A stretch of 64,000 nucleotides of DNA from assembly GCF_029428875.1 (NCBI RefSeq), contig NZ_JAJSOO010000001.1, positions 1,674,001 to 1,738,000 of the forward strand. The letters run 5' to 3'. The stretch is from Streptomyces sp. JH34 (GTDB taxonomy: Bacteria > Actinomycetota > Actinomycetes > Streptomycetales > Streptomycetaceae). Positions 1-64,000 of the stretch are shown in pieces. A program made the translations under genes and the position numbers. How positions within the stretch are numbered: position 1 is the first letter of the stretch; each line of letters starts with the position of its first letter. The notes under the pieces are model-generated. The model saw nothing but the letters and a program-made list of their open reading frames with translations. It was not told the origin of the DNA and made no database searches.

Positions 1-241
1 TGCTCTGGACCAGGTCACCGCTGTCGCCGAGGAGCAGGGCCATGTTCTTGGTGGCCTGGTCCCACTCCGCCTGGACTCCGCGGTACATCTGCTGGTCGTC
101 ACCCTCCCAGGACAGCACGAGCGGCTTCAGCTCGTCCTCCAGGTTGTTGAGGGTCGTGATGATCTGCTGGGTCTGGCCCTTCAGCTCCTCAATCGCGTTC
201 CGGACCGTGGAGTACTGCACATCGATGATGCCGTCGGCCAT
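1..241 (-). CDS. WXG100 family ESX substrate (3' end outside window)
   Basis: Translation from the ATG at 241 gives 80 residues before the window ends. The W-E-G turn (in LSWEGDD, near residue 45) between two predicted helices is the hallmark of WXG100 proteins, small helical-hairpin substrates of type VII (ESX) secretion that usually leave the cell as dimers. It lies just downstream of a second WXG100-like gene on the same strand, and the eccB/eccD/eccC genes follow, so it is probably the EsxA/EsxB-type partner of that gene. The C-terminal part that would carry the YxxxD/E export signal is not in the window. Confidence 0.88.
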   Translation of the reverse strand, partial: MADGIIDVQYSTVRNAIEELKGQTQQIITTLNNLEDELKPLVLSWEGDDQQMYRGVQAEWDQATKNMALLLGDSGDLVQS

Positions 242-334
242 GACGTCTCCTCTCGGGTGGCCGGGCGTCAAGGCCCGGGAAGCTCACGGGTGCCGGCCCC
301 CTCGAAGGGGCCGGATGCCGCTGGGGGGGGTGGG

Positions 335-670
335 TCAGCGCAGCGCTTCGAAGACACCCTGGCTGGTCTTGCTGTTGAGCACCTCGGTCAGGTCCTGGTT
401 CTCCTTCGCCAGGCGGTTGGCCGAGGTCACGTTCTCCTGGAGCGCGTCGATCATCTTGCTGATCTGGACGACGACCTTCTGCGCCTCGGAGTTCCAGCTG
501 CGGAAGAGCTTCAGCAGAGCCTGGCCCTCGTCGCCGCCGACACCCGAACGCGCCGCGACCTCGGCCACGTTGTTCTGGATCTTCTCGACCGCGGCCCGGG
601 CCGACTCCAGGGAGGAGACACCTCCCAAGCCCTTGGCATATTCCGCTTTCCTGCCGGAACCGTCCGCCAT
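335..670 (-). CDS. WXG100-like protein with degenerate W-x-G turn
   Basis: This 111-residue protein is mostly helical and has W-N-S where WXG100 proteins have W-x-G, between two amphipathic helices. I start it at the ATG at 670 because AAGGGAG lies 6 bases upstream; a longer frame exists but has no such site. The gene precedes the canonical WXG100 gene on the same strand, as in esxB-esxA pairs. No YxxxD/E motif is visible at the C-terminus, so export may depend on its partner. Family placement is by architecture and position and is fairly safe; the exact Esx name is not assigned. Confidence 0.82.
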   Translation of the reverse strand: MADGSGRKAEYAKGLGGVSSLESARAAVEKIQNNVAEVAARSGVGGDEGQALLKLFRSWNSEAQKVVVQISKMIDALQENVTSANRLAKENQDLTEVLNSKTSQGVFEALR

Positions 671-1139
671 GTCACGCTCCCTTCGTTCAGGCGAGTCTCC
701 TCGCACCGTTGCCCGCTGAGGCTAAAGAGAATCCACCGTCCGGCGCAACGGATGCTGGGAAGATTTGAGCATAGGTCAGCTCGCCGGAATCCCTGCACGG
801 CAATGGAGTTGTCGAGATGTTTCCGCAAAATGAACATGCGACACCCGGTGGGCAGGGCGGATGGGCCGCCAACGCCCCGTTCCGAATCATGCGGTCAGTA
901 AACGGGCGGCCCTTCGCCGTGAACGGTCATCGGAGCCGCCCGTTTCCGGTGAAGCGGGCGTGACCGGGGGCCGGGCCTCCGGGAGCGCGGCGGTCGAAAA
1001 AGTTTGAGCAAATTCTGAGCTTTCGCGCCGCGTTCGACGCGCGGCTAATTCACCTCAGAGCGACGAGAGCGCAGCATAAAGTGACACCCGCCCTCCCCGT
1101 CCCATTCCTCGACGCTGTGGGAGCCGGTTGCCGGGGTGT
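671..1139. other. Intergenic region upstream of the WXG100 pair
   Basis: This 469-base gap separates eccB from the two WXG100 genes, all on the minus strand. It contains the terminator-like hairpin at 900-945, so the esx pair probably has its own promoter between about 671 and 899. I could not identify convincing -10/-35 boxes and see no gene here. Confidence 0.5.
900..945 (-). terminator. Hairpin after eccB
   Basis: An 11-base perfect inverted repeat (900-910 with 935-945, AAACGGGCGGC and its complement) encloses a 24-base loop. It lies about 195 bases past the eccB stop on the transcribed strand, without a U tract, as is usual for Streptomyces terminators. Confidence 0.5.
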
Positions 1140-2750
1140 TCAGGACGTGGAGCCGGCAGCCCCGGACGCGCCCTCCGTTGCGGCCTGGTCCACCCGCTCC
1201 GCTTCGTCCTTCTCGGCCGTCCCCCCGCCCTGCTTCCCCGGCTCGTCGGGACCGCACCGCGGGGCCGTGACCTTGGCCTGCGCGGCACCGGACGCGGCTG
1301 CCGGGTCGAGGTCGGCGCCGGTCGGCAGGGCTGCCAGCATGGGTGCGGGTACCGAGCTGATGTCCTTCTCGGCGTAGCCGAGCGCCGCCAGGGAGTCCTT
1401 GGCCGAAACCCGGTACTTCACGCCGTTCTCCGCCACCAGGTAGGTGGTGCCGGCGTGCGCGGCACCGCTCGCGTGCAGGGCGCGGACGAGCGCCCCGTGA
1501 CCGGGACGCACCACCGTGATGTCCGTCCTCACACAGGCCGCCTCGATCGGCTGGGCGGTTCCCTCCGACACGGCGACCGGGGCGAGCTCGGCCAGCGGTA
1601 CCAGCACCGACTTGATCCGCGCGCCACCGTTGTCGCCGTCCACCTGGGCGCAGAGCGCGGTTCCCCGCGGCGCCGACTGCGGGACCGGTGGTGTCTCGGG
1701 CAGCTCCGCGGACCCGGCGGTGCCGGAGTCCTCCGCCCTGTGCTCGCGCAGCGCGTCAGCGCCGAGCGCACGCGCCTCGGGCGACTGCCCCTCGTAGGCG
1801 TCCTTCTGGGTGGCCGGGTCGCCCAGTACGAGCGCGGCGCCGAGCCGGGTCAGCGGCACCAGGCCGTCCTTCCGCAGCAGGTGGTACGTGGTGCCTCCGC
1901 CGGGCACGCTGACCTTGAACAGCTGGCCGGTCCGGCTGGCCTCACCGCCGAGCACCGGTCCTTCCCCGCCGCGCCCCTCCACCTCGGGCGGCTTCAGGGC
2001 GGGGCCGGGGGCAAGGGCGTCGAGGAAGGCCGCCGAGACGGGCATGGCCTGCTCGGAGCCGTAACCGAGAGCGGTACGGGCGTCGGAGGCGCGGTCCAGC
2101 GCCAGCCTGCTGCCCCGCCACACCAGGTACTCGGTGCGGTCCGGGCCGCGCACGAGCACCCCGCGGTCGGCGCCGACGCCGCGGGAGTCCAGGGGTGCCC
2201 CGGCGACCACGGTCGTGGCTCCCGGCTTCTCCACCCCGGTCCCCTCCGCGGCACCTGAGGTGCTGGCCAGCGCCCCGCCCGGCCCGGTGACGCACATGTG
2301 CCAGGCGCCTTCGTCGAGCTGCCCCGGTCCGGGCAGGGCGTCCGGTGCCCCGGGGATGCCGGCCGGGGACCCCACGGGTACGTCCTGCAGCGAGGCGGTG
2401 GCGACGTCCACGGTGGGAAGGTCCGAGCCTCCGATCAGGCGCGCCGAGGCGTAGTTGCGTACGGGGTGCAGCACGCCGTCGGTGCCGGTCCACAGGTAGC
2501 GGGCGCCGGTGTCCCTGTTGACCACCAGGTTCCTCGCGTCACGCCAGCCGTCGTTGCCGCCGGGGCGCAGCAATCCGTACACGGTGGCGCCCGCTCCGAT
2601 CAGGACCGTCACCAGCACGCCGAAGACCACGCCCCGGGTGGTGCGCCCGAGGGGGCTCTCCGGGGCGTCAGGGTCGGCCGTCAGCAGGCCCGAGCTGAGC
2701 CTGCCCATCATGAAACCGTGGGCCTGTACCTGGTCGCGCTTGGACTGCAC
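1140..2750 (-). CDS. eccB: Type VII secretion core protein EccB
   Basis: The 536-residue protein opens with the EccB signature (MQSKRDQVQAH, then MGRL and DPDAPESPLGR), followed by a single membrane helix near residues 40-62 and a large extracytoplasmic part with EccB-type repeats and several Cys (at CVTGPG, LCAQVD, ACVRTD and RCGPDE). EccB is a single-pass subunit of the ESX membrane channel, with its repeat domain outside the membrane. The start is the GTG at 2750, preceded by GAGGAGAG. The acidic, Gly-rich C-terminal tail is long. EccD lies just upstream on the same strand, 47 bases away, so the two are probably co-transcribed. Confidence 0.95.
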   Translation of the reverse strand: MQSKRDQVQAHGFMMGRLSSGLLTADPDAPESPLGRTTRGVVFGVLVTVLIGAGATVYGLLRPGGNDGWRDARNLVVNRDTGARYLWTGTDGVLHPVRNYASARLIGGSDLPTVDVATASLQDVPVGSPAGIPGAPDALPGPGQLDEGAWHMCVTGPGGALASTSGAAEGTGVEKPGATTVVAGAPLDSRGVGADRGVLVRGPDRTEYLVWRGSRLALDRASDARTALGYGSEQAMPVSAAFLDALAPGPALKPPEVEGRGGEGPVLGGEASRTGQLFKVSVPGGGTTYHLLRKDGLVPLTRLGAALVLGDPATQKDAYEGQSPEARALGADALREHRAEDSGTAGSAELPETPPVPQSAPRGTALCAQVDGDNGGARIKSVLVPLAELAPVAVSEGTAQPIEAACVRTDITVVRPGHGALVRALHASGAAHAGTTYLVAENGVKYRVSAKDSLAALGYAEKDISSVPAPMLAALPTGADLDPAAASGAAQAKVTAPRCGPDEPGKQGGGTAEKDEAERVDQAATEGASGAAGSTS

Positions 2751-2797
2751 AGCCTCTCCTCAACTCGTTCTCGTGTAACGGCGTCCGGCTGTCGTCA

Positions 2798-4207
2798 TCA
2801 GCCGAACAGGCCGCGCAGCCAGCCGAAGAGTCCCGCCACCCACAGGGTGAACGGCAGCAGCGCGACGGCGAGGCCGGTGTGCGCCAGCTCCGCCGCACGG
2901 CCCCAGTACGGCAGCACACGGCGGCCGGGCAGTATCCAGGACGCGGTCACGAGTCCGGCCGCCGCGGCGAGCAGCACGCCGAAGACCACCACCCGGCCGT
3001 CCGCCCCGCTGTCGAACGCCCAGGCCCTGGCCATCAGCAGCAGCCCCAGGACCCCGGGCAGCGCCAGGGTCAGCCGCTGTCCGATGTGCACCAGGCCCCG
3101 GCTGTGCAGGAGGAGCAGGAGGCTCAGCGCGAGTCCCGTCAGCACCTCGGGCAGGTTCGGCCTCTCGGCGAGGACCACCAGGGCGGCCGCGGCGATGGTG
3201 CCGGTGGCGGCGAAGAGCGCGGTGACCCAGCGTCCGGCCAGCTCGGTGCGTTCGGCGACCTCGTCACCCACGTAGGGGTCGATGCCCTCCTGGAGCTGTC
3301 CGGCGGTGGACGGAAGCGCAGGCATCCGCATCCCGGCCAGTTTGAAGGCGAACGGTGCGACCGCCCCGGCGGCGAGGACCATCACCGTCGCCACCAGCGC
3401 CACCGCGGCAGGCACGTCCAGGCCGGTGTATCCCATCAGTGCCCCGGCGATCGCCGTGGCCACCGCGACCATCGCGGTGGCCAGCAGGGCCGGGGCGCCG
3501 ACCGCGGTGGCGGCGAGCGCGAGGACCGCGCCTCCCGCGCCCGCGGCGCCCGCGGCCAGGAGCCGGGCGCCGGCGACCTGCTCCGCGTCGGGGCCGGTCA
3601 GGTCGCCGCCGGGCAGCACCCAGCCGACCAGCGCCAGGCACGGTGCGACCAGCAGGCCGAGCGCGGTCGCGGAGAGGCGGTCACCGACCGCGCGGCTGGC
3701 GGAGCCCGCCCCCGCGAGCAGGAGTAGCCCGACCAAGGCCGCGCAGGCCGCCCGGGAGGCGCCGGAGCTGGTCGTCACCCCCGGCCAGAAGACCAGCACG
3801 AGGGCGGTCACCACGGTCGCCACCGCGGTGCCGATCAGCAGGCCACGGGCGGCGCCGGGCGACCACGTGCGCAGCCGTCGGCCCACGGTCTCCGCGATGC
3901 CGTCGACCAGGTCGTCGAGCCGTGCCTCGGGCAGCGCCTCGGTGTGCGGGCGCAGGTAGAGCACGGCGCCGTCGGCCAGCCCGGCACGTGCCAGGGTGGT
4001 CTCCTCGTCGAGCGGGGCGTCGCCCAGCCGCTGGAGCACCCAGCCGGCGTGGTCGAGTCCGGCCTCCTCGGCCTCCTCGCCGACGTAACGCAGCAGTGTG
4101 GGCAGCAGATCGGCGACCGGTACGTCGGCGGGCACCGCCAGATCGATGCTGACGCTCGGTGCACGTACGGTCAGGCGGCACGATTCGGCCACCGCGCTGT
4201 CGGTCAT
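2798..4207 (-). CDS. eccD: Type VII secretion integral membrane protein EccD
   Basis: The protein has 469 residues when started at the ATG at 4207 (MTDSAVAESCRL). Residues 1 to about 90 form the ubiquitin-like (YukD-type) cytoplasmic domain found in EccD, with the usual LLRYVGEEAE and LYLRPHTE segments. From about residue 115 there are roughly eleven hydrophobic segments, as expected for the pore-lining subunit of the ESX complex. Length fits the family. A longer upstream frame to 4387 exists but would add a basic, non-homologous N-terminus. It precedes eccB on the same strand and diverges from eccC across a 411-base gap. The ribosome site is weak (GACGAGAG), so the start is moderately certain. 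Confidence 0.94.
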   Translation of the reverse strand: MTDSAVAESCRLTVRAPSVSIDLAVPADVPVADLLPTLLRYVGEEAEEAGLDHAGWVLQRLGDAPLDEETTLARAGLADGAVLYLRPHTEALPEARLDDLVDGIAETVGRRLRTWSPGAARGLLIGTAVATVVTALVLVFWPGVTTSSGASRAACAALVGLLLLAGAGSASRAVGDRLSATALGLLVAPCLALVGWVLPGGDLTGPDAEQVAGARLLAAGAAGAGGAVLALAATAVGAPALLATAMVAVATAIAGALMGYTGLDVPAAVALVATVMVLAAGAVAPFAFKLAGMRMPALPSTAGQLQEGIDPYVGDEVAERTELAGRWVTALFAATGTIAAAALVVLAERPNLPEVLTGLALSLLLLLHSRGLVHIGQRLTLALPGVLGLLLMARAWAFDSGADGRVVVFGVLLAAAAGLVTASWILPGRRVLPYWGRAAELAHTGLAVALLPFTLWVAGLFGWLRGLFG

Positions 4208-4618
4208 CAGCTGAACTCTCGTCTTCCGGAAGGCTTTGACAGGAGGACTTCCCCGCGAGAGGGGATGTGCGAACAGTACGGAAGGTCCGCGCGGCCGCGA
4301 ACCGGGGGGCCGGGCGCGGAATTTGCCTCCGCGGGCCCCGGCGACGACCGCTCCCGCGTGGACAGGTCGCGTTCCGTGAATGCACACTACTGCCTACGAC
4401 CACGGGGTCGTGCTGCGGACCGGACTCCATTTATCCGGTATGTGGTTGGCCATCACGGAAGTGCCCGCACCCGGCCATCCGCTCGAAACATTCATCCGGC
4501 GTTCACCGCGCGTCACGTGGTGCCCGGGGAATCAGTGCGGTGCGGCCCTTTCCACCGCCGGGTGCGCCGGAATTCCGGTGCGGGCCGGAGAGTTCAGTGA
4601 ACCGGAGGTTCTGTTCCC
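4208..4618. other. Divergent control region between eccD and eccC
   Basis: This 411-base gap must hold the promoters for the leftward eccD-eccB unit and the rightward eccC gene. It is noticeably less GC-rich around 4380-4460. I found no convincing promoter boxes, operator palindrome or small ORF with a ribosome site. Confidence 0.5.
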
Positions 4619-7600
4619 TTGAGTGTCGTGCTGTTTCGTCGCCCGGCCCGCAGGCGCGGGCCGGAGATGCCCGAAGGGCAATTGACCCTCCAGGAGCCGC
4701 CGGTCCTCGCCGAGACGGTGCCCGACACATCGGCGATCTGGACCTATCTGCCGATGGCGTTGATGTCGGTCTCGATGATGCTGATGTTCCTGCGCCCCGG
4801 CGGCGGGAACGGCGTCTTCATGTACCTGGCGATGGGTGTCATGGCGCTCTCCGCCGGCGCCATGCTGCTGGGTCAGCTGATGCGCCGCTCCAGTGAGCGC
4901 AAGCAGCGTTTGAAGGGTGAACGCCGCGACTACCTGCGGTACCTGGCACAGATCCGCAAGCGGGTCCGCGCCACCATCACGGAGCAGCAGCGGGCGCTGG
5001 CCTGGCGCCACCCGGAGCCCGCGTCGCTCCGCTCGCTGGCCCGCACCTCACGGCTGTGGGAGCGCCGTCCCGCCGACGAGGACTTCGGCGAGGTCCGGCT
5101 CGCGGTCGGCGAGCAGCAGCTCGCGCTCACCCTGACCCCGGTCTCCACCCGCCCGGTGGAGGACCTCGAACCCCTCTGCGCGCACGCCCTGCGCCGTTTC
5201 GTCCGCGCCTACTCCACGATCCCCGGGCAGCCCCTCGGCCTCTACCTGCGGTCCTCGGCCCGGATCCTGCTGCGCCCCGAGGAGACACCCGGCCAGGAGA
5301 CCGCCGGGGCGGGCGACCCGCCGTCCGGGGAGGCTGGCGAGGAGGCGGTGCGCGCCCTGGTGCGCGCCGTGCTCGGGCAGCTCGCGGTGTTCCACGCACC
5401 GGAGGAGCTGTGGATCGCCTTCTGCGTCAGTGACGAGCGGCGGCCCGACTGGGAATGGGCCAAGTGGCTTCCGCACACGCTGGACCCGTACGAGGAGGAC
5501 GGCGCCGGGCAGGCCCGCCGGATCACCGCCGACGTCACCGAACTCGACGACCTCCTCGGTGCCGAGTTCGCCGAACGTCCCGGCTTCGACCCGGAAGCGC
5601 GCCCCGGCCGCGACGAGCCCTACACGATCGTCGTCCTGGACGGCGTCACCGTGCCCGAGGGCCACCGCTGGGAGGGGCACGGCTACCGCAACGCCCTCGC
5701 CCTCGACATATCCGGGGCGCTGCGCTGGCGCCCGGGCCGCAACACCCTGAGGCTGACCGTCGGGACGGACCAGGTGAGCCTGGTGCGCACCGACCGCAGC
5801 CGCAAGGAGCGCTCGGTGCCGCTCGGCCGGCCGGACCGGCTCGGCCTCCTCGGCGCGGAGTCGCTGGCCCGGCTGATCACCCCCCGCCGGATGAGCCTGG
5901 GCACCGACATCGCGCAGCCGATGGACACGGACGTGGAGCTGACCACGCTGCTGGGCATCCCCGACCTGCACCGGCACGACCCGCAGACCCTCTTCAACCG
6001 GCACACCGGTTCCGCACGGCTGCGGGTACCGATCGCGGTCGGCGTGGACGGCCGCCCGGTGGACCTCGACATCAAGGAGTCCGCGCAGGGCGGCATGGGC
6101 CCGCACGGCATGCTCATCGGAGCCACCGGCTCCGGCAAGAGCGAGCTCCTGCGCACCCTGGTCCTGGGTCTCGCCCTGACCAACTCCTCCGAGACCCTCA
6201 ACTTCATCCTGGTCGACTTCAAGGGTGGTGCCACCTTCCTCGGTCTGGAGGAACTCCCGCACACCTCCGCCGTCATCACCAACCTCGCCGACGAGGTCGC
6301 CCTGGTCGAGCGCATGCAGGACGCCCTGCACGGCGAACTCATCCGGCGCCAGGAGCTGCTGCGCTCCGCCGGCAACTACACCTCCGCCCTGGAGTACGAG
6401 CGCGCCCGCGCCGGGGGGACGGACCTCACCCCGCTGCCCAGCCTCTTCGTGGTGGTCGACGAGTTCAGTGAGCTGCTGTCCGCGCACCGGGAGTTCATGG
6501 ACCTGTTCGTGATGATCGGCCGGCTCGGCCGCTCCCTCGGGGTGCACCTGCTGCTGGCCTCGCAGCGCCTGGACGAGGGCCGCATGCACCAGCTCGAGAG
6601 CCACCTCTCGTACCGCATCGGTCTGCGCACCTTCTCCGCCATGGAGAGCCGCGGTGTGCTCGGCGTTCCGGACGCCTACGAGCTGCCTGCCCAGCCGGGC
6701 AGCGGCTACCTGAAGTCCGGGGTGGAGGCCCTCACACGTTTCCGCGCCGCCTACTCGTCCGGCACGTACGGGCGCCGCACCGGCGCGGTCGTCCAGGCCC
6801 GGGTGGCCAGCCAGGTGGTGCCGTGGACCAGCGGCTGGGTGGTGCCGCGCACCTTGGACCCGGCCACCGAGCCGGAGCCGGAGGCCGAGGAGACGGGCGA
6901 GGAGGAGGCCCTGCTCGACGTGGCCCTCGACCGGCTGCGCGGCTCCGGGCCCGCCGCCCACCGGGTGTGGCTGCCGCCGCTGGACGAGCCCTCCCCGCTG
7001 GACGTCCTGCTGCCCGGCATCACGCCCGACCCGGAGCGCGGCCTCACCGCCGCCGGGTGGCCGGGCACCGGACGGCTGCGGGTCCCGGTCGGTCTCGTGG
7101 ACAAGCCCTTCGAGCAGCGCCGCGACCCGCTGGTCGTGGACCTCTCCGGAGCCGGCGGCCACGTCGCCGTCGCGGGCGGTTCGCAGAGCGGCAAGTCCAC
7201 ACTCGCCCGCACGCTCATCGCCGCCCTCGCCCTCACCCACACCCCCGCCGAGATCCAGTTCTACTGCCTCGACTTCGGCGGCGGCGGCCTGTCGCAGCTC
7301 GCCGCCCTTCCGCACGTCGGCGGGGTCGCGGCACGCCTCAACCCGGAGCGGGTGCACCGGACCGTCGCCGAGGTGATGACGCTGCTCGCCCGCCGCGAGC
7401 AGTTCTTCGTGGACCACACGCTCGACTCCATGCAGTCCTACCGCCGCCGCCGGGCCGCCGGGGAGTTCCCCGACGAGCCGTTCGGCGACGTGTTCATGGT
7501 GGTCGACGGCTGGTCCACGGTCCGTCAGGACTACGACGACCTGATCCCGAAGTTCAACGAACTCGCCGCCCGGGGGCTCAACTACGGCATCCACCTGATC

Positions 7601-8659
7601 ATCACCACCACGCGCTGGGTGGAGCTGTCCGCCCAGGTCCGTGACCAGGCGGCCACCCGCCTGGAACTGCGGATGGGTGACCCGATGGACTCCGAGATCG
7701 ACACCCGCAAGGCCCGCTCGGTGCCGCGCAGCGGTGGACGCGGCATCACCGCGGACAGCAAGATGCACTTCCTCGCCGGCCTGCCCCGGCTGGACGGCAG
7801 CGGCTCCCTCGACGACCTCGGCGACGGAGTCACGCACCTGGTCGCGGAGATCTCCCGGCACTGGACGGGGGCACCCGCGCCGCAGGTCCGGATGCTGCCG
7901 CACAGGCTCCCGGCCTCCGACCTCCCGGCACCCGAGGCCACCGAGGGCGGCGGCATGCGCATCCCGCTCGGCATCGACCAGGACGCGCTGGAACCGGTCT
8001 GGCACGACTTCAGCCGTACACCGCACCTGATCGTGGTCGGCGACACCGAGAGCGGCAAGACCAACCTGCTGCGCGGCATCACCAAGAACATCACCACCCG
8101 ATACACCCCGGAGGAGGCGAAGATCATCGCGGTGGACTACCGCCGCACCCTGGTGGACGCCATCCCCGAGGAGTACCGCATCGGGCACGTGATCTCACTG
8201 GACAACCTCAAGGAGACCATCGAGGGCGCGGCCCGCGCGATGAAGTCCCGCGTCCCCGGCGCCGACATCGCGCCCGCCCGTATGCGCAAGTGCGACTGGT
8301 GGACGGGGCCCCGCCTGTTCGTCCTGATCGACGACTACGACATGGTCTCCGGCAACTCCTTCCAGAGTCCCTTCGAACCGCTCTTCGAGAATCTGACGCT
8401 CGGTTTCGAGATGGGTCTGCACCTGGTCGTCGCCCGCAGTGCCATGGGTGCCGGCCGCGGCCTCAGCGACGGGCTCATCCGCCGCCTCGACGAGGCCAAC
8501 AACCCCGCGGTCCTGCTCTCCTGCCCGCCCACGGAGGGCCGTCTCTTCGGCGACGCGAAGCCCCTCAACCTCCCGCCGGGCCGGGCCCTCCACATCGCGC
8601 GCCGCCGGCCGCGTCTCATGCAGACGGCGCTGATCGAGGAGAGCCGGAGCCAGGACTGA
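4619..8659 (+). CDS. eccC: Type VII secretion ATPase EccC (fused EccCa/EccCb)
   Basis: The 1346-residue protein has two membrane helices near residues 40-90 and three FtsK/SpoIIIE ATPase domains. Their P-loops are GATGSGKS (about residue 500), GGSQSGKS (about 852) and GDTESGKT (about 1140). The first domain keeps an intact Walker B (FVVVDEFSEL); the second has VVDGW and lacks the catalytic Glu; the third has LIDDYD. This matches known EccC enzymes, where only the first domain is the strong motor and the others bind substrate. EccC drives WXG100 substrate export. The start is the TTG at 4619, with GGAGG ten bases upstream. It is transcribed away from eccD and ends at a strong bidirectional terminator. 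No EccE gene is visible nearby. Confidence 0.96.
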   Translation: MSVVLFRRPARRRGPEMPEGQLTLQEPPVLAETVPDTSAIWTYLPMALMSVSMMLMFLRPGGGNGVFMYLAMGVMALSAGAMLLGQLMRRSSERKQRLKGERRDYLRYLAQIRKRVRATITEQQRALAWRHPEPASLRSLARTSRLWERRPADEDFGEVRLAVGEQQLALTLTPVSTRPVEDLEPLCAHALRRFVRAYSTIPGQPLGLYLRSSARILLRPEETPGQETAGAGDPPSGEAGEEAVRALVRAVLGQLAVFHAPEELWIAFCVSDERRPDWEWAKWLPHTLDPYEEDGAGQARRITADVTELDDLLGAEFAERPGFDPEARPGRDEPYTIVVLDGVTVPEGHRWEGHGYRNALALDISGALRWRPGRNTLRLTVGTDQVSLVRTDRSRKERSVPLGRPDRLGLLGAESLARLITPRRMSLGTDIAQPMDTDVELTTLLGIPDLHRHDPQTLFNRHTGSARLRVPIAVGVDGRPVDLDIKESAQGGMGPHGMLIGATGSGKSELLRTLVLGLALTNSSETLNFILVDFKGGATFLGLEELPHTSAVITNLADEVALVERMQDALHGELIRRQELLRSAGNYTSALEYERARAGGTDLTPLPSLFVVVDEFSELLSAHREFMDLFVMIGRLGRSLGVHLLLASQRLDEGRMHQLESHLSYRIGLRTFSAMESRGVLGVPDAYELPAQPGSGYLKSGVEALTRFRAAYSSGTYGRRTGAVVQARVASQVVPWTSGWVVPRTLDPATEPEPEAEETGEEEALLDVALDRLRGSGPAAHRVWLPPLDEPSPLDVLLPGITPDPERGLTAAGWPGTGRLRVPVGLVDKPFEQRRDPLVVDLSGAGGHVAVAGGSQSGKSTLARTLIAALALTHTPAEIQFYCLDFGGGGLSQLAALPHVGGVAARLNPERVHRTVAEVMTLLARREQFFVDHTLDSMQSYRRRRAAGEFPDEPFGDVFMVVDGWSTVRQDYDDLIPKFNELAARGLNYGIHLIITTTRWVELSAQVRDQAATRLELRMGDPMDSEIDTRKARSVPRSGGRGITADSKMHFLAGLPRLDGSGSLDDLGDGVTHLVAEISRHWTGAPAPQVRMLPHRLPASDLPAPEATEGGGMRIPLGIDQDALEPVWHDFSRTPHLIVVGDTESGKTNLLRGITKNITTRYTPEEAKIIAVDYRRTLVDAIPEEYRIGHVISLDNLKETIEGAARAMKSRVPGADIAPARMRKCDWWTGPRLFVLIDDYDMVSGNSFQSPFEPLFENLTLGFEMGLHLVVARSAMGAGRGLSDGLIRRLDEANNPAVLLSCPPTEGRLFGDAKPLNLPPGRALHIARRRPRLMQTALIEESRSQD

Positions 8660-8665
8660 CGGAAC

Positions 8666-8720
8666 GCATGACGACGACACCCTCCTGCGGCGGTACCTCA
8701 GGAGGGTGTCGTCGTCATGC
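8666..8720. terminator. Bidirectional terminator between eccC and mycosin
   Basis: A 22-base perfect inverted repeat (8666-8687 with 8699-8720) with an 11-base loop lies between the two convergent genes. It can stop transcription from both sides. Confidence 0.9.
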
Positions 8721-8730
8721 CACGGATCGG

Positions 8731-10005
8731 TCAGTCGGACGTCGTTGCGGCCGCTCCCGCCGGGCGCCACCCCCGGGCGCGGGCCCGGGACAGGGCGAAA
8801 CCGGCCCAGAGGACGGCGAGGACGGCGGCCGAGCCGAGCAGGACGAAGAGGGTGGCCCGGCCGGTGGCGCGGTCCGCGGCGGCCGTGTCGCGGACGGTCA
8901 CGGGTTCCGTTCCGTCCTTGTCCGCGGCGGACCCGGCGGACCCGGCGGACCCGGCGGACGCGACAGGCTCACCGAGCACCGAGGTGACGGCGGCGTAGGC
9001 GTCCAGCTGAGGGATGTCGGCCGGGTAGGCGGTGGCCGTCAGACGGCGCACGACGTCCTCGGGCGAGTCGTCGGGGTGGGCGGCGCGGACGGCCGCGACG
9101 GCCCCGGCGGCGTAGGCGGTGGCCACCGGGACGCCGCCGCCGAGGTAGTGGCCCTTGCCACGCGGGCCGCCGGAGACCACCCCCGCACCCGGGGCGGCCA
9201 GGTCGACGCCGTCGGTGGGCAGGGAGCCCTCCGGACGGGCGCCGCCGGGAAGCATGTCGGCGACCGAGAGGACGCCGGGCTCACCGGCCGGCCAGTAGGT
9301 GCGGGACGGTACCTCGTCGGACCCGCCCCGGGACGGCGGGTCGGGGGTGGCCGCCGCGACCACGACGGCGCCCGCGCGGCGGGCCTCCGCGACCGCGCTG
9401 CTCAGTGCCGCGTCCTGCCGCGGCAGAGCCACCGTCACCGCTATCACTTCGGCGCGGGCCTCGGTCGCCGCACGCAACGCGTCCACGACCAGGTCCGCGC
9501 TCGCCCCGCCACGTCGGTCGGTGCCGCGCAGGGCCAGGATCTTGGCACCCGGGGCCACCCCGGCCAGAGGGGGGCTGTCCCCGCCGGTCCCGGCGATCAG
9601 GCCGGCCAGGAACGTGCCGCTTCCTACGCAGTCGTCGGCGGCCTCACCGGCGGCGGTGACCCGGCCCTTGAGCCCGGCCGCGCCGGGGGCGACACCGGTG
9701 CCGATGAGCGCGACGGTCACCCCGGCACCGGTGCTGTGCCGGTGCAGTCGGTCCAGGTCGAGGCGCTGGCGCGACCAGTCCTGCTTCTTCGCCGTCTCGC
9801 GGGAGGCCGGGGTGCAGACCACCTCCTCGGCCTCGGGGTCGAGGGCGGAGGGCATCCCGGGCAGTTCCTGGCCCTTCTTCCCGTCGGCCGCGGGGACGCG
9901 CGAGGGGGGTGCCGCCTGCGCCGGAAGGGCCGTGGGCAGCAGCAGCGCGGCGGCGAGGCCGGCACCGGACAGCAGGCGGGCGGCCCCGTTCCCCTGAGGC
10001 CTCAT
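8731..10005 (-). CDS. mycP: Mycosin-like ESX subtilase with lost catalytic residues
   Basis: This 424-residue protein has mycosin architecture: signal peptide (1-31), N-terminal extension with Cys64, subtilase-like fold, Cys126, Pro-rich linker and a C-terminal membrane helix (about 385-410). Every catalytic position is replaced. The Asp motif reads ALIGTGV (Gly102 for Asp), the GHGT motif reads GSGT (Ser129 for His), the oxyanion AAAGN reads AAATP (Pro221 for Asn), and the GTSxAT motif reads GVPVAT (Pro293 for Ser). I checked these codons on the DNA. Mycosins also stabilise the ESX complex independently of proteolysis, so a structural role is plausible. The start ATG at 10005 overlaps the stop of the AAA+ gene (ATGA), indicating translational coupling. 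The family call is strong; lack of protease activity is inferred. Confidence 0.88.
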   Translation of the reverse strand: MRPQGNGAARLLSGAGLAAALLLPTALPAQAAPPSRVPAADGKKGQELPGMPSALDPEAEEVVCTPASRETAKKQDWSRQRLDLDRLHRHSTGAGVTVALIGTGVAPGAAGLKGRVTAAGEAADDCVGSGTFLAGLIAGTGGDSPPLAGVAPGAKILALRGTDRRGGASADLVVDALRAATEARAEVIAVTVALPRQDAALSSAVAEARRAGAVVVAAATPDPPSRGGSDEVPSRTYWPAGEPGVLSVADMLPGGARPEGSLPTDGVDLAAPGAGVVSGGPRGKGHYLGGGVPVATAYAAGAVAAVRAAHPDDSPEDVVRRLTATAYPADIPQLDAYAAVTSVLGEPVASAGSAGSAGSAADKDGTEPVTVRDTAAADRATGRATLFVLLGSAAVLAVLWAGFALSRARARGWRPAGAAATTSD

Positions 10006-13000
10006 CGGGGCGCCACCTTCGGTGCCGCGGCCGTGACGTCGGCGGGGAGGAGGACGCGCAGGTCGTCGAGGGTCGGCGCGGCCAGCGAACTGAGCCGTCC
10101 CGCCTGGCGGGTGACCATGGACTCGACCACCTGCCGGGCCAGCCGGGCGTTGCCGAAGGAACGGTCCCTGGGCATCGCGTCGAAGTACTCCTTGAGCAGG
10201 GGACCGGTGCCGGGCCCGCACTCGTAGCCCATGTTCGCGGCCTGGGTCCGCACGATGGTGACCAACTCCTCCGAGGAGTAGTCGGCGAACGCGATCCGGC
10301 GCGGGAAGCGGGAGGAGAGGCCCGGGTTGGAGCCGAGGAATCGCTCCATCTCGTCGGTGTAGCCGGCGACGATGACGACCACCTCGTCGCGGTGGTCCTC
10401 CATCAGCTTCAGCAGGGTGTCCACCGCTTCCTGGCCGAAGTCGGCACCGCCCCCGCGCGGGGTGAGGGTGTACGCCTCGTCGATGAACAGGACGCCGCCA
10501 CGGGCCCGTTCGAAGACCTCGCGGGTGAGCTGTGCGGTGTGGCCGATGTAGCGGCCGACGAGGTCGGCGCGGGCCGCCTCGACCAGCTGGCCCCGGTCGA
10601 GTACCCCGAGCTGGGTCAGGACCTCCCCGTAGAGGCGGGCGACGGTGGTCTTGCCGGTACCGGGCGGGCCCGTGAAGACCAGGTGGTTGCTGAGCGACGG
10701 GACCGGCAGTCCGGCAGCGGCACGGTGGCGGGCCGTGGTGATGAGGTTGACCAGGTCCGCGACCTCGCGCTTCACCTCGGCGAGGCCGATCATGTCGCCG
10801 AGGCGGGTCAGCGGGTCGTCGTCCGGAACGGCGGTGTCGGTGGCCGCCGCCGCTGCGGTGGCGGAGACGTCCTCCGGCAGCAGGAGCCGCAGGTCGTGCT
10901 CACTGACCTGCGGCTGCTCGGAGAGCCGGACCGCCTGTCTGTCCACCATCTCCTCGAACACCCCGCGTGCGGCACGGCCGTTGCCGAAGCCGGCGTCCCG
11001 TGGCATCGCCTCGAAGTGCGCGGCCAGGGCGGCCGCGGTGCCCTCGCCCAGCTCGTACTGGTGCTGGGTGCACATGCTCTCCATGATCGCGACCAGGTCG
11101 GGCACGGAGTAGTTCTCGAACTCGACGGTCCGCGAGAAGCGGGAGGCCAGGCCCGGGTTGGAGGCGAGGAAGGAGTCCATCTCGCGGGAGTAGCCGGCCG
11201 CGACCACCACCACGTCGTCGCGGTGGTCCTCCATCAGCTTTAGCAGGGTGTCCACGGCCTCGCGGCCGAAGTCGGCGCCGCCGTTGCCGCTGTCCGAGGT
11301 GAGCGTGTACGCCTCGTCGACGAACAGGACCCCGCCGAGGGCCCGCTGGAAGGTCTCGGTGGTCTTGATCGCGGTGCCGCCGACGACCTGGGCGACCAGG
11401 TCGGCGCGCGAGACCTCCACCAGGTGCCCGCTGCGCAGCGAGCCCAGCTCGGCCAGGATCGCGCCGAAGAGGCGGGCGACGGTCGTCTTTCCGGTGCCGG
11501 GCGGGCCGGCGAAGATGAGATGTCTGCTCATCGGCGGTGCTGACATGCCGAGCTGTTCACGGCGCTGGGCGAGCTGGGTGAGGTTGACCAGGGTACGCAC
11601 CTGCTGCTTGACGTTCTCCAGGCCGATCAGCGCGTTGAGGGCGCCGAGCGGGCCGTCCGCGCGGTCCGGCGGGGGCGCGTCCGCGGCGCCGGAGCCGGCC
11701 GGGTCGGTGTTCTCGGCGCTGCCGGTGCCCCAGGCGTCCCGCTTGCCGTTGCTCACGCTGTTCAGGTTGTCCACCGCGAGACGTTCGCCGGGCACGGTCT
11801 GCACCAGACCGCCGCCCTCGTTCTCCCGCGCGTGGCAGTTGACGAGCGAGACCGGCGCGGTGGACTCCACCCGGAAGCCGTCCTGGGATCCGCCGGTGGC
11901 CTCGCATCCGCTGAGCGAGGCGAGCGCGCCCTCACGGATCAGGTAGCCGTGCCCCTTGGGGGCGTGCACGGCGGTGCGGTTGGCCGTCAGCTCGCCGCCC
12001 GCGGCGACCACCACGCCCTCCTCACCGGCTGTCTCGACACGGAAGTCTCGGACGGTGACGTTGCCGCCGTCCTCCACCACCAGCCCGTTGGTGGCGGGGT
12101 CGGACACCCCGCCACCGGCCAGGTAGAGGGTGCTGCCGGAGGCCACGCGCACACCGGCGCCCTTCGGCCGGACGATCTCGCAGTCCTCGGCGCGGCCCCG
12201 GGCGTCCTTGGTCACCGCGATGCCGTCGCCGGCCGGCTCCACCAGCCGGGCCCTGCGCAGCAAGGGGTTGGCTCCGCCGACCACCGCGACCGCGGGCGTG
12301 CCGCCGATCACCTCCAGGCGGTCCAGCTCCGGTGCCGAGTCGTCCTCCAGGAGCAGTCCGGGACCGTCGCAGTCGCGGACCGTCAGGCCGGTCAGTGCCG
12401 GGGAGGCGGCCCCGGCGACCCGCAGCGCCGCGCCCTGCGCGCCGTCCACCCAGCAGTCCTCGAAGGTGCCGCGGGACCGGTCGGTGACCAGCACGCCGTG
12501 ACCGCGTGCGCGTGAGACGCGGCAGCGCCGCAGCACCGGGTCGGTGCCCCCGGCCAGTGCGATCCCGTTCCCGGAGGCCCCGGTGACGCGGACGTCCTCC
12601 AGGGTCGTGCGGCCCGAACTGCTCAGGTGCACGCCCGTGCTGGTGTCGTGCACCACGGTGCGGACCACCGAGACGGTGCAGTTCCCTTCCAGGGCTATGG
12701 AGGGCTTGTCGGTGGAGGATATGTCGCAGTCCTCCACGTTGCCGCGGGTCTCACCGTTGGCCAGCAGGCCGTTGCCGCGGGCGTCGCGCACCGTGCAGTC
12801 ACGCATGCGTGCCTCGCCCTGCTCGGCGAGGACCAGGCCGCTGGTTCCCAGGTGTTCGAGCGTGCAGGACTCGACAGTGGTGAGGGTGGTCGAGGTCACC
12901 ACGATGCCCGCGCCCTGCGGGTTGCTCACCCGGCAGTTCCTCAGCACGAGGGAACCGGTACCCCCGGCCAGCATCGCGGTCCACGCGGCGCCGATGATCT

Positions 13001-13313
13001 CGCAGCCGTCGAGCGCGGCCTGCCCGCGCCGCACGTCCACGGCCGGCAGTTCGGCGTCACCGCCCCGCAGGGTCAGCTCGGAGAGCATCACGGCGTCGGC
13101 GCGCAACGCGACCACGCTGCCCGAACGCGGCCTGATCTCCACCGTGCCCCGCCCCTCGGCGGCGGTGAGGGTGACCCTGGTGTGGATCACCAGGTTCTCG
13201 GCGTACGTACCGGGCCGGATGCTGATGAGCGCCCCGGTGCGGGCTGCGGCGAGTGCCTCACCGATCGTCGAAAAGCGGTCGGTGGGGCCGACCGACAGTA
13301 CCTGGCGCGACAC
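10002..13313 (-). CDS. Beta-helix / double CbbX-EccA-type AAA+ ATPase
   Basis: This 1103-residue protein starts with about 520 residues of right-handed parallel beta-helix repeats (NosD/pectate-lyase-like, recurrent G-x-G/V and DC-V motifs). A Pro/Ala/Asp-rich linker follows, then two tandem AAA+ modules of the CbbX/EccA group. Each module has GPPGTGKTT (about residues 601 and 880), a VDEAYTL or IDEAYTL Walker B, an AAGY or VAGY sensor segment and SRF arginine-finger segments. Classical EccA has a TPR domain plus one AAA+ module; here a beta-helix replaces the TPR and the motor is duplicated. EccA proteins are cytosolic chaperones for ESX substrates, so a related role is likely. The GTG start at 13313 has an excellent AAGGAGGT. 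It is coupled to the mycosin downstream. Confidence 0.9.
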   Translation of the reverse strand: MSRQVLSVGPTDRFSTIGEALAAARTGALISIRPGTYAENLVIHTRVTLTAAEGRGTVEIRPRSGSVVALRADAVMLSELTLRGGDAELPAVDVRRGQAALDGCEIIGAAWTAMLAGGTGSLVLRNCRVSNPQGAGIVVTSTTLTTVESCTLEHLGTSGLVLAEQGEARMRDCTVRDARGNGLLANGETRGNVEDCDISSTDKPSIALEGNCTVSVVRTVVHDTSTGVHLSSSGRTTLEDVRVTGASGNGIALAGGTDPVLRRCRVSRARGHGVLVTDRSRGTFEDCWVDGAQGAALRVAGAASPALTGLTVRDCDGPGLLLEDDSAPELDRLEVIGGTPAVAVVGGANPLLRRARLVEPAGDGIAVTKDARGRAEDCEIVRPKGAGVRVASGSTLYLAGGGVSDPATNGLVVEDGGNVTVRDFRVETAGEEGVVVAAGGELTANRTAVHAPKGHGYLIREGALASLSGCEATGGSQDGFRVESTAPVSLVNCHARENEGGGLVQTVPGERLAVDNLNSVSNGKRDAWGTGSAENTDPAGSGAADAPPPDRADGPLGALNALIGLENVKQQVRTLVNLTQLAQRREQLGMSAPPMSRHLIFAGPPGTGKTTVARLFGAILAELGSLRSGHLVEVSRADLVAQVVGGTAIKTTETFQRALGGVLFVDEAYTLTSDSGNGGADFGREAVDTLLKLMEDHRDDVVVVAAGYSREMDSFLASNPGLASRFSRTVEFENYSVPDLVAIMESMCTQHQYELGEGTAAALAAHFEAMPRDAGFGNGRAARGVFEEMVDRQAVRLSEQPQVSEHDLRLLLPEDVSATAAAAATDTAVPDDDPLTRLGDMIGLAEVKREVADLVNLITTARHRAAAGLPVPSLSNHLVFTGPPGTGKTTVARLYGEVLTQLGVLDRGQLVEAARADLVGRYIGHTAQLTREVFERARGGVLFIDEAYTLTPRGGGADFGQEAVDTLLKLMEDHRDEVVVIVAGYTDEMERFLGSNPGLSSRFPRRIAFADYSSEELVTIVRTQAANMGYECGPGTGPLLKEYFDAMPRDRSFGNARLARQVVESMVTRQAGRLSSLAAPTLDDLRVLLPADVTAAAPKVAPR

Positions 13314-13460
13314 GCACCAACCTCCTTGCTACGGCGGCGTCTTCTGCGGGCTCCCCCATTTCGCCGGGGGCGCGTGTCGGCGAGCCGACGATGCCATCAT
13401 GCCTCGTTCCCGGTTCGTACGGGTTCCGGGAGCGGTGCTTCCGGCGTCGAGGAGTCGCGG

Positions 13461-14666
13461 TCAGGTGCTCCACTTCTGGGCGGGGTTGCCCGAGCAGTGC
13501 AACAACTGCAGCGCCGCCCCGCTGTTCCGGTCGGCGCCCGCGATGTCGACGCACATGCCGACGACGGTGTTGACCAGATCGTGCGCACCGTTCAGAGCGA
13601 ACTTCTGGGCGGCGTTGCCGTTGCACCAGGCGATCTGGATGGGTGTGCCGTCGCTGAAGTTCGCGTTGGCCACGTCCAGGCACAGGCCCTTGATGCGGAT
13701 GGTGCCGTCGGAGGCGAACTGCCACTGCTGTGCGGGGGCGCCGTTGCAGTCCCACACGTGCAGTGCCTTGCCGTCGCTGAAGTCATGGCCCGGTACGTCG
13801 ATGCAGCGGCCGGAGAGATGGCTGCGGAAGGAGACGGGCCCACTGAGTGTGACGGCGGGAGCGGCCTTCGCGGGCTGCTTCTTGACGCTGTCGGACTTCT
13901 TCTCCGCGCTCTCCTTCTTCGGCTGCTCCTCCGGTTCGGCCGCCTTCTTCGGCACGTCCTTCGCCTTCTCCGGCACCGGCACCTTCTCCACCGGCTTCTC
14001 GGTCACCGGCTTGTCGGCGGCCTTCGTCTTCTCGGCGGGCGGTGAGGTGGTCTCGGCCGGCGTCACGGCGAAGTCACCCGGTGCGTCCGGCCCGCTCCCG
14101 TCGAGCACGGTCCCCGCCGCGGCCACCGACGGCTGCTCGGGGCCCTTGTCGTCGTTGCCGACGAGTATCAGGAAGGGCACGGACACGAGCAGCGCCCCCG
14201 CCACCGCCGCTCCGGCCAGTACCGCCTTGCCGGGCCTGCCCACGGGGCCGGCGTCGTGCTCCGGCCGGCCGATCGCGGTCGCGGTCATGGTCCGCACGAG
14301 CGCGGGCAGCCGGCTCTGCGCGGCGGCGGTGCCGCCCTGTTCGGCCTCGGACTCGGAATCCGACCGGGCGCCGGCTCCGGGGCCGGCCGTCGTGCCCTCT
14401 GCGGATCCCGCGGGTTCCTTCACGGTCTCGCCGGGCTTCTTCGCGGCCTCTCCGGACGCCTTCCCGGCCTCCGCGGCCTGCGTACCGGCCGTGCTGGGCT
14501 CCGCCGCGGTCGTCGACCCTGCGGATCCGGACGCGGGCGCGGCCGGGGCGGCGGACGCGGTGCCGGGGGCCGAGGCGGTGCCGGCGGCCGGCTCCTCGCC
14601 CCCGGAGGCGGCCGACTCGGCGCGTGCCTTCGGGGAGGCGGGGGGTTGCTGGGACGAACTCGTCAC
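13461..14666 (-). CDS. Membrane-anchored ricin B-type lectin of the ESX locus
   Basis: The 401-residue protein has an Ala/Pro/Glu-rich N-terminus (1 to about 140), one membrane helix (about 146-168, within VLAGAAVAGALLVSVP), a Lys/Glu/Pro-rich stalk, and a C-terminal ricin-type beta-trefoil (about 268-401). The trefoil has three Q-x-W-type repeats (QQWQF, the degenerate QKFAL, and QKWST) with paired Cys. Ricin-B modules bind galactose- or xylose-type glycans, and the predicted topology puts the lectin outside the cell. The GTG start at 14666 is fixed by GGGAGG and overlaps the upstream stop (GTGA). The scaffold around the membrane helix is shared with the B-lectin protein at 15990. The role in ESX secretion is inferred from operon position only. 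Confidence 0.88.
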   Translation of the reverse strand: MTSSSQQPPASPKARAESAASGGEEPAAGTASAPGTASAAPAAPASGSAGSTTAAEPSTAGTQAAEAGKASGEAAKKPGETVKEPAGSAEGTTAGPGAGARSDSESEAEQGGTAAAQSRLPALVRTMTATAIGRPEHDAGPVGRPGKAVLAGAAVAGALLVSVPFLILVGNDDKGPEQPSVAAAGTVLDGSGPDAPGDFAVTPAETTSPPAEKTKAADKPVTEKPVEKVPVPEKAKDVPKKAAEPEEQPKKESAEKKSDSVKKQPAKAAPAVTLSGPVSFRSHLSGRCIDVPGHDFSDGKALHVWDCNGAPAQQWQFASDGTIRIKGLCLDVANANFSDGTPIQIAWCNGNAAQKFALNGAHDLVNTVVGMCVDIAGADRNSGAALQLLHCSGNPAQKWST

Positions 14667-15466
14667 GGGGTCCTCCCTGTGGTGTGGGGCCGGTGTTCGG
14701 ATGTGCTGTCGGTCCGGTCCGCGGCCGGTTCCGCGGCCTCGGTGCCGACGGGGTCCGCGGCAGCGGAGGCGGAGCCGTACTCCGCCGCGGGCGCCCATGT
14801 GTCCCCCTCGGCTCGCGCAGGGCCCCCGGGAAGGCTCCGTGCCGGGACGAGCAACGGGGCGGCGGCTCCCGCGTTGACCATCAGCATGGTGCCGGGATCC
14901 TTCAGTGAGCGGGACAGTTCCTGTACCGGCAGCCTGTCATGGTGAAGTGCCGACGACATGAACTCGTGTGCGGGCGAGGTGAACAACAGGACCACCGGCG
15001 CCCCGTCCCGCCCGGCTGCCGTCAGCGGCCCGCCCTCGGGTCCGCGCGCCACGGTGACGTCCGCCTCGGCGAGCGCGGCAAGAGCCTCTTCCACCGAGCC
15101 GTAGCCGGTGGCGGCCCGCTGCGCGGCGGCGTCCACCGGATCGGTGGGCTCCGGCCATCCGAGCATCCGTGCCGAGGGCCGGTACGCCGGGTTGGGGCGG
15201 TACTCCCCTACTTCGCCGCTCTCGTCCGACTGCCACTCCCCCAGCACCGCCCACTCGGCCGGTGTGCGTTCCTCGGTCCATTCCGGGTCCACCACCCCGA
15301 TCCAGTGTCCCGGAGCACGGCGGGCTGCGGCCTTCACGGCTTCGGGTATGTCGGCGGCGACGGTGTCCTCGGTGGCGTTCACCCCGCGTCCGGCGGCCGG
15401 GTCCGGGGCTTCGGGCATGACGAACGGGGCGCCGTTCGCGCCCTCTTGTCGCTCTCCGGGCCGCAT
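14663..15466 (-). CDS. SseB-domain protein, first gene of ESX accessory operon
   Basis: From the ATG at 15466 this gives 267 residues. The central part (about 140-220: VVLLFTSPAHEF, then LMVNAGAAAPL) looks like the SseB N-terminal fold, a domain common in Streptomyces ESX and polymorphic-toxin neighbourhoods but without a settled biochemical role there. No signal peptide or membrane helix is seen, so it is probably cytosolic. Its stop overlaps the GTG of the ricin-lectin gene (GTGA), so translation of the two is coupled. The start is uncertain: the GGTGG at 15466 is very close to the ATG, and an ATG at 15418 is an alternative. Confidence 0.7.
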   Translation of the reverse strand: MRPGERQEGANGAPFVMPEAPDPAAGRGVNATEDTVAADIPEAVKAAARRAPGHWIGVVDPEWTEERTPAEWAVLGEWQSDESGEVGEYRPNPAYRPSARMLGWPEPTDPVDAAAQRAATGYGSVEEALAALAEADVTVARGPEGGPLTAAGRDGAPVVLLFTSPAHEFMSSALHHDRLPVQELSRSLKDPGTMLMVNAGAAAPLLVPARSLPGGPARAEGDTWAPAAEYGSASAAADPVGTEAAEPAADRTDSTSEHRPHTTGRTP

Positions 15467-15989
15467 CTCCACCTGAACTCTTGGGTCTGTACGAATTCTC
15501 GGCTGTTGAAACGCCACGCGCGCACGCCGACATTGATCAGATCGGGGAGCCAACAGGATGTCATACGAGTCCTGCCCATGGGAGTTCGGAGTGGGTCTGT
15601 TTGGGCCGCTGACGTGCCCGTTCCCTGCCCGAATGAAGAACTTTCCGGGAGCAGTGAGCAGGAAGAGGACAAAGCGACAGGGGGTGTCGGGGTTGGGGAG
15701 CGGCCGTTCTCGCCCCGAAGGGCTACGTTGTGTACGCCATCGGCCTCTTCGACGTGCGGCACCTCACGGTCCGGACGCCTGGACCTGGGCCGCACGGCAC
15801 CACCTCACAGCTCGGAAGGGCGTCGGACCAGTGGCCGCCACCGCGCCGGGTCACCCGGCATCGACTGCGAGGACCGGGGCGTCCCGGCCCCCTCGACGGG
15901 ACGTCCGCCGATGCGTCGAGGGCTCGCAGGTGTTCTTCCGGCCCCACCGCTGCCCACCGACAGCTCCGCCACCGAGAAGGAGTAACCGC
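15467..15989. other. Divergent control region between the two lectin units
   Basis: This 523-base gap separates the leftward SseB/ricin-lectin/AAA+/mycosin operon from the rightward B-lectin gene. It should contain both promoters. I see no ORF with a ribosome site, no long palindrome and no clear consensus promoter. Confidence 0.5.
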
Positions 15990-16982
15990 ATGTCCTCCCA
16001 GCCCCCCACCCCCGGCGCGAACACGACGGCGGCCGCCGCCCCCGACGCGGACGAGGCCGGCTCCCGGCCCGCGGCACCGGCACCGGCACCGGCACCGGCA
16101 CCGGCACCGGCACCGGCCGAGGAGACACCGACCCTCGCGGCCGCCCCCGGGGCGGAGTCCGGCGCCGCCCCGGCCGGGGACGCCGCGGCCACCCCTCCCG
16201 CGGCCGCCAAGTCCGAGGCGCCCGAGGCATCCGAGGAGGGTGTCGGCGTCGCGACGGCAGCCGTGACGGCGCCCGGAACCAAGACCGCCACCGGCGTCAA
16301 CGGCGGCCGCCCCCGTACGCCGGTCCTGGCGGGTGCCGCGTTCCTCGGCGCGGCCCTGGTCGCCATACCCCTGCTGCTGGTGGGAAGCGCCAACGACAAG
16401 GGTGGGGACGACACACCGATGCGGCCGGTGGCGGGGGGTGCCGACACCGTCCTCAACCCCGACTCCGCCCCCGCCGACCTCGAGGACTACGTGGCCGGGA
16501 AGCCGAGCCCGTCCCCGACCAAGGAGAAGCCGAAGCCGGTCGAACCGAAGGCCGTCGCCCCTGTCGTCCCCGCGCCGGAGCCGACTCCCAGCCCGTCCGC
16601 GACGAAGCCCAAGGCCAAGGTCAAGGTCAAGCCGAAGCCCAAGCCGTCCCCGAAGCCGGACTGGAGCACGGTGGCCATCTCGGCTCCCAGCGTCATCCAG
16701 GTCAACCAGGCCTGGACGACGAACCGCATCAAGATGGTCATGCAGACCGACGGCAACCTCGTGGTCCTCAACGAGTTCGGCAAGCCGATCTGGGCTGCGA
16801 TGACCTTCGGCCAGAACCACCGGGCGATCTTCCAGCCCGACGGCAACCTCGTCATCCACAACGGTGACGACCGCCCGATCTGGGCCTCCAAGACCCACGA
16901 CCACCCGGGAGCCCAGCTGGTCCTGCGCGCGGACGGCAGGGTGGTCGTCCTGGACAACGGAAACGTCGTCTGGTCGACCTGA
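15990..16982 (+). CDS. Membrane-anchored bulb-type (GNA-like) lectin
   Basis: The 330-residue protein starts at the ATG at 15990 with AAGGAG seven bases upstream. It has a disordered Ala/Pro N-terminus containing an (Ala-Pro)n run, one membrane helix (about 110-132, within VLAGAAFLGAALVAIP), a Pro/Lys-rich stalk and a C-terminal B-lectin domain (about 225-330). The B-lectin repeats read MQTDGNLVVLN, FQPDGNLVIHN and LRADGRVVVLD. These correspond to the mannose-binding QxDxNxVxY repeat, but with the Tyr replaced by Leu or His and the Gln replaced in one repeat, so sugar binding may be altered. It diverges from the SseB/ricin-lectin operon. The membrane-proximal part is clearly homologous to that of the ricin-lectin protein. 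Confidence 0.87.
   Translation: MSSQPPTPGANTTAAAAPDADEAGSRPAAPAPAPAPAPAPAPAEETPTLAAAPGAESGAAPAGDAAATPPAAAKSEAPEASEEGVGVATAAVTAPGTKTATGVNGGRPRTPVLAGAAFLGAALVAIPLLLVGSANDKGGDDTPMRPVAGGADTVLNPDSAPADLEDYVAGKPSPSPTKEKPKPVEPKAVAPVVPAPEPTPSPSATKPKAKVKVKPKPKPSPKPDWSTVAISAPSVIQVNQAWTTNRIKMVMQTDGNLVVLNEFGKPIWAAMTFGQNHRAIFQPDGNLVIHNGDDRPIWASKTHDHPGAQLVLRADGRVVVLDNGNVVWST
16075..16116 (+). repeat. CACCGG hexamer microsatellite (7 copies)
   Basis: Seven perfect CACCGG units lie in frame within the B-lectin gene and encode an Ala-Pro run. A change in copy number would lengthen or shorten the N-terminal tail without a frameshift. Confidence 0.97.
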
Positions 16983-17133
16983 CACCCTGTCGCGCCGCGT
17001 CCGGCACGCCGCTCCCGGCCTGCCGCGCGCGGGCCGGCCGCGTTCTCGCGGGGCCGGCCACCGGCCGATGAAGGCGGGTGGCCCGTCCCCGTGCACCGGG
17101 CCGACCGTGCGCCCCGAGGCGGCAGGTCAGAGA

Positions 17134-17182
17134 TGAGCCGGGGCCGGCCACCGTGCGCGTCACGGCGGCCGGTCCCGGCTCA
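17134..17182 (+). terminator. Hairpin downstream of B-lectin gene
   Basis: A 16-base inverted repeat (17134-17149 with 17167-17182, one G-U pair) with a 17-base loop lies in the 302-base gap between the B-lectin and GH84 genes. It probably ends the B-lectin transcript. Confidence 0.65.
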
Positions 17183-17231
17183 TTCGTTCCTTCTTTCCGA
17201 GGGCTCGATCTTGACACCGGCTCCCACGAGT

Positions 17232-17247
17232 GGTGGTTTAGACCACT
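17232..17247 (+). promoter_or_regulatory. DasR-responsive element (dre-like operator)
   Basis: The core TGGTTTAGACCA (17234-17245) differs by one base from the palindromic DasR core TGGTCTAGACCA; the 16-mer matches ACTGGTCTAGACCACT at 13 of 16 positions. It lies 37 bases before the GTG of a GH84 N-acetylglucosaminidase gene. DasR is the GntR-family regulator of GlcNAc/chitin metabolism in Streptomyces, so site and target fit each other. A second short palindrome, GTGG-T-CCAC, lies at 17261-17269. Confidence 0.82.
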
Positions 17248-17284
17248 CCACCTGAATGTGGTGGTCCACTTACGTGGAGGTGCA

Positions 17285-19270
17285 GTGATCCGTATGCCTG
17301 AAAGCCATCCGTACTGTCCGCCCCGTGTCCCCCGGCTCCCCCTTCTCGGCGCCGCGGCCCTGCTCGCCCTGGGTACGCTCTCCGCTCCCGCGTGGGCGGC
17401 CGGAGGGTCCGCCACCGCGCCGGCGCCCGCCCCGTCCGCGGCCACCCCCGTCGTCACCCCCACCCCTCAGCACATGGAGTCGGCGGGACGGGACCTCCGT
17501 GTCCCGGACCGCGTCCGCCTCGTCCTCGGCGACGACGTGGACGCCGCGAGCGCCGACGTCATCAAGAAGGCACTGGCCTCGGCCGGCGCACGTCACATCG
17601 ACACGGCGGCGTCCCCCGCCGGTCGGTCGAAGCTCACCGTCATGGCCGGTTCCGTCATGGACCGCGCGGTGGCGGCCGCCCTGCGCGCCACCGGCGGAAC
17701 CGTACCCGGCACCCTGGTCGCGGAGGGCTACTCCCTCGCCTCCCGCGGCGACAGCATCGTGCTCGCCGGCAACGACGGGGACGGCGTCTACTACGCCGCC
17801 CAGACGCTGCGGCAACTGGTGACCGGGAAGCACACCCTGGCGGCCGTCTCGATCACCGACCACCCGGCCATGCCGCTGCGGGGCAGCATCGAGGGCTTCT
17901 ACGGCGCGCCCTGGTCGCACTCCGACCGGCTCGACCAACTCGCCTTCTACGGCGACATCAAGGCCAACACCTACATCTACACACCGAAGGACGACGCGTA
18001 TCTGAGGGAGGAGTGGCGCGAGCCCTACCCCGCGGACAAGCTGGCCGAACTGCGCGAACTGATCGAGCGGGCCACCGCCCACCACGTCGACTTCACCTAC
18101 GCCCTCTCCCCCGGCCTGTCCGTCTGCTACAGCGACCCCGGTGACGTGAACGCCCTCAAGACGAAGCTGGGCGCCCTCTACGACCAGGGGGCGCGCGGCT
18201 TCTACGTGGCGCTGGACGACATCAGCTACACGAAGTGGAACTGCGACGCCGACAAGGAGAAGTACGGCGCCCCGGGCCGGGGCAGCGCCGGGCAGGCGCA
18301 GGCCGACCTGCTCAACGCCGTGCAGCACGACTTCATCGACGCCCACCCGGACGCCCAGCCGCTCCAGTTCGTGCCCACGGAGTACTCCGACACGGCCGAT
18401 TCCGCCTACAAGTCCGTACTGCGCGAGCAGCTGGACCCGAAGGTGGTCGTGCAGTGGACGGGCACGGACGTCGTTCCCCCCTCGATCAGCGTGGCGGACG
18501 CCGAGGCCGCCTCGGCGGTGTGGGGACGCAAGGTGTTCCTCTGGGACAACTACCCGGTCAACGACTACGGGCAGACGACGGGCCGGCTGCTGATGGCCCC
18601 GTACGACAAGCGGGAAGCCGGCCTTCACAAGGCACTGAGCGGCATCGTGCTCAATCCGATGAACCAGGCGGCCGCCAGCAAGGTCGCTCTCTTCGGCGGT
18701 GCGTCGTTCGCCTGGAACGACGAGGACTACGACCCGGACCGCACGTGGCGCGCGGCGGCCGGCTACCTGGCCGGCGGTGACCGGGCCACCGCCCGGGCAC
18801 TGCTGGCGTTCTTCGACACCCAGCACCTCGCACCGACCTTCGGCGACACCGACTGGCAGCCTCAGGCACCCGGACTGGCCGCGCGGCTGGCCGACTTCAC
18901 CGAGGCATGGGACAGCGGATCCCGTGCCCGACGGCAGGCCGCGCTGCGTGAGCTCGGTGCCTACGCCGACGTGCTGGCCGGGGCTCCCGAGCAGATCCGC
19001 GCCGGCGTCCGGGACCCGGCCTTCCTGGCCCAGACGAAACCGTGGCTGGACGCCCTCGACGTATGGGGCGACTCCCTGAACGCCACCCTGGACGGGCTGC
19101 GGGCCCAGCTCCACTCCGGCGGCGGACAGGCGGACTTCGCCGAGGCCGCCGACCTGGCGAGGCAGGCCGCCGCGTTCACCACCATCCCGGGCACCACCCG
19201 GCCGCAGGGCACGGTCAAGGTGGCCGACGGGGTGCTGGACACGTTCATCGGGCGGGCACCCACGATGTGA
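17285..19270 (+). CDS. Secreted GH84 beta-N-acetylhexosaminidase
   Basis: The 661-residue protein has an N-terminal signal peptide (about 1-40, ending near APAWA), a GH20b-like alpha/beta domain (about 55-190) and a GH84 TIM barrel. The barrel starts at RGSIEGFYGAPWSH and carries the adjacent catalytic Asp pair in YVALDDIS (about residues 310-311). PTEYSDT and FLWDNYPVND are further GH84 segments. GH84 enzymes use substrate-assisted hydrolysis to remove terminal beta-GlcNAc. The FN3 and CBM32 modules of clostridial NagJ are absent. The GTG at 17285 has GGAGG four bases upstream; the ATG at 17294 is an alternative. A DasR-like operator precedes it and a 13-bp hairpin follows it. Confidence 0.93.
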   Translation: MIRMPESHPYCPPRVPRLPLLGAAALLALGTLSAPAWAAGGSATAPAPAPSAATPVVTPTPQHMESAGRDLRVPDRVRLVLGDDVDAASADVIKKALASAGARHIDTAASPAGRSKLTVMAGSVMDRAVAAALRATGGTVPGTLVAEGYSLASRGDSIVLAGNDGDGVYYAAQTLRQLVTGKHTLAAVSITDHPAMPLRGSIEGFYGAPWSHSDRLDQLAFYGDIKANTYIYTPKDDAYLREEWREPYPADKLAELRELIERATAHHVDFTYALSPGLSVCYSDPGDVNALKTKLGALYDQGARGFYVALDDISYTKWNCDADKEKYGAPGRGSAGQAQADLLNAVQHDFIDAHPDAQPLQFVPTEYSDTADSAYKSVLREQLDPKVVVQWTGTDVVPPSISVADAEAASAVWGRKVFLWDNYPVNDYGQTTGRLLMAPYDKREAGLHKALSGIVLNPMNQAAASKVALFGGASFAWNDEDYDPDRTWRAAAGYLAGGDRATARALLAFFDTQHLAPTFGDTDWQPQAPGLAARLADFTEAWDSGSRARRQAALRELGAYADVLAGAPEQIRAGVRDPAFLAQTKPWLDALDVWGDSLNATLDGLRAQLHSGGGQADFAEAADLARQAAAFTTIPGTTRPQGTVKVADGVLDTFIGRAPTM

Positions 19271-19280
19271 CGCGCGGCCC

Positions 19281-19315
19281 CGGACGGCCCCGGATCAGGC
19301 GCCCGGGGCCGTCCG
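19281..19315 (+). terminator. Terminator of the GH84 gene
   Basis: A 13-base perfect stem (19281-19293 with 19303-19315) with a 9-base loop begins ten bases after the stop codon. Confidence 0.88.
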
Positions 19316-19317
19316 CC

Positions 19318-19743
19318 GTTGGCTGTCGCGCCTGCAACAGGTGCCGCTACCGGGCCAGTGAGCAGAACATTCCGACCGGCGCCGCGGACAAGCGCGGGGT
19401 GGCCCGCCTGGCCATCGACACGAAGCACTGGAACGAGGCGCGTTACGCGCTCAGCCGGGCCCCTGCCCTCGTCAACGCCCTCCCCGTCGACGTGGCCCTT
19501 CAAGAACGCGAGCAACTCTCAGCGATCCGGCAGAAGTACGCGGCGCGCAACACACCGGCCGCGAAGAACGCCCGGCAGGCGAAGGCGGCGCCGGCCAAGC
19601 GTGCGGGCGGCAAGAAGCCCGCGCCGGAGAAGTCGACGGCGAAGAAGGCCGTACCGAAGCCGAAGCCCGCGCCCGTGCGCGGCCTCGGTGACCGCTTCAT
19701 CAACCGCGCGGCCCTCGGTTACACCGAGACCAAGGGTTCCTGA
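19318..19743 (+). pseudogene. 3' remnant of an unrecognised gene
   Basis: About 141 codons remain open to a stop at 19743, but no start codon with a ribosome site precedes them. The only in-frame GTG (19267) overlaps the GH84 stop and would need transcription through the GH84 terminator. The remnant starts with a Cys-rich segment (CRACNRC), continues with a helical stretch (AIDTKHWNEARYALSRAP) and ends in a long Ala/Lys/Pro tail. I do not recognise the family. It is most simply read as the 3' end of a gene whose 5' part was lost at the junction after the GH84 terminator. A shorter functional gene is not excluded. Confidence 0.5.
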
Positions 19744-19754
19744 GCCCGGCGAAA

Positions 19755-19786
19755 GCGTGCCGTCCACCACTCAGCGGACGGCACGC
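19755..19786. terminator. Bidirectional terminator
   Basis: A perfect 11-base stem (19755-19765 with 19776-19786) with a 10-base loop lies between the remnant on the plus strand and the DUF397 gene on the minus strand. Confidence 0.85.
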
Positions 19787-19797
19787 CTTCAAGTCGC

Positions 19798-19989
19798 TCA
19801 GCACTCCGACGCGAACCGCACGAACTGTCCCCAGCCTTCGCGGTCCACCGCGAACGCAGGAAGGGTCACGTCCTTGGAGTCCCTTACGTGCACGCCCTGT
19901 TCGGCGACCGCGACCTCCACGCAGCTGTCGCCCTCGCTCCCGCTGTAGCTGGACTTGAACCAGGCGAGTTCCGTAGTACCGCTGTTCAT
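19798..19989 (-). CDS. DUF397 protein, partner of XRE regulator
   Basis: The 63-residue protein has the DUF397 pattern: AWFKSSYSGSEG, CVEVA, VHVRDSKD and a final GWGQFV. DUF397 proteins are small partners of Streptomyces XRE/DUF5753 regulators; in the WhiJ-type systems of S. coelicolor the small protein modifies the repressor. Its ATG at 19989 overlaps the stop of the regulator gene (ATGA), so translation is coupled and the two are made in a fixed ratio. The pair with a divergent ATPase gene is a standard arrangement in this genus. Confidence 0.93.
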   Translation of the reverse strand: MNSGTTELAWFKSSYSGSEGDSCVEVAVAEQGVHVRDSKDVTLPAFAVDREGWGQFVRFASEC

Positions 19990-20867
19990 CGCTCTCCTCG
20001 AAGTCGCTCCAGCAAGGCCCGGGATTCGTTGGGGCTCAGGGCCTGCGAGCGCAGTGTGTCATAGCGTTGGCAGAGCACACTCACCTCTTTCGGGTCGGAG
20101 ATCAGCCGCCCGTTCTTCTGCCCCTCGGAGTAGCCCAACCGCCGCCCCTCCGGGGTCTCCAGCACCTGCACCGGCCCGTCCAGGCACGCGTGCAGCCCGG
20201 CCTCCAGCGGCACCACCTGAAGCGTCACGTTGCGTGGGGCGGTGAGCTCAATGACATGGTCCACCAACTCGCACATCATCTCCGCACCACCGAACCGCCG
20301 CCGGAACACGTGCTCCTCGACGATGAAGCTGAACGGCACAGTCGGCCGCTCCCGCATCATCGCCTTGCGTTCCATCCGCGCCGCCAGCTGCTCGCCCAGC
20401 TCCACGTCCGTCCGCAGGGGGATCGTGCCCTCGAACACCGCCCGCGCGTACGCCTCCGACTGCAACAACCCCGGCACCAGCCGGCACTCGTACGTGCACA
20501 GGCTGACCGCCTCCCGCTCCAGCCGCGCCCACCGCCGGAACCACGCCGCGAGGCCCGCCTCGCCCCGGGTGAGATGGCAGGCGGCCTTCCGCAGGGCACC
20601 GGTGTTGCCGAGCGCTTCCTCCGCACGCTCCACGAACACCTCGTCCGGCATCCGTCGGCCCAACTCCACCGACTCCACCGTGTGTTTGGAGTACTGGACC
20701 CGGGCGCCGAGCTCGATCCGGCTGAGTCCGGCGTGTTCGCGCAACGCCTGGACGACCGCGCCGAACGTGCGCAGACTGTCGGACGGGTGGGGTTCCCGCT
20801 CCCACTCCCCCGCCGGAACTCCCTGCGCGCCGACGCCCCCGGCCGCCTGCCCCACACCGATGCTCAT
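19986..20867 (-). CDS. XRE regulator with DUF5753 domain (WhiJ-like)
   Basis: From the ATG at 20867 the protein has 293 residues. Residues about 35-90 form a helix-turn-helix of XRE type (AGLSRIELGARVQYSKHTV), and the rest is the DUF5753 sensor-like domain (LVPGLLQSEAYARA, then VPFSFIVEEHVFRRRFGG). Regulators of this group act with DUF397 partners in developmental or antibiotic control. It is co-transcribed and translationally coupled with the DUF397 gene. An anti-sigma-type ATPase, here truncated, lies divergently upstream across 174 bases. A longer frame to 20930 lacks a better ribosome site. The specific target is unknown. Confidence 0.93.
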   Translation of the reverse strand: MSIGVGQAAGGVGAQGVPAGEWEREPHPSDSLRTFGAVVQALREHAGLSRIELGARVQYSKHTVESVELGRRMPDEVFVERAEEALGNTGALRKAACHLTRGEAGLAAWFRRWARLEREAVSLCTYECRLVPGLLQSEAYARAVFEGTIPLRTDVELGEQLAARMERKAMMRERPTVPFSFIVEEHVFRRRFGGAEMMCELVDHVIELTAPRNVTLQVVPLEAGLHACLDGPVQVLETPEGRRLGYSEGQKNGRLISDPKEVSVLCQRYDTLRSQALSPNESRALLERLRGER

Positions 20868-21041
20868 CCGGCCCCCGCCTTTCTCCGCACGGCACCGCGA
20901 CGGCTCCTGACAGCGCCCCGGGCTCACCACTCAGCGTGACGGAGCGGACCCCGTACTGTCCACTCTTCGTGCCCGTACGATGACTCCGCGTACGGGGTGC
21001 GGCTCTCGTCCCCAGGCGCGTCCTGCCGTCACTGTGGCGCC

Positions 21042-21290
21042 ATGAACCACGCGCTGCCCCAAGTCGGCCGCCCCACCCGCACCTTCTCCCAGCTCCTGTC
21101 GTCCACGCGACGCGGCGCCCGGCTGGCCAGACTGCTCGCCGGGACCGAGCTGAGGGCATGGGGTTCCCCGCAGGACCTCACGGAGCGTGCCGAGCTCGTG
21201 GTCGCGGAGCTCGCGGCCAACGCCGTCCTCCACGGCCTCGTACCGGGTCGCTGCTTCCGGCTCACCCTCGCCTACGACCCGGCGGCCGTA
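21042..21290 (+). pseudogene. Truncated anti-sigma-type HATPase (RsbW-like)
   Basis: The start is clear (MNHALPQVGRPTRTFSQ), and the ATPase N-box is present (AELVVAELAANAVLHG). After LTLAYDPA near 21285 the similarity stops: the G1/G2 boxes expected in the next 60 residues are absent from all three frames before the MFS gene begins. In this genus these RsbW/SpoIIAB-like ATP-binding proteins commonly sit opposite an XRE/DUF397 pair, as here. The loss coincides with the MFS gene upstream region, so the tail was probably replaced when that gene arrived. The frame stays open much further only by chance. Confidence 0.72.
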
Positions 21291-21444
21291 GGAGCGCATC
21301 GGCAGCATGCGCGACCGCGTTTCCGTGAGTTGATCGCCGGGCGGCGCGTCAGGCGCGCTGCCACCCGACCGGGTTGTTACTCTCCGTGCGCATGCCGGGA
21401 AACACCGACAGCCAACGGAGACGGCACGGAGCCGGAGCATCGCC

Positions 21445-23025
21445 ATGAACGAACCCCCTTCCAGCAGCCCCGCCGTCGCGCACCGGTGGGTCTCACTGTT
21501 TGCGATCTGCACGGCCGCAGGGATGGTCTGGCTTGCGTTCGGCGACCTCAGTGTGGCGATTCCGCAGATCGCCGACGAGTTCAGCGGCAACCTGTCGAGC
21601 TTGCAGTGGGCGAACAACGCCTTCAGCCTCGTCACCGGTGCCCTCGTGATCACCGCCGGCAAGTTCGGCGATCTCTTCGGCCGCCGCCGGATGCTTCAGG
21701 TGGGCACGGTGCTGCTTGCTGCCTTCTCCGTGCCTGCCGCGCTCGCGCCCGACATCGGATGGCTGGTCCTCAGCCGTGGTCTCATGGGCATCGGCGCTGC
21801 GCTGATTCTGCCGGCCTCGCTCGCGCTCATCCCGCCCGAGTTCTCCGGAAAGGAGGAAACCACCGCGTTCAGTATCTGGCAGGCGGTGGCCTGGGGCGGG
21901 CTGTCCGTCGGGCCCGCGCTCAGCGGGGTCATCACGGACGGCCTCGGCTGGCGTTGGCTGTTCTGGATCAACCTGCCGCTCGCTGCGATCACTCTCGTAA
22001 TCGTCCGGGTCACGACTCCGGAGTCCCGCGACGAGAAGGCCGGTCACACGATCGACTGGCTGGGGCTGGCATCCATCGTCCTTGCGGTCTTCGCACTGTT
22101 GTACGCGCTCACCGAAGGGCCGAGCCGGGGATGGGGCAGCCCGCTGATCGTGGCGCTGTTCGTGGCAACCGCGGTGCTGGCGGTCGTGTGGTGGTTCGTC
22201 GAACGCCGTGTGAGCCAGCCGCTCGTGGACCTGAAGCTGTTCAAGATCCGGGCATACAACGGCGCGCTCGCGGCCAACCTCACGATGAACTTCACCTTTG
22301 CCGGGATGAGCTTCCTCCTCGTGCTCTGGCTGGAGAACGCACGCGGCTACAGCGCGGTGGAGGCCGGGGTGCTGATGCTGCCCGCCACCGTCGGGGTCTT
22401 CCTCTTCATTCCGCTCGGCGGCAGGCTCGCGATCCGGCGGGGCGGACGGCTTCCCGCGGTGGTGGGGCTCGTCGTGGCCGGCGCCGGCCTGACTCTGCTC
22501 GGTTCTCTCGGTACGCGCAGTTCGACGGAGTACCTCGCTGTCGCACTCATCGTCATCGGGCTCGGTCTGGGGTTGGTGAGCACCCCGGTGGCCAACACGA
22601 CCGTCGGAGAGGTCCCGATCGGTCTTGCGGGCACCGCTGCCGGTGTGTTCAAGATGTCCAGCATGCTCGGTGGCGCCCTCGGGGTCGCCGTCCTCACCGC
22701 GGTCGTCAGAGAACTCACGACGAGAGACGCGGCCTCTGTCGTCGAGGCGTCGGGGCTGACTCCGGCGGAGATCTCCCAGTTCCGCCAGGCATTGGTGAAC
22801 TCCTCGTCCTTCCGGGAAGCGATCGCCTCACTGCCGCCCGACCTCGGGCGCACCGTGCAGCAGGCAGCCGTCTCGGCGTTCTCATCCGGTGTCGCCGACA
22901 CGATGGCGGTCACGGCCGTCCTCACCTTCGTGGGGACGGCGGCCGTATTCCTCCTGTGGCCCCGCCGAAGCAAAGCCGACGCCACCGTCGCCGGGCCCCG
23001 ATCAGATGACCGGCCAGACCCGTAG
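21445..23025 (+). CDS. MFS drug exporter, DHA2 (14-helix) family
   Basis: The 526-residue protein has about 14 hydrophobic segments and the DHA2 motifs: motif A (GKFGDLFGRRR) between helices 2 and 3 and motif C (GPALSG) in helix 5. It belongs to the QacA/EmrB-type proton antiporters that export toxic organic compounds. The ATG at 21445 has GGAG about 10 bases upstream. It lies directly after the truncated ATPase and before a broken hydrolase gene, and uses somewhat more T/G-ending codons than its neighbours. This suggests acquisition by transfer. No adjacent TetR/MarR regulator is seen, and the substrate cannot be told. Confidence 0.92.
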   Translation: MNEPPSSSPAVAHRWVSLFAICTAAGMVWLAFGDLSVAIPQIADEFSGNLSSLQWANNAFSLVTGALVITAGKFGDLFGRRRMLQVGTVLLAAFSVPAALAPDIGWLVLSRGLMGIGAALILPASLALIPPEFSGKEETTAFSIWQAVAWGGLSVGPALSGVITDGLGWRWLFWINLPLAAITLVIVRVTTPESRDEKAGHTIDWLGLASIVLAVFALLYALTEGPSRGWGSPLIVALFVATAVLAVVWWFVERRVSQPLVDLKLFKIRAYNGALAANLTMNFTFAGMSFLLVLWLENARGYSAVEAGVLMLPATVGVFLFIPLGGRLAIRRGGRLPAVVGLVVAGAGLTLLGSLGTRSSTEYLAVALIVIGLGLGLVSTPVANTTVGEVPIGLAGTAAGVFKMSSMLGGALGVAVLTAVVRELTTRDAASVVEASGLTPAEISQFRQALVNSSSFREAIASLPPDLGRTVQQAAVSAFSSGVADTMAVTAVLTFVGTAAVFLLWPRRSKADATVAGPRSDDRPDP

Positions 23026-23102
23026 GGCGCCCCCTGGATCCCGCCATGACCCGGGACCCCTTCTCGAGCTCGCTGTTGACCACCCAGACCACTTGAACGG
23101 AT

Positions 23103-23305
23103 TTACGGACCAGAGCACTGGCGGCCGCTGAAGAATTCGGTGAGGGCGGCGGCGGCCTCGGGCTGCTCCCGGGGGATGTAGTGACCGGCGTCGGGCGCGA
23201 TGACGCCGGTCCTCTGCTTCCTCGAACGCGTCGGGCGCGAGGGACTTGGTCTCCAGGAAGCAGCTGATGTACTCCCGCTCGCGGCCGGCACTACGCCCTA
23301 CGTTC
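23103..23305 (-). pseudogene. Broken alpha/beta-hydrolase (epoxide-hydrolase-like) 3' end
   Basis: Two pieces of one hydrolase occur in different frames. The upstream part reads GREREYISCFLETKSLAP, like the epoxide hydrolase segment after the cap domain. The downstream part reads APDAGHYIPREQPEAAAALT, the conserved C-terminus containing the catalytic His, and ends at a TAA (23105-23103). A deletion and frameshift have removed what lay between, and nothing upstream of about 23305 resembles the family. It cannot be functional. It faces the MFS gene. Confidence 0.72.
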
Positions 23306-23308
23306 CTC

Positions 23309-23365
23309 CGAGCTCCGGGCGCCGGGCGCCGAGCGCCGAGTTCCGAGCTCCGAGCTCCGAGCTCC
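23309..23365. repeat. Degenerate heptamer minisatellite, array 1
   Basis: Eight consecutive 7-base units follow the pattern C-G-R-G-Y-N-C, mostly CGAGCTC with variants CGGGCGC, CGAGCGC and CGAGTTC. The embedded GAGCTC makes each main unit nearly self-complementary. Confidence 0.9.
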
Positions 23366-23413
23366 GGAAGGCGCCGACTCACTCGTTCGTGTGTACCTCG
23401 AGAGGGCCGGGCC

Positions 23414-23469
23414 CGGCGCTCGAGCTTCGGGATTCGGGCCTCGGGATCCGGACTCCGGGATCCGAGCGC
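23414..23469. repeat. Degenerate heptamer minisatellite, array 2
   Basis: Eight 7-base units in the register CGRRNYY (CGGCGCT, CGAGCTT, CGGGATT, CGGGCCT, CGGGATC, CGGACTC, CGGGATC, CGAGCGC). Phase and pattern match array 1, 48 bases away, but the sequence has diverged. Confidence 0.85.
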
Positions 23470-23673
23470 TCTCTGATAACCGGTAGGTAGAAGAAGGGGG
23501 TTGGGAAAACCTCCCCACCTCCCCACCCCGCCACGGCCAGCAAGTATGACTAAATGTGATCAGCTTGCAACGCGACGTCACGGCTGCTTACGGTGCCCCC
23601 AACGAAACGACCCCGACGCGGTGCGATCAACACCAGGCCGGGGTCTCACCCCAAGATCGAAGAGAGCGATCTC

Positions 23674-24816
23674 GTGGCTGCCAAGAACCTTAGCTCTGCC
23701 CTGCGCACCCCCGCACCCTCCCGCCCGTACCCGAAGTCCCCCCGCGGCTACGGCAAGCGATCCGCACCGGACCAAAGCCCGCCGCACGCGTCCGACTTCG
23801 CGCTGCTGCCCGAGCGTGAGCGCCACATCGCGGGTTACGTCGACCACCTCCCCGACGGCTCGGCCATGGACATCAAGACGCTGGCCAAGCACCTTCCGCT
23901 GTACGGTCAGATGGCCGTCGGCAGCGCCCTGAGGGCCCTGACCGTCGCGGGTCACCTGCGACGCGCACAGTGCCGGACCGGCGAGGGCGAGAGCCGTTGG
24001 GTCACTCTCACGTACTGGTCCCGCACCGCCCGGGACAACGAGTGGTGGAACGCCTTCGCGGCAGCCGAGAACACCCGGGTCGTAGCCCAGGAAGCCGCAG
24101 CGCTCCCGACCGGGCCGCCGCCCCCGTGGGCCCCGGTCGACACTCCCGCCGAACAGGAGGTCGCCGCAGGGACACCGGCCCCGCAGACCGCCGCCCCCGA
24201 AACCACCGAGGCACCCCCCACGCAGGCCACCGAAGCACCCCCCGCCACGCCCCCCGGGCTCGCCCCACGCCCGGCCCCGCAACCGGCCCCGCAGCCCACC
24301 CCCGCTCACGCCCCGCCCGTGCCGCGACAGCGCACCCCGGAGCCGGTCGCAGGCGGCCACCCTTCTCCCGCCTACCTCGCCCTGGCCCGACTCGGCCTCA
24401 CCGACCCCCGCCTGGCCCTCTCCGCCGCCGACTGCACCGTTCTCGAGGAGCTGGCCGCCGCCTGGCTGGACCGGGGCGTGAGCACGGACTACCTCACCCA
24501 CGCACTCACCTCCGGCCTCCCCACCCAGGTCGATTCCCCGGTCGGCTTCGTACGCCGCCGCCTCCGGGACAAGCTCCCCCCGCACCTGCCCGCCACCCCC
24601 GCACCGACCGCGCCGAACTCTCCCGTACGGCGCCTTCTCGTCGAATGCACCCAATGCGGCAGGCCCGGCCCCTCCGAAACACTCCCCGACGGCCTCTGCC
24701 GCCCCTGCCGCACCCCGGCACCCGAAAGCGCCCCCGCAGACCCCGCCGACCAGCCCGCCGAACGCGACATCCACGCCCTGGTCGGCAGCCTCCGCAACCT
24801 GATGCGGACTCCGTGA
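23674..24816 (+). CDS. Winged-helix/zinc-ribbon protein, Streptomyces accessory type
   Basis: From the GTG at 23674 the protein has 380 residues. Residues about 40-130 look like a winged helix-turn-helix (LPERERHIAGYVDHLPDGS, IKTLAKHLP, VGSALRALTVAGHLRRA). A long Pro/Ala linker follows, then a helical segment (LARLGLTDPRLALSAADC), and near the end a zinc-ribbon pattern CTQC-x15-CRPC. It ends in RDIHALVGSLRNLMRTP. MarR-like DNA binding is plausible but the target is unknown. A GTG at 23593 is an alternative start; I prefer 23674 for its AAGAGAG. Fragments matching its C-terminus recur at 25145-25180 and 37296-37358. Confidence 0.72.
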   Translation: MAAKNLSSALRTPAPSRPYPKSPRGYGKRSAPDQSPPHASDFALLPERERHIAGYVDHLPDGSAMDIKTLAKHLPLYGQMAVGSALRALTVAGHLRRAQCRTGEGESRWVTLTYWSRTARDNEWWNAFAAAENTRVVAQEAAALPTGPPPPWAPVDTPAEQEVAAGTPAPQTAAPETTEAPPTQATEAPPATPPGLAPRPAPQPAPQPTPAHAPPVPRQRTPEPVAGGHPSPAYLALARLGLTDPRLALSAADCTVLEELAAAWLDRGVSTDYLTHALTSGLPTQVDSPVGFVRRRLRDKLPPHLPATPAPTAPNSPVRRLLVECTQCGRPGPSETLPDGLCRPCRTPAPESAPADPADQPAERDIHALVGSLRNLMRTP

Positions 24817-24824
24817 ACCGACCT
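24790..24824 (+). repeat. Left arm of an inverted duplication
   Basis: These 35 bases, which include the stop of the winged-helix gene, recur in inverted orientation at 25145-25180 with one mismatch and one inserted base; the 25 bases 24800-24824 are identical. The arms enclose about 320 bases. Confidence 0.93.
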
Positions 24825-25144
24825 GCGCATTCCTATGACGGCGGAATCCGTCACGCTCGTTCAAGGGCTCGCCACTGCGCACTGCTCAAGGCTCCGCACA
24901 AATCGCCTCGACCGGACGGCTCTTCCGGCGTGACATGAGAGGGGCTGTACGGACGCCGCGATACGGCCGCGCCTGGTGGAGAGGGGCACGGACTCGTCAG
25001 GCGTTCTCGTCGTGAATCCGCGCCCCAAGGTCCTCCGCCCACTCCAGCGCCCACGCTTTGAGCTCTTCGATCTGCCGGGCGGTGAGCCCGTACGCGGCGT
25101 AGTCCTCGTCCTCGTACCAGTCCGCACCGGTGAGCCGGTCACGG
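24825..25144. other. Segment between the inverted arms
   Basis: This 320-base segment contains the minus-strand coding remnant at 24997-25152 and otherwise nothing recognisable. It does not resemble an insertion sequence, since no transposase fragment is visible. Confidence 0.5.
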
Positions 25145-25152
25145 AGGTCGGT
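24997..25152 (-). pseudogene. C-terminal remnant of an acidic small protein
   Basis: Fifty-one codons with strong coding character (LTGADWYEDEDYAAYGLTA, then IEELKAWALEWAEDL) end at a stop at 24997. They have no start codon: an in-frame TGA lies immediately upstream, inside the right inverted-repeat arm. The fragment therefore looks like the 3' part of a gene cut off by the duplication. The family is not recognised. Confidence 0.55.
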
Positions 25153-25180
25153 TCACGGAGTCCGCATCAGGGTGGCGGAG
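25145..25180 (-). repeat. Right arm of the inverted duplication
   Basis: This is the inverted copy of 24790-24824. It lies about 90 bases upstream of the reverse transcriptase gene and breaks the small minus-strand gene. Confidence 0.93.
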
Positions 25181-25271
25181 GGATACAGCGGACCGCCAGT
25201 AGCGGGGCGGTGGAACGACTCAAGGTGAGGCCCGCCGACTGCGTCTCACAGGTGAGGGACGAGGCGGTTCG

Positions 25272-26738
25272 GTGACCATGGCAGACAACTTCCTGCACCT
25301 CTCCCACACGCAGTTCCTCAAGGCGGTGGTCGGCGGCTCGATCTTCCCGTACACCGAGCACCGGATCCCCAAACCCAGCGGCGGAATACGGACCTTGCAC
25401 GCTCCGGTCCCGCGGCTGTCCGTGTTGCAGCAGGGGATTCTGGCCCGTCTGGGGACTCTTCCAGCCAGGTTCCAGCCTCACCCGGCAGCGTTCGCCTACC
25501 GAGGTGGCCGCTCGGTCGTGGACTGTGCCGCCATCCATCTACGTGCCCACACCGTGATCCGCCTGGACATCGCCGACTTCTTCGGGAGCATCCGCGAGCG
25601 ACATGTCCACGCCGCGCTGAAAGACGCCTGGGCTCGCCCGACGGAGCGGAAGTACCGGATCGATCTTGTGGAGGACGGTGACGGCCGCCGGGACGTCGGC
25701 CTGCGTCGTGTCGGCCGCACCCTGAGTACGTACACCACCGCACGGCTGGTCACCGTGTCTCCGCCCGGGCCGAGTCGGACGTGGACGAACCGTGGCACCG
25801 GGCGTCGCAGCGTGTACCTGGAGGCCACGGGGCAGAGCTTCACCGTCAGTAGGCCCGAGCTGCTCCACAAGGACACCCGCGAGGGGTTCCTGCCTCAGGG
25901 CGCTCCCACAAGCGGATACCTGTCGAACATCGTCATGCGCGACGTCGACGCCGCGATCACGCACCTGGCAGAGTCCTTGGGTCTGCGCTACACGCGCTAC
26001 AGCGACGACATGTACTTCTCCAGCCGGCGGCTCGTCCGCCACGAGAAGGCCGACCGCCTCGTGGACGGCGTGAAGAAGGCACTGACCCCGCTGGGCATGA
26101 AACTCAACACGAAGAAGACCTACGTGGCCCGTTCCGGCGCGCGCCGCAGCGTGCTGGGCATCCTTGTCGACGGCCCCACTCCGCGGCTGACGCGCGAGTA
26201 CAAGCGCCGCATCACCAAGCATGTGCGCGGAGCCGCGTCGTTCGGTATCGAGCAGCACAGCCGTCACCAGGGGTTCAAGGGCCTGGCCGACTTGGACGCC
26301 CACGTGACCGGGCTGCTGTCGTTCGCGCACATGGTCGAGCCCGGCTGGGCCGGGGAACAACTCACGGACTGGAAGCGGCTGCGCGAGATCCCGTTCGAGC
26401 ACGAAGAACCAGTGATCACGCAGCACGGTCTCGATTGGTACTGGGACGAAGAGGTCGAGGTCTCGCAGTCGTCAGACCTGGCCAAGGCATCCATCGACGA
26501 CCTCGTGCGCGGCGCCCAGCGCATCGCCGCTGCTGATCTTCCAGCCGCGCGGGCCCTACATGCTCGTGTACGACGTCGGGGACACCGAAGCCCTGCCCGG
26601 GGCTCAGCCTTTGCCCAGGACGATCACCGCCCCCGCGTCGGTGTCCTCTCGCGTCGGCGAGAAGGGGCTCGTCGAGGTCTGGCACCACACCAGGACGAAC
26701 CTCGCGCCCCTGGGAATCCGTCTCACCCTGGTCAATGA
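25272..26738 (+). CDS. Retron-like reverse transcriptase (3' part overlaps peptidase frame)
   Basis: The frame has 488 codons, of which about 1-425 look like real protein. Reverse transcriptase motifs are complete: motif A RLDIADFF (Asp99), LPQGAPTSGYLSN (207-219) and the catalytic YSDD (243-246). CAAIH (85-89) sits where retron RTs have NAxxH, and VLG (294-296) where they have VTG. An insert of about 75 residues separates motif A from the LPQG motif. After about residue 425 the frame reads through the overlapping peptidase gene and becomes Arg-rich and non-homologous. The GTG start at 25272 follows GAGG by 7 bases. Retron RTs copy a nearby structured RNA and act in phage defence; an RNA partner is not proven here. 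Confidence 0.88.
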   Translation: MTMADNFLHLSHTQFLKAVVGGSIFPYTEHRIPKPSGGIRTLHAPVPRLSVLQQGILARLGTLPARFQPHPAAFAYRGGRSVVDCAAIHLRAHTVIRLDIADFFGSIRERHVHAALKDAWARPTERKYRIDLVEDGDGRRDVGLRRVGRTLSTYTTARLVTVSPPGPSRTWTNRGTGRRSVYLEATGQSFTVSRPELLHKDTREGFLPQGAPTSGYLSNIVMRDVDAAITHLAESLGLRYTRYSDDMYFSSRRLVRHEKADRLVDGVKKALTPLGMKLNTKKTYVARSGARRSVLGILVDGPTPRLTREYKRRITKHVRGAASFGIEQHSRHQGFKGLADLDAHVTGLLSFAHMVEPGWAGEQLTDWKRLREIPFEHEEPVITQHGLDWYWDEEVEVSQSSDLAKASIDDLVRGAQRIAAADLPAARALHARVRRRGHRSPARGSAFAQDDHRPRVGVLSRRREGARRGLAPHQDEPRAPGNPSHPGQ

Positions 26739-27225
26739 CGGGGCCTCCTCCTACGGGCGTGCGTATCGCACCAGGTCCGGCGGGTTCGTCGAGCGTTCCG
26801 GCAGCAGGCCCGGGGATCGACCGGAGAGGTACCCGACGCTGTTCGAGATCGAGGTCAACCGGAACCTGCCTCTGCTGGACCGGTACGCCACCCTTGCCCA
26901 CGAGCTCGGCCATCTGTTGTGCGGGCATCTCGGTGCGGGCCCCGGGGGCTCCTGGCCCGACCGGAGATCGCGGCCCTTCTCGGACGAGGAACGCGTCACG
27001 GCCCATGCCCGCAATGAGGTCGAGGCCGAGTCCATCGCCTACATGGTCCTCAAACGGCTGGACCCGGATGTCCAGATGGGCGACTACATCATCGGACACC
27101 TCGGCGTCGGCCAGCAGGTTCCGGAGAGCGTTGCGCTCAACCTCACGTTCAAGGCCGCCGGCCTGATCATCGAGATGGGCGCAAAGCGCCTCTCTGCTAC
27201 CAAGCTCCAGAAGCCCAAGAAGTAG
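26560..27225 (+). CDS. ImmA/IrrE-type zinc metallopeptidase domain
   Basis: The 221-residue protein carries HELGH (114-118) and a downstream acidic ligand in NEVEAESIAY (about Glu155), the zinc site of ImmA/IrrE peptidases, which cleave repressors in mobile-element and stress responses. Homologous-looking sequence continues upstream of the ATG in the same frame (LLIFQPRGPY, from about 26530), and no ribosome site precedes the ATG. The domain may therefore originally have been fused to the reverse transcriptase, with a +1 shift near 26530-26550. Alternatively it is a separate gene translated by coupling. It ends 113 bases before the TetR gene. The peptidase call is firm; the start is not. Confidence 0.82.
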   Translation: MLVYDVGDTEALPGAQPLPRTITAPASVSSRVGEKGLVEVWHHTRTNLAPLGIRLTLVNDGASSYGRAYRTRSGGFVERSGSRPGDRPERYPTLFEIEVNRNLPLLDRYATLAHELGHLLCGHLGAGPGGSWPDRRSRPFSDEERVTAHARNEVEAESIAYMVLKRLDPDVQMGDYIIGHLGVGQQVPESVALNLTFKAAGLIIEMGAKRLSATKLQKPKK

Positions 27226-27338
27226 ACCGGTCCGCCGCCCTGGACGGGTCAGTCCAGTGTGGCGCGGACCCGTCAGGCATGCTCGTGCTGGCGTCGAGAA
27301 GACGGCACGGCCCGCTGTCGCCGAGGTCGGCCGAGCGA

Positions 27339-27971
27339 TCAATCCGGTGTGCGCGCATCGGGCGAAGGCAGAGGCGACCGCCCGAGCGAGGCCAGGAAGT
27401 CGTCGAGCATCACGGTCTGCACGTCGGCAGGGAACCGGTCGGGGTCGAAGAGCGCCTGCACGACCAGCCCGTGCGTGAACGCGACTGCCGCAGCCGCCAG
27501 TTGTTCGGCGTCGGCATGCGCATCGCCCAACTGTCCCAACCGGCTGGCCGCTTCGAGATGCGGCCGGACCATCCCCCGCAACCGCGTGTAGCGCCCGGCC
27601 TGCTCGCCGGCCAGCCCCTCGTCGGCAAGCGCGAGGTCCCAGGAGCTGACCCAGATGCGGTTGCGGGCGGTGTCGTCCGGCGTCAGCGGCAGGATGTCCA
27701 GCAGTATGGCGCGCACCGACGGCAGCCCCTCGGCGGGCCGCGCGCGGCGCGGGCGTTCCGCGGTACGTACCTCCAGCAGGTCCAGCGCGTGCGCGATCAG
27801 AGCGCGCTTGGTCGGGAAGTAGTGCATGAGCATCCCCGTCGAGCCGTTCATCGCGGCGGCGACGGCTCGCAGGGTCAGCCCGCCGAACCCCTTGTCGGCG
27901 AGCACGGCCCACACCGCCTCGGAAACGTCCTTGCGGCGGGCTTCACGGTCTCCGGGTGCGGGTGGCGGCAT
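27339..27971 (-). CDS. TetR/AcrR family repressor
   Basis: The 210-residue protein has a TetR helix-turn-helix at the N-terminus (about 12-60: VSEAVWAVLADKGFGGLTLR, then MNGSTGMLMHYFPTKRALI) and a BetI-like C-terminal ligand domain. It diverges from a GNAT/SnoaL fusion gene across a 60-base gap that contains a 24-base near-palindrome. It therefore probably represses itself and that gene. The ATG at 27971 is the first residue of the conserved part. The ligand is unknown. Confidence 0.93.
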   Translation of the reverse strand: MPPPAPGDREARRKDVSEAVWAVLADKGFGGLTLRAVAAAMNGSTGMLMHYFPTKRALIAHALDLLEVRTAERPRRARPAEGLPSVRAILLDILPLTPDDTARNRIWVSSWDLALADEGLAGEQAGRYTRLRGMVRPHLEAASRLGQLGDAHADAEQLAAAAVAFTHGLVVQALFDPDRFPADVQTVMLDDFLASLGRSPLPSPDARTPD

Positions 27972-27981
27972 GCTGCTAGCT

Positions 27982-28005
27982 TACGTACCGAACGCTCGTT
28001 ACGTA
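27982..28005. promoter_or_regulatory. Probable TetR operator
   Basis: This 24-base sequence matches its own complement at 20 positions and begins and ends with TACGTA. It lies alone in the 60-base gap between the TetR gene and the divergent GNAT gene, the expected place for an operator controlling both. Confidence 0.75.
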
Positions 28006-28031
28006 CCCCGCAGCATCGAACCGAGGTCCCC

Positions 28032-28991
28032 GTGTTCATACTCCCGCTCCGCGAGAACGCCCAGCTCCGCCCCCTGGAGCCCGCGCACGCACAGGAGTTC
28101 CTCGACCACATCGACCGAGCCCGTCCGAACGTCGACCCCTGGATCCCCTGGGCGACCTTCAGCACCGACCTCGTTTCCGCCACGGCCACCCTCCAGCGCT
28201 ACGCCGACAGGCAGGCCAGCGACACGGGCCGGATCTACGGGATCTGGCGGGACGGCACCCTGGTCGGCGGCGTGATGTTCACGCGCTTCGACACGGCGTC
28301 GGGGAACTGCGAGATCGGCTGCTGGGCGGAGGAGGCGGGCCAGGGCCAGGGCCTGGTGAACCAGGCCTGCCGGGTACTGATCGACTGGGCGTTCGGGGAG
28401 CGCGGGATGAGCCGCGTCGAATGGTGGGTCTCCTCGGTCAACACCCGGAGCATCGAAGCGGCCCGCCGCCTCGGGCTGACCAGGGAGGGGGTGCTGCGGC
28501 GGCACACCGAGTACCGGGGCGAGCGACGCGACATAGAGATCTGGTCGGTCCTCTCCGACGAGTGGCCGTCCGCATCCGGCAGCACCGCGCCGACCGACAA
28601 GGCCGAGCTCGACCGCCTGATGTCCGACTTCCTCGGCGCGTTCGACAACACGAACGGCTCCAGCCCCGAAGTCGACGTGATCCGCCAGGTGTTCATCCCT
28701 CAGGGAATGATCATCAGCAACACCGGGACGGGCCCCGTGGTCTACGACCTCGACGCGTTCATCGAGCCTCGGGCGAAGATGCTCACCGACGGGACGCTGA
28801 CGGAGTTCTCCGAGTGGGAGGTCTCCGAGCGGACGGAGATCTTCGAGTCGATCGCGCACCGCACCAGCGAATACCGCAAGTCCGGCTTCCACGACGGCGA
28901 GCGGTTCGAGGGCGCGGGCCGCAAGACGACCCAGTTCGTACGGACGCCCACCGGCTGGCGGATGGCCGCGCTGACCTGGGAGGACAATTAG
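28032..28991 (+). CDS. GNAT acetyltransferase fused to SnoaL/DUF4440-like domain
   Basis: The GTG at 28032, with GAGG five bases upstream, gives 319 residues. Residues 1 to about 178 form a RimJ/RimL-type GNAT domain (LRPLEPAHAQEFLDHID; the acetyl-CoA loop region EEAGQGQGLVNQACRVL; then SVNTRSIEAARRLGLTREG). Residues about 190-319 look like a SnoaL/DUF4440-type fold (DKAELDRLMSDFLGAF, ending in TGWRMAALTWEDN). The two domains are normally separate proteins, so this fusion is unusual. GNAT enzymes of this group acetylate protein N-termini or small amines; the substrate is unknown. It is divergent from the TetR gene and probably repressed by it. Confidence 0.88.
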   Translation: MFILPLRENAQLRPLEPAHAQEFLDHIDRARPNVDPWIPWATFSTDLVSATATLQRYADRQASDTGRIYGIWRDGTLVGGVMFTRFDTASGNCEIGCWAEEAGQGQGLVNQACRVLIDWAFGERGMSRVEWWVSSVNTRSIEAARRLGLTREGVLRRHTEYRGERRDIEIWSVLSDEWPSASGSTAPTDKAELDRLMSDFLGAFDNTNGSSPEVDVIRQVFIPQGMIISNTGTGPVVYDLDAFIEPRAKMLTDGTLTEFSEWEVSERTEIFESIAHRTSEYRKSGFHDGERFEGAGRKTTQFVRTPTGWRMAALTWEDN

Positions 28992-29014
28992 ACAGGCCCC
29001 CAGACTGGGTCTGT
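28992..29014 (+). terminator. Short hairpin after the GNAT gene
   Basis: ACAGGCCC (28992-28999) pairs with GGGTCTGT (29007-29014) with one G-U pair and a 7-base loop, immediately after the stop codon. Confidence 0.6.
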
Positions 29015-29306
29015 CGGTGCCGAATACCTCAAGCGGCACCTGCTGCACCAAGACGTCTGCCTCGAACGCGTCCGCGGCGACCGGGTGCTGCACGAGGCGC
29101 TGCCCGTCGGCGCCGACCCGCCGCACCTCGCCCTGGTCCTCAACCTGTCCCGCACCGCGGCGAGCCGTTACGCGGCCATCGCCCAGAACCAGCTCGACCA
29201 CCAGATCGAGCGCCCGCCGAGAGCGAATGAGTCTCCTGCCGATTCAGGACCTGTCTTCGCCCATACGTTCACGGACAGCTGTGGCCATTGGTTGCTGTGG
29301 ATCTAA
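29012..29306 (+). pseudogene. C-terminal remnant, possibly of a site-specific recombinase
   Basis: About 97 codons stay open to a TAA at 29306 but have no start. The first two thirds have clear coding character (EYLKRHLLHQDVCLERV, then GADPPHLALVLNLSRTAASR, YAAIAQNQLDHQIE). The segment with HLALVLNLSRTAASRY resembles the C-terminal helices of tyrosine-recombinase-like proteins in Streptomyces mobile elements, but no catalytic Arg or Tyr is present in the fragment. The family call is tentative. The last 25 residues look random. A second small fragment with one membrane helix (FPLLIGVAALIGLLIGVV) follows at about 29345-29438. Both indicate debris of an older insertion. Confidence 0.45.
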
Positions 29307-29421
29307 CCGTGGCAGGTGCTGCGAAGGCGAGGCCGGAGCGCCTTTCCCCTACTCATCGGCGTGGCGGCACTGATCGGCCTGCTGATCGGCGTCGTCGCAA
29401 CCCTCCTCGGGCGTCGTCGGG

Positions 29422-29865
29422 TCAGTGCCAGTCGCTGATCTTCACGTCACGCGGCTCGGGGGCACCTTCCCCGGTCTCCAGGAGTCGCTTGAGGCTCATC
29501 AGGAAAGTGGCCCACTTGGTGGTGCAGTGGTACATGAACTCGACCGGCTCACGCCAGCCCTCGTGCTTGAACAGCACGATCGTGTAGTCGCCGTCCTGAC
29601 GGAGGTCCCACTGCACACTGGTGCCGATCCACTCCTGCGGTCCGTCCACGACGTCCCAGCGGACGAGCCGGCCCGGATCGAGCTCGACGACCTTCATGTC
29701 GAACCCGCCCGGCCCGAACCGGAACTCGATCACGCCCCCGGGGTCGGTCTCCCCCGACGTCTTCTCGGTCCACCAGCCGGACAAACCGTCCAAGGTGGTC
29801 AGCGCCTCGTACACGTCCTCCGGCGAGGACTGCTCGACGCCGATGCGGTGAAGGATGTCTGCCAT
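29422..29865 (-). CDS. SRPBCC (AHSA1-type) protein
   Basis: The 147-residue protein from the ATG at 29865 has the START-like fold typical of AHSA1 proteins: a helical start (ILHRIGVEQSSPEDVYEALT), the WW motif in GLSGWWTEKT, and a C-terminal long helix (WATFLMSLKRLLETGEG). Such proteins bind hydrophobic ligands; those linked to ArsR regulators are widespread and mostly uncharacterised. It is the last gene of a three-gene minus-strand operon (SRPBCC, ArsR, SRPBCC). Its start lies 14 bases from the ArsR stop. No catalytic role can be assigned. Confidence 0.92.
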   Translation of the reverse strand: MADILHRIGVEQSSPEDVYEALTTLDGLSGWWTEKTSGETDPGGVIEFRFGPGGFDMKVVELDPGRLVRWDVVDGPQEWIGTSVQWDLRQDGDYTIVLFKHEGWREPVEFMYHCTTKWATFLMSLKRLLETGEGAPEPRDVKISDWH

Positions 29866-29879
29866 CTCCGTGTTCCTCT

Positions 29880-30233
29880 CTACTGCTTCTTCTCGGTCTC
29901 GTTGTTCGTCTCCTTGCCGCGCTGGATCGTCTCGGCGAGGCGCTTGATGCGCTGGAGACGGGAGCCCCAGGCAGCGCCGACGTCGGCGAGCTGGGTGACG
30001 GCGCGGGCGAGCTGGGCCTGATCGACGCGGAACTGCTTCTCGCGGCCGGCTGTGGTGGCGTGCACCAGGCCGACCCGGTCCAGGACGACGAGGTGCTTCG
30101 CCACCGCCTGACGGGTCACCGGCAGGTGCTCGCTCAGGCTGGTCGCCGTCCCACTGCCTTCGCTCAGCAACAGGTCGAGCATCCGGCGCCGGGTCGGGTC
30201 GCCGACCGCCGACCAGAGGTCGTCGTCCACCAT
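29880..30233 (-). CDS. ArsR family repressor
   Basis: The 117-residue protein is a winged-helix ArsR regulator (LWSAVGDPTRRRMLDLLL, then SLSEHLPVTRQAVAKHLVVL). The metal-binding ELCVC-type box of ArsR/SmtB is absent, so it belongs to the non-metal group that accompanies AHSA1-type SRPBCC proteins. It starts at the ATG at 30233 (a GTG at 30236 is possible), five bases after the stop of the upstream SRPBCC gene. Its Lys/Glu-rich tail is long. The GCAAC-N5-GTTGC repeats at 30715-30777, in front of the first operon gene, are its likely binding sites. Confidence 0.92.
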   Translation of the reverse strand: MVDDDLWSAVGDPTRRRMLDLLLSEGSGTATSLSEHLPVTRQAVAKHLVVLDRVGLVHATTAGREKQFRVDQAQLARAVTQLADVGAAWGSRLQRIKRLAETIQRGKETNNETEKKQ

Positions 30234-30238
30234 CACGC

Positions 30239-30700
30239 TTACGCACCCGCTCCGACCTTCGCGGCGTACTCCGGCAGCCGCGGCAGGTAGAAGTCCCAAC
30301 CGGTGACGTGCTCGGCGTACTCGGCGGCAACCTTCGCCTCGTCCCAGCCGCGCTCGCGGAAGCCGCTCTCGGTCATCCGCAGGAGCGTCCCCGTCCCGAC
30401 GGGCTCGAGCTCGAAGACGACTAGGTTCGAGTTGCCCGGGGCGGCTGACTCCCCCTCCTCGTGGGTCCACCGGAAGGAGAAGAGCCGCGGCGGCACGGCG
30501 TCCACGACCGCGAACTGCACCCAGGTACCGCCCTGCGAGCAGTCCCCGAAGCCGATCCGCCCCGCTCCCCCGGGCGCGGCCGGGAACTCCGCCTCGTCCG
30601 GCCACCACTCGCGCAGGTGCTCGGGACTGCTCACCACGTCGAAGACGACCTCGGGGGAGGCGTCGATCTGGATCTCCCGCTCTATCGTTCCGAATTCCAT
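30239..30700 (-). CDS. SRPBCC (AHSA1-type) protein, first gene of ArsR operon
   Basis: The 153-residue protein from the ATG at 30700 has an AHSA1-type START fold (EREIQIDASPEVVFDVVSSP, EHLREWWPDEA, then a C-terminal helix ending GWDFYLPRLPEYAAKVG). AGGTGG precedes the start by 5 bases. It shares the fold with the third gene of the operon but the two are divergent in sequence, so they are paralogues or independently recruited. The promoter region contains two inverted repeats likely bound by the ArsR protein encoded next. Confidence 0.92.
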   Translation of the reverse strand: MEFGTIEREIQIDASPEVVFDVVSSPEHLREWWPDEAEFPAAPGGAGRIGFGDCSQGGTWVQFAVVDAVPPRLFSFRWTHEEGESAAPGNSNLVVFELEPVGTGTLLRMTESGFRERGWDEAKVAAEYAEHVTGWDFYLPRLPEYAAKVGAGA

Positions 30701-30714
30701 GCTCGCCACCTTCT

Positions 30715-30729
30715 GCAACGTTTGGTTGC
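30715..30729. promoter_or_regulatory. Inverted repeat GCAAC-N5-GTTGC, site 1
   Basis: A perfect 5-base inverted repeat with a 5-base spacer lies 15 bases upstream of the first SRPBCC gene. It is the same motif as site 2, 46 bases further upstream. Confidence 0.72.
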
Positions 30730-30758
30730 GTATCAACCTAGTCGACTCGTCGAGGATT

Positions 30759-30777
30759 ACGCAACCGTTAGTTGCGT
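30759..30777. promoter_or_regulatory. Inverted repeat ACGCAAC-N5-GTTGCGT, site 2
   Basis: A perfect 7-base inverted repeat with a 5-base spacer. Two copies of one palindrome upstream of an operon that encodes an ArsR protein are best read as its operators. Confidence 0.75.
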
Positions 30778-30930
30778 GACGGTAGGCCGAAGAGGTCGTG
30801 CCGGTGACAGCGCACGGCACACGGCGCGCACCACGCGCCCGGAGGTCACCTGGTCCGACCCTGCACGCCTGGCCGAGCCCATGAAACGCCCGGTCAGCCC
30901 GTTCACCGCACGGCGCACCTCCCCCGAAAT

Positions 30931-30946
30931 ATACCCCCGGGGGTAC
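30931..30946. promoter_or_regulatory. CstR/CsoR-type operator 1 (sulfur operon)
   Basis: The perfect palindrome TACCCCCGGGGGTA (30932-30945) is the A/T-flanked C-tract/G-tract operator of CsoR-family repressors. It lies 55 bases before the dioxygenase gene, whose downstream neighbour encodes such a repressor. Confidence 0.9.
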
Positions 30947-30965
30947 GGTGTTACGGTAAACCAAA

Positions 30966-30979
30966 TACCCCGGGGGGTA
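30966..30979. promoter_or_regulatory. CstR/CsoR-type operator 2 (sulfur operon)
   Basis: TACCCCGGGGGGTA, one base off a perfect palindrome, is the second copy, 34 bases after the first. It lies about 20 bases before the dioxygenase GTG. Confidence 0.9.
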
Positions 30980-31000
30980 ATTTTCGACGAGAGGATCCCC

Positions 31001-32359
31001 GTGTTCTTCATCGACACCATCGAGCTCGAGGGCCTGGGCAACCGCAGCTACCTCGCCGGCGGCGGCCGGGCGGCCGTGGCCGTGGATCCGCCGCGCGACT
31101 TCGATCAGGTCCTGGCCGTCGCGGCCCGGCGGGGGGTGCGGATATCCCACGTGGTGGAGACGCACGTCCACAACGACTACGTCACCGGCGGCCTGGAGCT
31201 CGCACGCGTGACCGGCGCCGTCTATCTCGTCCCGGCCGGTGCGCACGTCTCGTTCGCCCGGACCCCCGTCGCCGACGGGGACACGGTCGACGTCGACGAC
31301 GGCCTGACCCTGGCGGCGGTGGCGACGCCGGGCCACACCCCGCACCACACCGCCTACGTACTCGCCGAGGCGGGGCAGCCGGTCGCCGCGTTCACCGGAG
31401 GCTCGCTGCTCATCGGCACCGTCGGCCGGCCCGACCTCGTCGAGCCGCGCCTCACCGAGCGGCTGGCACGCGCCCAGCACGCCTCGGCCCACCGCCTCGC
31501 CGACGCCCTGCCCGACGACACCACGGTCCTGCCCACGCACGGTTTCGGCAGCTTCTGCTCCTCCGCGCAGGCGGACGGCGACGCCACGACGATCGGCAAG
31601 GAGAGGGCCGGCAACACCGCCCTCACCACGGACGTGGACACCTTCGTCGCCGACCTGCTCTCCGGGCTGGAGGACGTGCCCGCGTACTACGCTCACATGG
31701 CCCCCGCCAACGCCGCCGGCGCCGCCCCCCTCGACCTGACCCCGCCCGCGTTCGCGGACCCGGAGGAGATCGCCGCACGCCTCGCGGCCGGGGAGTGGGT
31801 CGTGGACCTGCGCAACCGGGTCGCGTTCGCCGAGGGGCACGTGGCGGGCTCGTTCAACTTCGAGGCCGACGGAAAGCTCGCCACCTATCTCGCCTGGCTG
31901 ATCCCGTGGGGCAAGCCGGTCACCCTCCTCGCGGAGTCGGCCGAGCAACTGGCCTCCGCCCAGCGGGAACTGGTGCGGGTCGGCATCGACCGCCCGGCCG
32001 CGGCCGCGACCGGCGGCCCCGCCTCGTGGCTCCGCGACGACGAGAGCGCGGCGTCCTTCCCCCGGGCCACGTTCGCGGAACTCTCGGCACAGGCGAGGGA
32101 CGGGATCGTCGTACTCGACGTACGCCGCGCATCCGAGCGTGCGGAGGGCTGGATCGAGGGATCGGTGCACGTGCCCGTCCACGAGGTGCACCGCCGCATC
32201 GGCGACGTGCCCGACGGCACGGTCTGGGTGCACTGCGCGGGCGGAATGCGCGCCGGGATCGCCGCATCGCTGCTGGACGCCGCGGGGCGACGCGTCGTCG
32301 CCGTGGACGACGGCTTCGCCGCCGCCACCGAGGCCGGGCTGACCGTCGTCACCGGCTGA
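31001..32359 (+). CDS. Persulfide dioxygenase-like MBL protein with two rhodanese domains
   Basis: The 452-residue protein starts at the GTG at 31001. Residues 1 to about 230 form a metallo-beta-lactamase fold of the ETHE1/CstB type with THVHNDYVTGG (His55, His57, Asp59) and a downstream ATPGHTPHH. Two rhodanese domains follow. The first (about 245-345) lacks the active Cys; the second (about 350-452) has HCAGGMRAG with the Cys loop. Enzymes of this kind oxidise persulfides to sulfite or thiosulfate. The position after Asp59 is Tyr, as in the CstB-like branch, where classical hydrolases have His. Two CstR-type operators lie immediately upstream, and another rhodanese and an exporter follow. 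Confidence 0.9.
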   Translation: MFFIDTIELEGLGNRSYLAGGGRAAVAVDPPRDFDQVLAVAARRGVRISHVVETHVHNDYVTGGLELARVTGAVYLVPAGAHVSFARTPVADGDTVDVDDGLTLAAVATPGHTPHHTAYVLAEAGQPVAAFTGGSLLIGTVGRPDLVEPRLTERLARAQHASAHRLADALPDDTTVLPTHGFGSFCSSAQADGDATTIGKERAGNTALTTDVDTFVADLLSGLEDVPAYYAHMAPANAAGAAPLDLTPPAFADPEEIAARLAAGEWVVDLRNRVAFAEGHVAGSFNFEADGKLATYLAWLIPWGKPVTLLAESAEQLASAQRELVRVGIDRPAAAATGGPASWLRDDESAASFPRATFAELSAQARDGIVVLDVRRASERAEGWIEGSVHVPVHEVHRRIGDVPDGTVWVHCAGGMRAGIAASLLDAAGRRVVAVDDGFAAATEAGLTVVTG

Positions 32360-32459
32360 ACCGGTATCAGGTCCGTCCGACCGGGCCGACCGGGCTGACC
32401 AGGCCGACCGCACATGAACGAGAACCAGGACACAGGAAACAGGAAAGGTGACGCCGACG

Positions 32460-32825
32460 ATGTTCCTCTTCCGTAGGCGCGAACAGCGACTGTCCGTGGA
32501 CGAGGCGCGCACCCGCACCAGCGGCGACCGGCCCGAGGCCGTCCTGCTGGACGTGCGGGAGAAGTCCGAGTGGAGGGCCGGACACGCCCCGGAGGCGGTA
32601 CACGCCCCGCTGTCCGGACTCGCGGCGGGCGCCGCCCTGCCCGAGGATGCGCGGGGCCTCCCGCTCGCGGCGATATGTCGCAGCGGGCACCGCTCGCAGC
32701 AGGCCGCGAAGATCCTTGCCGCCCGGGGCGCACAGGTGGTGGACGTCAAGGGCGGTATGAACGCGTGGACCGCCGCCGGATACCCGGTCGTCGGCGAACG
32801 CGGGACCAGCGGACCGACAGCGTGA
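32460..32825 (+). CDS. Single-domain rhodanese (sulfurtransferase)
   Basis: The 121-residue protein from the ATG at 32460 is one rhodanese domain: LLDVREKSEWRAGHAPEAVH at the N-terminal part and the active-site loop AICRSGHRSQQAA with the catalytic Cys. Rhodaneses move sulfane sulfur between thiols. It has AGGAAAGG about 11 bases upstream. Its stop overlaps the GTG of the following TauE-type exporter (GTGA). It belongs to the operon controlled from the two C-tract operators upstream and may pass sulfur to the dioxygenase fusion protein. Confidence 0.93.
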   Translation: MFLFRRREQRLSVDEARTRTSGDRPEAVLLDVREKSEWRAGHAPEAVHAPLSGLAAGAALPEDARGLPLAAICRSGHRSQQAAKILAARGAQVVDVKGGMNAWTAAGYPVVGERGTSGPTA

Positions 32826-33565
32826 GCGCCCTGGTCCTGGCCCTGGTGGCCGGAGCCGTCATCGGTCTGGCCCTCGGTGCCCTCGGGGGTGGCGGGAGCG
32901 TCCTCGCGGTACCCGCGCTGATCTATCTGCTCGGGTTCTCACCGGTGTCGGCGACCACCGCCGCCCTGATCATCGTCGCCGCCACCTCCGCCACCGCTCT
33001 CTACGCCCACGCGCGGGACGGCAACGTGGCCTGGCGGACCGGCGCGCTGTTCGCGGCGGCGGGCATCGTTCCGGCGTTCCTCGCCGGGAACGCCGCCGGC
33101 CGTCTCCCGGCGGCGGCGCTCACCACGGCTTTCGCGGTCGTCGCCGCGCTGGCCGCCCTCCGGATGCTGCGGCCGTCCCGCGCCGAGCCGCCGGAGCGGA
33201 TACGGCCCGCCCGCGCGGCGGGAGCCGGCGCCGGGCTCGGAGCGGTGACGGGTTTCCTCGGCGTGGGCGGCGGATTCCTCGCCGTTCCCGCCCTCGTGAG
33301 CGTCCTGGGCCTGCGCATGAAGCAGGCCGTCGGCACCAGTCTGCTGGTCATCACCGTCAACTCCGTGGCCGCGCTGACCTCACGCGCGGGTACCGGCGGC
33401 GACCTGCGGTGGGAGGTGATCGCGCCGTTCACCGGAGCCGCGATCCTCGGTGCCTGGGACGGGAAACGGCTCGGCTCGAAGCTCACGGGCCACAGACTGC
33501 AGAGGGTGTTCGCGTGCGTGCTGCTGGGGGTGGCGGCCTTCATGCTCGTCGACGTGATCGTCTGA
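32822..33565 (+). CDS. TauE/SafE-type anion exporter
   Basis: The 247-residue membrane protein has about 8 helices and the internal duplication of the TSUP family (first half GGGGSVLAVPALIYLLGFSP, second half GVGGGFLAVPALVSVLG). These proteins move sulfite or other organosulfur anions across the membrane. The GTG at 32822 overlaps the rhodanese stop. In CstR-regulated operons of other bacteria a TauE homologue exports the sulfite made by the dioxygenase, and the same role is inferred here. The gene ends 21 bases before the convergent cstR stop. Confidence 0.92.
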   Translation: MSALVLALVAGAVIGLALGALGGGGSVLAVPALIYLLGFSPVSATTAALIIVAATSATALYAHARDGNVAWRTGALFAAAGIVPAFLAGNAAGRLPAAALTTAFAVVAALAALRMLRPSRAEPPERIRPARAAGAGAGLGAVTGFLGVGGGFLAVPALVSVLGLRMKQAVGTSLLVITVNSVAALTSRAGTGGDLRWEVIAPFTGAAILGAWDGKRLGSKLTGHRLQRVFACVLLGVAAFMLVDVIV

Positions 33566-33586
33566 GCGCGGCCGCCACCGGGAGAC

Positions 33587-33883
<297 letters not shown>

Positions 33884-33891
33884 TCATGAAA

Positions 33892-33905
33892 TACCCCCTG
33901 GGGTA
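33892..33905. promoter_or_regulatory. CstR operator at its own promoter
   Basis: TACCCCCTGGGGTA, a near-perfect palindrome of the same type as the two upstream of the dioxygenase gene, lies 17 bases before the cstR start. It indicates autoregulation. Confidence 0.88.
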
Positions 33906-34098
33906 AATGTACTCCCCTTGAAGGGGACACCGTCGAACGTGATGACTCGACGACGGTGACGATGCGCCGAGGACCATCATCCGCGAGGCGGGAGCAGCGG
34001 TGAGAGGAAAAGCAGGAAACGGCCCGGCCCACCGCGCCAGGTGACGGAGATCGCGTCACATGGCGTGCGCCGGCTTCGGGCTGCTGCGGAAGCGAGTC

Positions 34099-35163
34099 CT
34101 ACTCGCCGGCTGAGTTCTCAGCTTCGGCGCGCAGGTCATGAATGGAGAAGGTCACCGGCGAAGGACTCGCGTCGCATCCTCGGCCGTGAAGTTCCTCCGG
34201 GCGCAACGCCCAGGCGATGGCCTCGTCGGGGCCGCAGTACGACGGGTCCAGCTGGAATGTGGTCCGTGTACCAGAGGGCTTGGATGTGGCGAACTCCTCC
34301 CAGTCACCCGACGGCACGGCGCCGACCAGTTCCTGGCGGAGGCCTCGCCCGTCCAGCCGCACCTCGACAACCGTACGGACGCTGAGGACCGCGGCTGCCG
34401 CGGGCGCCCATCGCTCCTTGTCTAGGAGAGAACCGAAGAATCCAGGGATGGGTCCATCCCGCTCGTCGCAAGTACGGCGCTGATCATCCTCCACGGTGAA
34501 GACCAGGTCCGATTCGATCTCCACGCTGATCTGGCCATGCGTGCCGTCGCGGTGGTGCAGCGCGTCCCACACCACCTGCTGAAGAATCTCTGTCGGAAGC
34601 TCAGGACTTTCCCGGGCGACCCGGAAGTACATCGCAGGATGCGTCCGAACACGCTCCTCGAAGGTGATTACCTGGATCTGATCAGCCGAGTAGCGGTCCA
34701 CGAAGGCGATCATCGCACTCGCCGCTGACAACCCGCGCCGCCTGCACCAAGGCGTGACCGTTTCATGGAAGTCGGACCAGAACCCGAACTCGTCGACAAA
34801 CGCTGTCCCTGAAGGTGAACGAAGCCAGTCCGGGGCAGGCGGCCGAAGATCGCCCCAGGCGTCGGAGACCGCGATACGCACGGTCCGGCCGAGGACCTCA
34901 GCGACGCCCTCGAAGTCCCGGCCCGGAACCCGCCCGTGCGTGGCGGCGCCGGCGGGAGTTCCGCGACGAGCAGGGCGTACGGGCGGGCGGTGCTTGTCCT
35001 GCGCCTCACGACGTCGGCGCGCGGCGCCCGCCACCAGGTGCGCCGTGCGTACGCGCCTCGGATGTGGCCGGTACGCGGCACCGGCACCGTCCCGAAACAG
35101 GGGTGCGTGCCCGATGGGTGAATTCAAGCCACACGCGGGACTGACTCCGGTCCCGGAGACCAA
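34099..35163 (-). CDS. Unrecognised protein with degenerate GyrB-like region
   Basis: The frame allows 354 residues but the start is unclear; the N-terminal 70 residues are Arg/Pro-rich and unlikely to be real. Around residues 168-235 a segment resembles the start of the GHKL ATPase domain of GyrB (FEERVRTHPAMYFRVA, then LQQVVWDALHHRDG and ISVEIESDLVFTVEDD), but the ATP-binding Asn of GyrB is replaced. The C-terminal 80 residues do not resemble anything I know. It may be a regulator-type GHKL protein or a decayed gene. Codon use is less GC-biased than its neighbours. It lies between the cstR region and the M4 protease. Confidence 0.5.
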   Translation of the reverse strand: MVSGTGVSPACGLNSPIGHAPLFRDGAGAAYRPHPRRVRTAHLVAGAARRRREAQDKHRPPVRPARRGTPAGAATHGRVPGRDFEGVAEVLGRTVRIAVSDAWGDLRPPAPDWLRSPSGTAFVDEFGFWSDFHETVTPWCRRRGLSAASAMIAFVDRYSADQIQVITFEERVRTHPAMYFRVARESPELPTEILQQVVWDALHHRDGTHGQISVEIESDLVFTVEDDQRRTCDERDGPIPGFFGSLLDKERWAPAAAAVLSVRTVVEVRLDGRGLRQELVGAVPSGDWEEFATSKPSGTRTTFQLDPSYCGPDEAIAWALRPEELHGRGCDASPSPVTFSIHDLRAEAENSAGE

Positions 35164-35423
35164 TCGGTGACTGCGCCTCAGCCCGTTTCACCAGCGACAT
35201 GTAACCGGAAGCGTGGCTCTGTATCAGGCCCGTCCCGCGTCGCGACGCACTGTTCACAGGGCCGAAACAATGCGGGATGCGGCGTGTTTCAGCCAACCCC
35301 TCCGCCACCTCATGACATGAACAGGGCATGAGTGCCAAAGTTCCATCGCACGTGGCACCCCCCTTATCAGCGCCCCGCCGGCCACCCCAGGCCGTCGGGT
35401 CGTCCCCACAAGAAGGAGCTTCC

Positions 35424-37088
35424 GTGACCCACTTCTACGCGCGTCACAAGCGGACCACGCTGGCGATCGCCACCGCTGTCGCCGCCGGATCCCTGCTCGC
35501 CACCGGCATGACCACCGGTGCCGCCGCCCAGACCACGGCGCTCCCCACCGGCAAGCCCGCCCCTCTCGCCGGCTCGCCCCTCCAGCTCTCCGCCTCCGCA
35601 CGGACCGCCCTCATCCAGCAGGCCGACGCCTCCACGGCGGAGACGGCACAGGAGATAGGTCTCGGCACACAGGAGAAGCTGCTCGTCAGAGACGTCGTCA
35701 AGGACGTCGACGGCACGGTTCACACGCGGTACGAACGCACGTACAACGGACTTCCGGTCCTCGGTGGCGACCTCGTCGTGCACGAGACCAGGGCGGGGAA
35801 GGCCGAGGGCGTCACCAAGGCCACGAAGGCGACCATCAAGGTCTCCTCCCTCAAGGCGACGATCACCGCCGCCAAGGCCGAGAAGCAGGCGGTCAGCGCC
35901 GCCCGGGACGCGGGCTCGGAGAAGACCGCGGCCGACCAGGCGCCCCGCAAGGTCATCTGGGCCGCCACCGGCAAGCCGACCCTCGCCTACGAGACCGTCG
36001 TCGGCGGCCTCCAGGACGACGGCACCCCGAACGAGCTGCACGTCATCACCGACGCCGCCACCGGCGAGAAGCTCTACGAGTACCAGGGCATCGAGACCGG
36101 TACCGGCAAGAGCCTCTACTCGGGCACGGTCACCCTCAACACCACCCTGTCGGGTTCGACGTACAACCTGACGGACGGCACGCGCGGCGGTCACAAGACC
36201 TACAACAAGGCGCACGCCAGCACCTCTTCCGCGGGCACCCTGTTCACGGACGCCGACGACATCTGGGGCACCGGCGCCGCCTCCAGCTCCACCACCGACC
36301 AGACCGCGGCCGTCGACGCCGCCTACGGCGCCCAGAAGACCTGGGACTTCTACAAGAGCACCTTCAACCGCAGCGGCATCAAGAACAACGGCGTGGCGGC
36401 GTACTCCCGGGTCCACTACGGCAACGCGTACGTGAACGCCTTCTGGGACGACAGCTGCTTCTGCATGACCTACGGCGACGGCTCGGGCAACACGCACCCG
36501 CTGACCTCGCTGGACGTGGCGGGCCACGAGATGAGCCACGGCGTCACCTCCAACACCGCGGGCCTCAACTACTCGGGTGAGTCCGGCGGTCTGAACGAGG
36601 CGACGTCCGACATCTTCGGCACGGGCGTCGAGTTCTACGCGGCGAACTCCTCCGACGTGGGCGACTACCTCATCGGCGAGGAGATCAACATCAACGGGGA
36701 CGGCACCCCGCTGCGCTACATGGACAAGCCGAGCAAGGACGGTGGCTCGAAGGACTACTGGTCCTCCACCCTCGGCAACCTCGACGTGCACTACTCGTCG
36801 GGTGTCGCGAACCACTTCTTCTACCTCCTCGCGGAGGGCAGTGGCTCCAAGACCATCAACGGGGTCAGCTACAGCTCGCCGACCTACAACGGCTCCACGG
36901 TCACCGGGATCGGCCGGGCCAAGGCACTGCAGATCTGGTACAAGGCGCTGACGACGTACATGACGTCGACGACCAAGTACTCGGGCGCCCGCACGGCCAC
37001 ACTCTCCGCGGCGTCGTCCCTCTACGGCTCCACCAGCACGGAGTACAAGGCCGTCGCCGCCGCCTGGACCGCGGTCAACGTCGGCTGA
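35424..37088 (+). CDS. Secreted M4 neutral metalloprotease
   Basis: The GTG at 35424 with AAGGAG five bases upstream gives 554 residues. A signal peptide (about 1-36) is followed by an FTP/PepSY-like propeptide to about residue 215, which acts as chaperone and inhibitor until cleaved. The M4 catalytic domain has the zinc motif HEMSH (about 369-373), the third ligand in GGLNEATSD (about Glu391) and the C-terminal His-bearing segment NLDVHYSSGVANHFFYLL. This is a thermolysin-type endopeptidase, common among Streptomyces secreted enzymes. No C-terminal binding domain is present, unlike the paralogue at 41501-43576. The longer frame to 35328 has no ribosome site. Confidence 0.96.
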   Translation: MTHFYARHKRTTLAIATAVAAGSLLATGMTTGAAAQTTALPTGKPAPLAGSPLQLSASARTALIQQADASTAETAQEIGLGTQEKLLVRDVVKDVDGTVHTRYERTYNGLPVLGGDLVVHETRAGKAEGVTKATKATIKVSSLKATITAAKAEKQAVSAARDAGSEKTAADQAPRKVIWAATGKPTLAYETVVGGLQDDGTPNELHVITDAATGEKLYEYQGIETGTGKSLYSGTVTLNTTLSGSTYNLTDGTRGGHKTYNKAHASTSSAGTLFTDADDIWGTGAASSSTTDQTAAVDAAYGAQKTWDFYKSTFNRSGIKNNGVAAYSRVHYGNAYVNAFWDDSCFCMTYGDGSGNTHPLTSLDVAGHEMSHGVTSNTAGLNYSGESGGLNEATSDIFGTGVEFYAANSSDVGDYLIGEEININGDGTPLRYMDKPSKDGGSKDYWSSTLGNLDVHYSSGVANHFFYLLAEGSGSKTINGVSYSSPTYNGSTVTGIGRAKALQIWYKALTTYMTSTTKYSGARTATLSAASSLYGSTSTEYKAVAAAWTAVNVG

Positions 37089-37190
37089 TCCGGGCCGGGG
37101 CGGCCCCGTCCCCGACTCCGGCGGCTGACATCGCCGCACTGCGTGTCGCATGACCGGTTCGACACGTCCGGCTTTCCCGCCGACGTCATG

Positions 37191-37231
37191 GCGCCTGGCC
37201 CGGGGCCCGCTCTTCGCCCCGGGCCAGGCGC
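37191..37231. terminator. Strong hairpin downstream of M4 protease
   Basis: A perfect 15-base inverted repeat (37191-37205 with 37217-37231) with an 11-base loop follows the M4 gene by about 100 bases and can also serve the convergent regulator. Confidence 0.85.
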
Positions 37232-37295
37232 TCGGCCGTGCTCAGACGGATGCGCCGGCCGGGACGGGGAGCCGCGCGGCGGGCGTACGGACCGC

Positions 37296-37400
37296 TCAGG
37301 GCGTGCGCATCAGGTTACGGAGGCCCGCGACGAGGGCCGGGACGTCGCGCTCGACCTCGTCCGGACTCGCGCCCTCGGCCGGTTCCGGCTTCTGGGGCGG
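37296..37400 (-). pseudogene. C-terminal remnant of a winged-helix/zinc-ribbon paralogue
   Basis: On the minus strand this reads VERDVPALVAGLRNLMRTP and stops, matching the end of the protein at 23674-24816 (AERDIHALVGSLRNLMRTP) at 14 of 19 positions. Upstream of about 37400 the similarity ends and a stop occurs in frame. It is the last piece of a deleted second copy. Confidence 0.75.
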
Positions 37401-37415
37401 TCGGCGTCAGTGCGG

Positions 37416-38327
37416 TCAGGCGTTCCTCGGCCGGCCGTTCCTCGATGGGGCGGCCGTGCCCGTGCTGGTCCAGCCGGCGAGGATGCCGAGTGCCTCCCGC
37501 TCTCGCGAATCCGGTTCCGGGGTGTAGAAGTTGAGCCGGAGCCCGGGGTCGGACGGCAGGTCCATCGCCTCGTAGGGCAGGGCGAGTTCGCCGACCAGCG
37601 GATGCCGGAGGTTCTTCACGCCTGAGCGGTGGAACTTCACGTCGTGCCGTGCCCACCGGCGTGCGAAGTCGTCGCTCCTCGTCGTCAGCTCGCCGATCAG
37701 GTCGGTCAGCGCCTTGTCGTGGGGCGCCCGGCCGGTCTCGGTGCGCAGGAAGGCCACCGCGTCGTCGGCGCCCTTGTCCCAGTCGGTCCAGAAGTCCCTG
37801 CTCGCGGGATCCAGGAACATGAAACGAGCGCTGTTGACCGGGCCGCGCTGAGCGAACAGCGGCGAATCGAAGACCGGTGCGTACAGAGCCCGCCCCAGCG
37901 CGTTGGTGGCCAGGATGTCGAACCGGGCGTTGCGTACGTACGCCGGCACGTCGGCCATGGAGTCGAGCAGCCGCAGGATCGTGGGCCGTACGCGGGACGC
38001 GGTCACCGTGGGGCGACGGCCCGACGGGGTCGCCGAGCGGGCCAGGTCGTAGAGGTGGGTGCGCTCGGCCTCGTCCAGCTGCAGTGCGTGCGCGAGGCCC
38101 TCGAGGACCGAGTCGGAGGCTCCGCTGAGGTTCCCGCGTTCCAGCCGCACGTAGTAGTCCACGCTCATGCCCGCCAGCAGGGCCACCTCCTCACGGCGAA
38201 GGCCCGCGACGCGGCGCTTCCCGCCGTAGACCGGCAGCCCGGCCTGCTCCGGGGTGATACGCGCCCGCCGGGTGCCGAGGAACTGGCGCACCTCGGCGGC
38301 CAGGTTCTTCCTGTCGTCGTCGGCCAT
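37416..38327 (-). CDS. XRE regulator with MmyB-type ligand domain
   Basis: The 303-residue protein has an XRE helix-turn-helix at residues about 10-80 (GKRRVAGLRREEVALLAGMS, then VDYYVRLERG) and an MmyB-like ligand-binding domain (about 105-285, with ILATNALGRALY and FHRSGVKNLRHPLVGEL). Members bind fatty acids or other ligands and usually control a divergent oxidoreductase gene. Here the divergent gene, 567 bases away, is an aldo/keto reductase. The ATG at 38327 lies two bases after the stop of a 34-codon upstream ORF with an excellent ribosome site, so translation is probably coupled. Confidence 0.94.
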   Translation of the reverse strand: MADDDRKNLAAEVRQFLGTRRARITPEQAGLPVYGGKRRVAGLRREEVALLAGMSVDYYVRLERGNLSGASDSVLEGLAHALQLDEAERTHLYDLARSATPSGRRPTVTASRVRPTILRLLDSMADVPAYVRNARFDILATNALGRALYAPVFDSPLFAQRGPVNSARFMFLDPASRDFWTDWDKGADDAVAFLRTETGRAPHDKALTDLIGELTTRSDDFARRWARHDVKFHRSGVKNLRHPLVGELALPYEAMDLPSDPGLRLNFYTPEPDSREREALGILAGWTSTGTAAPSRNGRPRNA

Positions 38328-38329
38328 GG

Positions 38330-38434
38330 TCAGTTCCCGGGAGCTGGTTCCGCGACGCCCTGGACGGACGTGACCGTCGACCGGCCGGTGTCGGACACGG
38401 AGTGGGTGAGGGCTTCGGTGGCGGCCAGTGGCAC
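38330..38434 (-). CDS. 34-residue upstream ORF coupled to the XRE/MmyB regulator
   Basis: The GTG at 38434 is preceded by AGAGGAGGTCCCC, close to the ideal Streptomyces ribosome site, and the frame closes at 38330, two bases before the regulator ATG. The peptide (VPLAATEALTHSVSDTGRST, then VTSVQGVAEPAPGN) is not recognised. The regulator itself has only a weak ribosome site, so the ORF may act as a leader that couples translation, or encode a small functional peptide. It has no hydrophobic segment. Confidence 0.6.
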   Translation of the reverse strand: MPLAATEALTHSVSDTGRSTVTSVQGVAEPAPGN

Positions 38435-38894
38435 GGGGACCTCCTCTTGATCGGGCGGCGCGGATGTGAGCCGTCCGCTTCACGGTAGGTCCGTCGGCGA
38501 GCACCTGCGAGGTACTGCCGTTACCGGGAAGAGCGGTGACTCCCACCTGTCCGCCCGTCTGCGGTTGTCTGGAGGAGGCCCGGGACCGCGAGTCGGGAAC
38601 GGGCCCGGACAGGAAGCCGGCGTGGAGGAACACCGTGCGCGAAGCCCTCGAGGTGCTGGTACGGCTGTGAGCAGGCAACCTGTGATCACGGTGGCGCGTC
38701 GGCGGCACCTCCGTCCGCCGTCCGGACGATCATCCCGCGCAGGCCCGGCGGTGGCTGATCAGCGCGGACGCGCGCTCCAGGGCGTAGCGCCGCGGCACCG
38801 GCCCTCTCCGCCCTGGCCTGCTCACGCCGGCAGCCGTGACCGTCCTGACCCTCATCGCGCCCGCACGGGCCGTACGAAACGAAAGGTTCCTGTG
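38435..38894. other. Divergent region between regulator and aldo/keto reductase
   Basis: This 460-base gap should hold the promoter of the regulator unit and that of the reductase. I see no further gene and no clear long palindrome. Codon-like GC periodicity from about 38560 to 38840 may reflect decayed coding sequence, but no family is recognisable. Confidence 0.45.
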
Positions 38895-39779
38895 ATGCGG
38901 ACCCTCACACTCAACAACGGCGTCGAGATGCCCGCCCTCGGGCTCGGCGTCTTCCAGACCCCGCCCGACGAGACACGGGACGCGGTCAAGGCCGCGCTCG
39001 AACTCGGCTACCGGCACGTCGACACCGCCGCCGCCTACGGCAACGAACGCGAGGTCGGCCAGGCCCTCCGCGACTCAGGGGTGCCCCGCGAGGAGATCTT
39101 CGTCGAGACCAAGATCTGGATCAGCGACTACGGCTACGACGAGACCCTGCACGGCTTCGACAAGAGCGCCGCCAAGCTCGGTGTCGACCGGATCGACCTG
39201 CTGATCCTGCACCAGGCACTGCCGTCCGACTTCGACAGGACCCTCGCCGCCTACCGCGCCCTGGAAAAGCTCCTGGCCGACGGAAAGGTGCGCGCCATCG
39301 GCGTCAGCAACTTCATGGTCGACCACCTGACCGCACTGCTCGACGCCACCGCCGTCGTTCCCACGGTCAACCAGCTGGAGATCCACCCCTACTTCCAGCA
39401 GCGCGCCGTCCTCGACTTCGACGACCGGCACCACATCCTCAACCAGGCGTGGTCCCCCATCGGAGGGATCACCTTCTACCCGGGTTACGGCGAGGACCGC
39501 AGGAGCGTCCTCCAGGACCCCGCCGTCACACGCATCGCCGAGGCACACGGCAAGAGCCCGGCCCAGGTGCTCCTGCGCTGGGGCCTCCAGCAGGGCCGCT
39601 CGGTCATCCCCAAGTCCACCAAGCGCGCGCGGATCGCCGAGAACATCGACGTCTTCGACTTCGAGCTCACCGCCGGTGAACTCGCCGCCCTCGACGCGCT
39701 GGAGACCGGTCGGCGCGGCGGCCCCGAGCCCGAGGCCGTCACGCTCGCCGACTACGGCCGCGCCATCCCCGAGGCCTGA
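38895..39779 (+). CDS. Aldo/keto reductase
   Basis: The 294-residue protein starts at the ATG at 38895 (AAAGG upstream). It is a TIM-barrel aldo/keto reductase with the full catalytic tetrad: Asp and Tyr in HVDTAAAYGNE, Lys in VETKIW and His in LILHQALP. The NADPH-binding C-terminal part is present (VIPKSTKRARIAENIDVF). It reduces carbonyl groups with NADPH, and resembles the 2,5-diketogluconate reductase-like group. The divergent XRE/MmyB regulator is its likely controller. The substrate is not known. Confidence 0.95.
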   Translation: MRTLTLNNGVEMPALGLGVFQTPPDETRDAVKAALELGYRHVDTAAAYGNEREVGQALRDSGVPREEIFVETKIWISDYGYDETLHGFDKSAAKLGVDRIDLLILHQALPSDFDRTLAAYRALEKLLADGKVRAIGVSNFMVDHLTALLDATAVVPTVNQLEIHPYFQQRAVLDFDDRHHILNQAWSPIGGITFYPGYGEDRRSVLQDPAVTRIAEAHGKSPAQVLLRWGLQQGRSVIPKSTKRARIAENIDVFDFELTAGELAALDALETGRRGGPEPEAVTLADYGRAIPEA

Positions 39780-39823
39780 CGGACGTCCGGAGGGACCCGC
39801 CCTCCGCCCTCCGTAGGCCCGGT

Positions 39824-39891
39824 GGAACCCGCCCCTCCGCGCCTCGAGAGCCGTGGCCCGGCAGACCGTGGTCGGGAGAGAGGCGGGTTCC
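39824..39891. terminator. Possible long-loop hairpin
   Basis: GGAACCCGCC (39824-39833) pairs with GGCGGGTTCC (39882-39891) around a 48-base loop, between the convergent reductase and beta-propeller genes. Confidence 0.4.
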
Positions 39892-39898
39892 GGGGGTC

Positions 39899-41203
39899 TC
39901 AGCCGGTGGCGGGACCGGTCCAGTCCGTGGGGACGTGGCCGAGGCGGACCCGCTGCGGGTGGTCTCCGACGGGGATCGAGACGACCTTCCTGCCGGTGGC
40001 GAAGTCGATCGCCGTCACCTGGTCGGTGCCGCTCTCGGACACCACGCAGTGCTTGCCGTCCCCGCTGACGGTGGCCCAGTACGGCTTGGAGGCGGTGACG
40101 AGCGGACCCTCCTGGAGCGTCTCGCGGTTCACGACGGTGACGTAGTCGTCCATCGTCCCGGCGATGCAGATCTTGTCGCCCCTGGGGCTCATGGACATGC
40201 CGTGGTGGCGGGAGTCGTTGACGAAGGTCGTGCGGTCGTCGCTGGTCTGCGGGTTCTTCGGCAGCGTCTTCACCCGGGTGACCCTGTCGGCGTCCACGTC
40301 GTACTCGACGAAGCCGTTGAAGAAGGAGACCTGGAAGTACATCTTCGACTCGTCGGGCGTGAAGGCGACGGGCCGCAGCGCGTCGGACAGGTCCTTGCGG
40401 CCGAAGGCGTCGAGCCGTTCGCGCATGTCGATGATCTTCTTGACCTCGAAGGTCTTCGCGTCGGCGACGGTGATGCGGCGGTCGCCCTTGGTGAAGTCCT
40501 GCCAGGGCGCGTCCATGTCGGTGTTGACCTCGCCGATGGCCATGTTCCAGAGGTACTCGCCACCGTCGGTGTACACGTTCTCATGCGGCTTGTCGCCCGT
40601 CTTGAAGTTGCCCGCCTCCTTGCCCGTCGCCATGTCGAGGACGTGCACGGTGTTGGCGGTGGACGAGGACACGGCGACCTGGGTGCCGTCGGGTGAGACC
40701 GCCATGTGGTCGGAGCGGAAGCCGGACACCGGGAAGCGCCAGTTGATCCGCCCGCTCTCCACGTCGATGGAGACCACGTCGGCGAAGCTCGGCCGGGAGG
40801 CCACGACGGACCTGCCGTCCTTCGTGGTGTACATGTCGTCGACGTACTGGTCGTGGCCCTCGCCCGGGCCGAGCCGGATACCGAGGAAGAAGGCGAGCTT
40901 GACGGGGTTGAGGTAGATCTCCCGCAGGCGCTCCTTCTTGTCGGGGATCATGTCGATCCGGCCGATCTTGGCGTAGTCGCCACGGGAGTTGATGACGTCG
41001 GCGGTGCCCTCCCAGTTGTTTCCCACGAAGAACACCTCCTTGAGCTCCTCCGGGGCGGCTCGGCGCGCCCGCTCGGATACCTCGGTGGCACCGGCCGGGC
41101 CGGGGACGGAGGGCAGAGTGCCCGCGGTGAGTCCCGCGGCGATGAGGGCGGCCGTGCCGAACGAGCGCCGGCGGCGAGGACGACGGGCGGAGGAACGAGT
41201 CAC
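39899..41203 (-). CDS. Secreted YncE/YVTN-type beta-propeller protein
   Basis: The 434-residue protein begins with a signal of possible Tat type (RRPRRRRSFGTAALIAAG) and then has WD/YVTN-like beta-propeller repeats (VVSIDVESGRINWRFPVSG, SPDGTQVAVSSSTANTVHVL, VSGDGKHCVVSESGTDQV). Such propellers bind proteins or quinohaemoprotein-type partners; no enzymatic residues are recognised. GGAG lies 7 bases before the GTG at 41203. Upstream at 41257 lies a perfect palindrome. The function is unknown; secretion is likely. Confidence 0.85.
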   Translation of the reverse strand: MTRSSARRPRRRRSFGTAALIAAGLTAGTLPSVPGPAGATEVSERARRAAPEELKEVFFVGNNWEGTADVINSRGDYAKIGRIDMIPDKKERLREIYLNPVKLAFFLGIRLGPGEGHDQYVDDMYTTKDGRSVVASRPSFADVVSIDVESGRINWRFPVSGFRSDHMAVSPDGTQVAVSSSTANTVHVLDMATGKEAGNFKTGDKPHENVYTDGGEYLWNMAIGEVNTDMDAPWQDFTKGDRRITVADAKTFEVKKIIDMRERLDAFGRKDLSDALRPVAFTPDESKMYFQVSFFNGFVEYDVDADRVTRVKTLPKNPQTSDDRTTFVNDSRHHGMSMSPRGDKICIAGTMDDYVTVVNRETLQEGPLVTASKPYWATVSGDGKHCVVSESGTDQVTAIDFATGRKVVSIPVGDHPQRVRLGHVPTDWTGPATG

Positions 41204-41256
41204 GGTGAACTCCAGAGGCAGAGGGGGACGGCGCGCCGTCAGGCAGGCCCGCTTCT

Positions 41257-41271
41257 GTTACCAGAGGTAAC
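41257..41271. promoter_or_regulatory. Palindrome GTTACC-AGA-GGTAAC
   Basis: A perfect 6-base inverted repeat lies 53 bases upstream of the beta-propeller start, followed directly by a further GTAACC. It may be an operator; no regulator gene is adjacent. Confidence 0.45.
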
Positions 41272-41444
41272 GTAACCAGGAGAGACGGATGTTGAACAGA
41301 GCCCGGACAGCGGTCGTTGCCGCTTCCGGCAGAGGGCAGGGAAACGGCGGAGGGCCGGGGCGGTCAGGTCCGCCACCTGAGAAGAGGGGCGTTCGCCGGC
41401 CTCTCGGCCGGACACTCCCGTCCTGGGCTCCGAGGTCAGGGACA

Positions 41445-41474
41445 CGCGGTGGGCCCCGGCCGGGGCCCACCGCG
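41445..41474 (-). terminator. Terminator of the second M4 protease gene
   Basis: A 13-base stem (41445-41457 with 41462-41474) with a 4-base loop starts 27 bases after the stop codon on the transcribed strand. Confidence 0.9.
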
Positions 41475-41500
41475 CGCATCCGCGGAGCCTGTGGACAGGC

Positions 41501-43576
41501 TCAGCCGGTGGTGACCGCGGTGTCGTCGATCATGAAGCTGGTGGCCGCGGAGGAGTCCTCGGTACCGGTGAACTTGATCGTGACCGTCTTGCCCTTGAAC
41601 GCCGACAGGTCGAGCGTGCGCTGGGTGTAGCCGCCCGGCGTGGCGTTGGAGTACGTCGCGAGGGTGGTGGTGCTGGTGCCGTTGACGACCTGTGCCTTCA
41701 GCGTGTCGTACGGCGTGGTCCCCGACTCACTGGTGTCGATCGCCAGGAAGAAGCTGAGCTTGGGTGCCGCGGCGGTGGCCGGGACGGTCACCGACTGGGA
41801 CAGGGTGTCGGTGTGCGCGCTGCCGTACCCGTCCAGCCAGGCGTAGTACGAGCCGGAGTGCGGGGTGCCGGAGGCGTCGTTGGTGATCACGCCGGAGCTT
41901 GCGGTCCAGTTGACCGCGCCGGACTCGAAGCCCGCGTTGGAGAGCAGGTTGGAGCCGCTCGGCGGGGTGCCGCCGCCCCCGCAGGTGGTGGCGGTGGCGG
42001 CGACGGCGACGCCGCTCCACGCCTTCTCCACCGCGGCGCACTGGCTGCTGGTCGCGCCGTACAGGTCGGTCGCGGCCTTGATGCTCGCGGTACGGGCCTC
42101 GGGGTAGGTGGTGCCCGAGGTCATGTAGGTGGTGAGCGCGCGGTACCAGATCTTGCCCGCGGTGGCGTTGCCGAGGCCGGTCACCGTGCCGCCGTCACAG
42201 GTCGGGCTGTTGCCCCACTGGGAAGAGCCCGAGCCGACCGCCAGCAGGTAGAAGAAGTGGTTGCCCACACCCGAGGAGTAGTGCGGGTCGAGGTTCTTGG
42301 TGCCGGTGGTCCAGCAGCTCTGCGAGACACCGTCCTTCTTCGGGTCGTCCATGTACCGCAGCGGTGTGGAGCTGATCTTCTCGCCGATGAGGTAGTCGGG
42401 AGTGTCCACCGAGCTGTTGGCGTTGAACTCCACCAGGGTGCCGAAGATGTCGCTGGTCGACTCGTTCAGGCCGCCCGCGTCGCCGAAGTAGTTCAGGTTG
42501 GCGGTGGCGGAGGTGACACCGTGGCTCATCTCGTGGCCCGCGACGTCGAGCTCGGTGAACGGCTTGTCGCCGGGGGCACCGTCGCCGTAGATCATGCTGA
42601 AGCTGGTGTCGTCCCAGCCGGCGTTGGCGTAGTTGTTGCCGTAGTGCACGAACGAACGGGCGCCGACCCCATCGTTCTTGATGCCGCTGCGGCCGTGCAC
42701 GTTCTTGTAGTAGTCCCAGGTCGCCTGGATGCCGAAGTGGGCGTCGGCCGCGACGGTGGCGCGGTCGCTGAGCGTGCCATTGCCCCACACGTTGTCGGTG
42801 TCGGTGAACGCCTTGCCCCAGCCGGCAGGCGGGCTGTCGTTGGTCGCGGTCAGGTTCTGCGCGTCCCTGGTCTCGCCGTTGCCCCGGGTGGCGTCCTTGA
42901 GCTGGTAGCCGCCGGAGACCGCGGTGGTCGTCAGCGGGACGTCGCCCACCTGGTAGCCGTGGCCGGTGCCGTCCGCGGTGTGGAAGTCGTTCCACGTCTG
43001 CCCGACCTTGCCGGTCAGGGCGTCCACCAGCACGTTGAAGTGGCTGGGCGACTGGTCGGGGGCTATGCCGTCGACGGTCACCTGCCACGCCAGCCGCGGG
43101 GTGCCGGAGAGAGCGTTCACCACCAGCTTGCTGGTCGTCCCGGCGCGCTTGCCCTGGAACTTCTTCTGCGCCAGGGTCTCCGCGTGCCGGGCGCCGACCT
43201 TGGGGGTCACCGGCAGGGAGAGACTGTCCTCGAGGGTCAGGGTGCTCTCGCGGAACGCCCCGCTGGGCGCGGAGTGCACGACGACGTCACCGCCCAGCAC
43301 GGGCAGGCCGCGGTACTCACGCGTCATGTGCACATGACGCGTGCCGTCCTTGTCGAGCTGTACCGAGGCTGACTTGAAGGTGTCGTCCGAGCTCGCCCGA
43401 ACGGCCGCGGGGTGGGCGGCGATCGAGTCGCGGGCGTCCTGGACGGCCTGGCTCCTGTCGGCCTTCGGCGGGTGAGGCCGAGCGGTGTCGGCAGCGGAGG
43501 CGGGGGATCCCGCGCCGGCTATCAGCAGGGCGCTGACGGCCAGCGAGATCGATGTGGCAAGAACAGTTCGCTTCAT
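41501..43576 (-). CDS. Secreted M4 metalloprotease with C-terminal beta-sandwich domain
   Basis: From the ATG at 43576 (MKRTVLATSISLAVSALL) the protein has 691 residues. A signal peptide (1-29), an FTP/PepSY-like propeptide and the M4 catalytic domain follow, with HEMSH (about 348-352), GGLNESTSD and the HYSSGVGNHFFYLL segment. After a Gly-rich linker (about residue 540) comes a beta-sandwich of about 130 residues (LLSNAGFESGAVNWTASSG, then FFLAIDTSESGTTPYDTL), likely a carbohydrate- or substrate-binding module. It is a secreted thermolysin-type protease. It is a paralogue of the protease at 35424-37088 but carries the extra module and is in opposite orientation. Confidence 0.95.
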   Translation of the reverse strand: MKRTVLATSISLAVSALLIAGAGSPASAADTARPHPPKADRSQAVQDARDSIAAHPAAVRASSDDTFKSASVQLDKDGTRHVHMTREYRGLPVLGGDVVVHSAPSGAFRESTLTLEDSLSLPVTPKVGARHAETLAQKKFQGKRAGTTSKLVVNALSGTPRLAWQVTVDGIAPDQSPSHFNVLVDALTGKVGQTWNDFHTADGTGHGYQVGDVPLTTTAVSGGYQLKDATRGNGETRDAQNLTATNDSPPAGWGKAFTDTDNVWGNGTLSDRATVAADAHFGIQATWDYYKNVHGRSGIKNDGVGARSFVHYGNNYANAGWDDTSFSMIYGDGAPGDKPFTELDVAGHEMSHGVTSATANLNYFGDAGGLNESTSDIFGTLVEFNANSSVDTPDYLIGEKISSTPLRYMDDPKKDGVSQSCWTTGTKNLDPHYSSGVGNHFFYLLAVGSGSSQWGNSPTCDGGTVTGLGNATAGKIWYRALTTYMTSGTTYPEARTASIKAATDLYGATSSQCAAVEKAWSGVAVAATATTCGGGGTPPSGSNLLSNAGFESGAVNWTASSGVITNDASGTPHSGSYYAWLDGYGSAHTDTLSQSVTVPATAAAPKLSFFLAIDTSESGTTPYDTLKAQVVNGTSTTTLATYSNATPGGYTQRTLDLSAFKGKTVTIKFTGTEDSSAATSFMIDDTAVTTG

Positions 43577-43857
43577 GGGCCGGGATCGTTGCCGCCGCCG
43601 GGAGCCCGGGTCAACGAACGCCAACTCTGTTTAATTACGGGCACTGTGAAGAGGCCCGTGTCCGGCTCCTCCCCCGGTCACGGCTCTGGCGCGCGCTCAG
43701 GTTTGGTCAAAACTGTTCACAGACTGTCCAACGTAACGGCGATATCCAGCCTGCCCATGGCTAACCTGTGGATCTATTTCATCCCCCACGAGAACGCTGT
43801 CACAGGCAGCGCCCCCATCCCCAGGCACGCGACGTCGGTGCAGGAGGCGAGAGACCG

Positions 43858-44859
43858 GTGGACACCAGTGGCACGACACGGTTCGGGCGGACGGTCCAGA
43901 TCCCACGGCTCGCGGAGCTGAAGGCCGTGCGACCACGGGAGGGAGCGGGCGACCTCCTCGACGTACTCCGCACCGGCCCCTTCGAGGCCGCCCTGGACTC
44001 CGCCGTCCGGGCCAGCGGGCTCAGCCTCGAACGCATCCAGCACCGGCTCGCCGAGCGCGGCGTGGAGATCAGCGTCACCACGCTCAGCTACTGGAGGCGC
44101 GGCCGCAGCCGCCCCGAACGGCCGCAGTCCCGGCAGGCGGTCCGACTCCTGGAGGAGCTGCTGGACATCCCCACCGACGGCCTGGTCTCACTCCTGGGCC
44201 CGCGCCGCCCCCGTGGCCGGTGGGTCAACCGTGACTCCGAGGTGCTGGAGACCGAGCGCCTGTGGCGGGAGTTCGGCAGCCTCCCCGAGCTGCTGGCCGA
44301 GCTGGGCAGCACGGACGACGGCCTGCTCCGGGTAGCCGCCCACGACAGCTACGAGCTCGACGCGCAGGGCGCCGGAATCCGGCTGACCACCCGTCTGACG
44401 CTCAAGGCGACCCGGGACCGGGTGGACCGCTGTGTGGTGGTCCTCCGGGGCGAGGACCCGGACAGAGCGCTGCCTGAGTTCACCGGCGTACACAACGCCC
44501 GCCTGGGCCGACTGCGTTCGGACCGCAGTGTGCCGCTGGTGGTCGCCGAACTGTTCCTGGACCGGACGCTCTCCGAGGGCGGGACCACGCTGGTCGAGTA
44601 CACCCTGCGGTTCCCGAAGAACGGCCGCCGCGCCGAGGAGTGCGGACGGGGGTTCCACGCACCGGCACTCCTCTACACCCTGGAGGTCGCCTTCCACCCG
44701 GACGCGGTACCCGTGCGCTGCCTGCGCTGCTCCAGCACCGCGGTGACCGGGATACCGCTGTCCGCGGAACCGGTGTGGATCAGCGCGGCCGGACGGGTCC
44801 ACGCGGTCTTCGAGAACCCGGGTCCCGGCTTCCGTGCGCTGCGCTGGGAGTGGCGGTGA
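43858..44859 (+). CDS. XRE-like helix-turn-helix protein of unknown target
   Basis: The GTG at 43858 with AGGAGG ten bases upstream gives 333 residues. Residues about 35-85 contain a helix-turn-helix-like segment (ALDSAVRASGLSLERIQHRL, then EISVTTLSYWRRGRSRPERP), which reads like an XRE-type recogniser for non-canonical DNA. The rest is mixed alpha/beta with a beta-rich C-terminal part and a CLRC pair, without a family I recognise. Similar proteins are common in Streptomyces as single-gene regulators. It diverges from the secreted M4 protease gene across 281 bases, which may be its target by position. Confidence 0.78.
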   Translation: MDTSGTTRFGRTVQIPRLAELKAVRPREGAGDLLDVLRTGPFEAALDSAVRASGLSLERIQHRLAERGVEISVTTLSYWRRGRSRPERPQSRQAVRLLEELLDIPTDGLVSLLGPRRPRGRWVNRDSEVLETERLWREFGSLPELLAELGSTDDGLLRVAAHDSYELDAQGAGIRLTTRLTLKATRDRVDRCVVVLRGEDPDRALPEFTGVHNARLGRLRSDRSVPLVVAELFLDRTLSEGGTTLVEYTLRFPKNGRRAEECGRGFHAPALLYTLEVAFHPDAVPVRCLRCSSTAVTGIPLSAEPVWISAAGRVHAVFENPGPGFRALRWEWR

Positions 44860-45051
44860 AGTCCCGGTCGGCCGGCCGCTTCCGCTCGCCGCCGGCGTGT
44901 CCCCGGTCGTCCGCAGCAGGTGGGCGCGCACCGCACGTTCCCGTTGCCCGGTGAGAGGGTCCTGGTCCAGTCCGTGGCGCCGGCTGAGGCCGTCGAGCAG
45001 CGGGAGGGGCGCCGACCAGGTCACTTCCCCGGAAGCCGACAACGCCCGTGA

Positions 45052-45927
45052 TCAATGCGTCCGGCGCCTCTCCGACGAGTCGCCCGGGCGATCTGCCGTG
45101 ACCAGCCACGATGTGCTGCGCAGCCGGACCGTGCCGTCCGCCGCCTCGTGGTCGCGCAGATGTTCCGTCAGGGTGCGGCGGGCTCCGGCCCGTGCAGCCG
45201 CGTCGGCCTGCTCCATCAGGTGTCGACCGGGGCCCGTTCCCAGCAGGAATTCCGCCGCGTCCTCGGCTCCACGTCCCCATGCCCCGTAGGCCTGCGCCTC
45301 GGTGATGGTGATGCCGGTGAATTCAGCCGCGGCGAGGACGTCACGGATGTGGTCCGGGGCGGCCAGGGAGAACATGCCGGGCAGCCCCGACCTCCCGAAG
45401 TCGCCGACCGGCAGGAAGTCGCGCAGTGACGCCAGCGCCGCCACCCAGCCGTTGAGCATGGCATCGGCCGGGCAGACGAACGCCAGGCGCCCGCCGGGCC
45501 GCAGTGCCCGGCCGACGCTGCGGAAGGCTGCTACGGGGTCGGCGAAGAACATCACCCCGTAGCGGCTGATGGCCGCGTCGAACGCGCCGGCTTCGAAGGG
45601 GTACACCTGCGCGTCGCCCTGCGTGAAGGAGACGTTGGTGACGCCGTCCTGCTCCGCGCGGGCCCGCGCCTCAGCCAGCATGGGGCCGGACAGGTCGAGG
45701 CCCAGCGCGCTCCCTCGGGGTGCCCGGACCGCGGCGAGGCGCGTGGTCTGGCCGGAGCCGCAGCCGAGGTCGAGGGTCCGATGAGTCGCGGTTAGCGCGG
45801 CGGCTTCGAGCAGCGGTTCGTTGAACCCCTCGTTCACGGCGTTCCAGCGGCCCTCGTTGCGTGCCCAGTGGGCACCTTCGGGACCGTTCCACGCCTTTGC
45901 CTGCTCGATGTTGACGACGTCTGACAC
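45052..45927 (-). CDS. Class I SAM-dependent methyltransferase (UbiE-like)
   Basis: The GTG at 45927 has AGGAGG six bases upstream and gives 291 residues. The Rossmann methyltransferase motifs are plain: motif I LDLGCGSGQTTRLAAV, the acidic residue in ALGLDLSGPMLAEA, and FTQGDAQVYPFEAGAFD. The later part is of the Methyltransf_25/UbiE type. It methylates a small molecule, but the acceptor is not known. It is divergent from a TetR gene, with two perfect palindromes between them, and therefore probably controlled by that repressor. Confidence 0.94.
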   Translation of the reverse strand: MSDVVNIEQAKAWNGPEGAHWARNEGRWNAVNEGFNEPLLEAAALTATHRTLDLGCGSGQTTRLAAVRAPRGSALGLDLSGPMLAEARARAEQDGVTNVSFTQGDAQVYPFEAGAFDAAISRYGVMFFADPVAAFRSVGRALRPGGRLAFVCPADAMLNGWVAALASLRDFLPVGDFGRSGLPGMFSLAAPDHIRDVLAAAEFTGITITEAQAYGAWGRGAEDAAEFLLGTGPGRHLMEQADAAARAGARRTLTEHLRDHEAADGTVRLRSTSWLVTADRPGDSSERRRTH

Positions 45928-45957
45928 GGGCGCCTCCTGAGGCGGGACAACGGAGAA

Positions 45958-45971
45958 TGGGCGTGCGCCCA
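45958..45971. promoter_or_regulatory. Palindrome TGGGCG-TG-CGCCCA
   Basis: This perfect palindrome is one of two in the divergent gap between the methyltransferase and TetR genes. The centres are 21 bases apart, i.e. on the same DNA face. Confidence 0.82.
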
Positions 45972-45978
45972 AACTGTA

Positions 45979-45992
45979 TGGGCGCGTGCCCA
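45979..45992. promoter_or_regulatory. Palindrome TGGGC-GCGT-GCCCA
   Basis: The second half-site pair of the probable TetR operator, close to the TetR start. Confidence 0.82.
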
Positions 45993-46066
45993 AATGGGCA
46001 ATCCCCCGCTACCATCAGCGGGGTTGTGCCCCTTGGGGCGATGGCGGCAGAACGGAAGAGAGGCAC

Positions 46067-46651
46067 ATGTCACCGCGCGGAGTGGCGACGCCGGACGTGC
46101 GCGAGCGGCTGTTCGCGGCCGCCGAGCGTGTCGTGGAGAGGGACGGCCCCGGCGCGCTCACCAGTCGGTCCGTCACCACCGAGGCGGGCTGCGCCAAGGG
46201 GCTGCTGCACGCGCACTTCGCGGGGTTCGACGAGTTCGTGGCCGAGCTGTGCCTCGACCGGTTCGCACGGACGTCGACGAAGGCGCAGGAGCTGTCGGTA
46301 CTCGCCGGGCAGGGCACGGTGGCGCGGAACCTCGACGCTGTCGTCCTCGCACTGTTCGACTCAGGCGGCCCGGCCCTGTCAGGCCTGGCCATGACTCGCC
46401 CTGCCGCTGCGTTGCGCATCCGCACGGCCCTGCACGGCGGGGCACCGGGCTTCAACGCGATCCAGGAGGCCATCACCGTTTACCTGAAGGCCGAGCAGGG
46501 GCTCGGCAGGGTGGCGAAGACCGTCGACCCTCACACCGCCGCTCTCGCGATCGTCGGTACCGCTCACCATCTCCTGATGACCAGTTGGCCCGGCACACCT
46601 GACCCACGGTCCGCCATGACACGCCTGGTGGCCTCGTTGGTGCAGAGCTAG
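46067..46651 (+). CDS. TetR family repressor
   Basis: From the ATG at 46067 (AGAGG upstream) the protein has 194 residues. The N-terminal helix-turn-helix is of TetR type (VRERLFAAAERVVERDGPGA, then TTEAGCAKGLLHAHFAGFDE). The C-terminal domain is a TetR ligand domain of unknown specificity. It is divergent from the methyltransferase gene, and the two operator palindromes at 45958-45992 lie between them. Confidence 0.92.
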   Translation: MSPRGVATPDVRERLFAAAERVVERDGPGALTSRSVTTEAGCAKGLLHAHFAGFDEFVAELCLDRFARTSTKAQELSVLAGQGTVARNLDAVVLALFDSGGPALSGLAMTRPAAALRIRTALHGGAPGFNAIQEAITVYLKAEQGLGRVAKTVDPHTAALAIVGTAHHLLMTSWPGTPDPRSAMTRLVASLVQS

Positions 46652-46750
46652 GGACCGTCTGGCGAGTCAGGGACCGACTCGACGGGCCGGAGGAGCCGCC
46701 GCCCTGGTCTGCCGACTGGTGGAAGCGAGGACCGAGCCCACCAGCTCAAC

Positions 46751-47320
46751 GTGGTGACCTCGGCCCAAGCCGCCGATCAGATCGCGGAAAGTGTGAAGAG
46801 AATGTGGATCGAGCGAATCACCGAGGCCACGCACTGGGAGCCGGCCCGGCTGGAAATTGCCTGGAAAACCGTTGAGGAGGAGCTCGGCACGGCACTGCCC
46901 GAGGACTACAAACTGCTTGCCAGTACGTTCGGCAAAGGAGAGTTCTCGGAGTTCTTGCGCATTTTCACCGTCGATGCCACGAGGCAGTTCGATCTGATCA
47001 GGATCTGGAAGAAGTTCCTCGACGGCGGCCCGGAGAGCGGGCCCGACCCCGCCTTCAGCCCCTACCGGACGTACCGCCATGACCAGCGCGGTCTCATCCC
47101 CTGGGCGTTCGGCGAGATGCGGTGCAGCTACTTCTGGCTGGCATCCGCCGAGGAGGATCCGGCGAACTGGCCAATTGTGACGCGGGGCGACCCGTATCCC
47201 TGGAAAGAAGTGAATATGTCCACAGGCGAGTTCGTCTACCGCGTACTGACGGATCCTGAGTTCGCGCCGTTCTCGATCGCGAGGCTGATGCCGGAGCCTG
47301 ACTTCTACCCGATCGATTGA
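46751..47320 (+). CDS. SMI1/KNR4 (SUKH) family protein
   Basis: The protein has up to 189 residues from the GTG at 46751; the ATG at 46802 is an alternative. It has the SUKH pattern (ARLEIAWKTVEEELGTALPE, DYKLLASTFGKGEFSE, then LIPWAFGEMRCSYFWLA). SUKH proteins include many immunity proteins against contact-dependent or secreted toxins. No toxin gene is adjacent, so it may be an orphan immunity gene. The sequence is lower in GC than the neighbours, consistent with recent acquisition. Confidence 0.85.
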   Translation: MVTSAQAADQIAESVKRMWIERITEATHWEPARLEIAWKTVEEELGTALPEDYKLLASTFGKGEFSEFLRIFTVDATRQFDLIRIWKKFLDGGPESGPDPAFSPYRTYRHDQRGLIPWAFGEMRCSYFWLASAEEDPANWPIVTRGDPYPWKEVNMSTGEFVYRVLTDPEFAPFSIARLMPEPDFYPID

Positions 47321-47407
47321 GCCGGATGGGGGCCGATTGCGCCGCCAGGAGAGTGCCGAAGGCTTGCACCGTATGCGGAAGTTCCGCGACGCGTCGGCGA
47401 CAGCACC

Positions 47408-48940
47408 TCAGATGCCGCGGGGAGGCAGCGGCCGCAGAGCTGGGCCCTGGAGGACCTCGCCAGCGATGTTGAACCGCGAACCATGGCACGGGCATTCCCA
47501 AGCGGTCTCGGCCTCGTTGAAGGCGACCAGGCACCCCAGATGTGTACAGCGCGCGGACACGGCGTGGGCTGTACCGTCCTCATCCCGGTAGACGGCGCAG
47601 CGCCGTCCCTCGATTCGTACGACCGCTCCTGAACCGGGAGCGATCTCGGCGACCGAGTCGACGTGAGTGGTCTTCAACCTGTCGCCCACCAAATGCCTGG
47701 CGACCTCGGCCTGCTGTTTCAGCAGCGTCGCGCCTTCCCGGAGGGTGGGCCACAGACGACGCGGGTCGTAGAGACCGGCCCAGTCGGGAACGGCACCCGT
47801 GAGGGTGGCGGCCAGCAACTGTCCGGCCATGGCGCCGCCGCTCATGCCCCAGCCGCCGAATCCCGTCGCGACGTACACGTGGCGGGCGCCCGGATGGAAG
47901 GGGCCCACCAGCGGTACGCCGTCGCTCGCATCGTTGTCCTGGGCCGCCCATCGGTAGGCAGTGGCGCCGACCCGGAAGTGCTCGTGCATCCACGCGTCCA
48001 ATTTCTTGAACCGTTCGCCGGCATCGCCCGTACCGGGCGTGAAACTCTCCCCCGTGACGATGAGCAGCCGCTGCTCCGCGTCGAGGGGAGCGGTACGTAC
48101 CGATCGCTTGCCCATGTCGTTCGTGATGTACATGTGCTCGGGGGCCCCGGCAGCGGGCATAGGCGCGGCGACAACCAGTTCGCGGCGTGGGGACAGGCGC
48201 GCGAACTGCAGAGCGCGGTCGAAGACCGGGTAGTGCGTCGCGACGACGACGTCCCGCGCGGTGATTTTCGTTCCCCGCTCGGTCGTCACGGTGCACGGAC
48301 TGCCTTCGCTGAGGCCGGTCACACGGGTTCGTTCGTGGATGACACCGCCTCGCGCGGTGATGTTCTCCGCGAGTGCCAGAAGGTACTTGCGCGGGTGGAA
48401 CTGTGCCTGGTGCGCGACGCGCACTGCTGCGGCCACCGGGAACGGCAGGTCGGTCTCCGTCACGAAGTCGGTGTCGAGGCCTGCTTCCGCGGCTGCTGCG
48501 GCTTCAGCCTCGAACGTGGCACGTTCGCCGGGGTCCGTGGTGAAGGTCAGAGCTGACGCGGGCTCGAGGTCACACTCGATGCCGAGCTCAGCCGAGACGG
48601 ATGCGACGCGCTGGACCGCCGCTTGTTGCGAACGGGCGTACTGACGCGCCCCCTCGCTCCCTCGCGTGCGGCGGAGCCGGTCGTAGACGAGGGAATGCGC
48701 AGCGGTGAGCTTCGCGGTCGTGTATCCGCTCACGCCCGCGGCCACGCGGTCCGCTTCCAGTACGACCACGTGCCGTCCGGCTTCGGTCAGCTCCCAGGCC
48801 GTGCTCAGGCCTGCCATCCCGGCTCCGATCACGACGACATCCGTGGTGATCTCGTTTTCCGGCGGCGGCCAGGAAGTGCCTGGTGTCGTGGCCATCCAGT
48901 AGGACTCGGCCATTCCAGGGAGCGTGTCTCGTGTGGTCAT
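47408..48940 (-). CDS. FAD-dependent oxidoreductase with C-terminal Rieske domain
   Basis: The 510-residue protein has a DAO-type FAD domain (DVVVIGAGMAGLSTAWELTE at the dinucleotide site, then GYTTAKLTAAHSLVYDRL) and a C-terminal Rieske [2Fe-2S] domain from about residue 435. The iron ligands are CTHLGC and CPCHG. In such fusions the Rieske cluster feeds electrons to or from the flavin site; the family is widespread but the substrate is mostly unknown. The ATG at 48940 starts with MTTRDTLPG; an ATG nine codons later (MAESYW) is possible. No partner gene is adjacent. Confidence 0.93.
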   Translation of the reverse strand: MTTRDTLPGMAESYWMATTPGTSWPPPENEITTDVVVIGAGMAGLSTAWELTEAGRHVVVLEADRVAAGVSGYTTAKLTAAHSLVYDRLRRTRGSEGARQYARSQQAAVQRVASVSAELGIECDLEPASALTFTTDPGERATFEAEAAAAAEAGLDTDFVTETDLPFPVAAAVRVAHQAQFHPRKYLLALAENITARGGVIHERTRVTGLSEGSPCTVTTERGTKITARDVVVATHYPVFDRALQFARLSPRRELVVAAPMPAAGAPEHMYITNDMGKRSVRTAPLDAEQRLLIVTGESFTPGTGDAGERFKKLDAWMHEHFRVGATAYRWAAQDNDASDGVPLVGPFHPGARHVYVATGFGGWGMSGGAMAGQLLAATLTGAVPDWAGLYDPRRLWPTLREGATLLKQQAEVARHLVGDRLKTTHVDSVAEIAPGSGAVVRIEGRRCAVYRDEDGTAHAVSARCTHLGCLVAFNEAETAWECPCHGSRFNIAGEVLQGPALRPLPPRGI

Positions 48941-49237
48941 GGGCCACGTGTTCCCCCGGCGACCGGATGGAGACGGCGTGAACGGTTTCTTCCCCTGAGC
49001 GGCCCAGACATCCGTGGTCCTCCGGACACAGTCGGCGCAGGTCCGGGCACAGCCGGCGCAGGCGTCAGAGACTGTCGAGGATTTGCGGCGTCAGACATCC
49101 GATCAAGGTGTCGGTCTCCAGCGGCGTTCCATACCTCGGCCAGTTCCGCCCACGTGGGCGTCGTTCTGCCGGTTACGGAATCCCGGCAGGTCACCGTTGG
49201 CCCGGCGTCGATGCCGAGCATGGTCCGTGGCGCGTGC

Positions 49238-49564
49238 TCAGCGGCCCAATGCCTTGCTCAGCTGCTCCTTGTTCATGGACGAGCGTCCCTCGATGTTCTT
49301 CTTCTTGGCCTCCTCGTAGAGCTGGTCCCTGGTAGGTCCTCCGGGGCCGCTGTGGGAGCGCCGGCCGCCACGTCGAGAGGCGGATTCGGGGTCACGCGTG
49401 GAGGTCCTGCTCGCCGACTCCGACTCCCCTGAGCGGGCCCGCTCCTTGTTGACCGTGCGTGCGGCGATCTCCGCGGCCCGCTTCTCGGAGGTGCCGCGCT
49501 TCTCGGCGCCCTCCTTGATGTGCTCGTACTGGCGCTCACGCTTGGGACTCGATCCGGCGGGCAT
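49238..49564 (-). CDS. Small basic Rho-N-like / KGG-type protein
   Basis: From the ATG at 49564 (GGGGAGAGTGTC upstream) the protein has 108 residues and is highly charged. Its N-terminal half (RERQYEHIKEGAEKRGTSEK, RAAEIAARTVNKERARS) is a helical, Lys/Arg-rich segment found in small Streptomyces proteins annotated as plasmid-stabilisation-like, and the C-terminal part (PTRDQLYEEAKKKNIEGRS, then MNKEQLSKAL) is a Rho termination factor N-domain/SAP-like helix pair that can bind nucleic acid. It is probably a DNA- or RNA-binding accessory protein. Confidence 0.82.
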   Translation of the reverse strand: MPAGSSPKRERQYEHIKEGAEKRGTSEKRAAEIAARTVNKERARSGESESASRTSTRDPESASRRGGRRSHSGPGGPTRDQLYEEAKKKNIEGRSSMNKEQLSKALGR

Positions 49565-49981
49565 GACACTCTCCCCTTCTTGGGCAGCCGACAAGCCTCC
49601 CGACTTGCGGCACATGAACGGCTACCCCCATCACACGCGCAAAACCTGGCGCTCGCGATCCCAGAGGGCACCACTCGCGGCACAACCGGCCACCGGGCGT
49701 CCGACGCGATGAGCCGATCGGGCTACGACGTCAGCTGTGCATCCGCGGGACGGTGCGTGAGCCGGAGTGGAATCGCCGGCCCTCGGGGCTCGTACACGGA
49801 CCGTCCGCACTCGGCCGGCCGGGACTGCACGGCGAAGCCTCGGGTGTCGGGTCGGGACCTCGAGCCCTCGCCGAGGCCTTTGAGCAGCGTCGAAGCTGCG
49901 GGGGCCCGCGGTGGACGTAGGCCTTGAGCCGGGAGGACGGGTAAGCCGGTGGGAGTGGTGCGCGGCGGGTGCCGCTGCTGC
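49565..49981. other. Intergenic region without recognisable content
   Basis: This 417-base gap lies between the small basic protein and the gene ending at 49982. I see no gene with start and ribosome site, no long hairpin and no repeat. Confidence 0.5.
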
Positions 49982-50731
49982 TCAGGTGCGGTTCTCGTCG
50001 GCGAGCCGCACCAGGACATCCAGGTCCGGGACGTCGAGCGCCGGTATCCGCAGCCAGGCGAACGGGAACCCGTTCGCACCGCCGGCGACCTCGTATTCCA
50101 CGCGGAGCATCGCACCCAGCTCGTCCTCGTCCTCGTGGAAGACGACGAAGCCGTAGCGGCATGAGGTGATGGTGTGCCAGGGAATCCTCTTACCGTCATG
50201 GCGCAGCCCGTCCGCCGTGGCGGTCAGTGGACCGAACTCCACCTGGCCGCCGGCCGCGAGCGTCGCCTTCGCCCTGGCGAGATGCAGCTCGGTCACCGGT
50301 GCGTTGACGCGTTGCATCATCGGCGCGATGACAGAGGGCGGCGAGGATGACAGCCGGCCGGTGCGGAACTCGGACTCCGGCGTGACGACGGGCGGGTCGG
50401 CCAGCAGTGAGTTCACGACCGTGCCGTCGGTGAACTCCAGCAGCAGTTCGTGCAGCCACTCCGTGATCATCACACCATCGGCCGCTTCGCCGTCCATGTC
50501 GTTGGCGTGCCACACATGGGCGACCTCCGACCACACGTAGGCGCGATGCTCATCGCCGTCGGTCAGCACCACCCCGTCGTCGTGCACGGCGAGCGTCACC
50601 GCCCTCCGTCCGCCGGGTCCGTCGATGTGCGCAGGCAGCGTCCCGCGTACCGACCCCGTCAAGCGCTCCCGCGTGCCCGTCATCGGCTCGTTCTTCTCCG
50701 GTGCGGACTTCTTTCGCCACCGACCGATCAT
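49982..50731 (-). CDS. Hypothetical protein with two PH-like halves
   Basis: From the ATG at 50731 (GGGGGAGAG upstream) the protein has 249 residues and no signal peptide or membrane helix. Two beta-rich halves are visible: residues about 35-95 (AVTLAVHDDGVVLTDGDEHR, then YVWSEVAHVWHAND) and about 170-230 (QVEFGPLTATADGLRHDGKR, then IPWHTITSCRYGFVVFHEDE). The repeat of 'strand-D-G-strand-W-x-E/T-I' suggests duplicated PH-like domains, as in several Streptomyces proteins of unknown role. The function is unknown. Confidence 0.7.
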   Translation of the reverse strand: MIGRWRKKSAPEKNEPMTGTRERLTGSVRGTLPAHIDGPGGRRAVTLAVHDDGVVLTDGDEHRAYVWSEVAHVWHANDMDGEAADGVMITEWLHELLLEFTDGTVVNSLLADPPVVTPESEFRTGRLSSSPPSVIAPMMQRVNAPVTELHLARAKATLAAGGQVEFGPLTATADGLRHDGKRIPWHTITSCRYGFVVFHEDEDELGAMLRVEYEVAGGANGFPFAWLRIPALDVPDLDVLVRLADENRT

Positions 50732-51056
50732 GAGCTCTCCCCCTGGTGCCGGCACACAACACCGGCGTTGCTCATCGGAGTTGACCGTTTCGCCCCCGCG
50801 ATCACACTATCCGCCGGACAGGATGCGGGGCCAGAGCATCACGACGCCGACCCTCGTGTTCGCCACTCCCTCCTCGACGCCGGGCACATCCGCGGCCGAC
50901 TCGACCACACCGCTCGAAACTCCTTACGGAGCGCCGCAGTTCACGTCATGACCAGCTCCGGCAGCGTCGATGAGATCGAAGCGCAGGAGATGGTGCCAGA
51001 GGTATCGTCATCGGCCAGAGGAGCACACGGGACCTCCCTCTCGTGAGGACGGACTG
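50732..51056. other. Divergent gap without recognisable content
   Basis: This 325-base gap lies between the PH-like protein gene and a small rightward gene. I found no hairpin, operator or small ORF with a ribosome site. Confidence 0.5.
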
Positions 51057-51323
51057 ATGCTGGACATCGAGGATGCTGCCGTTTTGGCCCAGAACTTTCT
51101 GGACCAGCAGGTCAGCCACGAAGGCATGACCTTCGCACTCGCCGAAGGGGAACGCGCCCGAGTGGGAGACCACTTCTATTTCGACTGCCAGTCAGCTGCC
51201 TGGCTCCGCGACGGAGACCCCCAGGACATGGCTGTCGGCACGGGCTACCTGCGCGTTGACGGAAGGACCGGAGAATGCCGACTACTGGGTGCGGTCGAGT
51301 CCGCAGAGCTCGACCTCTTCTGA
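51057..51323 (+). CDS. Small Imm35-like protein
   Basis: From the ATG at 51057 (TGAGGAC upstream) the protein has 88 residues. The pattern DIEDAAVLAQNFLDQQ, FYFDCQSAAWLRDGD and GYLRVDGRTGECRLLGA resembles immunity protein 35 (Imm35), a small protein that often neutralises a polymorphic toxin. No toxin is visible in the window, so it may be an orphan. It is followed 143 bases later by another small gene of unknown function. Confidence 0.6.
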   Translation: MLDIEDAAVLAQNFLDQQVSHEGMTFALAEGERARVGDHFYFDCQSAAWLRDGDPQDMAVGTGYLRVDGRTGECRLLGAVESAELDLF

Positions 51324-51466
51324 ACTGACGGGTCGAAGCACCGGCAGAGCGCCGCAGGCCACAGGTCGGTCACTTCGACCCAGCCCCTCGGAGCGGCTAC
51401 GACTCCAACGCCCACCGCGAGGTCGCTTTCTGCAGAGAACACCGCAACCCACGCCGAGGAGTGGTG

Positions 51467-51886
51467 ATGCCCCACTACCCCGACATGACCACCTACGTGT
51501 ACGACACATCGGACCAGGAAATGCTCAACGTCGGCTGGCTGGCGCCCGATCGTGCTTACCGCACCGGGATCGTGGACGACCGTGTGACAGATGCGCTGAA
51601 GGCCCTCAGCAGTGCCTACGACAACCAGATGCGCGGTGTCCACCACTGCGAGTTCTGCTCCACCGAACGGCCCGTCGTTGTTGGTGGTCCGGCCTTCGAC
51701 ACCCAGGTGTGGCTCGGCTCTGCCGAGATCCGGGCGCAGGACACCGACGGCACTGTCTATTCGGCCCCCAACCTCGTCATCCACTACATCACGGAGCACC
51801 GCTACTGCCCTCCCGTGGAGTTCTGCCGGGCGGTGGTCAGGACGGCTGGGATGGATGCCACCGACGAGCTGGCCCTGGCTGACTAG
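51467..51886 (+). CDS. Conserved-looking small protein (DUF7919-like)
   Basis: The 139-residue protein from the ATG at 51467 with GAGGAG five bases upstream reads DMTTYVYDTSDQEMLNVGWL, then RGVHHCEFC and VIHYITEHRYCPPVEFC. The combination of an N-terminal Y-x-Y segment, NVGWL and a CEFC pair is typical of a family of small actinobacterial proteins that I associate with DUF7919. It has no known function; similar proteins accompany immunity genes. The two CxxC-type Cys may bind zinc. Confidence 0.68.
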   Translation: MPHYPDMTTYVYDTSDQEMLNVGWLAPDRAYRTGIVDDRVTDALKALSSAYDNQMRGVHHCEFCSTERPVVVGGPAFDTQVWLGSAEIRAQDTDGTVYSAPNLVIHYITEHRYCPPVEFCRAVVRTAGMDATDELALAD

Positions 51887-51900
51887 TGTGATGCGCCAAA

Positions 51901-52400
51901 GGCGAATGTCCACTACGACGGATACGCCCAGAAGGTCGCCGCAGTCGTACAGCCGCTGGGCGGCGACGCCACCACCAAAACCCCCTCGGGGCAGGAGGGC
52001 GTCATCCTCATCATGGCCGCGATCGCGGTGCTGCTCACTCATGCTGATCACGTCGGCCGGCCTCGGCGTACTCGACTCCGTGGTCCTGGACACCCGGGAA
52101 CGCATCCACGACCTGGTCGTCTGCAAGGCGATCGGTATGACGCCGCGGCAGACCGTGAGCCTCGTGCTCGCCTCGGTGACCGCGATCGGCGTGGTCGGCG
52201 GGCTGATCGGCGTCCCTGCGGGGTACGCGCTGCACCACGTCGTCATGCCGGTGACGGGGCGTGCCGTACGCACCGGCCTGCCGTCGCTCCTCCTTGATGT
52301 GTACGGACCTGTGCAACTGCTCCTGCCGGGGCTCGGCGGGGTCGTGATCGCAGTGCTGGGCGCGCTGGTCCCAGCCGCCTTGGGCGGCCCGGGCCCGTGG
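51901..52400 (+). pseudogene. FtsX-type ABC permease remnant
   Basis: The last part of a MacB/FtsX permease is recognisable in two frames. First comes NVHYDGYAQKVAAVVQPLGG with VILIMAAIAVLL, then, after a shift near 52035, LITSAGLGVLDSVVLDTRER, GMTPRQTVSLVLASVTAIGV and VPAGYALHHVVMPV. A final helix (LLLPGLGGVVIAVLGALVPA) follows, then random sequence. The N-terminal half is missing and the frame is broken, so it is not functional. It is the residue of an exporter operon. Confidence 0.78.
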
Positions 52401-52483
52401 GATCGGGCCGCCCTTACGGGCACGCGCACCGGCAGGTGCGTAGGGCCGGGCACGCGCGTGCCCGGCCCATCCGTCGTCGCGTG

Positions 52484-52876
52484 TCAGGAAACGGGGAACC
52501 AGGCCGAGAGGCGCTTGGCGATGACCGGGACATCGATGTGGTCCTGCGCGACGTCCTCGACGAACGGTCCGGCAGTGGAGACGGGTGGCGGGGCGATACG
52601 AGCGCTGACGCCGTTGAGCCGCAGGAAGACACGCATGGCGAGCCAGGCGGTGCGCTTGTTACCGTCGATCAACGCGTGATTGCGGGCCACGGAGTGCAGC
52701 AGTGCCGCCGCCTTCTCGTGCAGTGCGGGATAAAGCTCGGCCCCGAACACGTTGGTCCGGGGCCGTTCGATCGCAGACACCAGAAGCCCCATGTCACGCA
52801 CGCTGTGCTCCGTGCCGTTGACCTTACGAGCGATGGCGAGGATCTCGTCGATCTGGATGTAGCGCACCTCGGTCAC
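52484..52876 (-). CDS. Doc/Fic-type toxin
   Basis: The 130-residue protein has the Fic motif of Doc toxins: H-A-L-I-D-G-N-K-R (His67 to Arg75). The rest fits Doc (TEVRYIQIDEILAIARKV, then LHEKAAALLHSVARN). Doc phosphorylates EF-Tu and stops translation; Fic-type proteins AMPylate. The GTG at 52876 overlaps the stop of the antitoxin gene (GTGA), so the toxin is made only by coupling to the antitoxin. Both together form a type II toxin-antitoxin module. The toxin looks complete. Confidence 0.93.
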   Translation of the reverse strand: MTEVRYIQIDEILAIARKVNGTEHSVRDMGLLVSAIERPRTNVFGAELYPALHEKAAALLHSVARNHALIDGNKRTAWLAMRVFLRLNGVSARIAPPPVSTAGPFVEDVAQDHIDVPVIAKRLSAWFPVS

Positions 52877-53067
52877 TTCAGGTAGTCCAAGATCTCCGCA
52901 TCGCTGTCCATCAGCTCGGCCAGCACGTCATCGACCTTCAGCTCGGCCCGGGCCTGGGCGTCACGAATGGCCTCAATCACAAGCTCCTGCTTGCTGCGGC
53001 GCTCCCGACGAGCACGCTCGGTGAGCTTGGCGTCAAGGTCGTCGGGGAGCCGGAGTGTCATCGCCAT
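52873..53067 (-). CDS. Ribbon-helix-helix antitoxin of the Doc module
   Basis: From the ATG at 53067 the protein has 64 residues: an N-terminal MetJ/Arc-type ribbon-helix-helix (MTLRLPDDLDAKLTERARRE, then RRSKQELVIEAIRDA) and an acidic C-terminal tail that would bind the toxin (ELKVDDVLAELMDSDAEILD). It precedes the doc gene on the same strand and overlaps it. The palindrome at 53076-53092, immediately upstream, is its probable operator. Longer frames upstream lack a ribosome site. Confidence 0.92.
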   Translation of the reverse strand: MAMTLRLPDDLDAKLTERARRERRSKQELVIEAIRDAQARAELKVDDVLAELMDSDAEILDYLK

Positions 53068-53075
53068 ACAGCGAT

Positions 53076-53092
53076 GATACCAAGCTGGTATC
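53076..53092. promoter_or_regulatory. Operator of the Doc toxin-antitoxin module
   Basis: GATACCA-AGC-TGGTATC is a perfect 7-base inverted repeat with a 3-base spacer, eight bases upstream of the antitoxin ATG. RHH antitoxins bind such sites to repress their own operon. Confidence 0.85.
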
Positions 53093-53251
53093 TGTGCGGC
53101 GAGGTGACAACAGCCACTCGAGATCATGGACCGCGAAGCCACCCTGTGACGCCCCGGACGGGCCGCACACGGCAGCTCGCGCCGCCGCCGAGGAGGGGCA
53201 GCAGGATGCCCGTGCGAGGCGAGCGACCCACCCAATCCGCGAAACCGCAGG

Positions 53252-54595
53252 TCAGTCGTCCTTCTTCACGGGCTCAAGAATCGCCACGCACTCCACGTGA
53301 TGCGTCATCGGGAACAGGTCGAACGCCCGCAGCGTCCGCACCCGGTACCCCCCATCCCGGAAGTACGCGATGTCCCGGGCCAGCGCCGCCGGGTCGCAGG
53401 CCACGTACGCGATGCGGCGGGCGCCGAGGGCGACGAGCTGCTTCACCGTGGCCTTGCCGGCGCCCGCGCGCGGCGGGTCCAGGACGATCAGGTCGCACTC
53501 GGTGATGCCCGTGCGCGGCAGGACCTGGTCGACCTTGCCGTGCTCGATGCGGACCCGGTCCAGGTCCTTCAGGTTGTGACGGGCGTCCTCGACCGCGCGC
53601 TTGCCGGACTCGATGCCCAGCACCGCGCCCTTCTCGCCGATCCGCTGCCCGATGGCGCCCGCGAACAGGCCCACACCGCAGTACAGGTCGAGCGCGGTGT
53701 CGTTCTTGCGGGGCAGCAGCCCCTGCATGACCGCGCGGACCAGGGTGTCCGCCGCCTGCGGGTGCACCTGCCAGAAGCCGCCCGAGCCGACCCGGTACGT
53801 ACGGTCGTCGGCGCGCTCGCGCACGAAGGCGCGGCCGTGGACGCGGTGGACACCGCCGTCCTTCTCGTCGACGCGCATCACGGAGACGGGCTTGTCCAGC
53901 TCGACCAGCGGCAGCCGGCCACCCTCACGCGGGGTCAGGATGACCTGGCGGTCGTGGGAGCCGGTGGCGGAGATGGCCTCCACCGTGGCCATCTGCGGCC
54001 AGTCCTGCTTCTCGATGCCGAGCTCGGAGACGCCGGGGGCGGCGATCAGGCAGTGGTCGATCGGCTGGACCTCGTGCGAGCGGTGCTTGCGCAGTCCCAC
54101 CAGGCCGTCCTGGTCGACGGCGTACTGGACGCGCGTGCGCCAGGCCGGGACCTCGCCCGGCGGGAGCTTGTCGCCCTCGGCAGGCATGACCGTGCCGTCC
54201 CAGTTGGCCTCCTCGGGCGTGAGGCCCGCGAGGCGCTGGAGCTGCTCGGCGATCACCTCGCCCTTGAGGCGGCGCTGCGCGCCCGGCTTCGCGTGCTGCC
54301 AGTCGCAGCCGCCGCACTTGCCGGGGCCTGCGTACGGGCAGGGGGCCTCGACGCGGTCCTTGGACGCCTCGACGACCGTGACCGCGTCGGCGCGCAGGAA
54401 GCGCGAGTCGGTGTCGCCCTCGGTTACCCGGGCGACGACCTTCTCACCGGGGAGGGTGTGGCGCACGAAGAGCACCTGGCCCTCGGACGTGCGGGCGATG
54501 CAGTGGCCGCCGTGGGCCACGGGGCCGACCTCGACCTCGTACTCCTGGCCGATCAGCGACTCCCCGGCCTGCGACGACGTGGATTCGTTCTGCAT
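53252..54595 (-). CDS. TRAM-domain class I SAM RNA m5U methyltransferase (RumA/RlmD-like)
   Basis: From the ATG at 54595 the protein has 447 residues. It starts with a TRAM domain (about 15-75: LIGQEYEVEVGPVAHGGHCI), then a Cys cluster typical of the [4Fe-4S] site (CPYAGPGKCGGCDWQH), and a methyltransferase domain (DLYCGVGLFAGAIGQRIGEK; the Asp-Pro-Pro-Arg segment LDPPRAGAGKATVKQ; the catalytic Cys in YVACDPAALARDIAYF). These enzymes make 5-methyluridine in rRNA or tRNA. The APC permease gene lies upstream on the same strand, 133 bases away. Confidence 0.93.
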   Translation of the reverse strand: MQNESTSSQAGESLIGQEYEVEVGPVAHGGHCIARTSEGQVLFVRHTLPGEKVVARVTEGDTDSRFLRADAVTVVEASKDRVEAPCPYAGPGKCGGCDWQHAKPGAQRRLKGEVIAEQLQRLAGLTPEEANWDGTVMPAEGDKLPPGEVPAWRTRVQYAVDQDGLVGLRKHRSHEVQPIDHCLIAAPGVSELGIEKQDWPQMATVEAISATGSHDRQVILTPREGGRLPLVELDKPVSVMRVDEKDGGVHRVHGRAFVRERADDRTYRVGSGGFWQVHPQAADTLVRAVMQGLLPRKNDTALDLYCGVGLFAGAIGQRIGEKGAVLGIESGKRAVEDARHNLKDLDRVRIEHGKVDQVLPRTGITECDLIVLDPPRAGAGKATVKQLVALGARRIAYVACDPAALARDIAYFRDGGYRVRTLRAFDLFPMTHHVECVAILEPVKKDD

Positions 54596-54728
54596 GAGGG
54601 GGTGGCTCCAGAGATCGGGATGAGAGAGAAGAGGAGGAAGCCGGAACGGAAGACGGGAAACGGCCGGACAACAGCCCACCAGTCTACGTGGGCGGAAGCC
54701 GGCCGTTCACCACAGGCGGAGTGCGGGG

Positions 54729-56780
54729 TCAGCCCTTCTGGCCGGGTTCCTTGGGCTGCCGCCGTTCCACGGGGCCGCGGCGGACCGAGCCCGGCGCGAT
54801 CCAGTCCGCGCGCCTCCTGGCCCGGTGCTTCGCGGCCTCGGACGACTCCAGCTGGTACGGCACCGAGGTGACCATCACACCCGGTGTGAACAGCAGCCGG
54901 CCCTTCAGCCGCAGCGCGCTCTGGTTGTGCAGCAGGTGCTCGTACCAGTGGCCGACGACGTACTCCGGGATGTAGACGCTGATCACATCGCGCGGCCGGT
55001 CCTTGCGGAGGCTCTTGACGTAGTCGATGACCGGCCGGGTCACCTCGCGGTAGGGCGAGTCGAGGACCTTCAGCGGGATGTCGATGCCGCGACGTTCCCA
55101 GTCCTCCCTGAGTGCCTTCGTCTCCGCCTGGTCGACGCTGATGGAGAGGGCCTCCAGCTGGTCGGAACGCACCAGCTTGGCGTACGCGAGGGCGCGCAGT
55201 GTGGGCCGGTGGAGCTTGGAGACCAGGACGATCGAGTGGACGCGCGAGGGGCGGATGCTGTCGTCGGACCGGGTCTCCGGGGCGGCGATCTCCTCGGCGA
55301 CCCGGTCGTAGTGCTTGCGGATCGCGGTCATCGTGCCGAAGAAGATGACCATGCCGAGCAGCGCGACCCAGGCGCCGTGGGTGAACTTGGTGGCGAGCAC
55401 GACGACCAGGACGAGACCGGTGAAGAACGCGCCGAAGGTGTTGATCGCCCGGGAGTGGATCATGTGGCGCCGCGCCGCGGGATCCTTCTCGGTGCGCAGA
55501 TGACGGTTCCAGTGCCGCACCATGCCGGTCTGGCTGAGCGTGAAGGAGACGAACACGCCCACGATGTAGAGCTGGATCAGCCGGGTCGAGTCCGCACCGT
55601 AGATCCAGACGAGCAGGATCGCGGCCCCGGCGAGCAGCACGATGCCGTTGGAGAAGGCCAGCCGGTCGCCGCGGGTGTGCAGCTGGCGCGGCAGGTAGCG
55701 GTCCTGGGCGAGGATCGAGCCGAGCAGCGGGAAGCCGTTGTACGCCGTGTTCGCGGCGAGGAAGAGCACGAGCGCGGTGGCCGCGGCGAGGAAGACGAAG
55801 AGGAACGTGCCCTCGCCGAAGACGGCTGCGGCGACCTGTGAGATCACCGGGTCCTGGGTGAAGCTCGCGCCGACCGGGGAACCGTTGTGGATGAGGTCCT
55901 TCGCCGGGTTCTCGGCCATCTTCACGTCGGTGGCCATGGCGAGGCCGATGATGCCGCAGAACATCGTGACGGCGAGCAGGCCCATCGCCGCGAGCGTGGT
56001 CGCGGCGTTCTTGCTCTTCGGCTTGCGGAAGGCGGGGACGCCGTTGCTGATCGCCTCGACGCCCGTGAGGGCCGCGCAGCCGGAGGAGAAGGCGCGCAGC
56101 AGCAGGAAGACGAGCGCGAAACCCGCCAGCCCCTGGTGCTCGGGCTTGATCTCGTAGTCCGAGGTGGGCGCGTGCATGGTGTCCCCGAGGGCGAGTCCCC
56201 TGAACGCCCCCCAGAGGATCATCGCGAAGACGCCGGCCACGAACAGGTACGTCGGGATGGCGAAGAGCTTGCCCGACTCCTTCACGCCGCGCAGGTTCAT
56301 CAGCGTGAGCAGCACGATGGCCCCGATGGCGCAGACCGTCTTGTGCTCGACGACGAAGGGGATCGCGGATCCGAGGTTCTCGACGCCCGAGGCGATCGAC
56401 ACCGCCACGGTGAGGACGTAGTCGACGAGGAGCGCGCTGGCTACGGTCAGGCCGGCCTTCGGGCCGAGGTTGGTGGTGGCGACCTCGTAGTCGCCGCCAC
56501 CGCTCGGGTAGGCGCGTACGTTCTGCCGGTACGAGGCGACGACGGTGAACATCAGGACCACGACCGCGACCGCGATCCAGGGGCTGAAGTGGTACGCCGA
56601 CACGCCCGCGATGGACAGCACGAGGAGGACTTCTCCTGGTGCGTACGCAACGGAGGACAGGGGGTCGGATGCGAAGACGGGGAGCGCGATGCGCTTGGGG
56701 AGGAGCGTCTCCCCCAGCTTGTCGCTGCGCAGCGCCCGGCCGATCAGGATCCGTTTGGGCACGTCGGTCAGTTTGGACAC
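54729..56780 (-). CDS. KimA-like APC permease (probable K+ importer)
   Basis: From the GTG at 56780 the protein has 683 residues. It has about 12 membrane helices with the KUP/KimA-like opening (LPKRIALPVFASDPLSSVAY) and conserved GGGDYEVATTNLG, then a C-terminal cytoplasmic domain of about 200 residues (VHSIVLVSKLHRPTLRALAY and on) resembling Usp-like modules. KimA-type proteins are proton-coupled potassium importers and in Bacillus are controlled by c-di-AMP. Two TrkA-type subunits are encoded divergently, 345 bases away, and KdpE/KdpD follow. Potassium is therefore the most likely substrate; generic amino-acid transport cannot be excluded by sequence alone. Confidence 0.85.
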   Translation of the reverse strand: MSKLTDVPKRILIGRALRSDKLGETLLPKRIALPVFASDPLSSVAYAPGEVLLVLSIAGVSAYHFSPWIAVAVVVLMFTVVASYRQNVRAYPSGGGDYEVATTNLGPKAGLTVASALLVDYVLTVAVSIASGVENLGSAIPFVVEHKTVCAIGAIVLLTLMNLRGVKESGKLFAIPTYLFVAGVFAMILWGAFRGLALGDTMHAPTSDYEIKPEHQGLAGFALVFLLLRAFSSGCAALTGVEAISNGVPAFRKPKSKNAATTLAAMGLLAVTMFCGIIGLAMATDVKMAENPAKDLIHNGSPVGASFTQDPVISQVAAAVFGEGTFLFVFLAAATALVLFLAANTAYNGFPLLGSILAQDRYLPRQLHTRGDRLAFSNGIVLLAGAAILLVWIYGADSTRLIQLYIVGVFVSFTLSQTGMVRHWNRHLRTEKDPAARRHMIHSRAINTFGAFFTGLVLVVVLATKFTHGAWVALLGMVIFFGTMTAIRKHYDRVAEEIAAPETRSDDSIRPSRVHSIVLVSKLHRPTLRALAYAKLVRSDQLEALSISVDQAETKALREDWERRGIDIPLKVLDSPYREVTRPVIDYVKSLRKDRPRDVISVYIPEYVVGHWYEHLLHNQSALRLKGRLLFTPGVMVTSVPYQLESSEAAKHRARRRADWIAPGSVRRGPVERRQPKEPGQKG

Positions 56781-57125
56781 GGTGAGGATCGTAAGCGCTG
56801 CCGGGACACGCCGCCGAGGCACCACCCCCTCGGCACCCCGAAAACCTTCATAATTACCCGCCCTCACCGCAGAAGTCCATGGAATCCTTAACGAAATCCT
56901 TGCGGTGCGGAGGTCCCCGGAGCTCCGGGCCGGTCCCGCTTTTGCTCATCGGCCCGCAGCGTACGCACACTCGGATGAGGCGGCACGGACGTCGCCGCAT
57001 AAGCTCATCCACGGGCAACGCCGAAGGTGGTTGCCCCATTGTTTGCCCCGCAAGCTGAGAGAGAAGTGTGAGCAGGGTGTTTTCGCAGGTCATCCGGACG
57101 ACCAGGACGGCGAGGTAGGCGCGAG
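56781..57125. other. Divergent region between the permease and TrkA genes
   Basis: This 345-base gap holds the promoters for the KimA-like permease and the two TrkA genes. It is AT-richer around 56855-56905. I looked for a ydaO-type c-di-AMP riboswitch and did not see its conserved elements. No ORF is supported. Confidence 0.5.
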
Positions 57126-57794
57126 GTGCACATCGTCATCATGGGCTGCGGGCGCGTCGGAGCCGCTCTCGCGCAGACCCTGGAGCAGCAGGGGCACACG
57201 GTCGCCGTGATCGACCAGGACCCCACGGCGTTCCGTCGCCTCGGTTCCGGCTTCGGCGGCCGTCGTGTCAGCGGGGTCGGTTTCGACCAGGACACCCTGC
57301 GTGAGGCGGGGATCGAGGAGGCCGGGGCGTTCGCGGCGGTCAGCAGCGGCGACAACTCCAACATCATCGCCGCCCGGGTGGCCCGCGAGATGTTCGGCAT
57401 CGAGAACGTCGCGGCGCGCATCTACGACCCGCGGCGCGCCGAGGTCTACCAGCGGCTGGGCATCCCCACCGTCGCCACCGTCCGGTGGACGGCGGACCAG
57501 ATGCTGCGGCGTCTGCTGCCGTCGGGCGCGGAGCCGCTGTGGCGCGACCCGAGCGGTGGTGTGCAGCTCGCCGAGGTGCACACCACACCGGCCTGGATCG
57601 GGCACAAGATCAGCACCCTGCAGGAGGAGACCGGCGTCCGCGTCGCCTTCCTCACCCGGTTGGGTGAGGCCATACTGCCCACGTCGCAGACGGTTCTGCA
57701 GGAGGGCGACCTCGTTCACGTGATGATGCGTACGGACGAGATCGCGAAGGTCGAGGAGGCCTTCGCCGAAGGTCCCGAGGAGGGCGGTCACTGA
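57126..57794 (+). CDS. ceoB: TrkA-type K+ channel/transporter regulatory subunit (CeoB)
   Basis: The 222-residue protein is a TrkA/KTN protein with an NAD-binding Rossmann fold (MHIVIMGCGRVGAALAQTLE, then VIDQDPTAF) and a C-terminal TrkA_C domain (AEVHTTPAWIGHKISTLQEE). Such subunits gate potassium transporters in response to NAD(H) or ATP. In mycobacteria ceoB and ceoC (TrkA pair) are adjacent, as here. Its stop overlaps the ATG of the second subunit (TGATG), so they are co-translated. The start is a GTG. Confidence 0.93.
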   Translation: MHIVIMGCGRVGAALAQTLEQQGHTVAVIDQDPTAFRRLGSGFGGRRVSGVGFDQDTLREAGIEEAGAFAAVSSGDNSNIIAARVAREMFGIENVAARIYDPRRAEVYQRLGIPTVATVRWTADQMLRRLLPSGAEPLWRDPSGGVQLAEVHTTPAWIGHKISTLQEETGVRVAFLTRLGEAILPTSQTVLQEGDLVHVMMRTDEIAKVEEAFAEGPEEGGH

Positions 57795-58471
57795 TGCGCG
57801 TCGCGATTGCCGGGGCCGGTGCGGTGGGCCGTTCCATCGCGGCAGAGCTCCTGGAGAACGGGCACGAGGTACTGCTGATCGACAAGGCTCCGACCGCCAT
57901 CTCGGTGGAGCGCGTGCCGATGGCCGAGTGGCTCCTGGCGGACGCCTGCGAGATCACGTCGCTCGACGAGGCGGCGCTCCAGCGGTGCAACGTCGTGATC
58001 GCCTCGACCGGTGACGACAAGGTCAACCTGGTCGTCTCGCTGCTCGCGAAGACCGAGTACGGCGTGCCGAGGGTCGTGGCCCGGGTGAACAACCCGAAGA
58101 ACGAGTGGCTGTTCAACGAGTCCTGGGGCGTCGACGTCGCGGTCTCCACCCCGCGTCTGATGTCGGCGCTGGTCGAGGAGGCGGTGAGCGTCGGTGATCT
58201 GGTCCGGCTGCTGCGCTTCAGCCACGGCGACGCCAACCTGGTCGAGCTGACACTGCCCCCGGAGTCGGCGCTGGCCGGCATCCGGGTGGGTGACGTGGAC
58301 TGGCCGGAGGACACCTCGCTCGTCACGATCATCCGCGGCACGCGGGTGCTGACACCCAGCCCCGAGGAGACCCTGGAGGCGGGCGACGAGCTGTTGTTCG
58401 TGGCCGCCCAGGCGCGCGAGGAGCAGTTGGAGGACCTGTTGTCGGTCCGCCGCGAGCCCGCCGAGGACTGA
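57794..58471 (+). CDS. ceoC: TrkA-type K+ regulatory subunit (CeoC)
   Basis: The 225-residue protein repeats the architecture of its upstream partner: Rossmann motif (MRVAIAGAGAVGRSIAAELL), STGDDKVNLVVSLLAKTEYG and a TrkA_C domain (NLVELTLPPESALAGIRVGD). It probably forms a heteromer with the first subunit on a potassium permease, most likely the divergent KimA-like protein. The unit ends at a 21-bp bidirectional terminator. Confidence 0.93.
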   Translation: MRVAIAGAGAVGRSIAAELLENGHEVLLIDKAPTAISVERVPMAEWLLADACEITSLDEAALQRCNVVIASTGDDKVNLVVSLLAKTEYGVPRVVARVNNPKNEWLFNESWGVDVAVSTPRLMSALVEEAVSVGDLVRLLRFSHGDANLVELTLPPESALAGIRVGDVDWPEDTSLVTIIRGTRVLTPSPEETLEAGDELLFVAAQAREEQLEDLLSVRREPAED

Positions 58472-58484
58472 GCGGGCGGTACAT

Positions 58485-58527
58485 GCGTGTGGGGCCCGGA
58501 CCGTGGCACGGTCCGGGCCCCACACGC
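58485..58527. terminator. Strong bidirectional terminator
   Basis: A perfect 21-base inverted repeat (58485-58505 with 58507-58527) around one central base lies between the convergent ceoC and DUF3159 genes. It is one of the longest hairpins of the window. Confidence 0.95.
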
Positions 58528-58544
58528 GTGTACGTCGTCGTGCG

Positions 58545-59315
58545 TCAGAACTCGGAGTTGCGGGCCTCCGCGGCGCCGGCGCTCCGCTCCGCCTCACGTG
58601 CCTTCTCGGCCTGCTCCTCCGCCTCCATCTCGGCGAAGACGTCGATTGGCGGCGGCGCCTTGGCCAGGAAGACCCAGGTCAGGTAGACCGCGAGCAGGAA
58701 CGGCGGGATCTTCAGCGCGACCAGGACCCAGCCGAGCTGGGTGGTGTCGGCCCACCAGTACAGGGGGAAGAGGATCGCGCACTTGGCGAGGAGGATCAGC
58801 CCCCACGCGTAGCTGGCCTTGGCGTACGCCTTCTTGCGGCCGGGGTTCCTGGTGCGCCAGGAGAGGTTCTCCTTGAAGACCGGTCCGAGGATGAGGCCGA
58901 TCAGCGGCACACCCGCGAGGGTCGTGACCAGGTACGCGAGGGCGAGGCCGAGCGTGTAGAGCATGCCCGGCAGGTAGAAGGCCTTCGCGGTGCCCGTCAT
59001 CTTCGCGAAGAGCACACCGAAGGCCACGCCGAAGACGCCGCCGAAGGCGTGCTTGACGGTGTCCTTGCGGAGCAGCCGGACGACGACGAGGAGCAAGGAG
59101 ATGGCCAGCGCGGCGACCGCCGAGGCCGTCAGGTCCTTGTTGATGGTGAAGACGGTGACGAAGAGCAGCCCGGGAAGGACTGTCTCCACCATGCCGCGCA
59201 CGCCGCCGAAGGCCTCGAAGAGCGCGGCTTCCGTGACCGCCTTCGCGTCGGCGTCCTGCTGGTCGGTGCGGTGGGGCTGGTCCGTATCGGACGTCGGCTT
59301 GTCGAGAGACGTCAC
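58545..59315 (-). CDS. DUF3159 membrane protein
   Basis: The 256-residue protein has five to six hydrophobic segments and the DUF3159 pattern (AALFEAFGGVRGMVETVLPG, then VVRLLRKDTVKHAFGG, NPGRKKAYAKASYAWGLI). The N- and C-terminal ends are charged and cytoplasmic. DUF3159 is widespread in actinobacteria, usually next to an OB-fold protein and near the TrkA genes, as here. Its role is unknown. It follows the OB-fold gene with a 3-base gap and is probably co-transcribed. Confidence 0.93.
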   Translation of the reverse strand: MTSLDKPTSDTDQPHRTDQQDADAKAVTEAALFEAFGGVRGMVETVLPGLLFVTVFTINKDLTASAVAALAISLLLVVVRLLRKDTVKHAFGGVFGVAFGVLFAKMTGTAKAFYLPGMLYTLGLALAYLVTTLAGVPLIGLILGPVFKENLSWRTRNPGRKKAYAKASYAWGLILLAKCAILFPLYWWADTTQLGWVLVALKIPPFLLAVYLTWVFLAKAPPPIDVFAEMEAEEQAEKAREAERSAGAAEARNSEF

Positions 59316-59318
59316 CGG

Positions 59319-59735
59319 CTACTCCTTGCCGAGTGGTCGGAGTTCGTATTTGGGGTTGAACAGCACCCGGCGACCGTGGCTCATGGCCACGCGGCCCGAC
59401 GCGATGAGCTTGCGCCCCGGCTCGATGCCGACGATGGAACGCCGGCCGAGCCAGACCACGTCGAGCGGTGCGGTGCCGTCGAAGAGCTCCGCCTCCAGGG
59501 CGGGCACTCCGGCCCGCGGACGCAGGGTGACGGTCCGCAAGGTACCAGTGACCTTGACGATCTGGCGGTCCGTGCACTCGGAGATGCGCGTGCAGCCCGA
59601 CGCGTGCGTGTCCTCCCGCAGCTCCTCGGACTCGAGGTCCTCCTGGGAGCTGGCCAGCCGGTCGAGCATGCGGCGGAAGCGGCCGGACGGCTTTGCCGCC
59701 CTGCCGGGCTTCTCGAATCGGGGAACAGCGCTCAT
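59319..59735 (-). CDS. OB-fold nucleic-acid-binding domain protein
   Basis: The 138-residue protein has a helical N-terminus (PSGRFRRMLDRLASSQEDLE) and a C-terminal OB-fold (IVKVTGTLRTVTLRPRAGVP, then LEAELFDGTAPLDVVWLGRR, SIVGIEPGRKLIASGRVA). Proteins of this kind are paired with DUF3159 in actinobacteria; nucleic-acid binding is inferred from the fold. It lies immediately upstream of the DUF3159 gene. Confidence 0.92.
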   Translation of the reverse strand: MSAVPRFEKPGRAAKPSGRFRRMLDRLASSQEDLESEELREDTHASGCTRISECTDRQIVKVTGTLRTVTLRPRAGVPALEAELFDGTAPLDVVWLGRRSIVGIEPGRKLIASGRVAMSHGRRVLFNPKYELRPLGKE

Positions 59736-59780
59736 ACCCGAAGGGTACCGGTCTCCTGTGGTAGGGACGGGCCCGGACAG

Positions 59781-59800
59781 CCTCACTCGGACGAGTGAGG
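59781..59800 (-). terminator. Hairpin after kdpE
   Basis: CCTCACTCG (59781-59789) pairs with CGAGTGAGG (59792-59800), a few bases after the kdpE stop on the transcribed strand. Confidence 0.7.
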
Positions 59801-59805
59801 CGCGA

Positions 59806-60513
59806 TCACTCCGGAACGGGCCGTCCGCGCTCGAATCGGTACCCCATGCCCGGCTCGGTGACGAAGTGACTGGGGTGCGAGGGGTCCGCCTCCAGCTTGC
59901 GGCGCAACTGGGCCATGTAGACCCGCAGGTAGTTGGTCTCGGTGCCGTACGAGGGGCCCCAGACCTCCTGGAGCAGCTGCTTCTGGCTGACGAGCCGCCC
60001 GGCGTTGCGGACGAGGACCTCCAGCAGGTGCCACTCGGTGGGCGTGAGGCGTACGTCGCGCCCCTCACGGTGGACCTTCTTCGCCGCCAGATCGACGGTG
60101 AAACCCTCGGTCTCGACGATCACCAGGTCGTCGCCGCCGTCCTGGCCGACCGGTTCCGCCCGGCGTACGGCGGCGCGCAGCCGGGCCAGGAGCTCGTCCA
60201 TGCCGAACGGCTTGGTGACGTAGTCGTCGGCCCCGGCGTCCAGGGCCTCGACCTTCTCGTCGGAGGTGTGACGGGCCGAGAGCACGAGGATCGGCACCCG
60301 GGTCCAGCCGCGCAGCCCCCTGATCACCTCGACACCGTCCATGTCCGGCAGACCGAGGTCGAGGACGACGACGTCGGGGTGGCGGGCCGCCGCCAGCTGC
60401 AGGGCGGTCGCCCCGTCGGGCGCCGCGTCCACCTCGTATCTGCGTGCCTTCAGGTTGATCACGAGGGCGCGCACGATCTGCGGCTCGTCGTCGACCACGA
60501 GCACCCGGGTCAT
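59806..60513 (-). CDS. kdpE: Response regulator KdpE
   Basis: The 235-residue protein has a receiver domain with phospho-acceptor Asp52 (VVVLDLGLPDMDG) and Lys in YVTKPFGMDELLARL, and an OmpR-type winged helix (VRLTPTEWHLLEVLVRNAGR, then VSQKQLLQEVWG). It is the KdpE type, which activates the high-affinity potassium ATPase genes kdpFABC under K+ limitation or salt stress. The sensor kinase KdpD lies upstream on the same strand, 73 bases away. No kdpFABC genes are found in the window. Confidence 0.94.
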   Translation of the reverse strand: MTRVLVVDDEPQIVRALVINLKARRYEVDAAPDGATALQLAAARHPDVVVLDLGLPDMDGVEVIRGLRGWTRVPILVLSARHTSDEKVEALDAGADDYVTKPFGMDELLARLRAAVRRAEPVGQDGGDDLVIVETEGFTVDLAAKKVHREGRDVRLTPTEWHLLEVLVRNAGRLVSQKQLLQEVWGPSYGTETNYLRVYMAQLRRKLEADPSHPSHFVTEPGMGYRFERGRPVPE

Positions 60514-60586
60514 CGCGGACCTGCCTTTCGGAAATACGTGTACGGGGTGGGGGTGCGCCCCGGGGACCTCATGAGCTCGGGGGATG

Positions 60587-63130
60587 TCATGAGCTGATGT
60601 GTGCGGGAGGCACCGGGCCGGCCCGCACCTGTCCGGGCGCGGCGGTGAGGGTGAGGACCATGGTGAGGCCGCCGCCGGGGGTGTCCTCGGCGTCGAGCGT
60701 GCCGCCCATGGACTCCACGAAGCCGCGGGCGACCGCGAGCCCCAGCCCGACGCCGGCACCGCGCGGAGCGTCACCGTAGCGCTGGAAGGGCTCGAATATG
60801 CGTTCCTTGGCCTCGTCGGGGACTCCGCGCCCGCGGTCGGCCACCCGCAGCTCGACGCGTTCCCCCAGGGCGCTGGCGGCCACCGTGACGCGTTCCCGGC
60901 CGGGGTTGTACTTGACGGCGTTCTCGACGATGTTGGCGACGGCCCTCTCCAGCAGCCCCGGGTCGACGGCCACCATGGGCAGCGTCTCGGGGATGTCCAG
61001 GTCGACGCTGCCCTCCGGTACGCCGCCGAGCGCCATGGGGACGACCTCGTCGAGGTCGAGCTCCCGGATCAGCGGGGTGACCGTGCCGGTCTGCAGACGT
61101 GACATGTCGAGCAGGTTGCCGACCAGGTGGTCCAGGCGGTCGGCCCCGTCCTCGATGGCTTCGAGGAGCTCCGCCTCGTCCGCGTCGGACCAGGAGACGT
61201 CGTCGGAGCGCAGGGAGCTCACGGCGGCCTTGATGGCGGCCAGCGGGGTGCGCAGGTCGTGGCTGACGGCGGCGAGCAGCGCGGTCCTGATCCGGTTGCC
61301 CTCGGCGAGCCGTCTGGCCGCCTCCGCCTCCCCCACCAGGCGCTGCCGGTCGAGGACCACGGCGGCCTGGGCGGCGAAGGCGCCCAGGACCCGGCGGTCC
61401 TCAGCGGGCAGCACGCGGCCGGAGAGAGCCAGGGCCATGTGGTCGCCGACGGGCATGTCCACGTCCGCGTCGTCGGGCCGGGCGACCGGCGCGGGGCCGA
61501 CGGATCCGGCGCAGGTCCAGGGATCGACGTCGCTCTGCCGCTCCAGGAGGGCGACGGACTCCATGCCGAAGGTCTCCCGGACCCTGCCCAGCAGGGCGTC
61601 CAGGGCGGTCTCGCCCCGCAGGACGCTCCCCGCCAGGGTGGAGAGGATCTCCGACTCGGCACGCAGGCGGGCCGCCTGGTGGGTACGTCGTGCCGCCAGG
61701 TCGACCACGGAGGCGACCGAGACCGCCACCGCGAAGAAGATCACGATGGCGACGAAGTTCTCCGGGTCCTGGACGGTCAGGGTGTGCGTGGGCGGCGTGA
61801 ACCAGTAGTTCAGGAGCATGGAACCGACGGCGGCCGACGCGAGCGCGGGTGCCAGGCCGCCGAGGAGGGCGGCGGCGACGGTCAGGAAGAGGAAGAGCAG
61901 CACGTCGTTGGCGAGCCCCGGCCCGTTCTCCATGCCGTGCAGGAGCAGGGTCAGGAGGGCCGGTCCGCCGACGCCGGCCAGCCAGCCCGAGATGATCCGG
62001 GTGCGGCTGAGCCGGGCTCCGCGGGCGATGGGCAGCCCGCGCCCCTTGGCGACCTCCTCGTGCGTGACGATGTGCACGTCGAGGTCGGGCCCGGACTCGC
62101 GGGCGACGGTCGCTCCCACCCCGGGGCCGTAGATGTACTGCCAGGCCTTGCGGCGGCTGGAGCCGAGGACGATCTGGGTGGCGTTGACGCCCCGGGCGAA
62201 CGCGAGGAGCGCGGAGGGTATGTCGTCGCCGATGACGTGGTGGAAGGTGCCCCCGAGGTCCTCGACGAGGGTGCGCTGGACGGCGAGCTCCTTGGGGGAG
62301 GCGGAGGTCAGGCCGTCGCTGCGGGCGATGTACACGGCGAGGATCTCGCTGCCGGATCCTTTTGCGGCCATCCGGGAGGCGCGGCGGATGAGCGTGCGGC
62401 CCTCCGGTCCGCCGGTCAGCCCGACGACGATGCGCTCGCGGGCCTGCCAGGGGGCGCTGATGTCGTGTTCGCCGCGGTACTGCTGGAGGTACTCGTCGAC
62501 CCGGTCGGCGACCCACAGGAGTGCCAGCTCGCGCAGGGCGGTGAGGTTGCCGGGGCGGAAGTAGTTGGACAGGGCTGCGTCGACCTTGTCGGACTGGTAG
62601 ATGTTGCCGTGGGCCATGCGGCGCCGCAGCGACTGTGGCGACATGTCGACGAGTTCGATCTGGTCCGCGCGCCGGGCGACCTCGTCGGGGATGGTCTCCT
62701 GCTGTCGCACCCCGGTTATCGCCTCCACGACGTCGCCGAGGGACTCCAGGTGCTGGATGTTGACGGTGGACACCACGTCGATGCCGGCCTTGAGGAGTTC
62801 CTCGACGTCCTGCCAGCGCTTGGCGTTGCGGGAGCCGGGCACGTTGGTGTGCGCGAGCTCGTCCACGAGCGCCACGGCGGGCGCCCGCTCCAGGACGGCG
62901 TCGACGTCCATCTCCGCGAAGACGGCCGAGCGGTGTTCGATGTCGCGGCGGCGGATCTGCTCCAGGCCCTGCAGCAGCACCTCCGTGCGGGGCCGGTCGT
63001 GGTGCTCCACGAAGGCGACGACGCAGTCCGTGCCCCGCTCCACCCGGCGGTGGGCCTCGGCCAGCATCGCGTACGTCTTGCCGACGCCGGGTGCCGCACC
63101 CAGGTAGATCCGAAGCTTGCCGCGTGCCAT
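60587..63130 (-). CDS. kdpD: Sensor histidine kinase KdpD
   Basis: The 847-residue protein is full-length KdpD: an N-terminal KdpD domain with a P-loop (GAAPGVGKT, 11-19) and KDP signature (VALVDELAHTNVPGSRNAKR), a Usp-like domain (about 225-355), four membrane helices (about 375-490), a GAF-like region and a kinase core with the phospho-acceptor His in SHDLRTP (about residue 624) and HATPase boxes (NIVENAVKYNPG, GRGVPDEA, GVGLGLAVARG). It senses K+ limitation or osmotic stress and phosphorylates KdpE. The ATG at 63130 opens with MARGKLRIYLGAAPG. Between it and the ABC gene lies a 182-base gap. Confidence 0.96.
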   Translation of the reverse strand: MARGKLRIYLGAAPGVGKTYAMLAEAHRRVERGTDCVVAFVEHHDRPRTEVLLQGLEQIRRRDIEHRSAVFAEMDVDAVLERAPAVALVDELAHTNVPGSRNAKRWQDVEELLKAGIDVVSTVNIQHLESLGDVVEAITGVRQQETIPDEVARRADQIELVDMSPQSLRRRMAHGNIYQSDKVDAALSNYFRPGNLTALRELALLWVADRVDEYLQQYRGEHDISAPWQARERIVVGLTGGPEGRTLIRRASRMAAKGSGSEILAVYIARSDGLTSASPKELAVQRTLVEDLGGTFHHVIGDDIPSALLAFARGVNATQIVLGSSRRKAWQYIYGPGVGATVARESGPDLDVHIVTHEEVAKGRGLPIARGARLSRTRIISGWLAGVGGPALLTLLLHGMENGPGLANDVLLFLFLTVAAALLGGLAPALASAAVGSMLLNYWFTPPTHTLTVQDPENFVAIVIFFAVAVSVASVVDLAARRTHQAARLRAESEILSTLAGSVLRGETALDALLGRVRETFGMESVALLERQSDVDPWTCAGSVGPAPVARPDDADVDMPVGDHMALALSGRVLPAEDRRVLGAFAAQAAVVLDRQRLVGEAEAARRLAEGNRIRTALLAAVSHDLRTPLAAIKAAVSSLRSDDVSWSDADEAELLEAIEDGADRLDHLVGNLLDMSRLQTGTVTPLIRELDLDEVVPMALGGVPEGSVDLDIPETLPMVAVDPGLLERAVANIVENAVKYNPGRERVTVAASALGERVELRVADRGRGVPDEAKERIFEPFQRYGDAPRGAGVGLGLAVARGFVESMGGTLDAEDTPGGGLTMVLTLTAAPGQVRAGPVPPAHISS

Positions 63131-63312
63131 GGCCCCATTGTCTTCTCTGAACGGGCCGCCGCCGATACGGGAGCCGGTGTCGAAGCTACCCCGAGGAAAT
63201 CCGGCATATGGGGTCAGGGCCGGACGCGGGGACCGTCTTGACGGGATTCTGATGCGGCCGCACCCGACGCGGGGCCGAGGTCACAGCCCTGTCGGCCCCG
63301 CCCCGCCCGCCG

Positions 63313-63984
63313 CTACGCGTGCTCGACGATGTGCCCGTCGCTGAGCTCCAGGACCCGGTCGGCGAAGCTGAGCAGCTGTGGGTCGTGGGTGGCCACGAGG
63401 ACGGTGACACCCTCGCTGCGGACGACGGCCCGCAGCAGGTGCATGACCGAGAGGCCCGTCTCCGCGTCGAGCTGCCCGGTGGGCTCGTCGGCGATCAGGA
63501 GGGCGGGCCGGTTGGCGAGTGCCCTGGCGATGGCGACACGCTGCTGCTGGCCTCCGGAGAGCTCCCCCGGGCGCTGCCGGCTGTGGTCGCCGAGGCCCAC
63601 CAGGGAGAGCAGCAGTGCCACTCGTTCCTCACGCTCGTGAGGATCGGCCTTCCGCAGGCGCAGGGGCACGCCCACGTTCTCGGCCGCGGTCAGGATCGGG
63701 ATCAGCCCGAAGGACTGGAAGATGAAGCCGATCCGGTCCCTGCGCAGCTCCAGCAGGCCGTCCTCGTCGAGTCCGGAGAGGTCGGTGCCACCGACGGTGA
63801 TCCTGCCGCCGTCCGGTGCGTCGAGGCCGCCGACGAGATTGAGCAGGGTGGTCTTGCCCGATCCCGAACGTCCCTTGAGCGCCACGAGTTCGCCGCGCGG
63901 GACCTCGAAGGAGACCCCCCGCAGGGCGTGCACGGCTGCGGCGCCGGTGCCGTACGAGCGGTGCAGGTCCTCGACGCGCACCAT
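63313..63984 (-). CDS. ABC transporter ATP-binding protein (MacB/LolD-type)
   Basis: The 223-residue protein has the full nucleotide-binding motifs: Walker A GRSGSGKTT, Q-loop in IFQSFGLIP, signature LSGGQQQ, Walker B LLIADEPTG and H-loop ATHD. This MacB/LolD-like group works with FtsX-type permeases in peptide or lipid export. The permease gene would lie beyond the right end of the window, upstream on the same strand. It follows an ATG at 63984. Confidence 0.94.
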   Translation of the reverse strand: MVRVEDLHRSYGTGAAAVHALRGVSFEVPRGELVALKGRSGSGKTTLLNLVGGLDAPDGGRITVGGTDLSGLDEDGLLELRRDRIGFIFQSFGLIPILTAAENVGVPLRLRKADPHEREERVALLLSLVGLGDHSRQRPGELSGGQQQRVAIARALANRPALLIADEPTGQLDAETGLSVMHLLRAVVRSEGVTVLVATHDPQLLSFADRVLELSDGHIVEHA

Positions 63985-64000
63985 GGGGCCGCCGGCCGGG

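Follow-up and report, generated by a model that had tools for sequence, protein, structure and literature searches.

The reverse transcriptase (RT)-peptidase locus of the window (the whole stretch of 64,000 nucleotides that was analysed) is very probably a single-gene retron copy that has lost its function, and probably not long ago; in this kind of retron an RT of the III-A clade is fused to an ArdC-like effector. The evidence, all of it read from sequence, consists of the fusion of RT and peptidase in relatives, a conserved and paired RNA upstream, the ArdC-like architecture of the effector, the lack of a detectable PRTase, and two lesions in the window. The original prediction of a retron-like RT linked to a zinc peptidase is borne out; an intact system in this genome is not supported. 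The features of the locus are the following.

19986-20930, minus strand: homologue of an XRE/DUF5753 regulator (tblastn; Pfam of the L011 homologue)
24798-24823, plus strand: one of the two arms of an inverted repeat (26 bp, perfect), located where gene 23593-24816 ends (2 matches in the window; none in 100 shuffles)
25146-25171, minus strand: second arm of this 26-bp repeat, bordering on the ncRNA remnant
25168-25247, plus strand: ncRNA remnant, about the 3' 80 nt with the a2 arm (about 25226-25244) (blastn, upstream alignment, RNA model)
25272-26522, plus strand: RT domain, with its reading frame kept as far as the deletion, equivalent to residues 1-416 of the L008 fused protein (RVT_1, PADLOC RT_III-A)
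26511-26528, plus strand: deletion junction, with a net 167 bp lost relative to L008, the frame changed and about residues 417-473 gone (alignment with relatives)
26523-26738, plus strand: out-of-frame tail of the RT ORF, 71 residues, peptidase DNA read in another frame than in the relatives
26560-27225, plus strand: rest of the ArdC-like effector with the zincin peptidase domain (HELGH ... EVEAE), from an internal ATG, with homology reaching back to 26515

The homologue search suggested alongside the original prediction recorded RT and peptidase as one gene, in one frame and of 671-706 aa, in 11 of the 11 loci with both parts complete. Ten of these loci belong to Streptomycetaceae (L008-L015, L036 and L037), and L071 comes from another actinobacterial family. 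The scan of named genomes returned 10 loci: L008-L015 matched the whole RT at 77-93% identity and carried an uninterrupted RT-peptidase frame in 8/8 cases (702-706 aa from the aligned start), and the remaining two were an unfused relative (L016) and a partial match (L017). Searches of whole genomes added L036 and L037 from the same genus and L071 (671 aa). Duplicate loci were counted once, by contig and place (L003 = L009; L004 = L026 = L014; L005 = L015; L024 = L035 = L012; L025 = L036; L027 = L037).

The lineage was present in 4 of the 392 genomes of the genus sample, the window's included, and a related unfused RT in 2 (E ≤ 1e-20). At the level of the order, the effector was found in 5 of 391 genomes at E ≤ 1e-8, again counting its own. 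The effector profile matched 24 of the 345 genomes of the class sample at E ≤ 1e-6; the strong matches (E 5.4e-79 or better) were confined to the window's own genome, G1266 (fused, L071) and G1315 (standalone, L072), and the best of the other 21 reached about 2e-12. In the phylum sample the III-A model matched 5/396 genomes at E ≤ 1e-40, comprising the own genome and L031-L034, with L032 typed as RT_other. Viral contigs yielded 3 pattern matches and 0 relatives, and the phage records held no match to the effector. The partial match, L017 of Streptomyces roseolilacinus (3989-4497), comprises two RT pieces, together residues 38-204, and 55 nt from the 5' part of the ncRNA, which adjoin an internal RT segment or overlap with it; it looks like another decayed retron copy.

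The window lies in a genome of 7.29 Mb (2 contigs, 99.99% complete) with a single RVT_1 match. Its RT ORF (25272-26738, plus strand) matched Pfam RVT_1 at E 5.3e-17, and the catalytic core that had been described as intact was recovered, with DIADFF at Asp99 and RYSDD at 242. The altered retron signatures were likewise present, CAAIH at 85 and VLG at 294. RYSDD and VLG were found in 11/11 fused relatives and CAAIH or CAAVH in 9/11, while L071 has CAHVH and L036 is a variant. An unusual insert of about 75 residues after motif A had also been proposed. The 143 residues that separate Asp-A from YSDD in the window compare with 142-143 in the 10 Streptomycetaceae relatives and 117 in L071, so that the insert is mostly a trait of the lineage. 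The peptidase ORF (26560-27225, +1 frame) contains HELGH and scored 22.2 bits against Peptidase_M78, with a cut-off of 22. As the earlier reading had noted, peptidase homology begins before the ATG, from 26515, and no ribosome site is evident there.

Each half of the window locus has about 93% identity with its L008 counterpart (residues 1-416 and residues 470-701), and 8/8 of the named relatives aligned carry extra sequence at the joint. The net loss of 167 bp shifted the frame, which accounts for the apparent ORF overlap seen by the earlier reader, and the alignment indicates that the 71-residue tail of the RT ORF is a by-product of this deletion. The lost region is part of the domain related to the ssDNA-binding domain of ArdC (ArdC-N-like). 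The idea of an RT-peptidase fusion split by a shift is therefore retained for the single-frame fusion, as found in the homologues; a programmed frameshift or a one-base error was ruled out, since a net 167 bp is absent at the joint compared with L008.

The second lesion affects the RNA. The stretch of about 190 nt that precedes the RT shows high conservation among 10 relatives and adopts one fold, with a 19-bp a1/a2 closing helix and inner hairpins. In complete relatives this ncRNA lies just upstream of, or overlaps, the start of the fused gene, and measures 148 nt in the most distant one. Across 10 sequences and 58 consensus pairs, 97.9% of cells were paired, compared with 40-47% in slid controls, in which the partners were moved by 1-3 columns. 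Among the 10 Streptomycetaceae ncRNAs, 7 cells were changed on both sides, a number reached by 0/500 shuffles; counted by pairs the signal is modest, with 2 pairs changed on both sides (176/500 shuffles reach that) and further pair types not above shuffles (reached by 419/500). The L008 ncRNA folded with z -3.57, and 0/200 shuffles were as good. A covariance model built from the 10 ncRNAs gave one match in the L071 genome (37.8 bits, E 3.9e-5; 150 of 9,163 first-look candidates scored), located at L071:3316-3463 and overlapping the start of the fused ORF (from 3416). With L071 added, both-side changes were found in 20/58 pairs, a count biased upwards because the alignment was fitted to the model. 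The same model had no match in G251, a genome with a PRTase-type III-A RT (150 of 16,532 candidates scored). No Rfam family reached threshold; the sole match (E 0.41, below the gathering score) lay within the RT gene and was taken as chance.

A structured ncRNA with a1/a2 next to the RT, a feature of retrons, is present in the 11 complete relatives, and in the window it survives only in part. By blastn, the window matched positions 110-189 of the 189-nt L011 ncRNA at 93.75%, and a1, the msr part and the 5' hairpins are gone. This remnant (25168-25247) lies upstream of the region covered by the original prediction and was overlooked there. The model scored the window at 49.6 bits, compared with 189-221 for intact copies, and also aligned across the replaced DNA (25095-25247). 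That stretch folded no better than shuffles (z -0.38; 67/200 as good), so only the 3' part was counted as homologous ncRNA. No second or better ncRNA was found in the window's genome by DNA search (35/35 candidates) or by the RNA model (150 of 16,349 candidates scored).

The 5' part of the ncRNA is replaced in the window by other DNA that ends in one arm of the 26-bp inverted repeat, and comparison with relatives indicates that this repeat is part of the rearrangement. The repeat (24798-24823/25146-25171) was also considered as the a1/a2 of a long ncRNA and rejected, because in the relatives a1/a2 is a separate pair and the DNA at this place differs. It encloses a minus-strand fragment (25000-25140), the last 17 residues of which have a 94% match in L008. 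Taken as a whole, 24798-25171 looks like an inversion or rearrangement scar adjoining the retron. Farther upstream, the XRE regulator and an HATPase of the window have homologues near the retron in 4/10 Streptomycetaceae relatives (L008, L011, L013 and L037). The HATPase gene stands beside the retron in L011, L013 and L037 and is in two pieces in L008. In the window, 20970-21278 shows homology to residues 2-104 of the 171-aa L011 HATPase, and an MFS gene (21445-23025) comes next, so that the HATPase gene looks truncated.

The zinc peptidase with HELGH proposed originally is confirmed, but the ImmA/IrrE label proved too narrow for an effector that is ArdC-like, with an ssDNA-binding domain as well as the peptidase. 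HELGH and EVEAE occur in the window and in 10/10 Streptomycetaceae relatives, and HELAH and EVEAE in L071. The glutamate motif and HELGH are in common with ImmA/IrrE (Pfam M78), yet the M78 score is marginal (18.5-20.8 bits in L008 and L010 and 16.7 in L071, with a cut-off of 22), and an extra ArdC-type N-domain is present here. A plasmid search with the intact effector region returned 7 records, 3 of them annotated as ArdC-like ssDNA-binding. Pfam ArdcN was detected in L040 and L041, both ArdC-like, of the five homologues scanned; it was absent from the fused proteins and from 3/3 closer standalone homologues (L029, L030 and L039). Comparison by hhalign of the effector profile, A6 (fused effectors plus L029, L030 and L039), with L040 and L041 gave 99.4% (E 1.8e-21) and covered both domains. 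In the PDB profile search at E ≤ 1, only ArdC 6sna and 6i89 matched, at E about 0.03 and over the peptidase part alone; the link of the N-domain to ArdC is hence drawn from hhalign with the two ArdcN-bearing proteins. AlphaFold models were of low confidence (pLDDT 42 and 36).

By profile comparison, the whole effector is thus assigned as ArdC-like, with an ssDNA-binding-type N-domain and a zincin metallopeptidase. According to PMC7213743, plasmid ArdC consists of an N-terminal domain that binds ssDNA non-specifically and a metalloprotease domain behind it, and its antirestriction did not need protease activity. The fused relatives have the same order, ArdC-N and then an IrrE-like zincin peptidase, as plasmid ArdC (6i89, 6sna; PMC7213743), and the N-domain is largely deleted in the window. 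The effector differs from plasmid ArdC in sitting behind an RT and beside a conserved ncRNA.

Standalone effectors were also observed. On Microvirga and Haematobacter plasmids (L029 and L039) they are located among DEAD/DEAH helicase, UvrD, N-6 methylase and DUF3883 genes, surroundings that look like uncharacterised defence islands; at E 1e-10, neither of the two effectors matched a PADLOC model. An actinobacterium carries a standalone effector homologue of 338 aa (L072:4348-5364), preceded by a 554-aa gene that on visual inspection resembles a helicase; the same inspection showed no RT in the vicinity.

The best PADLOC model for the window RT was RT_III-A PDLC02944 (E 2e-99, 332 bits), and the next, also III-A, reached 2.4e-51. 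PDLC02944 (597 positions) matched L008 residues 13-685 in one stretch (508.5 bits, E 9.2e-153), spanning RT and tail, which suggests that fused members are probably among its seeds. Its RT part also matched the unfused relatives L006, L016 and L075-L078, so the model seems to mix both kinds. The window RT scored 161.5 bits against NCBIfam retron St85 (cut-off 235), compared with 63.3 against the group II intron RT, and the best PDB matches were retron RTs, such as Ec78, Ec83 and Ec86. The tree comprised 24 RTs; the 12 from fused loci, among them the window RT, formed one clade (99/99), which joined the Streptomyces PRTase-type RTs at a weak 87/77 with several long branches; the group II intron row was a chosen outgroup, and its place is no evidence. 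The checks that could have spoken against a retron favour one when run on the relatives: the upstream RNA is conserved, the RT scores far above group II intron models, and the fusion holds in 11/11.

According to PMC12548924, type III retrons are marked by a PRTase and a DNA-binding protein. A PRTase_III-A gene directly precedes the unfused RT in L016, L075 and L076, and L073/L074 contain a 27%-identical region (tblastn); these matches cover L016 and L073-L076, and PRT on L077 and L078 in the tree is a label alone. With one L016 query (tblastn, E ≤ 0.01; flanks of about 2-4 kb, including 706 N in L008 and 100 in L011), no PRTase was found in the 11 fused loci or the window, with matches in L016, L073 and L074; a very divergent PRTase could be missed at this scope. 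PRTase_III-A was also absent among 10 neighbour proteins of L009, L011, L014, L015 and the window, two of which had other matches (PDC-S62 and a weak RmrA). The fused lineage thus has its RT clade in common with retron type III-A (PDLC02944 being the best model), but type III-A has a PRTase gene, whereas in the fused lineage none was detected and an ArdC-like effector is fused to the RT; nor did G251, with its PRTase-type RT, match the fused-lineage ncRNA model (150/16,532 candidates scored). In PADLOC, the I-C Toprim, XI protease and XII TIR types also consist of one gene with the effector behind the RT; those of these fused-effector types among the model matches listed scored 105-147 bits, compared with 332 for III-A, and the effector of the fused lineage differs from theirs as an ArdC-like metallopeptidase.

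Other readings of the locus were weighed. The two ORFs might constitute a working two-gene or frameshifted retron that evolved by splitting the fusion, with the peptidase translated independently. Both ORFs are open, synonymous changes predominate on the window branch (27:14 and 8:2), ArdC-like effectors also occur as standalone proteins (L029, L030, L039 and L072), and the replaced upstream DNA (about 25096-25104) pairs by chance with the a2 region in the predicted fold. Nevertheless, the ArdC-N-like domain is partly lost with the cut, the RT ends in 71 residues read out of frame, no ribosome site is evident, complete relatives are fused in 11/11, and the ncRNA lacks a1 and the 5' part, with the model-matched stretch folding like shuffles (z -0.38), all of which makes a working split system highly improbable. 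We also regard it as very unlikely that the deletion and the rearrangement are assembly artefacts in a strain with an intact fused gene and ncRNA. Short repeats flanking the joint in L008 (GGCGCCCAGC / GGTGCCCAGC) would fit such an error, but the genome (2 contigs, 99.99% complete) shows two distinct lesions some 1.3 kb from each other, a net loss of 167 bp is no base-call error, DNA and model searches of the assembly found no other copy of the missing RNA part, and a decayed-looking copy also occurs in S. roseolilacinus (L017).

An alternative concerning the relatives is that their fused gene is an ArdC-like establishment or antirestriction protein of mobile DNA with a captured RT, and not a defence retron. 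ArdC is a plasmid antirestriction protein (PMC7213743), and ArdC-like homologues are located on plasmids. We consider this unlikely, since 4/10 relatives have the regulator-HATPase neighbourhood in common with the window, both the III-A RT and the conserved ncRNA with its a1/a2 helix are typical of retrons, and no phage record matched the effector.

The preferred reading is that the intact single-gene retron probably acts as an anti-phage device. The RT would make msDNA from the ncRNA, and the msDNA or ncRNA would bind the fused ssDNA-binding domain and hold the peptidase inactive; phage events that alter the msDNA, or a flood of other ssDNA, could then switch the peptidase on, and the released peptidase might cleave a host or phage protein, so that growth stops. 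Control of the fused peptidase by msDNA is suggested by analogy with a number of studied retrons, whose effector is directly restrained or switched by msDNA according to the review PMC12948488. The window copy is expected to produce neither normal msDNA nor a whole effector. With L011 as outgroup, synonymous and nonsynonymous changes on the window branch were 27:14 in the RT part and 8:2 in the peptidase part, and those on the branch of the intact L008 were 9:8 and 13:7, respectively. The mainly synonymous changes on the window branch, with no sign of relaxation, suggest a recent loss or some remaining constraint, and the remaining window sequence may still be under selection.

The kind of system (a retron) and the III-A RT clade are known, and the fused tail is contained, unnamed, in a public PADLOC model. 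Among the open-licence literature listed, no title or start of an abstract referred to an ArdC-like or metallopeptidase retron effector. We tentatively propose, as a plausible reading that could readily prove wrong, that an actinobacterial retron lineage swapped the III-A PRTase for a fused ArdC-like ssDNA-binding metallopeptidase, whose own ssDNA-binding domain would directly sense the msDNA, and that the defence would be executed by a zincin protease in place of a nuclease, NADase or PRTase. The window copy exemplifies decay in which both the RNA and the joint to the effector suffered and the RT frame remained open; it poses the question of which order of loss is tolerated. If the intact relatives work as retrons, the effector would be exchangeable within one RT clade, and the relatives would offer a one-gene test of the restraint of an effector by msDNA, with direct assays of ssDNA binding by the domain concerned, as well as a Streptomyces-native ncRNA of about 190 nt.
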